This document shows, piece by piece, positions 1 to 64,000 of a stretch of DNA of 64,000 nt. This DNA is from Perkinsus olseni. Taxonomy: Eukaryota; Perkinsozoa; Perkinsida; Perkinsidae. Position 1 is the first letter of the stretch, and each line of letters starts with the position of its first letter. The translations under genes were made by a program, and so were the position numbers. The DNA lies in NCBI GenBank assembly GCA_013115135.1, contig JABANP010000216.1, positions 1 through 64,000 of the forward strand, read 5' to 3'. A model generated the notes under the pieces. That model made no database searches and was not told the DNA's origin. It worked only from the letters and a program-made list of their open reading frames with translations.

Positions 1-2037
1 AAATACTGAGAGGAAACCCAAAGTTTGATTTTGGGACAACGTGATCCTCGCCGTTGAACTGGGTAGTAGTGGAACCGTGTGGCTAGATGTAGATATACGA
101 ATCACGATGACCGAGCTGTGAACCATTCCTCCCAGGTTGCATCCACTCAAACCAACACCTCAACCACCCAAGCATAGGCTATCTTGGCATTGTAGGATAC
201 TGGATGATTCATGTCTCGAGGATAATTTTACAGCACCTTCCCCGATAAAACAATCCAAGGATAAAATAGAAAGCGATGAAATGATCCTACCTGAGCTGAC
301 TCTGTTTTTGTTTGTTAATCTGAGTAGTTAGAAATATACCTCAATTCCCTACTACCCCATCATATTCTCTAATCCCTCAGTAGTCTAGCTTCTGCAGGAC
401 TGAGCGCCACTCTGTAAATACCACCAACAATATCCAGCAAATGAGCAGCGCTTGTACACAACGTTTTATCGGTGATGATTAGTTTGTAACTCGTCTAGCA
501 GGCTTTTCTCCAATCTTGTAAACCATGCTGAATAGATGATAATGAGATGAACTACAGAGATGAAATAAATGCATTCCATTTCCAAATGATATGCGCTTTA
601 TCGTTGTGTCATCAAAAATTCATAATCAGGATGACGACACTCGGTACTCGATTTCAAGCCAGTGGTCAGACATACAAGATCTCCAGAGGTGGAAGCTCCC
701 ACTGCGTCAAAAGCCTATCGGCACGCGGGAGCCAACTCGTCGAATGCTACTTAGGAATCACCGGCACATAATGCGTATTAGTTGTTGAAGTTTGAATAGG
801 TGCGGAGTTAAGCATAATAATTCATCTTCGAATACTAATTTCACTCGGCTGTGACCGAGCAGATCTTCATTGGTGTAGAAGCTCGGTTAGGTAGACACAC
901 CACGTCTCTGTCGTGAATGCGCAGTTATAGCGATTGGTGGTCGTGTTTTCTTTGACCCCATACGATTCCACTAATATATCCATAATGGGCATGCCATGTA
1001 GCCCATGTTGCAGGAAGTCCTTCTCAGGGCACCATACGTATGTACCAGTTCCATTCGTACATCAGAGAACAAATCACTGGTGGACGACTTCCGCTCGACG
1101 GATAGATTATTCACGACAGCAAGCTGGGTACAAGCTGTCGATAAGGCAGTTGTTAGCTTTACCGGTAGCTGTACCAAATACCACGAAACGATTACGTAAC
1201 GTTTCAACATAGCGACACTGGAAGTCGTCTTCAGCATCATCGTTAATGAACGCTAGCGGGTCAGTTTGTGATACTGGAGATCGTTGTTTGTTCTCGTCGC
1301 AAACGTCCTCTTGCAGGCTCCTTTATGCGGAAATGATGCTAGTGATTGCAACATAGACCATTTTGGCGACACTGAATTGCATGATTCTGATGCTGTTCTT
1401 GAATGCGCTTGTTGAGTGCACACCTGCATAGAATGAAAAAGTTGTTTGTCAGTGTAGTTAAATACTTACGATAGAAGCCAATTCTCCGGTAGACTTTGAT
1501 ATCTTCAAGTCTGCATCTACCGTGGTTTTATACGCAATTAGTGGAGGTCTATCAGCTGAACCTGTACTGTCTTTCATAATGTAATGTCGAGGAGGAGTGA
1601 ACATAGTTTTGATTGAGTAGAGATAGAGGCTGCGATAGAGAAGTAATTAAAAGTGAGCTAGAATGTAGATTTTTGAGTGACAAATCTCCTAACAAAAAAA
1701 ATCAATCATATAGCAACATGCAGAATCGATTTGTAGATTCGACTGAAGTCTTAATTACATTCCACGTGCCAGGAACATATTCCTATTATTTTACGAAAAA
1801 ATACTATTATGCGTATCAAGACATTTTTTTGTTGAGTAATTAACTAATGATACACTAGTAATTTGAAAATGCGGACATGAACAAAGTGAGAATAGATTTT
1901 TTTCGGTAATCAAGCAGAATACATACAGCGATAGTAGGCGATTCTCACTAGTACTGGGAATGCTGTTAAACCACATAATCACACCTATACTCATAATCAA
2001 CCAAACATGACAGGAATAATATTAAAAGAATTGAATA
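1..2037. other. AT-rich stretch with no recognisable gene
   Basis: Only short open frames occur here and none resembles a known family. Composition matches the neighbouring Helitron-like coding region. Because that element runs on the minus strand, this stretch lies downstream of its C-terminus. It may hold the element's 3' non-coding end, but I could not identify a terminal hairpin or a CTRR end with confidence. Confidence 0.4.
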
Positions 2038-2679
2038 TCATACATCTGTATCTGATTTCACATAATAATCAATAAACTTTAAATGAGGATATTTCGAGCG
2101 GAATGCGTGTAGTAAGGTTTTCCCTTTAGATAAAACAATCGGTAATGTATCAGAAGGCTCAACCAAAATATGCCACGCGTGCTCAACTTCAGCTCGACAA
2201 GATTTATTATAGGAGTCGTTGCGAGCATGAAAAGGGAATCCTACTATCAACGCAGCGATCCGCCAAGGCATTAAATCGTTGATAGCAGTAAAAGATGCTC
2301 CTTTTAACCCCCTGTTGTGACTATTAAGACGTTGATAGATGTCTGAAGTGGACCCGATGTAAGAACTATTGACTCTCTTCGAACTGCATAAGCAATATAC
2401 ATACCCACCGCACTCCATATTTGGATCGCATACTCGTATTGATGCTGATTCGAAGTTGCCAATTACAATCCGAGTCGGATCACTGCTAGGGCAAGTTTTA
2501 GCAACTGCTTTCAATAGGTGAGCCATAGTCGTCATATCTGAAGACCGCTTCTGTAATAAATAACCAATTGTATCACGAATCTCGTTAGGAGTATTTATCA
2601 GTGTGATATCAGCAAGCCTCTTTACTCGAGATATGACCACCAGTAGTTGCTGCTTTTTCCCATAAAGCGAAACGCTCAT
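2038..2679 (-). CDS. PIF1 helicase C-terminus fused to a GIY-YIG endonuclease domain
   Basis: This is a single uninterrupted frame of 213 residues. Residues 12-26 (VVISRVKRLADI) match helicase motif VI of PIF1-type SF1 enzymes (usually ALSRV). Roughly residues 90-170 form a GIY-YIG domain: VYCL, then SYIGST, then RL..HN.G.KGA, a PW segment, GF, and a conserved E followed by HAWH. GIY-YIG domains cut DNA with a Tyr/Arg/Glu active site. Fusion in the same frame, directly after motif VI, means the nuclease belongs to the transposase polyprotein and is not a neighbouring gene. Upstream coding for motifs I to V continues in other frames. Known Helitron accessory nucleases are AP/exonuclease-type (Helentrons), and I do not know of a described GIY-YIG version. 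A Penelope-like retroelement, which also uses GIY-YIG, is excluded by the upstream Rep and helicase. Confidence 0.8.
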   Translation of the reverse strand: MSVSLYGKKQQLLVVISRVKRLADITLINTPNEIRDTIGYLLQKRSSDMTTMAHLLKAVAKTCPSSDPTRIVIGNFESASIRVCDPNMECGGYVYCLCSSKRVNSSYIGSTSDIYQRLNSHNRGLKGASFTAINDLMPWRIAALIVGFPFHARNDSYNKSCRAEVEHAWHILVEPSDTLPIVLSKGKTLLHAFRSKYPHLKFIDYYVKSDTDV

Positions 2680-2684
2680 CCGAG

Positions 2685-4281
2685 CTCGGTGTAGCTAATC
2701 GAGTTGTGAGTTGAGGAACTGTCAATCCAAGAGCTTTATGTATGGTACAGCTAACATGATTTTTTTCAATGGGTATTGTCTTCGCTTCATTGTTACGGCC
2801 TCAACAATAATGTCATACCCAACGTCACGGCTGATGCGAACAGATAACCAATCGCTTGGTGGGTTTGAAACATCAATATTATTCGCAAATTGGATACCAA
2901 CAGGTGCCACCAATATACCAACAGTTCCAGCCCTATTGCCATCAGGAATTCCAGTACAAATACCCAGTTGCCCTTGACTGTAGTTTACAGTTCCATCTGC
3001 TGATAAGCCATTACGAGTAAACCGTAGTATTAAAACCAACGGCCAGCTTTAACTCATACGGCTCAGAACAATACTTATCTAACTTCTTGCTCATCATTAA
3101 CGTAGCTGGTTTCCATGTACTATGTAGTCCACCTTCATTGAGCTCATCTTCTGCAATGCTCGTGTAAATATGATCCCCATGCAGCTCTCGTCGCCGTAGA
3201 TGATTGTTAAAAAGCAGTTAGAGCTGCTTGCTCACTACATCGCTTACTATAAACCTCAAAGCTGGTAAACCCAAACTCATCGCGCACCAACTCAATAGAC
3301 GATACCAAATTACAGTTAGCAATCAAAGCCTCGCATAAATAATTTTTCCCTTCTTCACTCACCGGATATGTCGGATCTCTCAAAATATTTATACATCGCT
3401 GCAGTGTCGGATCTTGGGCAGCTCTAACCTGTTCTTGCAACTCGTAAACATTAAAGAGAGAATGCATAAACGGAGATACCCACAATGACCGCCCAGTTAT
3501 TTGGCTCAATTGAAAGGGATCTCCAGTGAGCAACAGCAATACACCCCCATAAGGAGTTTTTTACTTTCCTCAACGTACATAAAAATATCACTCAAGGCAG
3601 TAAACAGACATTGATCGATTAGACCGCACTCGTCTATCAATATAACATCAAGGCTGAGTAAAAAACGATAGCTTCAAGCCGTTGCCTCGTAATTTGCGCA
3701 CAGCAGAGTAAGCAATTTCTGACGCTGTTACAAGACGCCCACCTTTGTTGACACCGACTCCGAATAAATTATGGAGATGGAAACCTCCGAGCAGCAATGA
3801 TCGTTCGCTACTCAGAGCACTCGTAGTCACTTCAAGGCCCCTACTGCGAGCGAACATAGCACTTAACATACATAATGTTGTCTTACCAGAGCCCGGGCAT
3901 CCCACCAAAAGAATATATGGCACAAACACACTCGATGTGCTACGAAAGTAATTGATCGTATCAACACACGAGCGTAGAACATAACGCTGTTCGGAGACGG
4001 ATGCAGGTGATTGCCCGACACATGGTGAAATAGAGGGTATCCATGAGAGTGGGGATCCCAGTGTACAACCAAGTAATGCTTCAGCAGATGGCATATTTGG
4101 AATTTCTAGCCGTAGAACTGCGTCTATGAAACGCTTCCTCGACTTGGTAATAAAAATCATCGAGTTCATCTGTATGAGCGGCTTCGATTTGACGTAACGT
4201 TATCAAAGGTGTTTCAACATAAACAATGCCACCACTATTAGTACACATGAAATGTGTGCAAAACATATTTTGCAATCGCAA
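2685..4281 (-). pseudogene. PIF1-type SF1 helicase domain of the Helitron-like element, frame-shifted
   Basis: Helicase motifs occur in order on the minus strand but in different frames. Walker A GCPGSGKTTL lies near 3880-3910, followed by the conserved SERSLLLGG..LHNLFG segment. Walker B LIDECG is near 3622-3645, motif III LLLLTGDPFQL near 3505-3540, and a TIHKALGLTVPQL segment (cf. HKAQGLTLP) near 2712-2752. Motif VI then continues in the next open frame (2038-2679). Frame changes fall at T6 (3557-3562), A6 (3660-3665), T7 (2760-2766) and T5 (2654-2658). The helicase unwinds DNA during rolling-circle transposition. Every key residue I looked for in motifs I, II, III and VI is present, which is unusual for an old pseudogene. 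Confidence 0.78.
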
Positions 4282-4353
4282 GATTTCTCGAGAAGCAACG
4301 GTGTGAACCGGGCATGGTTCGCAACTCGCTTCTAGCCCAAATATCCAATAATT

Positions 4354-5500
4354 CTATGACAGATTCCTCAGGATCATCTGGAGAAAAGAAGCCCACAAAA
4401 TCTCATAAGTTCGCACGAGAGAAGATGTTCCAAACAACTCAGACTCAGTCGTATACCGTCCATAATACAGAGCCAAATGAACCAACCATTTTCCACTAGC
4501 TGCTGGTAACGTTAAAGGTGGAACGATGATAGGAGGAATAGTTTGGACGAAATCTACCAGATTCGGGAATCGACTCGGATCTTCAAATAGTGGTTTGATA
4601 ACTTGATAATAATAATGATCCAATTTGTCATGGTAGAGTCCATGCTCGCCACGCAAAAACGCTGCGAGTATAATCATACAACCTTGGTATTGCTTGTTTC
4701 CTAACACGTACGATTCGGTTAGCACCATCCACCCAATACGCATGAGAGATATCAGGTATATTTACATACTTATTCAGCAAGATATGTGCATTAGATTCCG
4801 TTACTTTTTATGGGATAGAACGTGAACCATGATAGGTAAAAGTATAATATAAGCCACAAATAACAATTCCGGGGCTCGCAAACCAAAAGTGGTAATCTTA
4901 TCAATACTATAATCGTTGTTCTGCACCTCCAATATCAATGCTTGCTGTGTAGTCGAATACTGTCGGAAGGTCGTAAAATTGCAAGCATATTCTAACCGAA
5001 CTGACATTAGAATTACGCACAACTGAACACAGTAATAATTCCAAGATACGAACATTCAATATTCAACAATCTTGATCATTTCAACAACATTGAACAACCG
5101 ATCACACATGGCATTATGAATTGACGTTCAGCTCGACGTACACAATTACCATAACAACACATTATCTGAATCTTCTATGACAGTGATTTCCGAATATATC
5201 CTCTTCACTTAACTAATAAAAAGTAATAAACACAACATATAGTAATCTAAAAGGAAAACTTTATAGATCAGGCAATTGACTGCGTATCTCGACTTGTGTC
5301 AGATGTGAACCAGTTGCATGATTCCGAGCCTCAATCTTACTTCTTTTTAGCCTTAACTACCGGCCGTTCATCCAACGGATCTGTTCTCACATGAACAAAT
5401 CTAGCACTCGTCACCACATAGTTGAATCGCAGTATATAGAAAATAGCCTCTGGCAGCGATAACACTCGTCCCTGTATATCTCTCATATTACCCCTTTTTC
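4354..5500 (-). pseudogene. Rep-to-helicase linker of the Helitron-like element
   Basis: Several minus-strand pieces lie between the Rep Tyr motif and the helicase. Near 5345-5490 is a segment reading EAIFYILRF..VVTSARFVHVRTDP, with LDERPVV after it. The frame at 4801-5055 contains ITTFGLRAPELLF, like the FSLRPPEL motif common in Helitron polyproteins. The frame at 4354-4743 is a 129-residue segment containing HLALYYGRYTTESELFG. These are linker motifs by my recollection of Helitron proteins. Frames are discontinuous. No independent function is proposed. Confidence 0.55.
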
Positions 5501-5550
5501 AATTTTAAGTCTTTGAGTGGAAGATGATAACTTTATATTCTCGATATTCC

Positions 5551-6766
5551 CTACAACCACTTCAGTAGAAGAAGGCCCGGTTGCATGCAGTCGTGTTTTT
5601 TTATGTGCTCTTCAGCGCCAGCAGCATAAGACGCCAGATACCGAGCTGCCATAGTATAATCAACTAATTGTACGTTGCAGCTCGAGGCGAAAGATGCAAA
5701 ATATGAAGGGATTAACTGGACTCCACTGATGTAGTCCATCTGTTGCATACGACCAGCGTCCTGGTTGCCATTCAGGAGATATTGTGTAAACACCATCTGC
5801 GTCCACGGTAGCCCATCCAAGTTTAACGTACATAGATAATTCCTCGTTACTCAGAGACCGATTGATTTTTTATATACTCGGTAACCGGGGATGGCGTATA
5901 AAATGGCACTCGGCAGTAGAGCTCGCCGTCGTCACCTCGTTTTTTTGACACCGACCCTTCGAGCTAGTGCAAGAATGTCGTTGAAACATAAAGAAAGCAG
6001 CGCACATCTTCCCACTCTGCTTCACTTCGAACTAATTGTTTCACGAAGAGATCCTCTTTGAAAGCACAAAACTGCTTCAGAGAGCATACAATTCTTTTTC
6101 TTGGACTTTTCTATTGATTCATGACTCCAAATCAAAATATGACAATGAGGTAGTGACGATTCAGCACTTTGCCATTCGAACCGCATCCAATAACAATCAA
6201 TAGCCCCAAGAATATCATCATCCCCACCGCTGTATAAATATTCCAAAAAAACTACATACCAACTTATACCATACGACCACATATGGAGTACAGCTCGCTT
6301 GGAAAGCACATTCCTCTGGTACATCGCAGTTAGTTTGCAGAAAACACTCCCGCGCTTTAGTAATCGACTGTAAGCATGGCGTACCGTGTTGATTAGCAGT
6401 TATCGTAATAAAATACCGCGGACATGCCTTACCAATAAGAGCTGATAGCTCGCGCACATTTCGCCTAGAATCTGCAGAATCATAAGCAATATATTTCTCT
6501 CTAATATGCATAGGCATTTCCATACTGTCACCGCTGATATGTTCCCAGCCATGTTTAAGTACAACATTTCGAGTAGTAGTATTAAGCATGTGATTCAGGC
6601 AAACATCGAACATAAATAACGCATAATCACTATTAGACGAAGTTGGACATGACCAGTCTCGAAGTCTCATCACACAGTGATCACGAAATGATCGAAAACC
6701 ATATCGACGGTTCGATGCATTTTGCGTAAAGCGAAATAGGCAGGGCTCCTGGAATACACTTCTCAC
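5551..6766 (-). pseudogene. HUH-type Rep (Helitron-like N-terminal) domain, frame-shifted
   Basis: Three overlapping frames (6218-6766, 6022-6324, 5551-5820) carry the Rep nuclease core. Motif 1 is CPRYFITITANQ. The HUH motif is LPHCHILIW, with Cys between the two metal-binding histidines. Motif 3 is DYTMAARYLASYAAGAEEH. In canonical Helitrons motif 3 reads YxxKYxxK; here both tyrosines are kept but the lysines are replaced (Ser and Gly). Rep nicks and joins single-stranded DNA through these tyrosines. The change between the first two frames occurs at an A7 run (6245-6251). The substitutions could be lineage-typical or could reflect decay. Confidence 0.75.
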
Positions 6767-8568
6767 CAGTAGAATATGATAACAATTTCCAGAAAATGGA
6801 AGTGAAGATGAGGCTCTCAGGAAACAGCAACGGTAAACCCACTCCTGACTGTGACAGTGATACTATGTTCTGAAAATATCGCTGAGCAAATCTAGGTAAA
6901 CTTGAAGGATAACCACGACGACGTAGAACACCGCAAACATGATTAATCAAAAAAAACGCCGGAAACCGTAGAACGTTCCAAACCCAGAGGGACATCTGAA
7001 ACATTTGTGTACAGCTTAACATCCGGCTCTGAATCGTGAACATCGTTAAGATCATGGTCTCCATCAAATGAAAATCCACGTGACGAAGCACATGGACTAT
7101 CACTGGAGATCGTCGTCGCAGCAGCAATATCATAGTGCGAACTTGCCTGATCGGCCAAACTACAAGGAGCTCTCGTTTGTAGAGAAGAGAACTGTTTGTC
7201 ACTGTTCAGATAGATCGGATTGGATGAATTCTTCTGCATTAACTCTACATATCGACGTTTACAAACAGACACTCCACACGACAGACGGAACGGGCATGAG
7301 TACAATGCTTTATGAGGAGTAACTGAACAATCACTCTGTGAACAATATACTTGAGCAGGGAAGTCTTCTTTTTATCAGTAAAACTCTATGAACAGAGCAA
7401 TGCAAAATTGTCTGGCCTCTTAAGACCTGCATAATTGACTCAGTGAATTGTTCTTTCGTGAAATACTCATCCTCACTATACAAGCATATTCGCCAATCGT
7501 CGATCTCACAGAACGCTAACGCTTCAAATGCATCACTACATGCTATAGCATGCTGACCGTATTCCGCCAACCACCAGCTTTTTCCTCATGCCACCATGCC
7601 TAATATAAGCTCGAGGTGACCTTAGTGCATTGGACATGCATAGAGCACAAACCAACTCTTTCCCACCAGGACCATCGACCATCGAAGATAAGGACATACA
7701 CAAATTTGATGATCTTGTGGCATCTTTAAAAGCAAAGCACACTCCCAGAAGATACCAAGGCACCGGAAATTAGTGAAACGTCTCCATTGACTTGGACGCA
7801 TATGCTACACATATTCGCGCTCTGTGCGAACAAAACTAGCATGCGCATAACAACATATGGTGTATGTTCTAATACGATAGGCATAGATTGAACAACTTCG
7901 CGCCATAACCGTTTTTCGACGAGTGATTGCAGAGACCGCAGAGAACTTTGAATAACAGTTCTTTTGGAGTCATCAAACGAAGCGAGTCCTTTTACTACCG
8001 CGATAAAATGTTTGGTAGATGCTTGATTCCAAATGCGTGAAGATCCTAACATTCCCATAGCCTTGATTATATCGCGCATAAATTCATTAGATACCATGCA
8101 GCAAATAAGCAGTAGCCAAATGAAAATATTTACTGCGTCAAACAGCCTCGTGTTTGACAGCACCCACATAGGAGGCGACACTGGCCTAGCGCCATGACCA
8201 CCATACGGATGAGCATAAAAGATATGTGGTATATCCTCAGTGAGTTTCAAGCTACGATCACGTTCACGCATCAACACCGCATCCTTCGGATCAACTACAG
8301 TACTTCGCAATAGATCATCGGAAGTATGTATATCGGATAATGCTTCTGTTGCGCGTACAAGATGAAAAAGTATCGAACTCCGCATAACTCCAGCATACGT
8401 CCGTAAATACATGTCATACGCTACATCAGGTCTATTGCGCATAACCCAGGAATCCACAGACGCTGTTAATGGACAAACATAATCCCAACGCCTATCAGAC
8501 GTTAATGTAAAACTGCTTAAACCGCTCGACGATTCCTGTGCGGTATACAATCCCCAAGTACCCGACAA
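6681..8568 (-). pseudogene. Middle region of the Helitron-like polyprotein, unrecognised
   Basis: Minus-strand frames at 7726-8568 (280 residues), 7536-7763, 7331-7570, 6943-7305 and 6681-7202 probably belong to the same polyprotein, because they are collinear and lie between the Cys-rich N-terminus and the Rep core. The 280-residue frame has no domain I recognise. Its C-terminal part is a long helical region, and it contains IPHIFYAHPYGGHGARPV. The 7536-7763 frame has a CALC pair. The 6681-7202 frame contains GLPLLFPESLIFTSIFW and GALPISLY, a pattern I associate with the region before Rep in Helitron-like proteins. Confidence 0.45.
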
Positions 8569-9077
8569 GAATCCCGTTTTAGCATACTTTATAACCCGCG
8601 GTTTAACAGTGGCCAGTGCAGTATTATCAGCTGTCGGGAGAGATATTCCTCTGAGAAGTGGATTATGTGGCGGATATACAACCTAAACAGGCGAGCCCAG
8701 TCAAAGCCTTGGCCTTCAAGGTTCACATGATTAAACGTAAGGCACTACCTGAAGCGACGAGCCCAAACTATGATCACTACAACTGAGTATTGATAAGCCG
8801 TGCATAGCATCCACGATACATCCTCCTACGACAGGCCCGCTGTCAAATATCCCAGTGGACTCCATGCCATATAACCATGACGGACAACATCCCCGAAATT
8901 TCGATTCATTTCCCCCAAACAGCCTAAAACTGCCATAAATATAACTAATAAGATGTGCGAAAGATAGGTACCCAAATCCATCCTTCAAAGGGGCAAATAT
9001 GACACCCAAAGGGACATAAAACCTTTGGAAAAGTATGGCATATACTCGCGTCTACAAATTTGAATAATGGCATATCA

Positions 9078-9620
9078 TTATGAGGGTAATGGATGTTCCA
9101 CATAGTGTCGCGTGAAGTCAGCAACGAACCCCAACTCTATCTGCTCTTGGTTAAGTAATAGTCTCCAATGTAATTTGATGGTACGCGGCACGTAAAAGAC
9201 CATTTGTTCATGTATGCGAACAGGTGTACCATGGTAGATTAGTACCGAATACAACACTGACGGCCATGCATACCGCCATTGCCGCTTTTTCAAAACAAAA
9301 AAAGCGTAGCACTGCACACAGAGTATCCTCATGCCGTCTCCTCTTGTAAACCACTCGAAATACCTCGGCCCATATAACCGACGCTCTGTCTTAACAAACG
9401 ACAACGGATATTCCACCGTAGACGTTCGTTGACATACTGCACAGACTGAAATATCATGGTCATCATCCATTGTCGATACATGTACATTCTCCAATACGTC
9501 TAGAGCTTCCACGTGCTTTGTGAAAAGACAACGGCTACACAGCGATGACGTGATGGTACAGAATCTTCCACATCTTTCACAATGCAGCCTAGGCCGACGT
9601 TTAGCTTTCTTTTTAAACAA
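9078..9620 (-). CDS. Cys-rich N-terminal region of the Helitron-like polyprotein
   Basis: This frame of 180 residues starts with an ATG and a basic run (MFKKKAKRRPRLH). It then shows CxxC-type pairs: CERCGRFC, CSRC, CAVC and CVQC, spaced as two probable zinc-binding knuckles within the first 105 residues. A hydrophobic Trp-rich block (WRYAWPSVLYSVL) follows. N-terminal zinc fingers are common in Helitron replicases, and this is the most upstream open frame of the collinear set. It is therefore taken as the start of the polyprotein. No promoter was identified. Confidence 0.5.
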   Translation of the reverse strand: MFKKKAKRRPRLHCERCGRFCTITSSLCSRCLFTKHVEALDVLENVHVSTMDDDHDISVCAVCQRTSTVEYPLSFVKTERRLYGPRYFEWFTRGDGMRILCVQCYAFFVLKKRQWRYAWPSVLYSVLIYHGTPVRIHEQMVFYVPRTIKLHWRLLLNQEQIELGFVADFTRHYVEHPLPS

Positions 9621-10287
9621 TGATTGTCGTATCTATACAACACACACGTAGAGCCGCCTCTTTGATGAATTTCACATCAACTACTCCTGGCACACTATAT
9701 GATCTTCAAGGAAAAGCGCAACACTCAGACGCACGTTAGTTAAGCCAAGAATCAGAATTACTTGTGACACCCCCATTACTTGTGACATTCTTTATGGCCA
9801 ACTCTCGTAGATACACTACGAATGTCAATCTACGATGGCTGATCGAGTTGACATGACAACAACTGCTGAAAACACAATTGAATACCTACAACCTCACCAG
9901 AGTCATTTTCGCCTAAATTGTCATAATACTTATATTAATAGCGTATCATCTCAATGCGTAGCTTATATCACTCATTCGACATGAAACCATTTAGTATAAT
10001 AACTCCAAAGAAGACTTTCCAAGTAACAGATATTAATTCACGCTTAACAAGACCCTAATACCTTCAGTACAACAAAGACCAAATGTCCGTAACTCTCAAG
10101 AATTGATAAACTACAAATAATAGTCCAGACTCCCTTTGATATAATCAACATTTGACGAAAATCCAACTTCTTTAAGTAGACACAAACCACTTGTGAAACT
10201 TTCGAGTAAGATCATTCATCAAACTTAGTAAATTTGACAAATTATTTGCACCCTGTATACTAAAACTTACTCGCTCAATGCGTCACA
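9621..10287. other. AT-rich non-coding stretch upstream of the Helitron-like ORFs
   Basis: No coding sequence is recognised. It probably includes the 5' end of the transposon (on the minus strand) and its insertion boundary. A shift to GC-rich, retrotransposon-type composition follows within a few hundred bases. Confidence 0.35.
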
Positions 10288-10960
10288 TTGAATCCTTCTG
10301 TTTCGCTGCACGCGTGCACCAACTCACGAAATGTTTCTCCAGTTATTTCTCGAGAACTACTCGACAGATTTTCACCAACATTCGCGTGCTGTCTTAGTTG
10401 GACCATTTGGCACCTTTTTGGAAAGTTTGAGAAAATTCTGATGGTGAACAGAAAAAAAGACCACTTTTCTGGGGCACCTTTAGCCTTATGCGCAGGCTGG
10501 CGACGGATTAGTCTCGCTCGCCCGGAAATATTCCGTGCGGCGAGCCCGCTACCGCGTCTGTTTTGGTTTCTGGTGAAACCCGTCGCCTATCCACCTAGCT
10601 CTTCTCAGCCCCCTCTTGAAGAAGGCAGGTTGGCTGCGGCTCACGAGGGTTCACACTGTGAACTTCACAGTCTGTCGAGGGTAACGCTCCTTCTACGGTT
10701 AGAAGTACGACCACCACCCAACCACCAAGGGCATCTACGTCGTCCATGCTGATCCTAGGTGCCTCTATTCCTCCTTCTAAGGAGCTTCATCCCGGTTGGT
10801 TGGTTGTTTCTGCCGATGGTTCAACTTACCGAGGTTTGGCAGTTCTAGGCGACGAAGTCTCTGGCTCTGACCTCGTACCTTTACGACCTGTCTCCCTTCT
10901 GTCTACCACCGGTGTGCTGTCTACATTGGACCCTGAGACTGTGCACTACGTCTCCAGGTC

Positions 10961-11093
10961 TGTTGACCAATCCTTGGTCACTTGCTCTCTTACTCCATTC
11001 CCCAACGCACTCGAGCATGGAAACATGGTGGAATTACCTCCTCAGTGATCGCTTACCACGCCTTCTACCCTGTTGAGCACCAGTAATGGCACA
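10961..11093 (+). repeat. 133-bp direct repeat, copy 1 (contains the gag start codon)
   Basis: This block is identical by eye to 12796-12928 along all 133 bases. Flanking sequence differs on both sides. The gag ATG at 11086 lies in its last eight bases. Confidence 0.9.
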
Positions 11094-12801
11094 TGGTGGA
11101 GAACCCGGGCCTCTTCTCGAGTTCCTCGGACTTGAATCTGTCGACGCTCTCCAGTACTTGACCACCTCCGACTTGGACGACCAGTTTCGCGCGAAATCTG
11201 CTCCCCCTGCGACCAGAGCGACTATGAGCCAACTCTTCCAGACCCACTGCAAGACCTCTTTCGGCAAAGACGAGGCCACTTCCTCGACATCTCGCTCCTC
11301 CACCACCCCCCTCAGTCATGGGCACCCTACAAGCCTACTTATCACCGACGACTGGAGCGTTTCCGGGTCCGACGCCGACCACCGCACCTCGTCCACAAAA
11401 TTCCTCGACGTTGTCCGCTGTATCACTCTCCCCAACAACGCCCCCTACCGCGGCCGTACTGACGATCGAAGTATCACCGCCTTCCTCAACTGCCTCTATC
11501 AAGAAGTTCTTCAAGCTGACCTGAATGAGCGTCAGGCATGGCTTCTTCTTCTGCGGGCCTTCGACGAACCTGCAAAGACCAACCTCCGGCAGGCAGTCCA
11601 GCGCTCCTGTGTCGCCCGAGGACTCTGGATGAAAGACTTTGCGGCCATGGTGCGCGAGGGTGCCGCCTGGGCCGAGCTCGAGTTCCGCGAATCCAACTCG
11701 CACGACAACTTCGACGACAAATTTGATGACTTCAAACAGCGCTTCGGTGAGTCCGTGCACGCCCTGGCTGACCGTCTGTCTCTCCTTAAGTCCGAGGCCG
11801 ACTCCGTGGGTTATACGGTGACTGACTCCCAGTTGCTGCGTGTCTACCGCCGGTCTCTCTACCCTCGCCTCCGCTCACTAGCTTCCACTACCTACTGTAG
11901 CTGCGATACTGTCGATGACTTGGCACACCGCTTGCATCGGCATCTCCGCCAGAATCCCGACTTCGAGAAGAACTCCAAGCAGGCTCGCTCGGCTACCCGT
12001 ACATTACCTACGGGACCATCTGCTGATCTCTCTTCCTCACCTGCCCCACCACCGGCGGTGACGTCCGACCCTTCGTCTAAACCCTCTTCCCGCGGCCCTC
12101 CTCTCGACCCCACTCTTCGTGAGTTCTGCCTTGCCAACAACGTCTGCATGTATTACGTTGCCAATGGTATCTGCCGCCGTGGTGACTGCCCTTACAAGCA
12201 CGAGAAGCCCACTACGACCGCAGCTTCGACCCCAGCTCCGGCTCTTCCTACCACCGGTCCGAGCGCGAAGGCGTGTGTCTCTGGCCCCGCAGGGCTGGCG
12301 GCCACGTCTGGCACTTCGTCCCATACCCTCCGATGTCCTGACTTTGGCTCTCTTCATCTCGAAGTTGACACTGGTTGCACTCACTCTCTCATCACGCACC
12401 AGGCCGCCCTTCATCTCCAACATGCCAACCCGTCCGCGCACCTCCGTCTGGTAGACCCTGTCTCGTTCACCACTGCAAGTCATCGCGATGGCCTCCATGC
12501 TCACTGCATCCTTACCATCGCTCTCACTCTTCTCGACGAGTCCCACAACCCGTACACCGTCTCTTGGTCTCCCTACGTTACCTACTCTCCTCTTGGTGGC
12601 TCAAGTGATGGCCTTCTCGGCCGCGACATCATCTTCTTTAACGCCGACCGCACCCTTGTTGTCCCTACTACATCCGGCCCTACGCTTGCCGCTGCATTCC
12701 TCTGCGATCCAACTGATCTCCCTTGCCCACACCCCTCTCGGTCCTCTCTAGCTGATGCCCCCCGTCTCTCCGCCAAACCTACTTCACCATCTACATGTTG
12801 A
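11086..12801 (+). CDS. gag: LTR-retrotransposon Gag-protease fragment with a CCCH zinc finger
   Basis: This is an open frame of 571 residues. Residues about 100-310 are an acidic, helical Gag-like capsid region (LNERQAWLLLLRAF; DDFKQRFGESVHALADRL). A CCCH finger begins at C354 (CMYYVANGICRRGDCPYKH), where most LTR elements have CCHC knuckles. A retropepsin-type protease follows, with DTG at 428-430 (LEVDTGCTHSLI) and LLGRD at 510-514. Integrase, reverse transcriptase and RNase H should come next but are absent. The frame runs into the second 133-bp repeat and stops within six bases. Gag packages element RNA and the protease cleaves the polyprotein. GC-rich third positions differ sharply from the AT-rich Helitron region to the left. 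This is a truncated, non-autonomous remnant. Confidence 0.8.
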   Translation: MAHGGEPGPLLEFLGLESVDALQYLTTSDLDDQFRAKSAPPATRATMSQLFQTHCKTSFGKDEATSSTSRSSTTPLSHGHPTSLLITDDWSVSGSDADHRTSSTKFLDVVRCITLPNNAPYRGRTDDRSITAFLNCLYQEVLQADLNERQAWLLLLRAFDEPAKTNLRQAVQRSCVARGLWMKDFAAMVREGAAWAELEFRESNSHDNFDDKFDDFKQRFGESVHALADRLSLLKSEADSVGYTVTDSQLLRVYRRSLYPRLRSLASTTYCSCDTVDDLAHRLHRHLRQNPDFEKNSKQARSATRTLPTGPSADLSSSPAPPPAVTSDPSSKPSSRGPPLDPTLREFCLANNVCMYYVANGICRRGDCPYKHEKPTTTAASTPAPALPTTGPSAKACVSGPAGLAATSGTSSHTLRCPDFGSLHLEVDTGCTHSLITHQAALHLQHANPSAHLRLVDPVSFTTASHRDGLHAHCILTIALTLLDESHNPYTVSWSPYVTYSPLGGSSDGLLGRDIIFFNADRTLVVPTTSGPTLAAAFLCDPTDLPCPHPSRSSLADAPRLSAKPTSPSTC

Positions 12802-12928
12802 CCAATCCTTGGTCACTTGCTCTCTTACTCCATTCCCCAACGCACTCGAGCATGGAAACATGGTGGAATTACCTCCTCAGTGATCGCTTACCACGCCTTC
12901 TACCCTGTTGAGCACCAGTAATGGCACA
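12796..12928 (+). repeat. 133-bp direct repeat, copy 2
   Basis: Identical to 10961-11093. It replaces the expected pol region of the retrotransposon. It is too short, and too internal (it carries the gag start), to be a normal LTR. Confidence 0.9.
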
Positions 12929-14522
12929 AGGTCACAACTGCTCTATGTTACCTCTTCCACGAGACCGCTAACTCGCTCTCTATTAGAGCGTACTCGTAAT
13001 CTGCTCGAGCGTTTAGCACTTTAACGATATCTCTCAGGCGTCGTTTTCGTGCAACCCGGCGTGACACGATTTCTGCCTACGACGCGACTGCCTACTCTTT
13101 ATGTGTATCTAACGACCCCCTCTATCTGCTGGTGGCTCTTCCTACGTCTAACTCTGACGACTAGGACAAGGAGGATCCCGTATGAAGACCATCTGATGAT
13201 GAAAGATCTATGAAGTACTCTTCTTTCTATTTTGCTTAGCTAGAGCTCTCGTAGCTCGACTATGTTAGTGAACATTTTGATTCGATGATCTATTTTGTCT
13301 ATCTGATGATTAATTAAGGTCATTCTATGAGTGAAATGATCTATTCATTTGCGGGGTATATGCCGTCCAGGGGCGCCACGAAGTTTTCGCTCGCCGAAGA
13401 TCTAAAACTGTAAGATCTTCGAAACGGTTAGCTTCGCTGAAGCACTCTAAGCTAAGAACTAAGACTTAATTACTAAGTTCGGTTCAGTTCAGACTGAAGT
13501 TCAGTGCCTACCTATCTCATAGCTGAATCTTTAGTTCGTCTATTGATTCTGCTCTATCTCGTTGCAATCTATCTCTCGTTCGCTCCTCGAGTCTACTCTC
13601 TCGGATCGAACCCTAGCCCTCTAGACTATTGCCATCGTATCTAGTTGGTTTCGCATTGTGTTCTGTTGATGCAGTCGTCGGGAATGAATCGATTAGGGAC
13701 GGTCCCGAACTCTCGTGCTTTCTCCTAGGATTATCTAGGATCCCCTTCTACACCATCACATCAAGAACCTTCTACTTTTTCTACAACCGACGATTCCCTT
13801 CCCGTACAAAGTATTTTAGGGGCGCGCGAAAGTGCAGGCCGTGGCCCTATCGGGTTTCCCATCCCTGCCTCCACCCGCAATCCATGGTTTTGACTGTTGC
13901 TTTTATCCGACTATCGCGCGTGGTTCCGTGGGTTTTGGACCTCTCCCGTGGGTTTTGGTGGACCGGTACCGAATATACCGATTTTGGTCCACCCGGGATA
14001 AGCTTTCGGAAAGAACGGTAGCTAAGAATAAATCGTTCGCGGTGTCGGAGCGTTTATACACATGCATGCGTGCCGATCGATAAACAGCGCATATACAATT
14101 GGTCGAGCTTAGGTTGCATAAAAACCAGATTTTATTGACGTAGTGAATTTTTGAGGCTATGGGAGCTACAGGCCACAAATACGTTCCACATGTAGCTGAA
14201 GAGCTCAAGGGATGGCGGGGAGTGTGTGTCGCAAAAAGTAAAAACCTATCGAACGATTATGCGCTGATATGGGAATTTTTCCCTCGGACGCTATTTCTGT
14301 GACGTACCCCAGAAAAATACGCATACACACGAGCGGTTTGACTTCAGTACACCGCAGCAGTGGATCGACCATCAGTGGAATTACCCCGTAAAATAGCGCA
14401 GACTATGATCTACCTGTTCGAAACAAAATTGGAAGGAAAGCTGCCCTGGGCGAAGTGAAATCGAAACCTTGACGCACGATTGCTGCCCTCTTATCATTGT
14501 ATAGATTCTCAGTACCTCCTTT
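12929..14522. other. Non-coding stretch, probable retrotransposon flank and intergenic DNA
   Basis: Only short frames without family resemblance occur. A perfect 9-bp inverted repeat (CGAAGATCT / AGATCTTCG) lies around 13395-13421. The first few hundred bases may be element tail, but no LTR pair was found. Confidence 0.4.
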
Positions 14523-14840
14523 ATGTTCCCTTCTCTACGTGGTTTCCGATCTGTCGTTCATGGTGTACTCGCTTACACGCTGTTCTTAATGCTGGCAGGT
14601 AGCGACGCCCCGCCTACTTATCAGGAACACTACGCGAAGATGTCTGGTGGGGTCGATATATGCGAGGATCCCGTTTACAAACACTACAATACTTGCTGTC
14701 ACGATGATGCTGCTAGTCGCATGTGCTATCATTGTGGGAGGGTGTATAAAAGCTATCCGTACTATGCTGACTGTTGCTACGACGGCCCCAACAAACTCCA
14801 GGGGATGAGGACTTTTTGCGAAGCTGTGTACCGCCGCTAG
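14523..14840 (+). CDS. Small secreted cysteine-rich protein
   Basis: An open frame of 105 residues with an ATG start. Residues about 10-28 (VVHGVLAYTLFLMLAGSDA) form a signal-peptide-like hydrophobic stretch ending in a plausible AXA-type cleavage site. The mature part holds eight cysteines (DIC, NTCC, MCYHC, ADCC, TFC), enough for four disulfides, and many tyrosines. No family is recognised. It lies just upstream of secreted oxidase genes on the same strand, fitting a secreted-protein neighbourhood. It appears intronless. Confidence 0.6.
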   Translation: MFPSLRGFRSVVHGVLAYTLFLMLAGSDAPPTYQEHYAKMSGGVDICEDPVYKHYNTCCHDDAASRMCYHCGRVYKSYPYYADCCYDGPNKLQGMRTFCEAVYRR

Positions 14841-15057
14841 ACCATCCGACCTAAGACAGACTCACCGCTCGATAGCTCACTGTTCATTTGAGACTTCCTC
14901 AGTCTCGTTTTTGCCGTTACTGCACAACATTGTCAGCTGCAGACATACCCCTCTACTTGTGTTGCGTTCCAACAGTAGTGCTCTGGGATCCGGGATATCA
15001 CGTGGTGGACGTGTCGATGGATGCATAGGAACGTTGCTAAGCCCGGCTTTGGCTACA

Positions 15058-15333
15058 CCTTTTCAGCATCTAGTTCAACAGTGGAACCAATTGAAATGCG
15101 AAAAAGTGCTGCGGGCAACGAAATCAAACATCCCATTTGCGAAGTTGAATTTCCCACTGAGGGTACCGCAGTACACCAGCATCACCCCAGCTGCTGTGGT
15201 TAGTCCTGGCAACAACCATGAGGTTGAGCAGGTTATGCAGATTTGTTTTGATTATTATATTCCTGTTGTAGTACGGAGTGACTCTGGCAACTCCTATGCC
15301 GGGCAGAGTACAGTGCAGGATGGCATTGTGTAA
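15058..15333 (+). pseudogene. Truncated FAD-linked oxidase N-terminal fragment
   Basis: The C-terminal half of the 14911-15333 frame (RVPQYTSITPAAVVSP, then NSYAGQSTVQDGIV) matches the same region of the downstream oxidase at 15776-17906 (SSFAGQSTVQDGIV). Similarity ends exactly at GIV, where a 33-bp tandem repeat begins and supplies the TAA stop. The FAD-binding, substrate and BBE portions are missing. This is probably a partial duplicate of the neighbouring gene, broken at the repeat. Confidence 0.65.
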
Positions 15334-15407
15334 TCCAGGGAGTAGACCGGGTTCTCCACCATGTAATCCAGGGAGTAGACCGGGTTCTCCACCATGTAAT
15401 CCAGGGA
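15329..15407 (+). repeat. 33-bp tandem repeat, 2.4 copies
   Basis: Units run 15329-15361 and 15362-15394, with a partial copy at 15395-15407. The unit begins TGTAATCCAGGGAGTAGACC. It sits precisely at the breakpoint of the oxidase fragment. Confidence 0.9.
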
Positions 15408-15775
15408 ACACAATACCTAGATATAGGAGAGGTTAATCTCAATCGATAATCCAATCTCAATTAATCATTCACAGTTGAATGATAGATCACTTAAGCCTAG
15501 CAGTAGACAATATCACAATACATTGCGTGGCGAGCGACAGCCGACACGACAACATCCCCCTCCCCCGCAGCAGGACTCGCAGTCAGCAGCATTAATCAAT
15601 CCTCTTACTCAGAACTCAAGTATCACGCACCTTGCCCACGTACTGAACGTCATGTTTTCACTCATGAATCGGGATTTTATGGTGATTGTACACGGGGACA
15701 GCGACACAGGCATCAGGATCCACATGCAACCCTAACAGCTGTTCTCTGTTATCTGATCACTTCCCACTATCTCGG

Positions 15776-17906
15776 ATGGCTTCTACAACTCTGCACTTCC
15801 TCTTTCTCCAAAATCTGTTTGTGTTCTTCATCGCCGCCGAGGTCTCTCCGGTGTGGGATGAGTATTGCCAGCAGCGTATCGGCCAAAACTCTTACTGTAA
15901 ATCTTATCGTCTCCCGGCACTCCTGCCACGGCAGTGAAGACCTCTGTGGACCTAGTCTTCTGTCTACATCCAGCCCGGGTCATACCACACCTTCACCAAT
16001 TCCTATCACGACTGACCCTGTTGGGATAACCACTACAGCGAGTTCTGCCAGCTTCGATTGGGACGGCTACTGTAGAGAGCAAGTGGATGGCGTATCGTAT
16101 TGTAAGTACTGGTCAGAGCCTCCCGTCTGTCATGGATCCGAGGTCCCATGCAGTGGTCCGGCTGCTCCTACCCCTACCACACCAAACGTAACTCCTGGTA
16201 ATGATCCATACGACTGCTTCAAGACCTTACAATGTGACGCTGACACCGACGGGGCTATTGCTGAGCTAGAGAGTATCTTTGGAACCGCTAACATCCTGAC
16301 TGGGGATAAGATACCCTCAGTGTTCATGCCGCAATACACGGGAGTACAGCCTTTGGCAGCCATCAGACCGCGGAGTGAGGACGATATACTAATCATCATG
16401 GACGTGTGCTTTCGACACCGCGTGGCTGTTGTGGCGAGAAGTCCCGCCGGCAGCTCCTTCGCTGGTCAAAGTACAGTCCAAGACGGCATAGTTATCCTTA
16501 TGAATGAGTTCAATTCTGTTGAGGTCTCGAAAGCCGCAGAAGCTGAAAGCGGTTATGTAGCCGAGATAGGTGCAGGGACGAGGTTGTTGGAGGCCTACAC
16601 GAGGCTGTATGACCACAACCCTCCTCTGAGCATTAATGGTGGGAGCTGTCCTTCCGTGTCGGTATCGGGTCTAGCCCAAGGAGGGGCCTATGGATACTCG
16701 AGCACTATGTGGGGTATGTTGGCTGATCATGTCATGGCTGTCGATATCGTAGTACAAGAACATGGCGGCCCCTTCAACATGGTCCATGCTACTCGGACCA
16801 ACGACCATGCTGATCTGTTGAAGGCCCTCCGTGGCGGTATGGGTGGCAACTATGGTGTCGTTACTAAGTGGTACCTCAGTGCCATCAGGGCAAGTGAGAA
16901 GGTCTACATTTACCGTCATCAGGTTGCGGCCAATAGTAAGTCGAAGGCTGACGTGCTTGCCAAGACCAAGGCTTATCAAAATGTTATGATTAATCAACCG
17001 TCCAGTAATGGCCTTTGGGGTAAAGTGAAGATTCACAGCAACTTCGAGATGCATTATGAAGGGATGTGCCTTTGCGACCCGATCACTTCTGATTGTACTG
17101 ATTGTGATGAGACCATGGACAAGGTGGACTCCGCAGTACAAGCTAATACTTGGATTACTAAACCCTCACAGAAGTTCACCAATGCTGCTTATGGTGCCTG
17201 GTCCTGGGCTGGGTGCACTAAATGGGCCGACCCTGACTGTCCGAGTGATGCCGTCTACCCCGGTACTGGTGTTGACCCTACTTCTGCCATGGACAATTGT
17301 TGGGCTTATGATTGGAGTTTGAATGAAAACTTACCGTGGAAGAGTAATTCTGTTTATGTCCGTGAAAGTGACATGACAGATTCCTTTTGGGATACCATTT
17401 GGGATTTGAGTCATCAGCCGGAGTGTCAGAAAGGCCGCAACATCTGCATCATCACTTTTGAATATTATGGCGGCAAGATGTTGGATGAGCCAACCGACTG
17501 CTCTGGTGCCGGGCCATGTACTTCCTTCATCCATCGTCATCAAGGATGGAATGTTCAAGTCTCCTCTTTGTGGAACAAGGGAGATTCTGCCGGTGAGGAG
17601 ACCTCCACCAATTGGGTTGCTAAAGCTTTTGCTGCAATCGATCAGTTCAGTTCACTTGAGGAAAGCTATCAAAACTACATCAGCAACCAATGGACTGTCG
17701 AACGGTGGAAGGATAAGTTCTTCCCCGGCCAAGACGTCCAACCCGACCATTGGAAGTATCGCTATTTCGGTCCGCTATCGAATGGTGTATATAACCGCCT
17801 GCAGGAGGTGAAGTGCCACTACAACCCGTACAACCTCTTCACTACACCAACCACCGCTGACATTGTAGTCCAACTACCCACTACCTGCACTACTACTTCT
17901 ACATAG
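15776..17906 (+). CDS. Secreted FAD-linked (berberine-bridge-enzyme-like) oxidoreductase, one frameshift near its start
   Basis: An ATG at 15776 opens MASTTLHFLFLQNLFVFF, a signal peptide. It is followed by a Cys motif W(D)xYCxxxxGxxSYCK...CHGS that recurs about 75 residues later (WDGYC..SYCK..CHGSEVPC). Between the first SYCK and its CHGS the frame shifts, near 15900-15920, into the long frame that ends with TAG at 17906. The FAD_binding_4 region spans about 16250-16900 and contains GGSCPSVSVSGLAQGG and RGGMGGNYGVVT. The C-terminal BBE motif NRLQEVKCHYNPYNLF lies near 17790-17840. These enzymes oxidise alcohols, sugars or other substrates with covalently bound flavin. The cysteine of the 6-S-cysteinyl link is present (16647-16649), but the usual histidine is Ser here (RSPAGSSFAG in place of GGHS). 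A thin single-base error could explain the frameshift. Confidence 0.8.
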
Positions 17907-18147
17907 TCAATTGACTATTTTCGTCTTTTTCCCATAGTATTTCTGAGTGTGGCTAGAATATTATTTCTTTTTTTCGTATCGTTATCGTCGAGTTGCTATG
18001 CCACTCCTTCCGTAAATTGTCATCTCGTCGTTCCTTTTTTAATCATCATCCCCGTGAATCGGGCTAGAGAAGTACACTGTATGGTCCCTGGGCTGTTGTG
18101 TTGGTGACATGTATTCCGTTCATCCTATATCGCTCCGATCAGCTGGA
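17907..18147. other. 3' flank of the oxidase gene
   Basis: T-rich, non-coding sequence after the oxidase stop codon. No conserved polyadenylation signal was recognised. Confidence 0.35.
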
Positions 18148-18745
18148 CTATACCATTGAGATGCCTATTTGGAGGCCAAGGCTGCCTATATGGAGGCTAA
18201 GGCTGCCTATACGGAGGATAAGGCTGCCTATACGGAGGGTGGAGGGTAAGGCTGCCTATACGGCGATGGAGGACGAAGAAGTCATTAGACTCGCGGATAA
18301 AGCGGCAGGCTTCGAATAAGGAAACCCTTCCGCAAATTCGTTCTCTCAACTCGCTAATAGGATATCCTCCACCTCCATATCCTCCGTATAGGCAGCCTCA
18401 TCCTCCATATAGGCAGCCTCATCCTCCTCCGTATAGGCAGCCTTACCCTCCGTATAGGCAGCCTTATCCTCCGTATAGGCAGCCTTATCCTCCGTATAGG
18501 CAGCCTTACCCTCCGTATAGGCAGCCTCATCCTCCTCCGTATAGGCAGCCTTTTCCTCCGTATAGGCAGCCTTACCCTCCGTATAGGCAGCCTTTTCCTC
18601 CGTATAGGCAGCCTTATCCTCCGTATAGGCAGCCTTACCCTCCGTATAGGCAGCCTTATCCTCCTGGAGGCGAGAATCACCTATCCTCAGAATAAGTGAT
18701 TCTCGCCTTCGAGGGTTCCTCCATATAGGCATCTCAATGGTATAG
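18148..18745. repeat. Inverted repeat structure with 21-bp tandem arrays in opposite orientations
   Basis: The outer arms 18148-18175 and 18718-18745 are inverted copies matching at 27 of 28 bases. Inside, the left side has four copies of an AAGGCTGCCTATACGGAGG-type unit (18177-18263). The right side has 13 copies of the same unit in reverse (about 18372-18664). A further 12-bp perfect stem lies at 18669-18680 / 18696-18707. Read on the minus strand, the right array keeps an open frame encoding a 7-residue repeat (KAAYTEx). It starts at a non-ATG codon and is probably a consequence of the 21-bp period. Confidence 0.85.
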
Positions 18746-18852
18746 ATGCCTGGTGTTAATGAGACATCTAGAGATTCCAGAGGGCAAAGCTCGGGTGTTG
18801 TGTTCCCAATCAGTCGGCCTGTAACATGCTGTCCCCTCCCGGCACTCTGCAA

Positions 18853-19540
18853 GGCTCCTCGAATCTGTTCCCCTTCGATGTGCTCATTGCCCCTGCGTGA
18901 GAAGCATACCTGAGATCTCGATCATGTCTGCGGCAGCGGTCACTGGTGATTGACAGGAGTTATAGTTCTTCTCTGTCGGCTATACCACTCCATCCCCGGA
19001 AATGCTAGCGCTCAAAATCTTGTGAAATCGACCGAAGCCTTATCTTTGCAGGAGTTGGACCCACTACCATACCCCTACTACTCAAGCGGGAATAGTTTCG
19101 CTAGAAATAGTTTCGAGCGCATCGCTTTGAAACCGATCAGCGCTACTTCATCTTTTCGAGCGTTTACGCTTCCCAGTGAGGGACTTGTGTTATTCAATTT
19201 TTCCGCGCTACCGACAAGCCCTCAGTCCGTCTTCTGTTGACTCATGTTTGGCCAGGCCTCAAGGCCCAGTGAAGAAAATGCTAGGCTGTAATGAGATCAA
19301 GTGCTGCACAGCTTTACTCGTTGTCGTCAGGCGTGAGACGTTCCACAGAATCGCTGCAGAGTGGCGAAAGAAGAACGAGGGTCCTTCTCCTATCTCTCTA
19401 GTATGTCGACGGGGACCGCTGGCCCCCTTCTTGGTTGCACACAAACGTCTACTGTCTTCATGTTGCGGTAGAGCCTAGCGTCTACTTCCAACGCTATTCA
19501 AAGCAATTTCTCCAATGGAGAATCTCCATTTCTCCTCTTT
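18853..19540. other. Intergenic stretch, no gene recognised
   Basis: Short frames only. May contain 5' sequence of the EF-hand gene that follows. Confidence 0.35.
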
Positions 19541-19544
19541 CCCT

Positions 19545-20960
19545 TTGTTATCGTTTTATCCCTCATCGGTTGTTACGCACCCTTGGATGGTCTTATTACG
19601 TCATTATCTCAGTCGAAAGCAACCCGGCTTGCTAAGGACGAGGTCGCGTACTGCAAACGGCTGTATGCTGAGGTCGACCTAGATGCCAAAGGGTGGGTCT
19701 TGCTTCGAGCACGCGTCAACATAAGATACTATCGTAGGAAACTCGGGAGAGGCGAGCTGACCATTGCATTGCGAAAAATGGGACTCGATCGGCGAGTTCC
19801 GGAGTTCGCAGAAGCAGAAGATGGACCAGAGTGGTTTCGAAAATTCTGTCAGCGGGTGGGGCCGGGCATCTTGTGGCAAGTGCACTATCTCGATGCAGTA
19901 GGTGTAGTTGTAGAACATGAGTAGCCTGGGCTCATAGTGAACGAGATAGAACAGAGTTAGGATGCGAAGCTAGGATGAGCACAGACTGTGTTATGTAGAC
20001 AGTGCGCAAGATTCTTGTCTTTTCCCTTCGACTATGGCCGTGTTGTGGTTGATCGATTATGACGGTCCCTTGTAGGCCTTCGACACTTACAGCTGCCGGA
20101 CCGCGGATGGTGAAGAGTTCGTCTCACCGGAAAACTTCGAGAAGCTGTAAACTAACGTCTCTCTCCTCGCCGATCTTAGCCGCGGCACGCCTTGGGACTT
20201 GCTCTATGCGAAAATATCTCTCCTTCCGCAATTTCACAAACGGCTGTCGTTCAGAGTCGACCGACCGCAGATACGAGGCACTCGCTAACCACTGGTCAAA
20301 GCACATGCCCATTGATCGAGAGAAGGCTTCGCGTAAATCGATGAACGCAGTTAGAAACGCGGCCTACGCTGCGAAAGTAGGGATTGATATTATATGCTTC
20401 TTCGCCATTACCAACAGGTTGCCGACGAGACAGCCAAGCAGTTCAGCTTACTGAACCTCGACGAGTCCTCCATGCTAAGAATCTTCCATCTTTACGACTC
20501 GGACAAGTCAGGGTTCCTAGAGGCCAGTAAGTGATCACCGGTGAGCTCCTCTTTATTTATCGCTGATTTTGGCGTCAGGTGAGATTCGCCAAATTGCGCA
20601 AGAAATGAAGATACCTGATTACGGGAGGGATCATTACCGAGGCTTCATCAGACGCAATGCCCGTCATGTGAGTGAAGGCTTCACTGTGAAGCTCTAATTA
20701 TTACTAATCGATGTTAATTAGTAATCAACATCGATTCTGGGATGGAAAATATGCGCTCGACCACCATGCCACGAGGCGGGAGTACAAGGTTGTATCCAGG
20801 ATACATGTTCAGGTCGACGACAACGGCGATGGTCAGATCGAATTCGGGGAGTTCAAGTCTTTACTGCAGAGTCTTGTCACATGCAAAGTTGTGAGTTTCG
20901 CAGCACCCAATAGACTGCCCTACAACTCGTGTGCCTTTCTGTTGCTTCCTCGTTGATGCT
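19545..20960 (+). CDS. Multi-exon EF-hand calcium-binding protein, probably secretory (exon model partial)
   Basis: A hydrophobic signal-like stretch (FLLFPFVIVLSLIGCYAP, frame ending near 19577) precedes YCKRLYAEVDLDAKG. An intron at 19693-19737 splits EF-hand loop 1; joining the flanks gives DLDAKGKLGRGE. A second confirmed intron at 20527-20578 splits another loop; joined, it reads DSDKSGFLEASE, followed by IRQIAQEM. A third clear loop, VDDNGDGQIEFGEF, lies at about 20812-20853. Other exons probably cover AFDTYSCRTADGEEFVSPENF (from 20090) and the 20160-20350 region, but their junctions are not all resolved. The start codon is also unresolved. EF-hands bind Ca2+ through D/N/S at loop positions 1, 3 and 5 and E at 12, which are visible in the joined loops. 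Cellular role unknown. Confidence 0.65.
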
Positions 20961-21070
20961 CGTAGTCGACGCAAGCCGAGAGGGAGTACAAAGCTTATCT
21001 ACCTTCTAAGCTTACTTACCCGATGGGAATCAGCTATGCACGCATACGCAAGACGATCGGCGCATAATGA
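20935..21070 (+). repeat. Dispersed repeat, copy also found twice near 54.1-54.4 kb
   Basis: Sequence beginning near GTTGCTTCCTCGTTGATGCTC and ending near AAGACGATCGGCGCATAA is shared, with divergence, with 54090-54220 and 54245-54375. All copies contain CGACGCAAG/CAACGCA..GCGAGA and an end with GCACGCAT.CGCAAGACGAT or similar. It lies immediately after the last clear EF-hand exon, so it may be intron or 3' flank. Confidence 0.6.
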
Positions 21071-21594
21071 GTAGCACTTCCTCAGGACCGAGCTTATCGG
21101 TTGGTCGTCTTGCAGGAGAAGCCTTCAATATCATCCTCCGACCTGACTTGAGTCGATTATTCAGCTTGTGCTCTTTTTTGTTCCCACTACCACCATTTGT
21201 CATAATCAGTGGTTTTTGTGTTGTGCAGTTGTATTGCCTGGAGCCGTCAGATGGTTGGCGACATGACATGTCGGACATGTGTAGTGACAACGTAGTGGAG
21301 CATCATGAGCCTGACTGATCGGGCTCCAGTAAGCAAAGCACTGAACTTGACACAATAACGTTCGTGTATTATCATCTCTCTGTCCCCTAGACTTTTATCT
21401 TCAGCTATAACTAGACGTTGCCTTAATAGAGAATAGTTATAAGTCTTTGCTCTATCAATATCAGCTATTGTGCTGTATGAAGGGACCTCTCGGCTTGCTC
21501 TCCCTCACCCGGAGTCCACCATCAACTATCGTCACCGCATCATAGAAGTTCTGGTGCAGTTTCTCCTCTCTGGTAGAAGATAATATCGTTAACA
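21071..21594. other. Intergenic stretch
   Basis: No supported gene. Short frames only. Confidence 0.35.
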
Positions 21595-22203
21595 GTGCGA
21601 GCATTCCAAGTTCAAGGACCGCTAACAGTGCTCATCTGTATAGCCCCCTTGCCTCATGAAGCGTCGGACGTCTATTACAGAGTGGGGTGTCTCTCTCGAA
21701 GAACGGCTCGAGAAGATGCGGAAAGCAAGACGCGAATCAACGAGGGAATCCTGCGGGCTCAGAGCCCAACCGTCGGTTGGCTCGTCCGATGGGCTAACCC
21801 GGGAGGTCGCAAAGTGAGGAGGACTCTTAAGGCCGCCATAGATCGCCTGGCTGTCTTTAGGGTGGCTACAGCAGCCCGCAGCCCGCTGGTGGGTCGTCCA
21901 GTTGCGACTAAGCCTACCGGAATGCTCACCGCCGCCCTGCAAGCCGGCACCCGACGTTATCACAGCAAAGAGCCTGCTGCTGAGAAGCCTCATGAACTTA
22001 TAGTTTTCCCGACCGAAGTCCATCGTAGTGGAGAGTCCGGCTTCATTATTCATACTACTGACGGTGCTATCGTGATCGCCTCAAATGAAGGCATTCTCGA
22101 GGATGGTAGGGCTCCTCCCAAGGCTAAACTGAAGGTCACTGGGTGGCCCCTCTCGGATGGAGTCTGGCTGGTGAATAAGACTGAGCACTCTGCGACGTCT
22201 TGA
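21595..22203 (+). CDS. Hypothetical protein
   Basis: A 202-residue open frame starting at a GTG; the true start or an upstream exon is unknown. The N-terminal two thirds is basic and Arg-rich. The C-terminal part (HELIVFPTEVHRSGESGFII, then IVIASNEGIL) has an ordinary globular look. No family recognised. It could be a host gene exon or a retroelement remnant. Confidence 0.3.
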   Translation: MRAFQVQGPLTVLICIAPLPHEASDVYYRVGCLSRRTAREDAESKTRINEGILRAQSPTVGWLVRWANPGGRKVRRTLKAAIDRLAVFRVATAARSPLVGRPVATKPTGMLTAALQAGTRRYHSKEPAAEKPHELIVFPTEVHRSGESGFIIHTTDGAIVIASNEGILEDGRAPPKAKLKVTGWPLSDGVWLVNKTEHSATS

Positions 22204-22780
22204 CCTAGCATCCATTATTGATCGAGTACCAGAGGATTAGTTTCCCGGCCCCAAGTGCTCTCCCATCACTTTACTTGGGCTGATACGGCTCCTATTGAGT
22301 ATCGAATTTGTTGCGTTGCCAGTAACCATAGAGATAACCCAGCTGACACCAGTGTTGAGACCAACACTAGCCGATGGGCTGTTCGGCCGCGACGAGAGTG
22401 GCGTGATTCAGCCGTGAAGATTCGCCCAGCCGAAAGCTCCATAGCGATTGAACCGTCGATAACTGTAGCTGCGACGAGTTCTCTCACAAGTACAGAATCT
22501 CAGGATCCCACCATCGACATCGGTTCCCTAAGTTCGGGGCCCTAATGCTTAACAATAACCCTCTCCCTTCACTATGAAAGCCGTGTTGTGATTCCTCTCC
22601 AGCATAATTGGCAATGGAACAGAAACGCCGCCGACGTTGGTAGGTCGACGTGACCGTCTCCAGTCGGAGGGTCTCCGACGGAAACGCCCAGTCCATGACC
22701 ATCGTAAGCTCCCGTCTCGCACGTCTTTCATGGACCGTAAAAGGGAAGTTGGTGCCCAGCTTATTTTGCATTCTTCAACA

Positions 22781-24346
<1,566 letters not shown>

Positions 24347-25800
24347 ATAAAAGCCTTCAATCAGCCTCACCTCGTCAGCTCGACAATCCTGACCCGTTTC
24401 ACTCGGTTTTTATTCATAGACGTTTTAGCCCACTCCCTTCACGTTTTCGAGCATTGCTTGACAAGCATAATAATAGTCCCGACTTGTTGCGTTTGTATTC
24501 CGAAAGGGACCCATCCCTGCGCTGCACTACCCCTCGTCACAAGCTGTAACGGCAACAGAATCGGTCAGCTCTGAGGCTACTCGAGGCACCGGTCCGCGAT
24601 AACGAAGGGGTTTCTAAACCTCGTGCCGGGTGAGAATTCCGGGACTAAATTTTTGCACAAAACTCGACGAGATTTTGAGACACCCTTTATGGTGGAAGCG
24701 ATGTATTCGTCGTTGGGTAAGAGGAAGGTGTGGAAGCCTACAGTGACTAATGTTATAAATCCCATCAATGTTGAATCTTTGTCACACAAGAACTGTCCCC
24801 CTAACGAAACGTGATGGTTTCAAGCTTTGCAGCGACTACAGTGGAGACGTACCCACACCTCCGAGCCACCGAGAAAGACCACACCATCATCTGACGTCGA
24901 AAAGGACATTGCGAACTCCAATTGGAATATGTGTTCGAGAACACCGTGGCTGAGTAGCTGACAACTGAACAGTGTTATCTTTCTTGTATGGCCATGCTTT
25001 CACACACGCTAGGTCTCGCCATGAGCCACGTAACTCACGCAGGGCTTCCAAACTTGTCGGGGTTTTCGATAAAAAATCTATCGTGCAGAATTTTCTAACA
25101 AACAGAACAGATGAGACTACACTCATGCTCCTCCCGGTACTCGAGCACGCAACACACGTCCAACGGCTGAGCATGCATACAATCTTTCACGACATCACAT
25201 AATAAAGCTGCATCGTCTAAGTGCTTCAAGTCAATCATCACTGTCCCATGAACCATCCCCCGAGACTGGCTTGCCGTGGCCTCGGCTGAGCAGCTGCTTG
25301 CCAGTGCTGCGGAGGGGGGACGTCAGACGCCGAGTAGCGGAATCTTGCGGTGGCGGGAGGCGCCACTAGTTGGGTAGGAAAGAAACTAAGATGAAATACT
25401 CGTTCGCGTTAGCCCTGCAAACCTAGGGCGAGCGCACGTTCCAAGGAGCTCGGGATAGTTGAAGTTATTCGGCTGTATGTCTCCCGCCACTAATTTGATG
25501 ACAGCCCGAGACGACTTAGACCGGCAGTTGGAAAGAACACGTAGAGGAGTGAATAGGAGCACACACCTGGAAGTCGGCCACTGAGTATCGCTCCATCGAG
25601 GCAACGGTCTGGCGGACAAGGGAGGTCCACTAAGGACCGCAGGGGCAGGGGCTGCTGCCTGACGACCGTGGAAGTGTCCTTGAAGTCTGCCGGTTGATTA
25701 ACTCACCCGTTGAAAGTCTTGAGTGGGAGCGGGCAGCGAATTGAACTGTATGAGAGGGACATCAGGGGGCCCTGATCAGCAGGCTGTGAAGACGATGAGC
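24347..25800. other. Intergenic stretch, no gene recognised
   Basis: Frames up to about 95 residues, none resembling a family. Possibly decayed transposon sequence continuous with the region to the right. Confidence 0.35.
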
Positions 25801-26647
25801 AGCCGTCACCGCTTACCAATAGGAAGCCCTAAATGGCTCGATGTGGTCGAAGACACAGAGGGTCGGCGAATATCTGAGCAACGAGAAATGCCGTTTACGC
25901 AAGATTCCTTGTCGATCGCTCACTCCCATGATGACCGCTGTGAATGGAAGAGGCAACCACCGCTTCCCGGCGTGAATCGGGGACTGAAGTATATAAGGAT
26001 ACCAGACAGCGAGCGTGACCACTATCCCGCCCGAACCTTCATCATCGTCCTCTCGTGACTTCATAGGTGTATACCGCGTCATCAGGCGGCTGTAGTCCGG
26101 CTGCTCGCTGTGCTTGCTGTCAATAAACATTCGCTCGGATTCCAGATAGTAGGTGAACCTGACTCACCCGAAACCGGAATAACGATTTCCACTGCGGTTG
26201 CCGCGATAGAGAGCCGGGCAGCAATCCCTACGTGTCTCGCAGCTCGTCAGCCCGCGCACTCCCCTCCATTCGACTATAGGCCGTCTCCAGTTCCTCAAGG
26301 GCCTGCATATCCTCGTCGTACGTTCGGCCGTAGTTTGGCACTGAGCTGGCTACTAGCTCTTCATAGAGGTCAGAAAGATGACCCTGAGAGCAGCTTCGGA
26401 TCCCCCCGAACCGGCTTCATGAAAAGGACTTTATTGCATGAATTCAGTCTGTCGAAATCACAAACGTTTCCAATGTCATATATTTGACACTGAAGCGTGA
26501 ATACCCGGGAAAGGCAACAACGTGTTGCCAACACGCTTGAAGCAGAGAGACTTTCGCAATTCTACGGACACTGTCACCCATAGTTGATCCCACATCACCA
26601 TAATCCACCTCCTCCGGAAAAGTCAGCAGCCCCCCAAGGACCAGAAG

Positions 26648-27314
26648 TTAACGCAACAACTGTTCGCTGAACAGCAGCATCCTTCCCGCAGATGTAGGTC
26701 CTAATCCCCACGTGGAAGGCAATCGATTAGATTGGTGAATGCCGTATCCATTGTAGAAGTCCTGCCGCGCGATCACTTTCGTAAAGAGAGTGTCTTGCCG
26801 CGCCGCCGTTGAACACGGAGGAATTCCCAGTTGCCCGTAGACTGAATGTCTTTGCGTGCTTTTGCGGTCAAACTTGCGTTGTTCTTCCGCCTGTCGAGCG
26901 TCGCTAATCAATCCGACTGGATTGATCTGCGTCTCGAATACTCCGCCCGAGAGAGTAACCAGCGGGTAGAAGAAGTGACTCTCACGCTAGATCGCGCAGC
27001 TGGAACCCATTATTCTGACCATGCTTCGACGCTTCTCTGCAACTTTCATAACATGGGAAGATTTGAGACGCCAGTTTCCGTGAGGTCCACAATATATGAT
27101 TGAACACAGCCGAGATGTCCACGTAGTGGATACACGGCTGGGAACCGGTAGTGATGAGATACCTCATCAGCTTCCATCGCGTGGTAGACGGATGCGAGAG
27201 CATTTGATTACTCCACCTGGCGTCATAGACGATACGGCAAGGCGTTGTGCTGCTGGATTCTTTGAAGACGTATTGAGGTAGCACGAAGTACTCTTGACGA
27301 AGGCCGGCAAGCAA
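26648..27314 (-). pseudogene. Decayed BEL/Pao-like reverse transcriptase fragment
   Basis: On the minus strand, the frame 26982-27314 reads LRQEYFVLPQYVFKES, then TTPCRIVYDARW, then CIHYVDIS. This resembles the RT N-terminal region of BEL/Pao-type elements (EYF.P...V......T..RIV.DA......AD). Further along the same strand, frame 26648-26911 contains HSVYGQLGIPP, like the SVYDPLGL.P motif that follows the RT in this group. The catalytic YxDD box was not found, and frames are interrupted, so this is a relic. Assignment to BEL/Pao rather than another LTR clade is tentative. Confidence 0.45.
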
Positions 27315-27562
27315 CGGTCATAGTAGGAGTCGTGCTCTAGATCTTCGTCAGAGTGAATGAAGATTTGAAATCTTCAACCACCGGTCAAGCTACTGCTGAA
27401 GCAATCCAAGCTTGGACAGCTTGGACTCGGCATATTGGGTTCATCGGTGTTGGCCTTGGTCCGTAGGCACATACCATCCGCGCTCCTGTACGATGACTTC
27501 GCGTTGCTCACCCGAGGGGATATAAAAGGCATCACCTGCAGATGTGTCACTATTCCTGATAT

Positions 27563-27763
27563 TCAGCGAACTTGCAAGTGAGCTCTCCCGCTTAATCTTC
27601 CCAGGAAAGTGGTCGGCCCTTCAACCCCTTGCTGTTCGGGGAGACGAAGTAGGCGCCGCCCATCAGTGTCCGACAGCATGATCACGGCGCGACCATCGAG
27701 ACCAGCGACACCATCGGGCAAAACACTCGTTATGGCCCATAACTGGATGTTCCGAAGACCCAT
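27563..27763 (-). pseudogene. Possible retroelement protease remnant
   Basis: The minus-strand frame contains LDGRAVIMLSDTDGRRLL, loosely like a retropepsin hydrophobic-DTG core. It lies upstream of the RT-like fragment on the same strand, the right order for a pol gene. The resemblance is weak. The frame ends inside a perfect palindrome. Confidence 0.2.
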
Positions 27764-27789
27764 AACTTATGGGTCTTCGGAACATCCAG
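27743..27789. repeat. Perfect 47-bp palindrome (23-bp arms, 1-base centre)
   Basis: The arm 27743-27765 is the exact reverse complement of 27767-27789, with a single C at 27766. The left arm begins CTGGATGTTCCGAAGACCCA. No such perfect structure is expected by chance in a window of this size. Confidence 0.95.
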
Positions 27790-28369
27790 AGGCAAATCTA
27801 ACTCGCACTGCCGACATCAGCACAGCTGCTCCCTGTCAATTTGTCAGAGGTCCCCCTTCCTAATCTCAACCCTACGGGGCACACCGAATCCCGTCACCAC
27901 TCCCGCAAGCCACCAGACCTTCGCACTCAGACATTTCTCGCGGAAGACTGTGATGAGGGCATGGGTTGTCGGGCCGGGCGATGGAAAAAACTAATATTAT
28001 CTAAATTTTCCATAACTTGAGGATTTCTGAGTTTTATGGATTTGAAGATTTCAGCTTGCGGATCCCAAGCGGTGCCGGCGGGTCGCCGACAGATTCTGGC
28101 GAATGATGATGTTGGTGAAATTTTCAATCCCCAGCGCTGAGCTTACTCCCCAGATGACCCTCCAATTGAGCCATCACATCATCCGACAGAGGCTCGACCT
28201 CATCGACGCTCTCATCGGGATATGAGCAGTCGGCTTCGTCCGTGTCGTCAACAGAACCCTCTTCGACCACGGGGCAATCCTGAAAACGAGACCATCGCCT
28301 GGCCGGTCACAAACGTTCGAAACGCTTTTACATGTTTGACGCTCGCGAGGCCGTACGGTCGCTGCCAAT

Positions 28370-30778
28370 CTGAAGAGCGAAGAAAGGCAAATAATCTACT
28401 CTAGTCGAGTGTATACGACGCTCCCGAGACTCACCTACACGAGACTCTCGTGATGATAGCTCGTGAAACTAAATTTCGTGAGCAGGTAATTTCGTATACA
28501 TCAAGCTATGCTTATTGACTAAAGCGTCATATAGTTTTCGTACCGACTACCATCAACGCTCAAGTGCAGCTTATCCCGCTCAGCCCGACAGGCCCTGCGT
28601 GGATAGTTTTCTGCATCACCCGAGCTACGTTGTGGAGGCTGCCGAAGCACGGAGTATATCTTGGACACTGTCCCACTGCGGTGAGTGGGACAGTTACAGG
28701 GGGATACCAGTAAGCTCTGCTCCCGTTAAGAGAGTATATCGTGGAATTTCTACTGGCAGCTGTCGTCCGTTCATTCCGAAAGACAAATGCCTTGAGTCCC
28801 CCCGGTTGATCCTCGTGTTCTCTTTCCCTGATACTCACATGGATTCGCATCAATCGCATTGCCAATGTCGATATTTTCGTCAGCAGGCGTGTGTAGGCCT
28901 GCCAAGGCGGCCGCCACCTGCAAAACCAAAATCCCTTGGCTACTCGCCGTACATCAAGATTCTCGAATCAAAACGAAAAGGTTCAATGCCGGACCGAGAC
29001 CAACAAAGACAAGGAATTTGTCCATTCTAGCCAGTCGCTCCTTCCCCGAACGCTGTTCTTTTTTCGTAACGAGGCCGAATTATCAAGGTGTTCTTCGACA
29101 CATCTTTCGCTGCTATTTCTGGTCAGGTAGGACACCGACTATCCACTTACATCGCGTCCATCGTCATCATTGACACCTGCAACCGCTGCGTCGAGGTCCG
29201 ACCGCATGCTCGTGGGGCTGTCGAAGGGAGGGCACTCGAATGGTATCGCACAATTCACCTGAGCGTATAATCTACGAAACCCAGGGATCAACGCGATTCT
29301 CGGAATGAGTGGTACGCCAAGCCAAGCATCTCACCGGGCCGTCAATCCTAGAAACATCCACACTCGGCGCTGGAGTATGCACCTATGCCGAAGCCATCAG
29401 TCACGGAGCCAGCCTCGCTGTGTCCCCACCTGTGCTTTCTGCGCAACTTGTCGTCGATGCTTCCTCATCGACCCTCCCCCTCCTCCGTGATGTCTCTTAG
29501 GAGTAATCCAGGTATGCGTCTGCCATGGCGTCCGATATTTATTACGATTGTTGGGCGTTCGTGAAGTGTGCATACTAAACCGCTGTACAGCTGTCAACAG
29601 CATCAGAATTGATCTACTTCGTCTCACTGTACTTTAGATTCTAAAGTAACTTTCTAAAGTTTAGAAAAACAGTACCGCACTCGACGTTCTCAATCAGACA
29701 CGCTTCGATCCTTGAACCCCCGTCAAGGTCCTAAGATTCGTTGGGGGTGAGAAGCGGGGAGAGCTCGAACCTTCTCCAGCCGATCTACTCGACCGAGAAG
29801 GACTACTCGAAAACGCGGTGAAGGCTGTTGAATTCTCTGGTATGCAACACCAGCGAACAAAGACACTCAATTCGAGATCATCCCCGTCCAGTCTAATCCG
29901 CCGCACGGCTGAAATTCCCTGAAATTAATTCCCGAAATTTTCTGATTTAGTTCGGTGATCCGTGATCTATCAAATTTGCAAAATGCGTTAAGCAAGATTA
30001 TTCTGATGCCACCAGTGCTGACCTCACCCGCGAACTCCTATGATCGACCTTGGATACCCTCCCCCAGCTGCCCGAAGCCACGCAAGGAAATTGACCGACA
30101 CTGAACAAGTGATTCTCAGTCAAATGCGAGAAATAGTAACACAGAAGAATTATCAGGTGGTACGCCCACTCAGGCAAATCGATCACAGTGGCGAGCGCTC
30201 TTTTCACGCTCCCATCATACTGTACGCTCTGCAACCGTTGGCACTCTGTGTTTGTGCACAGTACCGCTGGTGCCTGAAAATGAAGAATAATAACCTCCGG
30301 TCCGTCAATTTCATTATTATCCCTAAAAAGCGCGAAAGAGATGACGACCAAGACTCATCATAAAAGTGAAACGGTGTTGATAATAGCGCCATCCGAGCAA
30401 TCGATAATGTTGAAGCAATACTGGCATTAGTACGGGGTAACTACACGTACTCTGATCCGAATTACTACTAACTGTACATGCTGTGTGTAGTATTTAGATC
30501 CGTGTAGTGTACGAATTCGTACGCGTAGGATCCACTACGTAATCCTAGGTGCCGAGCCACTGGTATATTAGTATACGAATCCTCTCTCATACGTTCCTTG
30601 TTATGGTTTCAACTGTGTGAACTGATTTCCCTGATCACACTTCTAAGGCCAATCCTAGTTCGGGAATGGCCGCCACTTCGGCCATTCTAATGGGACTTCT
30701 TTAAAAGAGGGTAGAGACGCTTGAAATATTCCACGAAATATGAGGCGCCCAGGTTCGATCCCCGCGGATGAATTTTTT
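28370..30778. other. Non-coding or decayed sequence
   Basis: Unrecognised short frames on both strands. Around 30440-30590 there are several short inverted repeats rich in GTAC, TACGTA and GGATCC-type words. Around 29628-29675 a CTTTAGA/TCTAAAG-rich foldback occurs. No gene is supported. Confidence 0.35.
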
Positions 30779-33700
30779 TCACTCAAAGTCCGACCACTCC
30801 ATCAGCAACTCCCCCTCACCTTCATTGAGCGTGGACATCTCCTTCGACTGACCACTCTCCATGTTGTCCAACTTATCATAACCATTCTTCGCAGGAGGCT
30901 GAAAGACAATTCGATCGCTGTGAAGGCCACAAGAACGAAGATACTCTCAAAACTCAACGACGAAGGCAGCGGCCTCTTTCCGACAGTGTCGGACCGACAC
31001 CGGCGATGGACCGTAAAGTCGCTCACAGACCGCCACGATCGGTTGACGAGGACTCACCTCGGCGGGCTTGGCCGAATACATATATATCGCAGTAATGACC
31101 AATGCCGCTCCGATAACGAAGGTGGGCCGGACTTCAAAACCGAGGAAGAGTGCGCTGATAGTTGTACCTGAATCAGGTAACCTGGTCATCACTGGAAAGC
31201 TACAGTAGCATGGAGGTTCCCTCTCAAAGTTGTATGTTTCTCACTCACGCCGTAAGGGCAGGACTCCTCAGAGCCCGTGGGCTAATTTCCACTAATTCAA
31301 ATTGCGAGAACCTTCATACCACTTTTCGCACACATCGCGTCTGATCAACCAATCTCATTTTTATGGAAGCTCTTCAAGCTCTACAGGATCGACGACTAAC
31401 ACTCCAACGGACACGGTCGACGAGCTGCGAGTAAACCCCCCGTTAAAAAAGGCGCGCATTTCCTCAAATTAATCCATCCCAAAGTACTGGAAATTTCGGG
31501 CCAGCAGATCAATACAAACTGTATGATACACACGAATGCACTCAAAATCGAAGGAAGATAGTAAAAAGGAAAACAAGCGTAACAATGGAAAGGAGAAACA
31601 AGTCCAGCAAGCCCGATTGCCCCCTCACTGGATATGATAGCCGCTGCTGTGGCGAAGTTCTTCAGGATAGTGTCCGCGTACTTGATAACAACAGCAACGA
31701 TCAGACCACCACCGGCTTCCAGGAAAATCGTCGCTGAACATCATTAGGCATCAGGGGGCACGCCGTGCAGGTGGAAATTGTCACAAATCAAGATCCATCC
31801 GGTACCGCTCCTCCCACACATCGTCGTAACAACAACATCAGCACCATATACGACTAATTTTTAGCATATTTTCCAGAAATTTCTAGGAAAAAATTTGCTA
31901 GATTCGCGAGAAATTAATCGATATTCTGAAAGCTTCCGACCTTCTAGTATCTGGCAATATTATTTTTTTGATTCGATACCAAAATATTCGTAACTCTTCC
32001 AATTTTCGACCCTGTCCGGCCTCTCCCCACTCACTCCACGTCAATGGTGAGTAACCGTAGAAGAATCCATCCTGTCGCAGTGCCTCATGATCCTTGATCA
32101 GCATGGTACCTCACAAAAATCAAGATACCTTCTAGCGGAGCGAAGCAGCCCACTTTCCTACATATTGCGCTCGTCGATGCGAAGCTGGCGAGCTGGAAAT
32201 TTCGCACCCAAATCGTATACGGTTTCTGAACATTGGGAGCGCCCTGAAAATAAACGCAAAAAATTCCAGCAGAAAAAACAAAATTTGTCCTAAAACCATC
32301 TGATAACCCTCTAGCACACCGCCAAACTGAGCACACCGCCAAGGTCTATTAAGCGACATCGCCGTTGGACTGCAAACTCCTGGTGTCGATTTGCAGTCAA
32401 ACTGGTCTACAACGGATTTTCGCGTGTTGACGTCGTATGGTAGTGCTTTGGAAGTCTTATATTCTCATAGAGTACGGAGTCATGAGAAAATTAGACAGCC
32501 CAGCGAGTGATCGCCGCTTTATTGTAGCCTGAACTCCAACTTGCGATCCTCAGGTCGTTGCAAAAGTAATATCATTATCCCAAGCGACGCGTGTCCAGTT
32601 AAAATCCAACGCCCACGTCGGCTTAGCAGCTCAAAAATGAGCCTTCATTCAGCCAACTCGAACGCTGCCGGGCTAGGATCGCGTTACTTGAAAAATCAGC
32701 GCTATGAGGATCGAAATATTCCAACGACCAGGGGATATTATATGTTAACGAAGGCGCGAGTTGAACAATAAAGAGCGAACTTAAAAAGACTGCTAGATCC
32801 CACGAAGGCGCTTTGTCCAGATCCAGCGCATAGAAACACTAAGTACAATACGAAACGTGAAACTATCTCTACGATGAGACTACCCATCGAGCTTGGCGAG
32901 GGGAAGATCTCCGAATGGAGTGGTATAAATGCTTCACTAACAATTAAATTCTCGTCCGTCGTAAAATCCTATCAGGATTGTAAAAAAATTGTCAGGAAAA
33001 AATTTATAAAATGTACTAAAAAAATTGTTCATAGTATCACCAACCTACGTCTTTTCCGGTACTCCCCCTTTTCAGCATGTACTCAAAGTAAACAGCTGCA
33101 AAGCCGCTGGTCATGCACGCAAAAAGTATCGCACAGATACCAACTACTAGGCCTGAAAAACCAAGATATCTTATGACGCACTGCGGAGAATCACTGAATT
33201 GCAAGCTGAACGTAAGTTCATGTAAATTAAAATCTTGCGCTGACGATAGCACACGGCGCCAAATTGAACGGCTGCAGAATTCCTTCATCTCTTTTCCACG
33301 TTCGATTGGTATAATGACCGAAATGAATTACAATGGACACACAAGACGAATTGCCTTAGACAATACTGAGATTTCTTCTGGCCCGATTTCTCGTCACGTG
33401 GACGAACAGGAAATTTTGGCAAAATGCCCAGGAAGCCTCGACCGTTATTTTCGAGTAAAAGTTTTGGCATGAACAACTCATCTTGCAGTTCGAAATCACC
33501 GCCTAGGGCACGCCGGAAACATCATTAAGGAAGATGTTCGTTCCCCCATGCAATTGCTCCCGACGGCGGCCTAGGGGTGATATTCCTCAGGAGATCTACT
33601 ACCAGAATTTAGTATATCCAATGAGAGGGGACTTAGAGGTATCAACCCAATAATTCTAGGCCCATAAGCCACCTACTAGCGTTGTCCTTCTTCGTATCAT

Positions 33701-35398
33701 CATCATTCTCTTTCAACTGGGACAGCTGAACAATCGACACGCCGACCAGAAGGACCTGCCAAAATCGATCGGCCGATCGATTATCCGATCGATTTTATGC
33801 TTACCACTAAACTGAGTACTTGTTTATGGCTGAGCTTCTTGTGCAGCATCAACACAGAGAAAAGCGCTGTGGTAAGAATCTTACCCTGAACAGAAAACCC
33901 GAAATGCCGACACATTCACAGCCACAGAAGGCGTATCTTAGGTTGACGCACGTCAGTGACGCATTCTCACCGAAAATTTTCGTCAAATGCACGAGTCAAC
34001 CTAAGATTCTCACCTGATACGTAATTTGAAACACTGCCGCCTGCAGATGTGTTATAGCCAGATAAAGAGCGTTCTTCTGCACAGCGTAACACAGCGCTGG
34101 TACCGACATCTTCACATAGTCGTAGAAGCCCGTGAACACCTCCCTCCTAAAAACAACAACAACAAGAGGTTTGAAGAAGACGATAAAATGCTATCCCTTG
34201 CGTACCTCGCAGGGAAGCAGCAGAAGTAATGGAGTGCCACCCGCGATGACAAGAAATTTGCCCAGTGAGAAACACGAGAGCTTTTTTCCATCACATCAGC
34301 TGAATGCGGCTCCGTTTTCTTGTAAATAATTCCCTACTGTAGCGCTGGAACGGTTGATCGATATGCTAATTTCGCATCACGATGAAAATCCATAATTTCC
34401 ATTCAGAAATCAACAAGCGAAAATTCGTTTATGACGCGAGTTGATAATTCTGATGATAATTGTGAAGCATCAAGAGCTGCCAAATGAGATTTCTGTCGCT
34501 GACAAGGGTCAACCTAAGATTCCCTTCCAGACTCCTTCTCCCCTATATATATATTCAGAGCGAATCCAACCTCCCCGTGAAATCCTCGCATGAAAGATAC
34601 TACTCACTTCCAGAACAACTTGAGGTTCTGCCATGACCATTGGCTTCTTTCCGCGTTCCGGAAAAACGCCAGTGTTATCAAAATTGTACCTGTGAAACGG
34701 TCAAAAGATTCCTCAACTACATCACTCAAGGGTAAAACAAGTGAAAAGATACTTCAACCTTACATGCGATAAGCTTGGTAGTCTCGTCGCAAACAACGGC
34801 AGTACTCGCCAGGAACATCGGGCCCGGCCTCGTCCGAGCATACCGCATAGTCAACACCAGTGCTGAGAAAAAAAAATAAAATTATAAAAAAATCTTTCGA
34901 ACTTTCTATTACCGAAAGTGTAAATTTCGACGTATTCTTTAAATTATTTTTTTCCGAAATTTGTTCGAAAAAAGTTAATATCGCATAGTTAACAAGCGCC
35001 AAAAAAAGAAAAAAATCGAAATTTACTCGTAACTCATGCACACTATCATGCCACGGTATTCATTCCCGTTCTGAGACCCCGCCAGGTGGAGCGAAGGACA
35101 ATGCCCCGGTCGACAAAGATGCTCGGAGCCTTCGACCTCAGTACCACATTTCTCACCGATCGTACGATGAGCATATGCACGGAATTGAGTTCATGATCTA
35201 CCATGCCATCAATGGAAGTACAACTGAGTTGGACTAGGGAGAGAATTCATCATCCCATAGTTTTATATGTATTCCACATATTTTGTATTCAACCATGGTA
35301 ACCTGAAGATACCCCAAAGATATCTTACCTGTATTCTGTGCTGTGAGCACTAAAAGTGAGAGATAACGCGGCTGCAGTAGCCGACGGATGGGTATCAT
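30779..35398 (-). CDS. Nucleotide-sugar transporter (SLC35A-like), 12 exons, complete
   Basis: Exons on the minus strand, in coding order: 35398-35329, 34862-34764, 34689-34608, 34146-34014, 33885-33805, 33755-33677, 33152-33049, 32243-32162, 32109-32035, 31733-31629, 31167-31058, 30898-30779. They total 1140 nt, giving 379 residues, with every junction in phase and GT-AG. Family landmarks in order: YLSLLVLTAQNT; MRYARTRPG; FLASTAVVCDETTKL; KMSVPALCYAVQKNALYL; GKILTTALFSVLM; GVSIVQL; SGFAAVYFEYMLK; YTIWVRNFQL; DGFFYGYSPLTW; GGLIVAVVIKYADTILKNF; FVIGAALVITAIYMYS. This is a ten-helix Golgi or ER antiporter that moves UDP- or CMP-sugars into the lumen. The substrate cannot be told from sequence. 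The C-terminus is an acidic cytosolic tail. Several introns are 300-805 nt, longer than elsewhere, and host repeat insertions. Confidence 0.9.
32244..33048 (-). other. Large (805-nt) intron of the transporter gene
   Basis: Lies between exons ending KRGSTGKD and beginning GAPNVQKPYTIW. No gene is seen inside. Its size against the 44-56-nt norm suggests inserted DNA. Confidence 0.5.
33935..34007. repeat. Foldback element with 13-bp perfect arms inside a transporter intron
   Basis: ATCTTAGGTTGAC (33935-33947) is exactly complementary to GTCAACCTAAGAT (33995-34007). The structure lies in the 128-nt intron at 33886-34013 of the transporter gene. The same 13-mer occurs singly at 34508-34520 and 62485-62497, and a close form at 53062. 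Confidence 0.8.
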
Positions 35399-36059
35399 CG
35401 AGTGACAAGAAAAGAGAAACAGTAAGAACAACAACTGCTGGGGTGAGGAATCTTTATTACCCATCAATAGCACGGTTCAACCTAGGATACCAGTTCGCTC
35501 GAAGCTCGAGAACTCGATTCAGCCGTCGGAATGAAAATGTTAATACTGGCCGTATCTTTGATATCCGATAACATTACCATATTCGTCTTTATGCACTACG
35601 TTGATCGGCCGCCGCCAAATTCTGTTCATCAGAGCAAAAGCTACCCACACTCTGAAGGAAGAATTATGTCAGAAAGTTTCTCGAAAATTTCCGAGGGAAA
35701 TTTTATTTCTGATTCACTGAATTCCCGATGAATTACGCCCAGAATAAAACAGGAGGCTCAACTTTGAGTCCATATAACCGTTAAACGAAGGAAGAATGAC
35801 GCGAGAAAAACGTCCGTCGGCAAAATTTTTCCGGCGAAATTTTCCATTCAAATTTTTTCGCAAAATTTTTAGCTCATTCATCAGAGATTTTTGCGGCAAA
35901 ACGCTTTGATCAATGAAAGGTGACTAGTTGTAAGCCTATAGGTAATAATAGAGAGTATACAAAACAATTCTTGCCAGGATTTTTCTCCCAAAAAATCTCG
36001 AAAATCCGGAACGAAGAAAATTGGATGAAAATGATACGAATGGCAACTCCGAGAAGAAG

Positions 36060-37759
36060 AGCGAAAATGAACTCCGTAATAATCGTGAGTCTTGGTGGCG
36101 ACAGTATTGTTGAATGATACGTTCGCAGAACGGTTCATCATGAAAAAATGAAAATAAAGAAAAATTTCATTTTCGACAAAATGATTTTTTCGATTTTTCA
36201 CAATGATGAAAATATCATTTTTGACGTAGAGTGGTGTCTTCGAACGCTTTCTACAGCGTTTTTTTCTGACACCTCTAGCCCTCCCTTCACGTCTCTACTA
36301 CCATCTTTACCCGAAAAAACTGGCAAATATCAGCGCTAGCTGACTGCGGCCTCCACCGGTCGATGATGGCGGAGTTCGGCGGTGATTAAAAGAATCCTGA
36401 GAAGAGCACAATGGTGAGTCGGAAAGTGACCGCGAACAAATCGCATCATTTTTCCATCACACAGAGCATGTGGTTTGCACCGGCGTCAAGGCTACTACAG
36501 TTCGTGCAGAAAAGAAAAAGAGTCGAAAGTGAGAAGAGGAAGATGGAAAATGCGATATTAAAAGAGTTCAATGTGAGCGGGAAAACTAACTAGGTTAACG
36601 AGACGCATCATTTTTTCAACACGCAGGGCATGGGAAGTTCAACCGCGTCAAGTCTACCATGGTTTGCTTGGGTCGATCGCGAAGAGTAAAAAAAAGAAAT
36701 AATAAGTAGGAAACGCGAATATTGACATTTGCTACAAGATGCACTTCGGAGGAGAAATGGCAAAATAGAAAACTAGAAGATTGCCAGCGAATCGGTGTGC
36801 ACAAGAAATGACGTTAATTCGTACCAGTCGTTTCTCAATTCGTGGAGGCGTTCTCGTATGAAGTTTCCACTACCTTCCCACCATGCTAACAACTGACTAT
36901 TCATTTTGTGATGCATTGTGAACAAAACGCAGGATGGCCAACGCTTTCATATACACCGAAAATTAAAGTTAACGGGATAAATAGAATTTATGACTGAATA
37001 GTTACAAAAATTTTTTGTCCGCTAATTCGATCCGTGACACATTTAGACAGCATAACAATGCTAGGAGAGCTCATAGTTGAAATTTCAGGGCCATACGAGC
37101 TCTAGGTAAAAAGTTATGCCGGTGACACGAAACGGACTCTTCAGATTGCGCGTACTGTAATTAACTGAAGGACAAACTTTGACCATGAAATGATTCTCAT
37201 CAAAGGAATATCGTATAAGAAATAATCACGTATCGTGCGCATTCTCGATAGGTATACTATCTCAGTGTGATTCTCATGACCGTACTTAACCGAAGGGTAC
37301 TGAGTTTAGTCGCGAGTGAAACTATATTATAATGACCATGTGTCGAACGCCTGGCACGAACCGGTACGAAAGTCCTTGAGGAAAGGAAATAAATCGCAAG
37401 CACCACCACTGCGGCCTGCGAGGCAATTACTTGTCCCGTCGGCGGACTAGTAATTTCATGATATAAATATCTAACCATAACTCCTGACAATTTAGTTTTT
37501 TATTTCCGCAGGAAAAGTGCATTCAAAGAACACAGACACGCGCCTCGTCTAGAGCTACTACCTGATAACTTTCATGGCGCTGAGCAGACGGTGTTGCCTC
37601 CTTCGTCGTGGCCTTTTGCAAGGACGTTCTCCAGAGCGTCTTCCGAGCTCCTAGTCGAATTGATGTGATGAAGAAGAGACGGGTTGGCGATAGCAGGGGA
37701 GACGACAATGACAACATCACAACACTTTTACTACAGAGGTTGAAGATGGGCTTCGACAA
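36060..37759 (-). CDS. Possible small membrane protein gene, copy A (tentative)
   Basis: Three minus-strand pieces are conserved between the duplicated copies. The frame at 37523-37759 starts MSKPIFNLCSKSVVMLSL. The piece at about 37340-37480 contains a hydrophobic GQVIASQAAVVVLAIYFLSS. The piece at about 35990-36090 contains IITEFIFALLLGVAIRIIF. Two of these look like transmembrane helices. Junctions were not resolved, so this may be one gene with introns or just conserved spacer. Confidence 0.3.
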
Positions 37760-38114
37760 AAATAAAGATACGCTCCGGTCTATAAGTAGCTAGCTACTTT
37801 CCAATGGAGGCTCCATCCGGTTGAGGGCCGCACAAGAAAAGCCGAGACCGAAAGATTCTGCCACTGGTATCTTAGCTCGATCCATCCTTCCCACGGAGCC
37901 CCGCACTCTGCAGATTGGATACTCCCGAGGCATAGACCTACTCGTTCCCATTCACCCTTGCTGGGAATATTTAACTAACAACGCAAAAACCGTTTTCACA
38001 CAAATCACAACATAACACATAACCTATCATTCCCAACATATTTTCTTTCATGAATAGAATTACACGACGACGTGAACAACGGCAATTGATGAGCGTAAAT
38101 CATAAGCAGTGACT

Positions 38115-39038
38115 CTATTTCTGTGCGTCTTCCCACTTGCCGACCAGTTCTCTGACGCTATCGATGCTCTCGTAGGACCCCACAGTATAGTGGAAACCGA
38201 CAACCCAGTCGATGCCAGTGTCGTAGCCTTGAGGCGGGTTGGCCGCGAGAAAAGAGAATATCTTTCGGGACCTCCCAGGATTTTTCTGCTCAGGGAACAT
38301 CCCTACCAACTTTTCCGCAACTCTCTTCTTATTCAAGTGTGCGAAAGGGGAGACGGGGGTGTAGAATTCAAAGGCATCTTTCATTTTGTCTGTTTGACAA
38401 CGAACGTGGGTGCTGCCGGTACGTGAGAGGTAGAGGAGAAAGTAATCTTCATTTTCGAGTCTGAAATCGCAAACTGAAAGATGGCCGGAGCGCCGCAGCT
38501 GACTACCCGAAGTGATATCGAAGGGTTCCACCGCCCGGCGCCGCACCGTCTGTGAAAAGGCTGTAAGCTATGATATTTGCATCACTCTTGAAGTGTGGAT
38601 TCAATTTCACTTCGAGCTTTTTGTCGTCGTTCCAACGCAGCCTGCATGTGTTGTTTGAAACTAGGCTGATGTCACCAGGGAGCTGCAAAGAGACGAATGA
38701 GTTCATCTTCAGTTTTCCACAGAAAAAAACGGACGGGAGAATTACGAATAAGATCCATTGAAAAGGTTTCGAATTTATTTCCATCGTTAGACTCTCGATG
38801 GGTTTTCGAAAAAACTTTTTTCAGATGAACCAAACTTACCGAAATATCCTGAAGGACTTCTTCCATGGAATTAATTCAGTAGCATCGATTTGATAGGAGA
38901 CCGAGGCCAACTGAGAAGCAGTTGCAATTGTCAAACTAGCGATTGAGGGTTAGAGTTTACAGTCCTTTCGCTGCCGCTACTTTGAAGGGCCGTAGCACCT
39001 GCGAGTTGAAGCAAGACGGCGATAGTAGGAAGGAGCAT
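38115..39038 (-). pseudogene. Secreted-family gene 1, copy A, broken by a 7-base deletion
   Basis: Equivalent exons to the intact copy B gene lie at 39038-38961, 38910-38840, 38706-38507 and 38460-38115. Exon 2 is 71 nt instead of 78. Seven bases are lost between GATGC and GAATT, which shifts the frame and also abolishes continuity with exon 3. Exons 3 and 4 are otherwise open and nearly identical to copy B. The product and family are described at the copy B entry. Loss occurred after the duplication. Confidence 0.75.
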
Positions 39039-39319
39039 TACAGTTCGTGGCTACAACTGATCCTCACGAAGAACCAAGATTCAAGCTCCATGGTTACGGG
39101 GATTCTATCATGATGCTTGCAAAATGTGGTACCGCGGTCCATACAATCAGAATCGATCGAAGCTGTTCATCGCTAGCGATTATTAGTCATATCATATCGC
39201 TAATCTTTGTCTACGGTTGCGTTCAGTCGGGGAAGTATCACACCGCGGGCGGAGTTCTACCTCCGAAGTAAATGGCTTGATTTACCAAGCTTTTGGAATC
39301 ACTCGAGTTACGGGTGGTG

Positions 39320-40160
39320 TAAGACATCCTGGATGTCACATCCACAACCCTAGGTGTGCGCCCCTTCAGGAGTGTTGTATCGCTGTAGTGTACGCGTGCA
39401 GGCAGAAAATCCGCGCATCTTTGATCTCGCTCGCCCAACGCGGTGCAAAAACCGTGGGCCGGCGGGCGAGCGAGATGTTACCCAACCTTAGGTATCTCCC
39501 GATACGTTTGAAATTCGCGACTGATTGGCGTCAAGATTGGCCTCGGTCCAGTTCCTCGCGGACCGAAGGCGACAAACAAGAGGAAGCTCTGTGCTAAGCA
39601 GGGATGCCTGAAACAGGTAAGCATAATTCGACGGCCTTCTAGTTTTCTTCCTTTCTTCGATTAGTTGGTGTTCCTTTTTCAGGCTCGCGACGGGAGTTCG
39701 CACTGCATCAGCCACGGTGGTGGCCGTCGGTGCGAGGTCCCAAGCTGCACGAAGAGTGCCGTGGGCAGCAGCAGTTGCTGCAAGGCCCACGGCGGAGGGA
39801 GGAGATGTACTGTGGATGGCTGTACCACCGCTGCCCGCCCAGGCCCCCCAACTGTGCCAAAAGCACGGTGGTCGGGAGCCTAGGCGGGCTGGTGGAAGAG
39901 GTAGGTCTGGGCTGGCCACCCATTCCGAAGGTATGGTTGATGGGAGGTGGTTGGCTTACTCGCCTCCTGAGGATTCGCCTCGCTTCGATGTGCCTGCTCC
40001 TTCTTCTCAGGTAAGTGAGCTGACGCTGGCGGCCGAAGACGGGAAGGGAAGCATGAACATTTGGAGAGTGGACAAAACCGAGGAAGAAATAGTTTTAAAT
40101 TCGCTTGGTGATGGTTTTGTTTTACTTGACATTCCTCCTCAGGTACCATCCGAAGGCTGA
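39320..40160 (+). pseudogene. HGGG/Cys zinc-repeat protein gene, copy A, start codon lost and frame broken
   Basis: Copy A lacks about nine bases that hold the ATG in copy B: it reads GCGACTGATTGGCGTCAAG where B has an ATGCAGGCTCATC-containing segment. It also lacks two bases in a C-rich run near 39842-39850, so the reading frame ends after the second zinc repeat (TVPKARWSGA). The exon-2 coding (CISHGGGRRCEVPSCTKSA) is otherwise preserved. See the copy B gene for function. Confidence 0.7.
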
Positions 40161-40699
40161 AGGTCGAAGATAGGTGTTTCATGCATGGGTGTGATTGATT
40201 CGATTGTGTATATGCGTGCTTGGTTCTTGAGTTGTGAGATCTTGAATCAATACATGGTCTGGCCTTAGTAAAATTCGGATGAAGTCCACTGGTGACAGAA
40301 TTGCCGCAATTCTAACTCGGAAGTTCTAATGTTCTCACGGGGGCTGTGCGGCGCACGGTGTGGGCCGCGGGCCGCGCCGCTGCTAGCCGCTTGCTAGCCT
40401 ACATCACAGTAGCTGCAATACAGCTAGACTCGGCTCGCTTTCTCGACGTCTGCTCTAAGGTACCACTGAGCCAGTGGCACTTCGGAACGACTGGGCTACT
40501 CTGCGAGTTGCTAGCCTCTGTCCAACGCAAGTTTCCTATCGATACGCTCGCGGTTCCACGCGCGAACCGTTTATGGCGAACGCCGACCGATCCGCTCATC
40601 TGGGCGCGCGTCTTTTCCAGCTACGCTCGTAGCAGAAAGGAATTCCACTCCGGAGAGCCCCTTAGTCTCATCCGCGTCAGGACTTTTTCCTCCTACTCA

Positions 40700-41465
40700 A
40701 TGCTTTCCATCACCCATATTTCTTCTCTGGTGGCTCTGGCCTCAGCCATGACTCTCCAGAGGACGGCCTACCGCGCCAGGGAGGGAATCTCCGAGGTTGG
40801 ACTTGCCGCATAGGGAAGTGTACTCATCGTTGCTCGTTCAGCCCCCTCCCGCAGACTACATAGTGAAAGACCCTCAAGGAGATTTAGTGAAAGTGAGGGC
40901 TTGTGACGCCGCTGTAGGGCCGTCAACGTGTGACCGTGTTTCAGATCAGAGCGGAGGACGATGATACGTGTTCTTTCGACTATGGCAGCGAAAAAGGAAC
41001 GCTGAGGTTTTCGATTGAGTTCGGGGAATATTCAGCCGCGGCGAATCTCTATGACGGCGGCCGTAACCTTTTCGAAATAAGGTATGATTCGTTAGCGGTA
41101 TCTGTGCGCATATAGTTTCTGATTTCAGCGAGGATCCTCGCGACGGTCGAAGCTGCATATACTATCACACTCCGAGTAGCATTCAGTCTGCCTCGGTCCC
41201 CAAGAACGAGTTCGAGGCTGTATTCAAGTCCGTTAACCCTTTCCATCATTTGAAGGAGATCGTACTGTTGTATATGAAGCCCACTCTCCGCTGCAAAGAA
41301 CTGTTCGATGCGGTCGTGTCCACTCCCCCAGCCGAGTACCAGAAAGGCGCACAAGGCTTTCTCCAGTTCTTGAGGGATACGCACTCTAAACGAAATCGAT
41401 TGATTACAGAGTGGAACAAGACGCACATGAAGAGAATTATCTCCAACCTAACCCGAGCGATGTGA
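40700..41465 (+). CDS. Secreted-family gene 2, copy A, 206 aa
   Basis: Exons 40700-40795, 40842-40892, 40945-41081 and 41129-41465 total 621 nt and close in frame (206 residues). The signal peptide is MLSITHISSLVALASA. A short exon encodes PPPADYIVKDPQGDLVK. The third exon carries DDDTCSFDYGSEKGTLRFS and AAANLYDGG. The last carries FEAVFKSVNPFHHLKE, then STPPAEYQKGAQGFLQFLRD and a WN-rich tail. No known domain is recognised. It is clearly homologous to 48149-48881 in copy B. It also shares exon number, phases and the PF.HL...PP..Y..G pattern with gene 1 on the opposite strand. This is probably an extracellular protein of a lineage-specific family. Confidence 0.75.
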
Positions 41466-41839
41466 TTCATGTGTGTGCCGTGTTTGATTCATTGCTAATC
41501 AAATCGATGTGCTGTTCAAATCCCCCAACTGTTCTGTTCTACGAAGTAACTCAGTCACTACGCCGGGCATATGCCCACTATGATCAGGATGGTGTCTCAG
41601 GAAGCGGCTTTTACACTAACCCAAGATACGGCCTAATACTCGACTCGACTGTCGACGCTCGCCCAAGCCGAGTCGCGCTGAGCGATCGATTTAACAGCTT
41701 TCGCTACCGCGTGTACAGTACACCGTTACAGTGGCTGCTGTCGCTATTTGCGACTCGCAGACGATTAGAATGTGACGAGTCGTCAGTCTGTCCATAGTCA
41801 TGTCGTCACTGACGACTATCGACGACTATGTCAAAAGTG

Positions 41840-41955
41840 AACTATGTGAAAGTCACTTCCTGAATTCTGCTACAGTGTCATCCCGGCTCTTTGAACCAGA
41901 GGCCGCCCTGTCGGTTGTTGGTATAGGTGCTGAGGACAATCACTCATCTCGTTTT
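41840..41955 (+). repeat. Upstream module, copy 1 of 3
   Basis: A block reading AGTCACTTCCTGAATTCTGC through GGTGCTGAGGACAATCACTC recurs at 49385-49480 and 49650-49757. It lies about 180-270 bases before the signal-peptide start of the 139-aa gene in each case, so it may be promoter or 5' untranslated sequence. Confidence 0.7.
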
Positions 41956-42128
41956 TCGGTTTTTCTATCAAAAGTAGATTTCAAGCGACGATGTTCTAAT
42001 GTACACTTTTTGTATCAAAATTGATTTCAAACGGGACATGCTTTTGCATCAGGCGTTAAAAGTATAAATCCGTAGATCCGATCTACTAGATCGGAATCCG
42101 TGCTCGGTTTTTCCTTGTTGTCTCGGCG

Positions 42129-42669
42129 ATGATGATCGCAGTGAGCGCGAGAGCAGCTCTCGTAGTTGTGGGCCTCTCAGTTATGTCCGGCCATGCCGTC
42201 CTATCACCAACCACCGACCGTTCTAAACGACAAGACAGCGGCATTCAACTCGATATAGATTTCAAAGCCTTGACAAGAGACATCGAGAGACTCCTGGGAC
42301 GGTGGAAGCCGAGGTCGGCCCATGAACGACACGTCAAGGTAAGATACCACCGACCGAGAGCGACTGAACCAATTCGCCGGACGGTTTTCATTATTATCCT
42401 GGAACCGGTGTCCCTGCTTTGTCAAGGGCCAGCATCAACCCTAGATTCTCCATTAAGAGCTGCAGGTTCGCGCCAGTCTGTGGTTACAGCGTCTCCGAGC
42501 TTGCCACTGTGGGCGGCAAGTCTCATTGCAACACACTCGGAACGACTATGCTCTTCTATTGAAACAAGGCTGCGTCACTGGTACACAGCAGAATGACCGG
42601 GATGACTATCGCCGACGTTCTCAAACTGCCGGTATGTGTCGACCCCCTCTGTTCTGGCCCGCGCAGTGA
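42129..42669 (+). CDS. Small secreted protein, copy A, 139 aa
   Basis: Exons 42129-42338 and 42460-42669 (210 nt each) close in frame at TGA. Residues 1-24 (ARAALVVVGLSVMSGHA core) are a signal peptide. The mature part has DIDFKALTRDIERLLGRW and, in exon 2, LQVRASLWLQRLRACHCGRQ and YALLLKQGCVTGTQQ. No family recognised. The acceptor used here is AG at 42458-42459; a nearby CTAG gives an alternative. The homologous segment in copy B has an in-frame TAG in the signal peptide and a different C-terminus. Confidence 0.55.
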
Positions 42670-42997
42670 CATGCCGTATCCATTGTTTAAGACGTTAGTA
42701 CAACAACAACAACAAGCTGTCTATGAGCTGCGGGGAAGTGAGAGTTACCAGTATCTGATGAGATGCTTGGGACAACCCTTGAGAGGGGAAATTCAGGAGA
42801 ATTATCTCCGAGGCATCCCTGAAGAGACCGTATGGGAGGGGTTAGATGAACGTAATGATGCTCCATGGCGTACGTATGGTATGCACAGAAGGTGGAAACA
42901 ACTCGAGCAAGGGCAAGGCGAGACTGTCCTGGACAGTCTGTCCATGAGTTCGCCAACCGTGTTACGTCGATGGCATCTGTTATTTATACTTCGTTAA
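42593..42997 (+). CDS. Hypothetical ORF, 134 aa
   Basis: An ATG-started open frame that overlaps the end of the 139-aa gene in another frame. It contains a glutamine run (QQQQQ) and a mixed polar sequence. It has no counterpart in copy B, where the duplication ends. It could be a downstream exon of the preceding gene. Weakly supported. Confidence 0.25.
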   Translation: MTGMTIADVLKLPVCVDPLCSGPRSDMPYPLFKTLVQQQQQAVYELRGSESYQYLMRCLGQPLRGEIQENYLRGIPEETVWEGLDERNDAPWRTYGMHRRWKQLEQGQGETVLDSLSMSSPTVLRRWHLLFILR

Positions 42998-43519
42998 GGG
43001 CGATCGAGCAGCCTGCTAGAGCCTAGCCCCACTTTCTCGTCGGGATGGAAGCGAACAAGGCTGAAAGTTTGGGCATATACGTATTCGAGCATGGGGAGTC
43101 CGAATCTGCGACTGAAATCAACTCAAGAGGGTTGGGTGATATCGAACACGCAAAACCTGCCAGAAAGGGTAATTCCTATAACTTTTTCTCCCAAAAAGTT
43201 GATAAAACAGTAGGTTCAACTTTAAATCCACATAACCGTTGAACGAAGGAAGAATGACGCGAGAAAAGCGTCCGTCCACAAAATTTTTGCGGTAAAAAAA
43301 ATTATCCTTTCAAATTTTTTCGCAAAATTTTTCTTTCATTCATCGAAGCTTTTTGCGGCAAAAAGCTTTGATGCATGAAAGGTGACCAGTTGCAAGCATA
43401 TAGGTAATAAAAGAGAGTATACAAAACAATTCTTGCCAGGATTTTTTTCGCCAAAAAATCTCGAAAATCCGGAATGAAGAAAATTGGATGAAAATGATAC
43501 GAATGGCAACTCCGAGAAG

Positions 43520-45222
43520 AAGAGCGAAAATGACCTCCGTAATAATCGTGAGTCTTGGTGGCGACATTATTGTTGAATGATACGTTCGCAGAACGGTTCA
43601 TCATGAAAAAATGAAAATAAAGAAAAATTTCATTTTCGACAAAATGATTTTTTCGATTTTTCACAATGATGAAAATATCATTTTTGACGTAGAGTGGTGT
43701 CTTCGAACGCTTTCTACAGCGTTTTTTTCTGACACCTCTAGCCCTCCCTTCACGTCTCTACTACCATCTTTACCCGAAAAAAACTGGCAAATATCAGCGC
43801 TAGCTGACTGCGGCCTCCACCGGTCGATGATGGCGGAGTTCGGCGGTGATTAAAAGAATCCTGAGAAGAGCACAATGGTGAGTCGGAAAGTGACCGCGAA
43901 CAAATCGCATCATTTTTCCATCACACAGAGCATGTGGTTTTGCACCGGCGTCAAGGCTACTACAGTTCGTGCAGAAAAGAAAAAGAGTCGAAAGTGAGAA
44001 GAGGAAGATGGAAAATGCGATATTAAAAGAGTTCAATGTGAGCGGGAAAACTAACTAGGTTAACGAGACGCATCATTTTTTCAACACGCAGGGCATGGGA
44101 AGTTCAACCGCGTCAAGTCTACCATGGTTTGCTCGGGTCGATCGCGAAGAGTAAAAAAAAGAAAAAATAAGTAGGAAACGCGAATATTGACATCTGCTAC
44201 AAGATGCACTTCGGAGGAGAAATGGCAAAATAGAAAACTAGAAGATTGCCAGCGAATCGGTGGGCACGAGAAATAACGTGAACTCGTACCACTCGTTTCT
44301 CAATTCGTGGATGCGTTCTCGTATGAAGTTTCCACTACCTTCCCCACCATGCTAACGACACTTCATTTAGTGATGCATCATGAGCAAAATGCAAGATGGC
44401 AAACACTTTTATATACACCGAAAATTAAAGTTAACGGGATAAATAGAATTTGTGACTGAATAGTTACAAAAATTTTTTGTTCGCTAATTCGATCCGTGAC
44501 ACATTTAGACAGTATAACAATGCTAGGAGAGCTCATAGTTGAAATTTCAGGGCCATACGAGCTCTAGGTAAAAAGTTATGCCGGTGACACGAAACGGACT
44601 CTTCAGATTGCGCCTACTGTAATTAACTGAAGGACAAACTTTGACCATGAAATGATTCTCATCAAAGGAATATCGTATAATAAATAATCACGTATCGTGC
44701 GCATTCTCGATAGGTATACTATCTCAGTGTGATTCTCATGACCGTACTTAACCAAAGGATACTGAGTTTAGTCGCGGGTGAAGCTCCATTGTAATGACCA
44801 TGTGGCGAACGCATGGCACGAACCGGTACGAAAGTCCTTGAGGAAAGGAAATAAATCGCAAGCACCACCACTGCGGCCTACGAGGCAATTACTTGTCCCG
44901 CCGGCGGACTAGTAATTTCATGATATAAATATTCAACCGTAACTCCTGACAATTTAGTTATTTATTTCCGCAGGAAAAGTACATTCAAAAGAACACAGAC
45001 ACGCGCCTCGTCTAGAGCTACTACCTGATAATTTTCATGGCGCTGAGCAGACGGTGTTGCCTCCTTCGTCGTGCCCTTTTGCAATGACGTTCTCCAGAGA
45101 GTCTTCCGAGCTCCTAGTCGAATTGATGTGATGAAGAAGAGACGGGTTGGGGATAGCAGGGGAGACGACAATGACAACATCACAACACTTTTACCACAGA
45201 GGTTGAAGATGGGCTTCGACAA
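43520..45222 (-). CDS. Possible small membrane protein gene, copy B (tentative)
   Basis: Counterpart of the 36060-37759 candidate: MSKPIFNLCGKSVVMLSL at 45222 downward, a hydrophobic piece near 44880, and LTIITEVIFALLLGVAIRII near 43490-43560. Conservation between copies is high, but the copies are recent, so this says little about coding. Confidence 0.3.
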
Positions 45223-45578
45223 AAATAAAGATACGCTCCGGTCTATGAGTAGCTAGCTACTTTCCAATGGAGGCTCCATCCGGTTGAGGGTCGCACAAGA
45301 ATAGCCGAGACCGAAAGATTCTCCCAGTGGTATCTTAGGTCGATCCATGCTTCCCACGGAGCCCCGCACTCTGCAGATTGGATACTCCCGAGGCATAGAC
45401 CTACTCGTTCCCATTCACCTTTGCTGGGAATATTCAACTAACAACGCAAAAACCGTTTTTCGTACAAATTACAACATAACACATAACCTATCATTCCCAA
45501 CATATTTTCTTTCATGAATAGAATTTCACGACGACGTGAACAACAGCAATTGATGAGCGTAAATCATAAGCAGTGACT

Positions 45579-46508
45579 CTATTTCTGTGCGTCTTCCCAC
45601 TTGCCGACCAGTTCTCTGACGCTATCGATGCTCTCGTAGGACCCCACAGTATAGTGGAAACCGACAACCCAGTCGATGCCAGTGTCGTAGCCTTGAGGCG
45701 GGTTGGCCGCGAGAAAAGAGAATATCTTTCGGGACCTCCCAGGATTTTTCTGCTCAGGGAACATCCCTACCAACTTTTCCGCAACTCTCTTCTTATTCAA
45801 GTGTGCGAAAGGGGAGACGGAGGTGTAGAATTTAGAGGCATCTTTCATTTTGTCTGTTTGACAACGAACGTAGGTGCTGCCGGTACGTGAGAGGGAGAGG
45901 AGAAAGTAATCTTCATTCTCGAGTCTGAAATCGCAAACTGAAAGACGGCCGAAGCGCCGTAGCTGACTACCCGAAGTGATATCGAAGGGTTCCACCGCCC
46001 GGCGCCGCACCGTCTGTGAAAAGGCTGTAAGCTATGATATTTCCATCACTCTTGAAGTGTGGATTCAATTTCACTTCGAGCTTTTTGTCGTCGTTCCAAC
46101 GCAGCCTGCATGTGTTGTTTGACATTAGGCTGATGTCGCCAGGGAGTTGCAGAGAGACGAATGAGTACATCTTCAGTTTTCCACAGAAAAAAACGGACGG
46201 GAGAATTACGAATAAAATCCATTGAAAAGGTTCCGAATTTATTTCCATCGTTAGACTCTCGATGGCCTCTCGAATAAACTTTTTTCAGGTGAACCAAACT
46301 TACCGAAATGTCCTTAAGGACTTCTTCCATGGAATTCATTCGTCCAGCCAAGGCATCGATTTGATAGGCGACCGAGGCCAACTGAAAGCAGTTGCGATTG
46401 ACAAATTAGCGAAGGAGGGTTAGAGTTTACAGTCCTCTTGCTGCCGCTACTTCTTAGGGCCGTAGCACCTGCGAGTTGAAGTAAGACGGCGATAGTAGGA
46501 AGGAGCAT
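45579..46508 (-). CDS. Secreted-family gene 1, copy B, intact, 233 aa
   Basis: Exons 46508-46431, 46381-46304, 46170-45971 and 45924-45579 total 702 nt. All junctions are in phase, ending CAG AAA TAG. The signal peptide is MLLPTIAVLLQLAGATA. Exon 2 encodes a helical segment (YQIDALAGRMNSMEEVLKDI). Exon 3 carries NNTCRLRWNDDKKLEVKL and ends GGGTLRYHFG. Exon 4 carries VSPFAHLNKKR, then LAANPPQGYDTGIDWVVGF and a charged tail. No known domain is recognised. The layout and spacing match gene 2 on the opposite strand. The introns are 46, 49, 122 and 133-nt class, with TTTCAG-type acceptors. This is probably an extracellular or secreted effector-like protein; the role is unknown. Confidence 0.75.
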
Positions 46509-46994
46509 TACAGTTCGTGGCTACAACTGATCCTCACGAAGAACCAAGATTCAAGCTCCATGGTTACGGGGATTCTATCATGATGCTTGCAAAATGTGGT
46601 ACCGCGGTCCATACAATCAGAATCGATCGAAGCTGTTCATCGCTAGCGATTATTAGTCATATCATATCGCTAATCTTTGTCTACGGTTGCGTTCAGTCGG
46701 GGAAGTATCACACCGCGGGCGGAGTTCTACCTCCGAAGTAAATGGCTTGATTTACCAAGCTTTTGGAATCACTCGAGTTACGGGTGGTGTAAGACATCCT
46801 GGATGTCACATCCACAACCCTAGGTGTGCGCCCCCTTCAGGAGTGTTGTATCGCTGTAGTGTACGCGTGCAGTGTGCGTAGTCCGCGCATCTTTAATCTC
46901 GCTCGCCCAACGCGGTGCAAAACCGTGGGCCGGCGGGCGAGCGAGATGTTACCCAAACTTAGGTATCTCTCGATACGTTTGAAATTTGCGACTA

Positions 46995-47638
46995 ATGCAG
47001 GCTCATCGCGTCAAGATTGGCCTCGGTCCAGTTCCTCGCGGACCGAAGGCGTCAAACAAGAGGAAGCTCTGTGCTAAGCAGGGATGCCTGAAACAGGTAA
47101 GCATAATTCGACGGCTTTCTAGTTTTCTCCCTCTCTTCGATTAATGGTTGTTTTTCAGGCTCGCGACGGGAGTTCGCACTGCATCAACCACGGTGGTGGC
47201 CGTCGGTGCGAGGTCCCAAGCTGCACGAAGAGTGCCGTGGGCAGCAGCAATCGCTGCAAGGCCCACGGCGGAGGGAGGAGATGCACTGTGGATGGCTGTA
47301 CCACCGCTGCCCGCCCAGGCCCCCGACAACTGTGCCAAAAGCACGGTGGTCGGGAGCCTAGGCGGGCTGGTGGGAGAGGTAGGTCTGGGCTGGCCACCCA
47401 CTCCGAAGGTATGGTTGACAGGAGGTGGTTGGTTTACTCGCCTCCTGAGGATTCGCCTCGCTTCGACGTGCCGGCTCCTCCTTCTCAGGTAAGTGAGCTG
47501 ACGCTGGCGGTCGAAGACGGGAAGGGAAGCATGAACATCTGGAGAGTGGACAAGGCCGAGGAAGAACTAGTTTTTAATTCGCTTGGTGATGGTTTTGTTT
47601 TACTTGACATTCCTCTTCAGGTACCTCCCGAAGGCTGA
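46995..47638 (+). CDS. HGGG/Cys zinc-repeat protein, copy B, intact, 193 aa
   Basis: Exon 1 is 46995-47096 (34 codons, starting MQAHRVKIGLGPVPRGPK) and exon 2 is 47159-47638. The 62-nt intron is GT-AG and phase 0. The protein has three successive repeats of the form C-x4-C...C-x2-H-GG: CAKQGC...CINH, CEVPSC...CKAH, CTVDGC...CQKH. HGGG(R/K)RC repeats of this type occur in plant WRKY-associated and oomycete proteins and are thought to bind zinc. The tail (ELTLAVEDGKGSMNIWRV) is acidic. A strong donor (GTAAGT, 47490) and acceptor (CTCTTCAG, ending 47621) enclose 132 bases without a stop, so a shorter spliced form is possible. It lies between the two secreted-family genes. Probable nuclear or DNA-binding role, inferred only. 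Confidence 0.7.
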
Positions 47639-48148
47639 AGGAACTTCAGTGAAGGTCGAAGATAGGTGTTCCATGCATTAGTGTGATTGATTCGATTGTC
47701 TATATGCGCGCTTGGCTCTTGCGTTATGAGCTTGTGGATCAATAAGGTGTATCATACACGCACATACAGTGTAATACACAGTGTAAACCCGAACCCAACA
47801 TACACTGAGTGTATGGAAGCCACTGGGCTCAAGTTGAACCGTTCAACATATGTCTAATTTCATCTGGCTTTGGTAACACTCGGATGAAGCTGGAGCTCCG
47901 TCTACTATCTCCCCTATTTGCTCTCGCGTAGGCACTGGCACTTGCTGTGGGACACTTCAGAACGGCTGGGCTACTCTACGAATTGTTAGCTTCTGTCCAA
48001 CGCGAGTGTCCTAGGTATACGTTCGCAGTTCCATGCGCGAACGCCGGTCGATCCGCTCATCTGGGCGCGCGTCTTTTCCAGTCACTCTCGTAGCAGAAAG
48101 GAATTCCTTCTTACCCTCATCTGTATCAGAATTTCTTCTTGCTCCCCG

Positions 48149-48881
48149 ATGCTCTCCATCATTCATATTTCTTCGCTGGTGGGACTCGTCTCAGCCATGA
48201 CTCTTCAGAAGGCGGCCTATCGTGCCAGGGAGGGAATATCCGAGGTTGGACTTGGCCTTGTCGCAAAGGGAGGTCCACTCATCGTTGCTCGTTCAGCCCC
48301 CTCCCGCGGACTACATTGGAAAAGACCCTCAAGGGCATTCAGTGGATGTGAGAGCTCGAGGAGGCGCTGTAGGGCCTTCAACTATCTGTCTCAGATAAGA
48401 GAGGAGGAGGACCATACTTGTGAGTTCGACTACGGTAGCGGCAACGTGACGCTGAAGTTTTCAATCGAGTTCGACGAGTACACAGCTGCAGCGAATCTTT
48501 ATGATGGCAATAACATCTTCGAAATGACGTGAGTTTCGTCGACAGTATCCTCACGACAAGTTTTCGGCCACTTTCAGTGAGAATAGTCGTGAGGGCGAAA
48601 CCACCATGTACTACAACCCTCCGAGTGGCTTCGAGAGCGCCGAAGGCCCCACGAAAGACTTCGAGGCTGAGTTCAAATCCGTTAATCCCTTCCACCATCT
48701 CAAGAAGAAGGCACTCTCTTACCTCTCGCCCAATATCCGCTGCCAGAAGCTATTCGATGCAGTCATGTCCACTCCCCCACGCAAGTACAAGAAGGGCGTT
48801 GAAGGCTTCCTGCAGTTCTTGAGGGACACGCACGACGAACGAATTCGTAAGATTCATGCATGGAACGAGAAGTTCGGTTGA
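48149..48881 (+). CDS. Secreted-family gene 2, copy B, 194 aa
   Basis: Exons 48149-48244, 48297-48347, 48395-48528 and 48578-48881 total 585 nt and close in frame. Exons 1 and 2 are the same length as in copy A. The signal peptide is MLSIIHISSLVGLVSA. Exon 2 encodes PPPADYIGKDPQGHSVD. Exon 3 carries EEEDHTCEFDYGSGNVTLKF. Exon 4 carries FEAEFKSVNPFHHLKKK and STPPRKYKKGVEGFLQFLRD. Amino-acid differences from copy A are frequent, although flanking non-coding blocks of the duplication are nearly identical. That pattern would fit positive selection or gene conversion confined to the flanks. Confidence 0.75.
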
Positions 48882-49384
48882 GGGAAGTTGGGATTAATTT
48901 TTTGTGTGAATCATGGTTGTTGATGTGCTGTTCGAGTGCGCCTCTTGCTGTGTTGTTGCTAGTGGTGGGCCTCCATTGGTGGCTAGTAGCCACTGGCTAA
49001 GTCTACTATGCTCGTGGAAAGTTGGCTATGGACGGGGAGGACCGTAATCTCTCTGAGCAGCTTCATGCTCAAATCGGCTTCGAGCCGCTCGCCCAGGCGA
49101 AGTTGCGCTGCACGATCGATTTTACAGCTTTCGCTAAGCGGGCTGAAAGGTCGTTGTATGACAACTGATACGACTGGACCGTTGCGAATTTCAACGGCAC
49201 TCGCTTACTATCCATGACGAAGCCCATCGTGCTCATTGTGGCTGTTTGGCGAGTAATACAGTACCCGCGGCAGCGGCCTTTTTACTACTACTGCCGCCAC
49301 CGATCAGCGGCGGCAACGGCTCTCCTCGGTACATTTGAATGGACTGAAACAGCAGCAGAAACTAGCAGTGGCGAATCTTAACGA

Positions 49385-49480
49385 TAGAAAGTCACTTCCT
49401 GAATTCTGCGACAGTGTCATCTCGGCTGTTTGAACCAGAGGCCGTCCTGTCGGCTGTTGGTATAGGTGCTGAGGACAACT
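49385..49480 (+). repeat. Upstream module, copy 2 of 3
   Basis: Same block as 41840-41955. Here it is followed by the spliced-leader-like sequence instead of the T-rich segment seen in copy 1. Confidence 0.7.
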
Positions 49481-49497
49481 TCCTTAGTAGATCTCAA

Positions 49498-49519
49498 GCC
49501 TTAGCCATCTTGGCTCAAG
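49498..49519 (+). other. Dinozoan spliced-leader-like sequence (relict or SL RNA exon)
   Basis: These 22 bases (core TAGCCATCTTGGCTCAAG) match the 22-nt DinoSL consensus as I remember it at 20 positions, differing at positions 4 and 12. Position 12 T to C also occurs, as I recall, in Perkinsus leaders. It is preceded by ATCTCAAG (49491-49498), which looks like the end of another leader, and followed directly by GTAAAT, a 5' splice-site-like sequence. Leader relicts are left in dinoflagellate genomes when trans-spliced mRNAs are reverse-transcribed and reinserted. An SL RNA gene is the alternative. Confidence 0.65.
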
Positions 49520-49649
49520 GTAAATGCCAACAGCGAGAATTGCTTTCGCATCAGGCGTTCTGAGGCTCTAAAAAGTATTTATCGGTGAATCATCCTCTTG
49601 TGGCTTTGCCCTGGTTCCGGTGATGATCATTGCGATGAGCGAGCGAGCA

Positions 49650-49757
49650 GCGAAAGTGCCTTTCTGAATTCTGGGAGAGTGTCCTCATCTCAGCTGTTTG
49701 AACCAGAGGCTGTCCTGTCGGTTATCGGTATTGGTGCTGAGGACAATCACTCAAGCT
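49650..49757 (+). repeat. Upstream module, copy 3 of 3
   Basis: Third copy of the block at 41840-41955. Copies 2 and 3 are tandem, about 265 bases apart, and copy 2 is fused to a truncated start of the downstream gene (ATGATCATTGCGATGAGCG). Confidence 0.7.
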
Positions 49758-49867
49758 TATTGTCCGCTTCTTATGTCAAAATAGATTTCAAAGGATGTCG
49801 AGCGAGACATGCTTCCGAATCAGAAAAATCGGTATATCATCCGTTGCCAGTTCTGCCCTGGTTCCGG

Positions 49868-50437
49868 TGATGATGATCGCAGTGAGGGTTAGAGCAGCTC
49901 TCGTAGTTGTGTACCTCTAGGCTATGTCCGGCCATGCCGTCCTATCTCCAACCATCGTCAGCTCTAAACGTCCTGCCAGCATTCAACTTGACGTAGATTT
50001 CAAAGCCTTGACAAGAGACATCGAGAGACTCTTGGGACGGTGGAAGCCGAGGTCGGCCGATGAACGACACGCGAAAGTGAGACCAGCGAGCTAATCAACG
50101 GGACGATAGGTATGACCTTGCCTTTATCAAAGCGTTAACCTGTGTTGCCACGCGCCTTGACATCATGGCTACACTTATTGTTACTTGATAGAATACCATT
50201 CTCTACTATTGCATATTCATAGATGAAGTTGGGTATATTGGCAACGGTATAACTTAGGATCTGCAGGTTCGCGCCAGTCTGTGGTTACAGCGTCTCCGAG
50301 CCTTCCAGTGCGGACGGCAAGTCTCATTGCAACAAACTAGGAACGACTACGCCCTCCTCCTGAAACAAGGCTGCGTCACTGGTACACAGCAGCAGCTCGC
50401 GGGCTCTCAGGCCGATCAACTCAGGCCACTTTCTGGC
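49868..50437 (+). pseudogene. Small secreted protein gene, copy B, broken
   Basis: Homologous to 42129-42669. The signal peptide is interrupted by TAG (GTACCTCTAGGCTATG, near 49918). Exon 1 otherwise reads QLDVDFKALTRDIERLLGRW. Exon 2, from about 50262, reads LQVRASLWLQRLRAFQCGRQ and ends in a different C-terminus (QQLAGSQADQLRPLSGTSR) because the duplication boundary lies here. Confidence 0.6.
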
Positions 50438-50706
50438 ACCTCTCGATAAGGCTCCTTCTAAAGAGGATCTCACACCCCTGCAAAGGCACGTCGTGTGGTC
50501 GTTGAGAAGATGGGAAAAGGTGGTACTCATCCTGTCGCCAACTCTGGTGTCTTGTCGCCCCGGTAGCACACTATGCGAAAATTGAAATTTACACCTAAGG
50601 TTCATGCAGCGCTTGGTATTCCCAATTTTTGTGCTACCAGGCCAGCGTCAACCAGTCACAATTATCCCGCCCATTCTCTCGGATGCAGTACTAATCCAAA
50701 TTAGCT

Positions 50707-51060
50707 ATGATAGCCCTGAATAGCATCCCGATTCCCGCGGCAGTTGCTCCCATTCTGATCGTCCTGATTCAGGTGGAAGCCCTGCTGGACCCTGCTGGTC
50801 GCAGGAAAACCGCTCTGAATATCATGGCGCGTCACGAGAACTTTGCATGTGACACAGAAGGCGTTATAGACAGATTTTTGGAGAGAATAAATCGGCAGCC
50901 GTCGTTCAGTCGGCTCGGGAGAGAGACGACGAAGAGGGATCTGAGTCAATCCGGGAAGGAAGATGGTAGTACGGGAAGGCACGGGCCTCTGGGAGTGGAA
51001 CCCTTGACTCGAATGAGATCATCGCTGGTCATTTTAAGTGTCAGTCGGGGTAATGGTTGA
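50707..51060 (+). CDS. Hypothetical secreted protein, 117 aa
   Basis: An ATG-started frame with a signal-peptide-like N-terminus (IPIPAAVAPILIVLIQVEA). Then ACDTEGVIDRFLERIN, reminiscent in pattern (D..x.ID..L.R...) of the 139-aa secreted protein to the left, but identity is too low to call homology. It may be the first exon of a longer gene. No family recognised. Confidence 0.35.
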   Translation: MIALNSIPIPAAVAPILIVLIQVEALLDPAGRRKTALNIMARHENFACDTEGVIDRFLERINRQPSFSRLGRETTKRDLSQSGKEDGSTGRHGPLGVEPLTRMRSSLVILSVSRGNG

Positions 51061-53269
51061 TTGGTGGCAAAGTGGCGTGATGTGGTAGACGACATACTTC
51101 ACGTTAAATGCGGCCTCAAAGGGCCAACACAGGATTGCCGAAATTAGATGACCTCGTCGCTTCTTCCGAGTACTCTCTTGAGCAAGAGAGTTCGGGTTGG
51201 GCTCTGAACCCCGGCTGATTCAAGTTCATTGGGCCCAGTCGGGGTCTCTCATCGATAAATGTGTACATGATGTAAATAACGCAGCGAAAGGAGACGATAC
51301 TACCTTCAGATTCCTCACAACAGAGGCCCGCTCAGCGAGAGGGGACTCCACGGAAACGGAGACAGGACGCAGCACTTAGAGGTCGAAGATTTCAGCGAGA
51401 ACTTGTCACGCGCCACGAAATTGGGCGTAAGTAAAATCCGCGGTGCCGTTTAGGTGTGGTGGAAGAGAATCTTTTGCTGCGGGGACAACTACGAGATGCT
51501 CATCATCGGATTTTCATATTGGAGAGGCAACTGCAGCGGTAATTTCGTGGCGCGCGACGGTTGAGATACGCTCCTGCAAGGTGCACCAGTGAGCGTCCAC
51601 GAGTCACAAGCCAGCCAGCCGACTCGCCAACTCTTGTGTAAGACACGTTAGCTTTGGCGCTCCACAACCGAAACCTTTGACTTGCGTAGTGTACCCCTGG
51701 GCTGCCGGTAGTTCTTCGGTCTGCGCTTGCTCGGCTGGTCAGTAGAGGCTGCTCGACAGTAGCGTCAGTGGCTGCTGCCTGCTCATTATTGCACGTGGCA
51801 TCATAGTGGCTGCCTCCTCGTTAAAAATGTCTTCCGCTGGAAGCGTAGTCCAGCCGGACGTATCCGAGGTTGATCCTTGTTCTACAGGAAATCGGTGCTG
51901 CACGAGAGCAGTGACTTCGAGCGGCCATTGCCTGTGCATCGGCCAGAAGAGAAGACCGTAGTCGACAGCGGTACTCCGAAAACTGACATCATTTTCAAGA
52001 GGTAGAATGCCGCCGATGACCGATTGCAAAATCCCATCGCGTGGCTCACTCCCATGCTGAGGAAGTTGTGTGATGATGGCTAGCAGTAGCGAAAATTATG
52101 GTATTGGAACGATGACATCGGCTACTTAAACCGCGTAAAAATCTCGGAAAAGCTTGGAACTGCGACACGGGCGATTGGCATTCAATTTTTCTGTAATAAC
52201 AATGCAATGACAAATGCGAGCTCGCGTGAAATTACTTCGCGACAGTGGGCTCTGTCTCACGAGACTGATGGATCGAGAACATCAGCCATGCTTTCTGGAC
52301 TTCCGCCTGCCTCCGCGAAATCGCCGATCAAGCGCGGGTATTCAGCGTACCCCGTTCTCGGAGCTAGAGAGAGTTGTCAGCGTTATGAGTATCTCGCCTG
52401 TGTAGCCGCACATGTAACCCATGGAACGCCGTGATAGAAACAGTTTTGCGACGCCTTGGTGGAAGCGTTTCCGTTACGTTCTATGCCCTCCTTCTTTGCA
52501 TGCTCGCCGGTCCTCGCTATCGATTTATAGTGAGCAAAGTCTTGGCGCGCTATCCCAGGACCGCAGCCTCTGTCCTCTGTCTCCTTGATCAACGATCAAG
52601 CGCGCTCCTTTTTCGCTTGTTACGGTATGAGTAACCCACCTGTGTCGCTATATATCCTGGAACGACGAGAAAGAATGAATTTTACGGGAGAATGACGTCT
52701 TGTTTAAAGCGTTTCGGTTACGTTCTATGCCCCTCTTTCTTTGTCATCGGTCCTCACTATCGAAGGAATAGTGATCGAAGTCTTCGCGCGCTAGGAACAA
52801 AGAGCTTGCTGATAGTGAGGACCATAGCCTCTGTCCCCTTTCAGCTCTCCCAGGCTCCGAGAAGATAGTTGGCAGGAGACTCGGCGGAGTTTGGAGGACC
52901 TGATGCGAAGTATCGACCCGCGTGCTGCCGGCGACTTCGACTTTCGTTCACTCACCATGACATGAGCTCGCTTCCTTATTAGCTTGCTTTTTGAGTTACT
53001 GTTACTGATTCAATCTAGTATTGGAATATCGGAGGGACAGAGAATTTGTGTTTGTCCATGATCAACCTAAGATACGCGATAGGTGATGGGCGCATAGGCA
53101 TCGATTGGAGCAAGAGCATGAGGCTTCTTGGTCAACACTATCAATAACAAGTATCAGCAAACCAATTCCATGCATTTGGGCTCTCTAATCTTAGGGCTAT
53201 GATGATGCGTCTCAGCGGAAGCCTCGTTTCGAGCGCAACCCATCCAAAGATTCGTTCTTACTGCAACGT
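51061..53269. other. Intergenic stretch with degenerate tandem duplication
   Basis: No gene is supported. Two diverged copies of a roughly 200-245-bp segment lie at about 52392-52590 and 52637-52845; both contain CGTTACGTTCTATGCCC and end near GCAGCCTCTGTCC or ATAGCCTCTGTCC. Two copies of the AATTTCGTGGCGCG motif occur at 51405-51422 (inverted) and 51541-51558. Confidence 0.4.
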
Positions 53270-53276
53270 AGAACTT

Positions 53277-53520
53277 TGCGACAGTACGGGTACGGTCTAG
53301 TACGGAGTACGGTACGGGTACGAGTACGGCTCCGTACCCGTACTACCCGTCGCAGCGGTTCCCAAGCACCGTACTAGTACGCCGTACTTGAAGTACGGCG
53401 TAATTTGATACACGTATGCGTTATTTAATATATTTAATTCGTACTAATTCTCCGTACCCGTACTAGGTTGACAGTTTGAAACGTACTGCGTACCGTACTT
53501 TCCTCGACCCCAGTACGGTT
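53277..53520. repeat. GTACGG-rich foldback repeat
   Basis: Many copies of GTACGG and its complement CCGTAC on both strands (for example TACGGGTACGAGTACGG and CCGTACCCGTAC), with inverted blocks such as GCCGTACTTGAAGTACGGC. It ends about 50 bases before the start codon of the next gene. Confidence 0.7.
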
Positions 53521-53569
53521 GCCCAGCTCTACTGCAACGTCCCTCGCCGCAGTGCCGCCCAGTCCACCT

Positions 53570-56500
53570 ATGTCCTCCTCCGTCGTTCGAGGCCACCACC
53601 CGACTTTTGAGCTCATCTTCTTCCAGTTGGAAGCGCCTCACACAGCAGGTCTCCTCGAGAGGCATGTGGAGGTTGCTAAGTACATCGCTTCGAGGTGGGT
53701 TGCGTCACGCTGCTGGCCTTGAGTAATTTCGTGGCGCGCGGTCATTTCAGTCGAAGTGAAGGATGGCGCTATTCGGAGCTGTCCGATTTGACCGAACTTT
53801 TGAAGAGGTTGGTTAAGTTATTTGACGACCGACGAGAAGTCGAAATTCTCAACGCAATTCGGCAAGTGAGTGCCAAGAAAATGTCGCGCGCCACGAAATT
53901 GTGGCCCTCTCTTCCAGCTTCTCGCAAACTGCTGCCGTCCGTTCATTTCTGAGAAAGCCTCGGATGTTATGGTATATGGAAGGGAGCTGCCAAGGCTTGT
54001 CGAAGTTGTCGGAACTTGCGTGCTGCCCACTGCCAGTGCTGCTGGGGAAGTGAGCGAGGGATCGTTCGAGCCCTTTCATACGAGTAGCTCTTGCTTCTCC
54101 GTTGTTGGTCATCGTCAACGCAGGGCGAGAAGGAGTGTAAAGTTTTTCTACCTATCCTGCTAGGCTTACTCTCTGGAGAGGAATCAGCTTGCACGCATGC
54201 ACAAGACGATTGGCACAACAATTTGGCGAGAGCATTCTGGCGACTCGGTTGCTTCTTCGTTGTTGCTCATAGTCAACGCAAGGCGAGAAGGAGTGTAAAG
54301 TCTTTTACCTGGATCTATTCGCGGGCAGAAGTATCAGCTATGCACGCATGCACAACGCGATCGGCGCATAACAATAGCCGAGCATGGTGAGCGGACGAGA
54401 AATTATTCACCAAGAGAAAACTGTGATTTTCCGAGATTTGAGATTTGAAACTCGTCGGGTCTTTCCACTGAGGGTCGTTGGTGATTGGCCTTATTCGTGT
54501 ATTCGATACGCGGCATGAAGCATCTTCTTTCATGAAGTTAAATTCGGCTGAGTTCCTCCACAGTTCTCCCTGTGTATTTTACATAACTAATTCCTCAATT
54601 ATCAGGACACCCCCGAGGTGGCTGAGGGCAAGAAGAACCTTCGCTCAGTTATTGCAGAATTTATGGCCGCTTTGGCAAAGTAAGATTCCACCTCCACCAC
54701 GGCTTCCGTCACGCGCCACGAAATTAGCGTGCCCTTCGCGGCGGGTTTCAGGACGGGTCAATCAGAAGTTGCGGAAAGGGAGGTATCGCAAGAAGCCGCT
54801 CGAAGCGTCCTCGCCGCGACTGGGACAGCAAATCTCAGAGTTATTTTCGAGGCGCGTGACACTCTCGATCAGCTCGTGGAAGAATTCAGAAGGGAGACTG
54901 ACCCGTCTGTGGTGAGCAGCTGTGTTGATGCTCTTCACTTTCTGACACCCCTAGCTGTTTTTAGGCGGTGAAGATGCTCCTCATGTTCCGCGACTTAGCT
55001 GTTTTTCGTCCGCTTTGTGAGAGACTCGTCAATCTTGGTTTGCCTATCCTCGTGGTTCGTCTCCTCAGAGTTAACCTGCATAAGACGGGCGAGGTGAGAC
55101 ACGCGTGTAGAATTTTTTCCGAATTTTCCGGCTGTTGCAGGTTGAGTGAGGAATTTTCAGAAAAAATTCTGAAATTTTTGATCCAGAAATCTGGCGAAGC
55201 GTGACGGAGACAACGGCCTCTTCTGTCACCATTAGCCCCGGTGATGAGTTAGGGCGGAGCACCATCTTAGCATTCTCTTCAAAACACCCTCCTCCTCAAT
55301 ATGTTTTATCATCACAGAAATAACAGCTTCTCTGGCCTCATCGTCTCCTGCACAACTCGTCGTTTTCCTTCGTTCGCTGGACTTCAGGGAGCCTTCGGAC
55401 CATCGATAATTTTTCTATCCGCTGCCCGCTGCTGCTGTTGGCTAGTTTCCCCTTCCCAGGTGGTCCTGGTTGCGACGGAGCTTCTTGGTACTTTCATGGA
55501 GCTGGATGCTGTTAATGCGTCGGTTGCCTGTGGGAGTGCGGATTTCTTTTGAAGTGGGTTGCCACAGGTCTGCCTGGGAGACAGCGTATCTTAGGTCGTC
55601 TCTGACATTCTCAATGAGCTCGTATCCTTGTCTGCGGTGAAATATAAGATATGCCGAAACGACCTGGCGGCCATCGTGATGCTCATTATTGGAAATGGGG
55701 TAAGCTCAGTCGGAGTCGGCATGATAAGCTTCTTGTTATGCGGATGTGGCAGCGGGTGTCGCGACGAGTCCCCTTTCCTCTTGTCGCTTCATGATTGGTA
55801 ATCACTAGCACGGAGTTTCCGGTCATTCTTCCACTCGCCTTCTGACAGACTGGCACGTTATTCTCGGCGTCGTAGGCCTCATAAATCTACCGAGAAATGG
55901 GGGAAATTTGTAAAAAAATTGCTTTCCTGGCAAGAGCCGACATAATAGGCAAGCAGGAAATGTCTGCCTGACAATCATTTTCGTACAAAAACTACAGATC
56001 TCCCTTTTTACAAATTTCAATCCGCCAGTTTGCGGTTCTATGAAGATCTTCAGAGTGCGAAGATTCATCAGCAGCTCGCCTCGTCGGGCCTGCTGTCGCT
56101 GCTACTATTCTGGACCAAGGTTGTGGAGAGCCCCGCGGATTACAACCGAGTGAGGGAGTTGACGCAACAGCGAGTCCGCCATCTCAAGCCGCTCACGAAT
56201 CCACAGGTCAGTCATGGCACAGCATGAGAATTTCGTGGCGCGGTGACGGTGATTTCGGACCAGCCCTCGCTGCTGTTTTTTCAGACGATATTTGACATCA
56301 GCTCCTTGCGAGCAGGCAGGATGGGTTCTGCCGAGGACGTTCAATTTCGAATAATTTCGTGGCGCGCGACAGCTTTGGCTGCTAGCAGTGATGAGCAGTG
56401 TGCTAAGGAAGCTGAAAATTTTGGTGAGTAAAATTCCGAAATTTTCCGGATCGGAATTCTGACTAAGAACGTGTGAAGAACGGTGAAATACGAGGAAGCT

Positions 56501-58188
56501 GCGGAGGCACGTAGCCTTTCGTTAAAGTATTGGTCGTCGAAATCTTTCCGAAAGTCGAAGACGATTCGGGAATGGATTTTTTACTGCTGAAAGGTAGCAC
56601 GCGGAAAATGAGAATCAGTAATTGCTAATGAAAGAGCACCAATAAATCTTCTATCCTTCATTCTTATTTTGTGTCATTAATAAAGATTTTATAATTTTTT
56701 TGGCGTGATTTTCGCTAATTTATCCGGTTGATTTCCGAAAATTTCGGAAAATTTCTGCTGAGTATTCGTTTTTTGCTCTTTTAGCACTGACTCTGTGCAC
56801 TACTGCCAGGTTTCATCAGAACACTGCTGGCAACCTTAGAAGGTGGTGACGTATCTGGAGGTTCAACCGAGTACGCGGCAAAGCTCGAAGATGCGGCCTT
56901 GTCGGCACTCTCTCGTCTACTGGAGGGAGATGTGGGGCTGAGGAAAGCCTTTGCGGATGTAAGCGAAGCGAGAAAGATTTTCCATTAGGAAACTGTAAGG
57001 GTTGGCAAGATTGCAAGATTTAGTCTCAGGCGAGTGGTGTTAGCGTGCTTCTACGTTACGTACAAGGATTGGCTTCTGAATTACGTTCTGGAGGGATCTG
57101 TGGGGACATGATCAGCTATCGTAAAAAGTCAGATCTTTTGAGGAAGTCCCTGAGTGCGCTGATGATTGGTAAGATGGTTTGGCGGTGAGAGAAAGTCTTA
57201 GGACGATTATTGAAAAAAATTAATTGTCGATTGCGGACGATTTATGCGGAATTTATCACTCAAACGATTATTTGCTATCGTTAGATTATTATATGCTTTG
57301 AGGACGGTTCTTTTGAGAAGTTCCCATGATACTTGGCGGGACAAGCGTTTCCGAATCGGCGGTAGCGGAGGGGCAGTATCGATTTTGATAGTCTGGCAGC
57401 GGCCGTTTTAGACGGAATTTCTCACCCAAACGATTATTGGTGCTTCAGTGGTTGGTAAGACTAGGTCCCAGTGCGTGGCTCCGAGGATCTTGTTCAATGG
57501 ACCGAGGAAAAAATTTTATGTTTTTTTTCCCTTGTTTTTCCTGTAGTTAGCGTGATCCTGTATTTTTCGCAGGGCTCGAGTTCGTGGGAATAGACGGGAA
57601 GCAAGAGGCCGCTGCAGAGGCAGTACCACTCCTTTGCGGAATCGTCGCAGCTGATGGCGACTTCGAGAAACGCTCAGGTGAGAATTGTCATTATTATTGT
57701 GCTTTATATTGTCATGAAGGACATTTCGCACGCCCTCGTGATCGATTTGCCCCACTGCTGTTAGTATAGTAGCACTTGGTTCACTAATTTATTCGTAATA
57801 TCATCATTTATAAAATTTTCAACGTGGTATTAAATTTGTTATTTCACTGCGCTTGAAGTAATCTCGCGCGCCCTGGTAGGTTCTGACTGCTCTTAGTATA
57901 GTAGTACGTAGATGAGTCGTGTCCATCTTCAGACGCTTTGCCGCCGATGGTCAACCCGCCGCCGCAGCCTTCGTCCGTAGAGGATCTTCCGACCATCAAC
58001 AGTCCGCCTGTGATCAGCCTTGCTGATGATGACATGAACAGAGGGGTTATACCGCAGGTAAGCGGGGAGGGGGCGGAGGGAAATAGCACTCCTGCATGGC
58101 GGCTGATCAGTTAGTTGATGAGTCGCTGAGGGGTATACTGGAGTTGTGCCCGTGTAGTTGTGCTAGTCGCGTTTTTCTAACGCAATAA
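53570..58188 (+). CDS. Large multi-exon helical-repeat-like (ARM/HEAT-type) protein
   Basis: Resolved exons: 53570-53694, 53751-53865, 53918-54049, 54606-54679, 54728-54911, 54965-55093, 55460-55522, 55595-55699, about 56028-56207 (junction unsure), 56810-56958, 57030-57168, 57573-57677, 57933-58057 and 58111-58188 (TAA). At least one exon near 56285-56430 is not settled. All neighbouring exons listed with exact limits join in phase. The translation is Leu-rich and almost wholly helical (LSDLTELLKRLVKLFDD; VEILNAIRQLLANCC; LVNLGLPILVVRLLRVNL; LEDAALSALSRLLEGDVG; EAVPLLCGIVAADGDF), which resembles Armadillo/HEAT repeat proteins. A proline-rich segment (ALPPMVNPPPQPSSVEDLP) precedes the C-terminus. 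The exact family is not recognised. Such proteins are scaffolds or adaptors. The intron at 54050-54605 holds two copies of a dispersed repeat. Confidence 0.65.
53725..56370. repeat. Recurrent AATTTCGTGGCGCGCGAC motif in introns
   Basis: Copies occur at 53725-53740 (+), 53883-53900 (inverted), 54708-54725 (inverted), 56229-56243 (+) and 56353-56370 (+). The first three are wholly inside exactly mapped introns of the helical-repeat gene (56, 52 and 48 nt), and the last two lie in predicted introns. Two further copies are at 51405-51422 and 51541-51558. Confidence 0.75.
54090..54375 (+). repeat. Two tandem copies of a dispersed repeat
   Basis: Copies at about 54090-54220 and 54245-54375, related to 20935-21070. 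Each has a CTTC.CCGTTGTTG..CAT or similar start, then GTCAACGCA.GGCGAGAAGGAG, and ends with GCACGCATGCACAA.ACGAT. They lie in a 556-nt intron. Confidence 0.6.
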
Positions 58189-58428
58189 CGCGCAGTACGC
58201 GTTTTGGCGTTGAACGCGCGTTACAGTGCGCAGTGGTGTCACTACACATCTCATCCGGTGACCCTTGAGTGATGGTAGGGCCCTTAAAGACCCCCTCTGT
58301 CTGGCCGTGCAGAAATGCCCTTCTTCAAGGCCGGGCTTGGTTGGCAGAGTTGTGGGGACTCTTGCCTGTGGCCTTTCCAGATCAAGGCCACGCCCTCTCC
58401 TCGATGTGGTGTCGAAGGGGTCTACTAG
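58189..58428. other. Short intergenic stretch
   Basis: Contains CG-rich words (AACGCG repeats around 58170-58215). No gene supported. Confidence 0.3.
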
Positions 58429-59274
58429 GTGTGGGAGCCGTGCGTTTCATTGTTCCCGTGTGGAAGTTTGTTGTCTGTGCTATGTTTCATCAAGACATCG
58501 TCGACAAGATATTCGAGGCAATGGTCACTGGTGATGGAAGCTCTCAGACAGTCCGTGGCCGGGCTCAGTCTTCTGGTGGTCTTGAAGATCGATGAGGAGT
58601 TTTGGGCCGCTAAGGCTACCGCCATCCTCGGCAGTGTCGAGGATGAAGCCGCTGTTCGCCAGTTCCTGGTTGCCAGTGCTGTGGCTGTGGCCGACGAACT
58701 GGACCGATACATTGCGTCGGCCGCTGCGAAAGCCTGGAAGTCGACTGCGAAGCAGCGAATCGTCGACTTTTAGGACTTGCTTGAGAAGCTGACGGCCGAG
58801 TTGCGCTGTAGTTTACCGGCCAGTCTCATCCCACCGATCAAGGTGCTGTCGAAATTGAAGAATGGGGAGTTCGTTGAGCTGCAAGAGTTCAAATTCTCCG
58901 ACGGCCAGTCGTGGGCGGCTACTCGTACCACCACCGTCTCGGGTGACACGGTCGAGATCCTAGTTGATGCATTTTCAGCGCCCAAACAGAAGTCGAAATA
59001 CGGTATACCGTTCGTTCCGGCGGGTGAGGGTGTTGTGCCTGTTGTGGTGGATGGTCGGCTGTGTGACTGCGATGGGAAGTTCCTGCGTCTTGCTCGTTAT
59101 CTGGCAGAGGTCGTCGCCATGGCGGCTACGGCGAATTGGAGTGCTGCTCTCCGTGCGGACGCGGCCCATCGCCGGTCTGTTCCGGCGAGAATTATGGCTG
59201 ATGAAGGTGCTTGCTACGACTTCTTAATAACAGAGGACTACGTTAATCGTATTTTCAGACTGAAACTAGTTTAG
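58429..59274 (+). CDS. Unrecognised protein, open frame interrupted by a single TAG
   Basis: Two open segments, 58429-58770 and 58774-59274, are in the same frame and separated only by TAG at 58771-58773. The first includes LKIDEEFWAAKATAILGSVE and an Ala-rich helix (ASAVAVADELDRYIASAAAK). The second includes SLIPPIKVLSKLKNGEFVEL, a GDTVEILVDAFSAPK stretch and YDFLITEDYVNRIFRLKLV. Codon usage is similar across both. An ATG lies at 58534 and may be the start; an upstream exon is possible. No family recognised. Either the TAG is a disabling mutation or these are two parts of a gene with an unseen intron. Confidence 0.4.
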
Positions 59275-61670
59275 AAGTTAAATCAACTTCAAGTTTAACT
59301 TTCAGTCAGTTTCGGTGTTAGTGGCGTACTATCTACCTGGGCTCGTTTCGGCTGCCTTCTGCGGGTATGGGAACTGAGCGAACCCGGCCCGTCTCGTGAA
59401 GCCCGTCGGAGGTTTACGAGGCAGTCTGAGTTTATGTCTCCGCCCCGGAGCTTAGGCTTCAGGCTGGAAACTTTTGCCAGTCCCAGCGACTATGGAATTT
59501 CATTTTCTGAGAAGCAGGTTCGAACTCATAATTTTTGCGGAGGTACCGCATTTTTAGAGCATTTTGGACTGAACTAATCTATATGAATTATATTAGTGTA
59601 TTCTTACTTTAATATCATAATAAATTTGATATCGATAAAAGTTTCACGATATTCCCAGCAGCGCTAGCAGAAATCGAGAAATCGAAAAATTATTTTTTAT
59701 GCTACATTTACACTATCAACCGATCGCTGTCGCCTCAGGAGTGTCGAGGCCTGGCAATGCAATGTTTGAGTATTTTGTGCAAGGGGGACCAGAGGCGGAT
59801 GAAGCAACTGAGGAAGTGTGATGGTGTGAAAATAATAGTGAGACAACTCCGAAGGTGACCTGCTGGTTTTGCGCTAGCGCTCGCCCGATTGATCGATTTT
59901 GGTGGCAGATATTCATCTGGACGAGACCCTGTTCCGCTGCCATCGACATCCTGGAGAGTAGGTGGTGATTCTGATGACGATGGCGATGTCGATGGCATGT
60001 AAGAGGGTCGCTTGACTGAACTGTTCATTCTCACTACCGATGAACCCACTGTGTTATGAGCTCCTCCGGAGAATTGTATCGGGAATTTTGGTATCAATTC
60101 TCGGTAACTGCAATTGAGGTGAGAATTGGTATGTTGCTGATGCCACTTGCATGAACGGCGTCCATGGATTTTGTTGGAAGTACGGTTTCTACTTTCTTGC
60201 TGAAATCTTCATGGTCTTCTTGTGAAAAATAGACAGGCAGTTGACCTTGGATTTGGCTAAGCTACAGAGACAAGGTGAATTGCAAAATTCTATTGTGTCC
60301 AACTTTGGGCGTTGGTTATCGGTAACTGTGAATTATCGTGTATTGTTATTTTAAGCTGGTGAATGCGCCCAAAAAAATAGTATTTTTATTCACATTTTTG
60401 CAGGTTTATTATTTTTCCTAAATTTATTCATAGCATTTAACAATTAGATATGCGAAATTTTATTCCTGCAAAATTGAATTTATGATTCAACTGTCACTTA
60501 ACTGTGCGTGATATGAACCTGAAATTGCGTCCAACTCTGTTGGTTGGTTCCTGGGAACTGTTAATTATCATGTATTCTTCTTTTAGGGGATATTGTTTTT
60601 AGGCTGGTAAATGCACCAAAAATATTATTTCTATATACATTTTTACCCGTTTATTATTTTTCCCCTAATTTAGTCATAGCATCATCTTTGAGTGTCCATT
60701 TTATTCGTGTAGAATTAATTTGATGATTCACTTGTGCGTGATATGAGTCTGAGATTGCCGTGTTCCTAACTACACACTTAGAAACACGTACGAGGGAGTT
60801 GATAAAAAATATTGTGCGCCCTGATGGAATCCAACGTACGGGCTTATGTGGCCCGTCAGTTCATGCCGCCAAGCCGATGCGCGCGGGAACTATGTAAATT
60901 GGATCTCTCTGCAGGCTATCATTGGGGGTATGCGCGGTTGATTGCGTGTGGAGCTGCATCTTGGGCTGCAAGAAATCGGAGGAGGGATTTATCATAAATT
61001 TTAATGGTGTTGGGCATCTGTTGGAGTGCCTGGAGGTCGGACCGAGCGTGTTGAAAAGACAGGTGAGGAGGACACAATCACATGTCTCTACAGTTTCGAG
61101 GGTGAATACGATTGACCGGTTTGGGAGTATTATTGATGACTCGGTGAATGGCGACGATTAGTTGCTTCACGTTACCACTCCGACACCAGCAGTGGGAGGA
61201 AATTTCCTAAGTTCCTAGTCTATTGGTGGATTTGGCTCGCTTATCTCGAGCGGGGACGACACGAGTGGTCATTTTTGTGAGACAGTTCTGAGTCGAGAGC
61301 ACAAAACTTCTCGTCTGCACCATCCTTTAGAGGCTATCGACCCTCAGTTTGCCAGGGTGACCCGTGCAGCAGTTGCTCATGTTCAGATTGTGGGCTGCCT
61401 TAGTGACCTGCTCGAGACCTCTGCCCTCGCTCGTCTACAGTTCCTCCAGTGGAACTCACCAGTAGGCTTCTTCGGAAAGGCCTGAATCATTATTGATCGT
61501 AGATAACTCTGAGAAGCGGCGTGAAGCTCCTGCTGGGTCTCCTTGTTCGGGAACAGCGGAGTACGGGAGCTGTAGGCGAGGATGGAACGATGACGGATGT
61601 GTAAGTTGCTGCGCGATCGATCGGCGATCCTGAAGAGGGCCTTCTGCAATCGCTCTGTCGTCTGCGTGAG
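59275..61670. other. AT-rich non-coding stretch
   Basis: No supported gene. Two similar AT-rich segments around 60330-60480 and 60560-60740 share TTTTTAGGCTGGTAAATGC/AAGCTGGTGAATGC, a TTTATTATTTTTCC block and CACTTAACTGTGCGTGATATGA/CACTTGTGCGTGATATGA, so they form a degenerate direct repeat of about 215 bp. Confidence 0.4.
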
Positions 61671-61673
61671 TTT

Positions 61674-62025
61674 ACAGTCCAACGTCGACAGTACGGCTTA
61701 GGTGTACCTTCCTGAGGGGGATTAGTTCAGCCTGTTAAATAGGTTTTATTAATCCCTAAGTGATTGCTTGATTATGAATTCCCAAGTCTGTGTGTGAGTT
61801 GTAAAGTCCAACGTGGACAGTACGGCTCAGTTAGACCAGCACCACCGAAGTACCTTTCTTGTGAGGGTTTCAGTTCTGCAACTATTGCCTCGGCAACATC
61901 AACGATCTAGTGTAGCTTTAGCGCAGCTCCTTTCCGGTGCGAGAGAAGCGTGAGTTCAAAGTCCAACGCCTAAGACAGTACAGCTTGCCAACGAGGTACC
62001 TTTCTGAGAGGGTCGAGTTCAGCTG
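61674..62025 (+). repeat. Three degenerate copies of a GTCCAACG..GACAGTACGGCT repeat
   Basis: Copies start near 61675, 61806 and 61961. Each has GTCCAACG, then (GA)CAGTACGGCT or CAGTACAGCT, then GTACCTTTCT/CTTCCTGAG(A/G)GGG, then (G)AGTTCAGC. Spacing is about 130 and 155 bases. Function unknown. Confidence 0.6.
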
Positions 62026-63074
62026 CTTGCATTGGCCCTGTTTATCTCCGTTGTGTGTTACTTAATCTCATTGATGTCCAGGGTCGTCCCTTGGATTCCT
62101 CGGGTAGTTCCCTTGCTCGGTCTCACAGTGTCCTATTATCATTTTTCTATTTGCTCCCTGACCGGGGTCCGCCTTGCCTGGGTTCTTTCCCGACATATTT
62201 TGTATCTTACAGGCATCGACCTTGGAATCCTACGGCTCATTCCGCCTCTACACAAAGCCAACAGAAGGAGTATCAAGCCTCCAGCGGATCGTCCGAGAAC
62301 TGCCCTGATACCAACTCCGGTGAGCCTTCGTTGCTGTGCGCGATCGGGTGCCCTTCTGGTTGACGTGTTTGCTTCTGTTTCTCTCCGATTCAAATTTTGC
62401 CAGCGTGGAGAGGGTTACAAGCTCGCGATGTATTCGGTTATGCACGACTGAGGCGGATGCAGGCCGTTTTTGAGACTTTCATGCGTCAACCTAAGATACC
62501 TCTCTAGCTCTGGCTGAGAATAAACGATGTCCAACTTTTTGGCAAATCTGCGAATTACGAACGAGTAGGGGGTTTTAGCGATGTGGGCGAAATGTGGTAT
62601 GAGGGATCATCATACCACACCTCTTTCACATCGTAATCTTCTGACTGTATTAAAATCATAATTACTAGTGAAAAGATCCCCCGTTTCTATAAACTCGTGT
62701 ATAATATAGATTCGGTTTCGGAGAGGTTTTCTGAATAAGATGTTCTATTCATTTTCGTACCTGTTCTGGTATCGACAAACTTATCTTCAAGAGAAGGAAA
62801 GCGTTCCTCCGCTCCTTCCACAAGCTAACGATGCGAGAATTTCTTCGCTCGTTTCCACTGGATAGCAACAGAGTTCAAAACACGAGTTAGCGAGGGTGAA
62901 TTGGGAGTCTTTGTAGCACAAGATTCAGTAGCCTTCGTCGACCACGATTGAGCCACTGGCTTCGGATAGGAATCTAGAACTTTTTTTAGTGAACTCGGAA
63001 GATGCTCTCACGTAAGGCGTTTTTACTTTAGGAAACTTTTCGACGTCACCGTACGGCGATGCTCAGTCCGCGAG
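62026..63074. other. Intergenic stretch with a 55-bp imperfect palindrome
   Basis: At 62579-62633, CGATGTG/CACATCG and GTGGTATG/CATACCAC are nested inverted repeats with equal 8-base spacers on each side. The 139-residue plus-strand frame at 62032-62451 is hydrophobic but resembles nothing I recognise. The CAACCTAAGAT motif occurs at 62485-62497. Confidence 0.4.
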
Positions 63075-63099
63075 GTGTCTCTTTTCCGTTTTTCACGTC

Positions 63100-63235
63100 C
63101 TCTGCTGCAATCAGGTCGAGTGAAGTGGGCCTCGCCTGCCGCGGTCTTTCGCATTGACGACCTGTATGACATGAGAATGAGAATCTATTGCTTGCTATCG
63201 ATAGTGGTGAGGCCAACTATCCAAGTTGGGAATTC
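63100..63235 (+). CDS. Possible exon of the right-edge gene
   Basis: After a pyrimidine tract and AATCAG (ending near 63114), the frame reads GRVKWASPAAVFRIDDLYDM and then a hydrophobic IYCLLSIVV. Placed on the same strand as the partial gene further right. The connection was not proven. Confidence 0.3.
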
Positions 63236-63647
63236 ATGCGTATTAGTTTTTCTCGATAAACGTGGAGGCGACAAAGTCAAATACTGGAATTTGTTGAAAG
63301 ATTTTTTTGTGGATTTTTTAAAATTTGATACGACTTTAAAAATGAAATAAAACGACATTAAACGTAAAATTCCAATTACGAAAATGATGATGCGAATAAC
63401 GTCGAGAATTGTGGATGTGGTAGAGGAAACAGGAGTTGCCTGAACAGGATGCTTCGGTTCTCGTCAAGAATCTGGGAAGCCCGACCATAGCGGAGAAATA
63501 CACAAAAAATAGCGCTTTTTGGGGGCCCTAAATTTCCGTCAGGAATCAGCGCTATACATGTAGCTTGGTCGATGCATAATAATATATTGTATTGGAGAGG
63601 TTGATCCGTGCAAATGACGGAAGAAAAGATTCTCGACCTTTTCAGGT

Positions 63648-64000
63648 TGGGTTCGACCCCCCTGCAGATATCGGAGAGCGGTTGGTGCTGTCGAGCACGG
63701 AGAGCCTTCAGTCGAGTACCGGCATGAGAGACGACGTGTTGAGAAGGGAGACGTTGACGAGGGAGGAGAGGCAGCAGTTGGAGGCTATCAGGCTGTATCC
63801 TGAGCTCAGGGAGCTTGAACTCTGGCAGGTGACGGGTGGAAAGATACTCTCTAGTGTTGTCCCTTTCGTATCGCCCATGGTGGGTATACTGCACAAGAGG
63901 ACCGACGGGAAGATCTTATCGGGCTGTGATGCTGTCAACGTTCGGGATACCCCGGCTTCAGTTTGCGTTCTCTTACCCGTGGTGCAAACTGAGGTCTGTC
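63648..64000 (+). CDS. Partial coding region running off the right edge
   Basis: After TTTTCAG (63641-63647) the frame GTT GGG TTC GAC CCC is open to the last base of the window (117 codons). It includes DDVLRRETLTREERQQLEAI, LYPELRELELWQ and VVPFVSPMVGILHKRTDGK. The first part is charged and helical, the second more globular. The protein is incomplete and not recognised. The opposite-strand frames in this interval are judged to be shadows. Confidence 0.45.

What the first reader, a model, noticed from the sequence alone, without database searches (positions are those of the whole stretch)
2038..9620. Helitron-like transposon whose helicase is fused to a GIY-YIG nuclease
Seen: Rep motifs (YFITITAN, LPHCHILIW, RYLASYAAG), PIF1 helicase motifs I, II, III and VI, and a GIY-YIG core in one collinear minus-strand series. 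Helicase motif VI (VVISRVKRL) and GIY-YIG share one uninterrupted frame, so the fusion does not depend on any frame correction. Known: described Helitron accessory nucleases are of the AP-endonuclease/exonuclease type, and GIY-YIG is known from Penelope-like retroelements, homing endonucleases and repair enzymes. Inference: a distinct rolling-circle transposon lineage in which a site-specific or structure-specific GIY-YIG nickase could guide target choice or second-strand processing.
Basis: partly seen in the sequence, partly recalled or inferred. Interest (0 to 1): 0.9.

Follow-up and report, generated by a model that had tools for sequence, protein, structure and literature searches.

The report
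Helitron-like transposon carrying a GIY-YIG nuclease
A jumping gene in the shellfish parasite Perkinsus olseni encodes a rolling-circle nicking enzyme and a helicase joined to a DNA-cutting domain resembling the repair enzyme SLX1; I did not find this combination described, and relatives of it occur in other, unnamed sources.

Summary
The frame at 2041-2694(-) carries helicase motif VI and a GIY-YIG domain above Pfam's cut-off; its nearest solved relatives are SLX1 nucleases. The genome is Perkinsus olseni: a protein so named lies in it, identical after its first residue. The window's domain has 18 matches there. PIF1 and GIY-YIG share one open frame in C375, C52, C161, C562, C478 and C718; six database proteins of 2245-2874 aa carry both plus Rep motifs. 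Key GIY residues are invariant in 15 of 15 aligned loci; dN/dS is about 0.1 in the 3 of 6 measurable pairs. GIY-YIG is on 10 of 11 divergent-Rep contigs and 0 of 6 canonical-type Helitron contigs. Three near-identical copies diverge at window 10595, each after CTN (coding sense), not Helitron's A|TC; ten short units share this end. This is a new variant of Helitron/Helentron-type elements, with GIY-YIG where Helentrons carry an AP endonuclease. The nuclease's role is inferred: I favour branch or second-strand processing over target choice, because the short units end in CTT, suggesting Rep specificity.

The parts
2041..2694 (-). helicase C-terminus (motif VI at about 2614-2640) plus C-terminal GIY-YIG nuclease; GIY core about 2173-2406
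   Evidence: Pfam PF01541 8.8e-8; PDB SLX1 6.8e-6 single sequence, 8.5e-12 profile; Y100, Y112, G114, R122, H126, E171 invariant in 15 of 15 rows
2722..3560 (-). helicase middle part (two frame pieces, 2722-3048 and 3207-3560)
   Evidence: ORFs; no helicase family matched in these pieces alone; covered by the open PIF1-GIY frame of near-identical C375
3648..4199 (-). PIF1-like helicase, Walker A region
   Evidence: PF05970 E 0.0036, AAA_22 6.5e-4, both below cut-off here; PF05970 2.1e-11, above cut-off, in C375's frame
5551..5850 (-). Rep motif 3 with two tyrosines (RYLASYAAG)
   Evidence: same motif in C375 and relatives
6022..6862 (-). Rep/HUH domain: motif 1 (YFITITAN) and motif 2 (LPHCHILIW)
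   Evidence: PF14214 2.8e-4 here, below cut-off; 6.3e-8, above cut-off, in C375
7726..9632 (-). N-terminal coding region with Cys-rich start (frame pieces 7726-8682, 8731-9051, 9078-9632)
   Evidence: ORFs; no Pfam family above cut-off; zinc-finger-like pattern read by eye
10322..10595 (-). coding-5' terminal region shared with ten short non-autonomous-looking units (plus partial pieces in C434); element ends at 10595
   Evidence: C131 (window), C375 and C458 diverge after 10595
10480..10595 (-). terminal fold, with hairpin GGTTTC-TGGT-GAAACC at 10565-10580, 15 nt from the end
   Evidence: strand folding of 10480-10598 as DNA: z -4.47, 0 of 200 shuffles as stable; the matching end of C214 (L020:120-260) gave z 0.19, 112 of 200, so the strong fold is not shown in that relative
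10596..10598 (-). flanking trinucleotide, CTA in coding sense (TAG on +)
   Evidence: CTN at 5 of 5 flanks where the divergence itself shows the end (C131, C375, C458, C768, C473)
750..1447 (-). downstream ORF with OTU-protease-like motifs (ANNCLIDSL ... HYVPL), broken in the window, open (227 aa) in C375; coordinates mapped from L019:805-1485
   Evidence: not confirmed by Pfam or PDB profile
1..566 (-). part of a second downstream ORF (207 aa in C375, reaching that contig's start); function unknown; coordinates approximate
   Evidence: L019:1-621:-

Best explanation
This is a mobile element of the Helitron/Helentron type in Perkinsus olseni. Its copies encode a polypeptide (one frame of 2429 aa in copy C161) made of an N-terminal region, an HUH/two-tyrosine Rep, a PIF1-like helicase, and a C-terminal GIY-YIG nuclease of the SLX1 kind. 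Anatomy, conservation and different insertion sites are shown by sequence. The mechanism is inferred: Rep nicks after CTN at the element end, the helicase peels off one strand, and Rep joins it at another CTN site. The fused GIY-YIG domain, like SLX1, would nick branched DNA formed when the single strand joins the target or at the replication fork, helping second-strand capture and release from the donor. My odds: anatomy and lineage 0.95; rolling-circle mobility 0.85; the nuclease acts in transposition at all 0.8; branch or second-strand processing as its main job 0.45; target-site choice 0.25.
For: Domain calls (4, 12, 124). By motif pattern, HxH in 16 of the 17 GIY loci held as longer stretches and Rep-type YxxxY in 14 of 17; in P0002-P0007, 5 of 6 and 6 of 6. 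SLX1 nearest by sequence and by profile. Single-chain relatives P0002-P0007. Key columns invariant in 15 of 15. dN/dS of GIY 0.099, 0.098, 0.085 in 3 of 6 pairs, the rest saturated. Mobility: C131, C375 and C458 share the element to 10595, then have three different flanks. Ten short units share that end; two in C40 lie head to tail, the first ending CTT where the next begins, as expected for rolling-circle products. The PDB profile also matches Helraiser (7lcc, 1.2e-20), best stretch in the helicase.
Against: No activity data. The coding-3' end of a full-length copy was not seen (C131 and C375 begin inside the element; scan of 17 loci gave no convincing match), and no empty site was shown. The strong terminal hairpin sits at the coding-5' end, while canonical Helitrons have it at the 3' end, so strand polarity is unsettled; C214's end does not fold better than shuffles. 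In C562/C478 the GIY part is less conserved than the part upstream (55% against 71% identity). One divergent-Rep contig (C936) has no GIY match. The fold of the GIY domain was not obtained (job unfinished). The nuclease could be kept for another reason, such as countering the host.
Confidence: 0.75

Rival explanations
1. The GIY-YIG domain chooses the target: it nicks after CTN, as the AP endonuclease of Helentrons is proposed to set their T-rich target.
For: CTN at 5 of 5 window-family flanks where divergence shows the end, unlike Helitron's A|T; CTN also before similar starts in the diverged C214, C25 and C888, where the end is assigned by similarity only. Helentron precedent in passages of PMC4067079.
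Against: The short units' own coding-3' end is CTT, and in C40 the next unit starts right after it. One Rep specificity for donor end and target explains this without the GIY domain. SLX1, its nearest relative, is recalled to be structure-specific, not sequence-specific.
Confidence: 0.25
2. Fortuitous read-through fusion: the element inserted beside, or captured, a GIY-YIG gene that has no role in its movement.
For: Helitrons are known to capture genes (PMC6431247 passages). The host also has an SLX1-like gene apart from the elements (C219/C181).
Against: In a search by Rep alone, 10 of 11 divergent-Rep contigs also have GIY. Six of the seven database hits to C161's Rep-helicase-GIY region have it, five of them at 26-31% identity; the seventh, P0008, matches 11% of the query. 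Purifying selection in 3 of 3 measurable pairs.
Confidence: 0.04
3. A domesticated host gene rather than a transposon.
For: Few copies per subfamily; purifying selection.
Against: Three near-identical copies with different flanks and ten short derivatives sharing the end.
Confidence: 0.03
4. It is a Helentron in which the AP endonuclease was swapped for GIY-YIG, nested inside the Helentron/Helitron2 clade, rather than a separate lineage.
For: Nuclease in the same C-terminal place; OTU-like motifs in a downstream ORF; Arg before the xE of Rep motif 2 (FWRDEYQ in P0007, WMRFEWQ in C375), like the published Helentron signature.
Against: The second Helentron signature (Ser before PHxH) is absent: L, R or V here. 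OTU not confirmed. No Helentron reference sequences were at hand for a tree.
Confidence: 0.4

Closest known systems
Helentron (AP-endonuclease-encoding Helitron relative)
   Same: Rep + PIF1 helicase + nuclease fused at the C-terminus; accessory OTU-like ORF (motif level only); non-autonomous partners sharing terminal sequence
   Different: nuclease is GIY-YIG (SLX1-like), not AP endonuclease; flank CTN, not T-rich; only one of two Rep signatures met
Proto-Helentron of Phytophthora infestans and Helitron2
   Same: Rep-helicase with a Helentron-like Arg before motif 2; hairpin at an element end
   Different: those have no nuclease and, for the proto-Helentron, 5' TT / 3' CTAG and A|T insertion (PMC4067079 passages)
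Canonical Helitron (e.g. Helraiser)
   Same: HUH two-tyrosine Rep and PIF1 helicase; tandem copies are known for Helitrons (PMC4067079 passage)
   Different: C-terminal nuclease; end GGTGG after CTN instead of A|TC; very long helicase-tree branches to the two GIY-less rows C334 and P0008
SLX1 structure-specific endonuclease
   Same: closest GIY-YIG relative in the PDB, with a shared HN...T...PW...GF pattern
   Different: fused to a Rep-helicase; no zinc-finger family matched after it, with about 44 aa of tail in the window
Penelope-like elements; PGv-1 Mariner with GIY-YIG ORF (PMC3627910)
   Same: a mobile element that encodes GIY-YIG
   Different: reverse transcriptase or DDE transposase; in PGv-1 the nuclease is a separate protein

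Membership tests
Helitron (canonical, Helitron1) | HUH two-tyrosine Rep plus PIF1 helicase in one protein | tested here: met
   C161: one frame with HxH, YxxxY and Walker A and PF05970, though PF14214 is not listed for it; C375 in two frames, both families above cut-off
Helitron (canonical, Helitron1) | 5' TC, insertion after A | tested here: not met
   coding-5' end reads CTN|GGTGG at 5 of 5 window-family copies. If the polarity is reversed, this end is CCACC followed by TAG, AAG or CAG, so a CTAG appears in some copies only
Helitron (canonical, Helitron1) | 3' CTRR with hairpin about 11 nt upstream | tested here: inconclusive
   3' end of a full-length copy not seen; short units end CATCCTT with a 4-bp hairpin by eye; scan of 17 loci for that end: only C375 (17 of 26, shuffle maximum 16) exceeded its shuffles, inside the OTU-like ORF
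Helentron | C-terminal AP endonuclease fused to Rep-helicase | tested here: not met
   GIY-YIG instead; no exo/endonuclease-phosphatase family in the Pfam scans
Helentron | Rep signatures: Arg-containing triplet before ExQ, and Ser between G and P of PHxH | tested here: not met
   first largely present, second absent (L/R/V) in the motif list, against the text
Helentron | OTU protease / RPA ORFs | tested here: inconclusive
   OTU-like Cys and His motifs in 3 loci; no Pfam or PDB profile support; no RPA family matched in the downstream ORFs scanned
Helitron2 | asymmetric terminal inverted repeats and hairpins at both ends | tested here: inconclusive
   strong fold at the window's coding-5' end, none above shuffles at C214's; other end of full-length copies unseen
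GIY-YIG nuclease superfamily (SLX1-like) | GIY..YIG core with catalytic Tyr, Arg, Glu (roles recalled) | tested here: met
   Y100, Y112, R122, H126, E171 invariant in 15 of 15 rows; Pfam above cut-off
GIY-YIG nuclease superfamily (SLX1-like) | SLX1's C-terminal zinc-finger domain and SLX4 partner | tested here: not met
   no such Pfam match and only about 44 aa after the core; partner not tested
Penelope-like element | reverse transcriptase upstream of GIY-YIG | tested here: not met
   no reverse transcriptase family

The most novel reading that the evidence does not exclude
A third, protist-wide branch of Helitron-like transposons, separate from Helitrons and from Helitron2/Helentrons, that acquired an SLX1-type GIY-YIG nuclease once and kept it, moves to CTN sites, and in one subgroup also carries a conserved 3' structured RNA or ssDNA element next to the nuclease gene.
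Probability: 0.45. Interest if true: 0.82.

Novelty: new variant of a known kind. Interest (0 to 1): 0.72.

Why it matters
Helentrons showed that a nuclease can be fused to a Rep-helicase transposase, but that could have been a single accident. A second, unrelated nuclease at the same place, kept across diverged lineages, says that a second cutting activity solves a recurring problem in rolling-circle transposition. How the transferred single strand is processed at the target is still open as far as I know; a nuclease whose relative SLX1 cuts branched DNA makes that question testable. It also adds rolling-circle transposons to the few eukaryotic mobile elements known to use GIY-YIG.

Tried and rejected
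Considered and set aside: Penelope origin of the GIY domain (nearest solved relatives are SLX1, not homing or retroelement enzymes; no PLE reference was at hand, so this is weak). The 277-bp repeat at 10322-10598 (match coordinates) as an LTR: rejected, because three near-identical copies of the whole element end there. Allelic reading of C131 and C375: at first assumed, then dropped because their flanks differ beyond 10595 and C458 and the short units end there too. The 3' structured block as a known RNA: no Rfam match at E 1, and a covariance model finds only the 4 loci it was built from among 23 sources. Viral and prokaryotic relatives: 32 and 59 pattern stretches, none confirmed (two peptide patterns each). 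tRNA in the short units: by eye a box-B-like stretch, but ARAGORN finds none. OTU: motif only.

Dropped rows and limits: A3 leaves out 3 of 18 GIY loci (C448, a near-copy of C718; C706 and C422, split over two frames), and its rows include both the window and near-identical C375. The helicase tree leaves out C448, C523 and loci with short helicase pieces; its two GIY-less rows have very long branches, and the split has support 50/88 and appears in 49% of 200 bootstrap trees. dN/dS could be computed for GIY in 3 of 6 pairs; the rest are saturated. C936, with a divergent Rep match, has no GIY match; C422's match comes only, not from the Pfam search. P0006 failed the strict HxH pattern. In C888 the start pattern matched a second time, inside a 94-bp tandem duplicate and not after CTN; I did not count it as an end. 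C25 and C888 stay alike for some 40 bases beyond the start that I assign them. The pattern itself requires CT, so it is no test of CTN; one search did not require it.
Full report
What was checked. The minus-strand frame at 2041-2694 (218 aa) scores PF01541 GIY-YIG at 8.8e-8, 32.8 bits against a cut-off of 22.6. A single-sequence search of the PDB gives SLX1 nucleases first (6.8e-6). A profile of 15 rows gives SLX1 at 8.5e-12, UPF0213 proteins at 8.1e-8, then proteasome subunits (7e-4 and weaker, over the domain's second half; I take these as chance), endonuclease II at 0.056 and intron-associated endonuclease 1 at 0.85. Rep and helicase pieces lie upstream on the same strand; in the window their Pfam scores are below cut-off.

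Why the window looks broken. Contig C375 matches window 1-10,000 at 98.4%, with 56 mismatches (45 in the first kilobase) and 86 indel events. It keeps open frames of 267, 1135 and 1000 aa. The 1135-aa frame carries PF14214 and the 1000-aa frame PIF1 plus GIY-YIG, all above cut-off. The window's frame breaks therefore look like assembly indels (inference).

Which organism. P0010, named by its source a partial Perkinsus olseni protein, sits on an 11,266-base contig. C929 has that length and holds its sequence after the first residue. The perkinsid/dinoflagellate spliced leader (motif recalled) occurs 85 times, against 0 for the reversed control.

The family in this genome. The window's domain finds 18 places. 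PF01541 finds 20, of which 17 are these loci. PIF1 and GIY-YIG share one open frame in C375, C52 and C161 and, by equal frame lengths and coordinates, in C562, C478 and C718. C161 has Rep motifs, helicase and GIY-YIG in a single 2429-aa frame. PF14214 finds 17 places. Six contigs score 65.9 bits or more, which I call canonical-type (C40, C856, C45, C334, C283, C80); none has a GIY match. Eleven score 40.3 bits or less, which I call divergent; 10 of these have a GIY match on the same contig (nine in both, C422 only) and C936 has none. A host SLX1-like gene exists apart from the elements (C219, C181).

Relatives elsewhere. Database searches gave P0001 (70% to the C375 PIF1-GIY frame, 1 hit among 8000 scored candidates) and seven proteins for C161. 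P0002-P0007 (2245-2874 aa) all bear PF05970 and PF01541. P0003 and P0004, from JGI metagenomes, also bear PF14214 as precomputed; a rescan gave P0003 28.4 bits, just under the cut-off of 28.9. The seventh, P0008, has Rep and PIF1 families but no GIY-YIG, and matches only 11% of the query. By pattern, HxH was found in P0002-P0005 and P0007, not P0006, and YxxxY in all six. A search with the GIY profile gave two P. olseni proteins only. No relative was confirmed in viral or prokaryotic contigs.

Conservation. Y100, S104, Y112, G114, R122, H126, T136, P143, R167 and E171 are invariant in 15 of 15 rows. For GIY, dN/dS is 0.099, 0.098 and 0.085 in C25/C888, C670/C929 and C52/C718; the three other pairs are saturated at silent sites, with pN 0.14-0.32 against pS 0.79-0.89. 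The part upstream gives 0.169 and 0.186 in the two pairs where it can be computed. By amino-acid identity GIY and the upstream part are similar in five of six pairs (within 7 points); in C562/C478 GIY is looser (55% against 71%). So the domain is under clear constraint, about as tight as its neighbour in most pairs. In a helicase tree the 14 GIY rows fall on one side of the two GIY-less rows, with weak support (50/88) and very long outgroup branches.

Ends and mobility. Window, C375 and C458 agree up to window base 10595 and then have three unrelated flanks. So 10595 is an element end on the coding-5' side, and these are three insertions. The last 277 bp recur in ten further full-length matches, plus pieces in C434, as short units of about 870 bp. 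A segment inside them matches 13 places, 11 over its whole length; the next segment 11 places; their other end 10 of 10 over the full query, the source included. In C40 two units lie head to tail: the first ends CTT at 11712 (read) and the next unit's match starts there by coordinates. C214, a diverged member, has a similar start, GGTGGTAAGGCG, and part of a short unit matches it at 80%. C25 and C888 have GGTGGACGG, assigned by similarity only. A scan for CTNGGT(G/A)G found nothing in 13 of 17 loci and one unrelated-looking match in C929.

Flanks. Where divergence shows the end: CTA, CTT, CTA (C131, C375, C458), CTA, CTG (C768, C473), that is CTN in 5 of 5. By coordinates, CTT at C40; by similarity, CTG (C214), CTA (C25) and CTT (C888, inverted at a contig edge). 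The ten short-unit matches all run three bases or more past the end, which fits a shared AG on the + strand (inference). The N differs between near-identical copies, so it cannot be element sequence; CT is then most simply a target preference.

Mechanism. Canonical Helitrons have 5' TC, 3' CTRR and insert between A and T; Helentrons carry an AP endonuclease fused to the C-terminus and sit in T-rich sites (passages of PMC4067079; of PMC4778049). Here the flank and the short units' 3' end share CT, which fits one Rep nicking at donor end and target, as in rolling-circle elements generally (recalled: IS91). I therefore give target choice by the GIY domain 0.25 and SLX1-like branch or second-strand nicking 0.45. 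None of this is tested.

Unsettled polarity. The window's coding-5' end folds strongly as single-stranded DNA (z -4.47) and has a hairpin 15 nt from its tip, which in canonical Helitrons marks the 3' end; C214's end does not fold better than its shuffles (z 0.19). Either both ends carry hairpins, as in Helitron2, or the gene runs against the rolling-circle polarity.

Literature. Sixteen open-licence papers hold both Helitron and GIY-YIG. I read passages in four of them (PMC3627910, PMC6431247, PMC5718144, PMC6585611) and saw no such fusion; the other twelve I saw only in the listing. PMC5718144 (2017) names GIY-YIG in eukaryotic elements as part of Penelope-like elements and in rotifer Terminons; PMC3627910 has it as a separate protein of a Mariner. 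Of the other searches I saw listings, and passages of PMC4067079, PMC5148889 and PMC4778049; no title or abstract start shown announced it. Subscription journals and Repbase were not searched, so novelty in print is likely, not proven.

Noticed in passing
L025:1545-1774(-), L028:8110-8341(+), L026:1097-1326(-), L024:2370-2601(-): A block of about 230 nt at or just past the 3' end of the GIY frame in four of the elements, with hairpins including a UUCG loop; 10 of 54 predicted pairs show a change on both sides with the pair kept (4 sequences); a DNA search found only these 4 places; no Rfam match in the 3 loci scanned.
   Followed up: partly
G000 C40:10845-12580, C768, C25, C11, C191, C925, C523, C434, C473: Short units of about 870 bp sharing the window element's coding-5' end, two of them head to tail in C40; they hold a tRNA-like stretch by eye that ARAGORN does not call.
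   Followed up: partly
L019:1-621(-), L024:446-1243(-), L032:9198-9893(+), L033:3-695(-), L029:317-1039(-): Further downstream ORFs that resemble each other only in part; no Pfam family above cut-off.
   Followed up: partly
window 11077-12801(+): Long open frame with a gag-like look (zinc-knuckle-like and DTG motifs by eye) close to the element's end; no Pfam match at 0.01.
   Followed up: no
window 15507-17906(+): FAD-linked oxidase of the berberine-bridge type (PF01565 8.7e-19, PF08031 2.6e-4), the only frame of 220 aa or more overlapping 13000-64000.
   Followed up: no
L025:31-1310 and L028:8633-9700: Tandem repeats of 24-146 bp units following the 3' structured block in C562 and C706.
   Followed up: no
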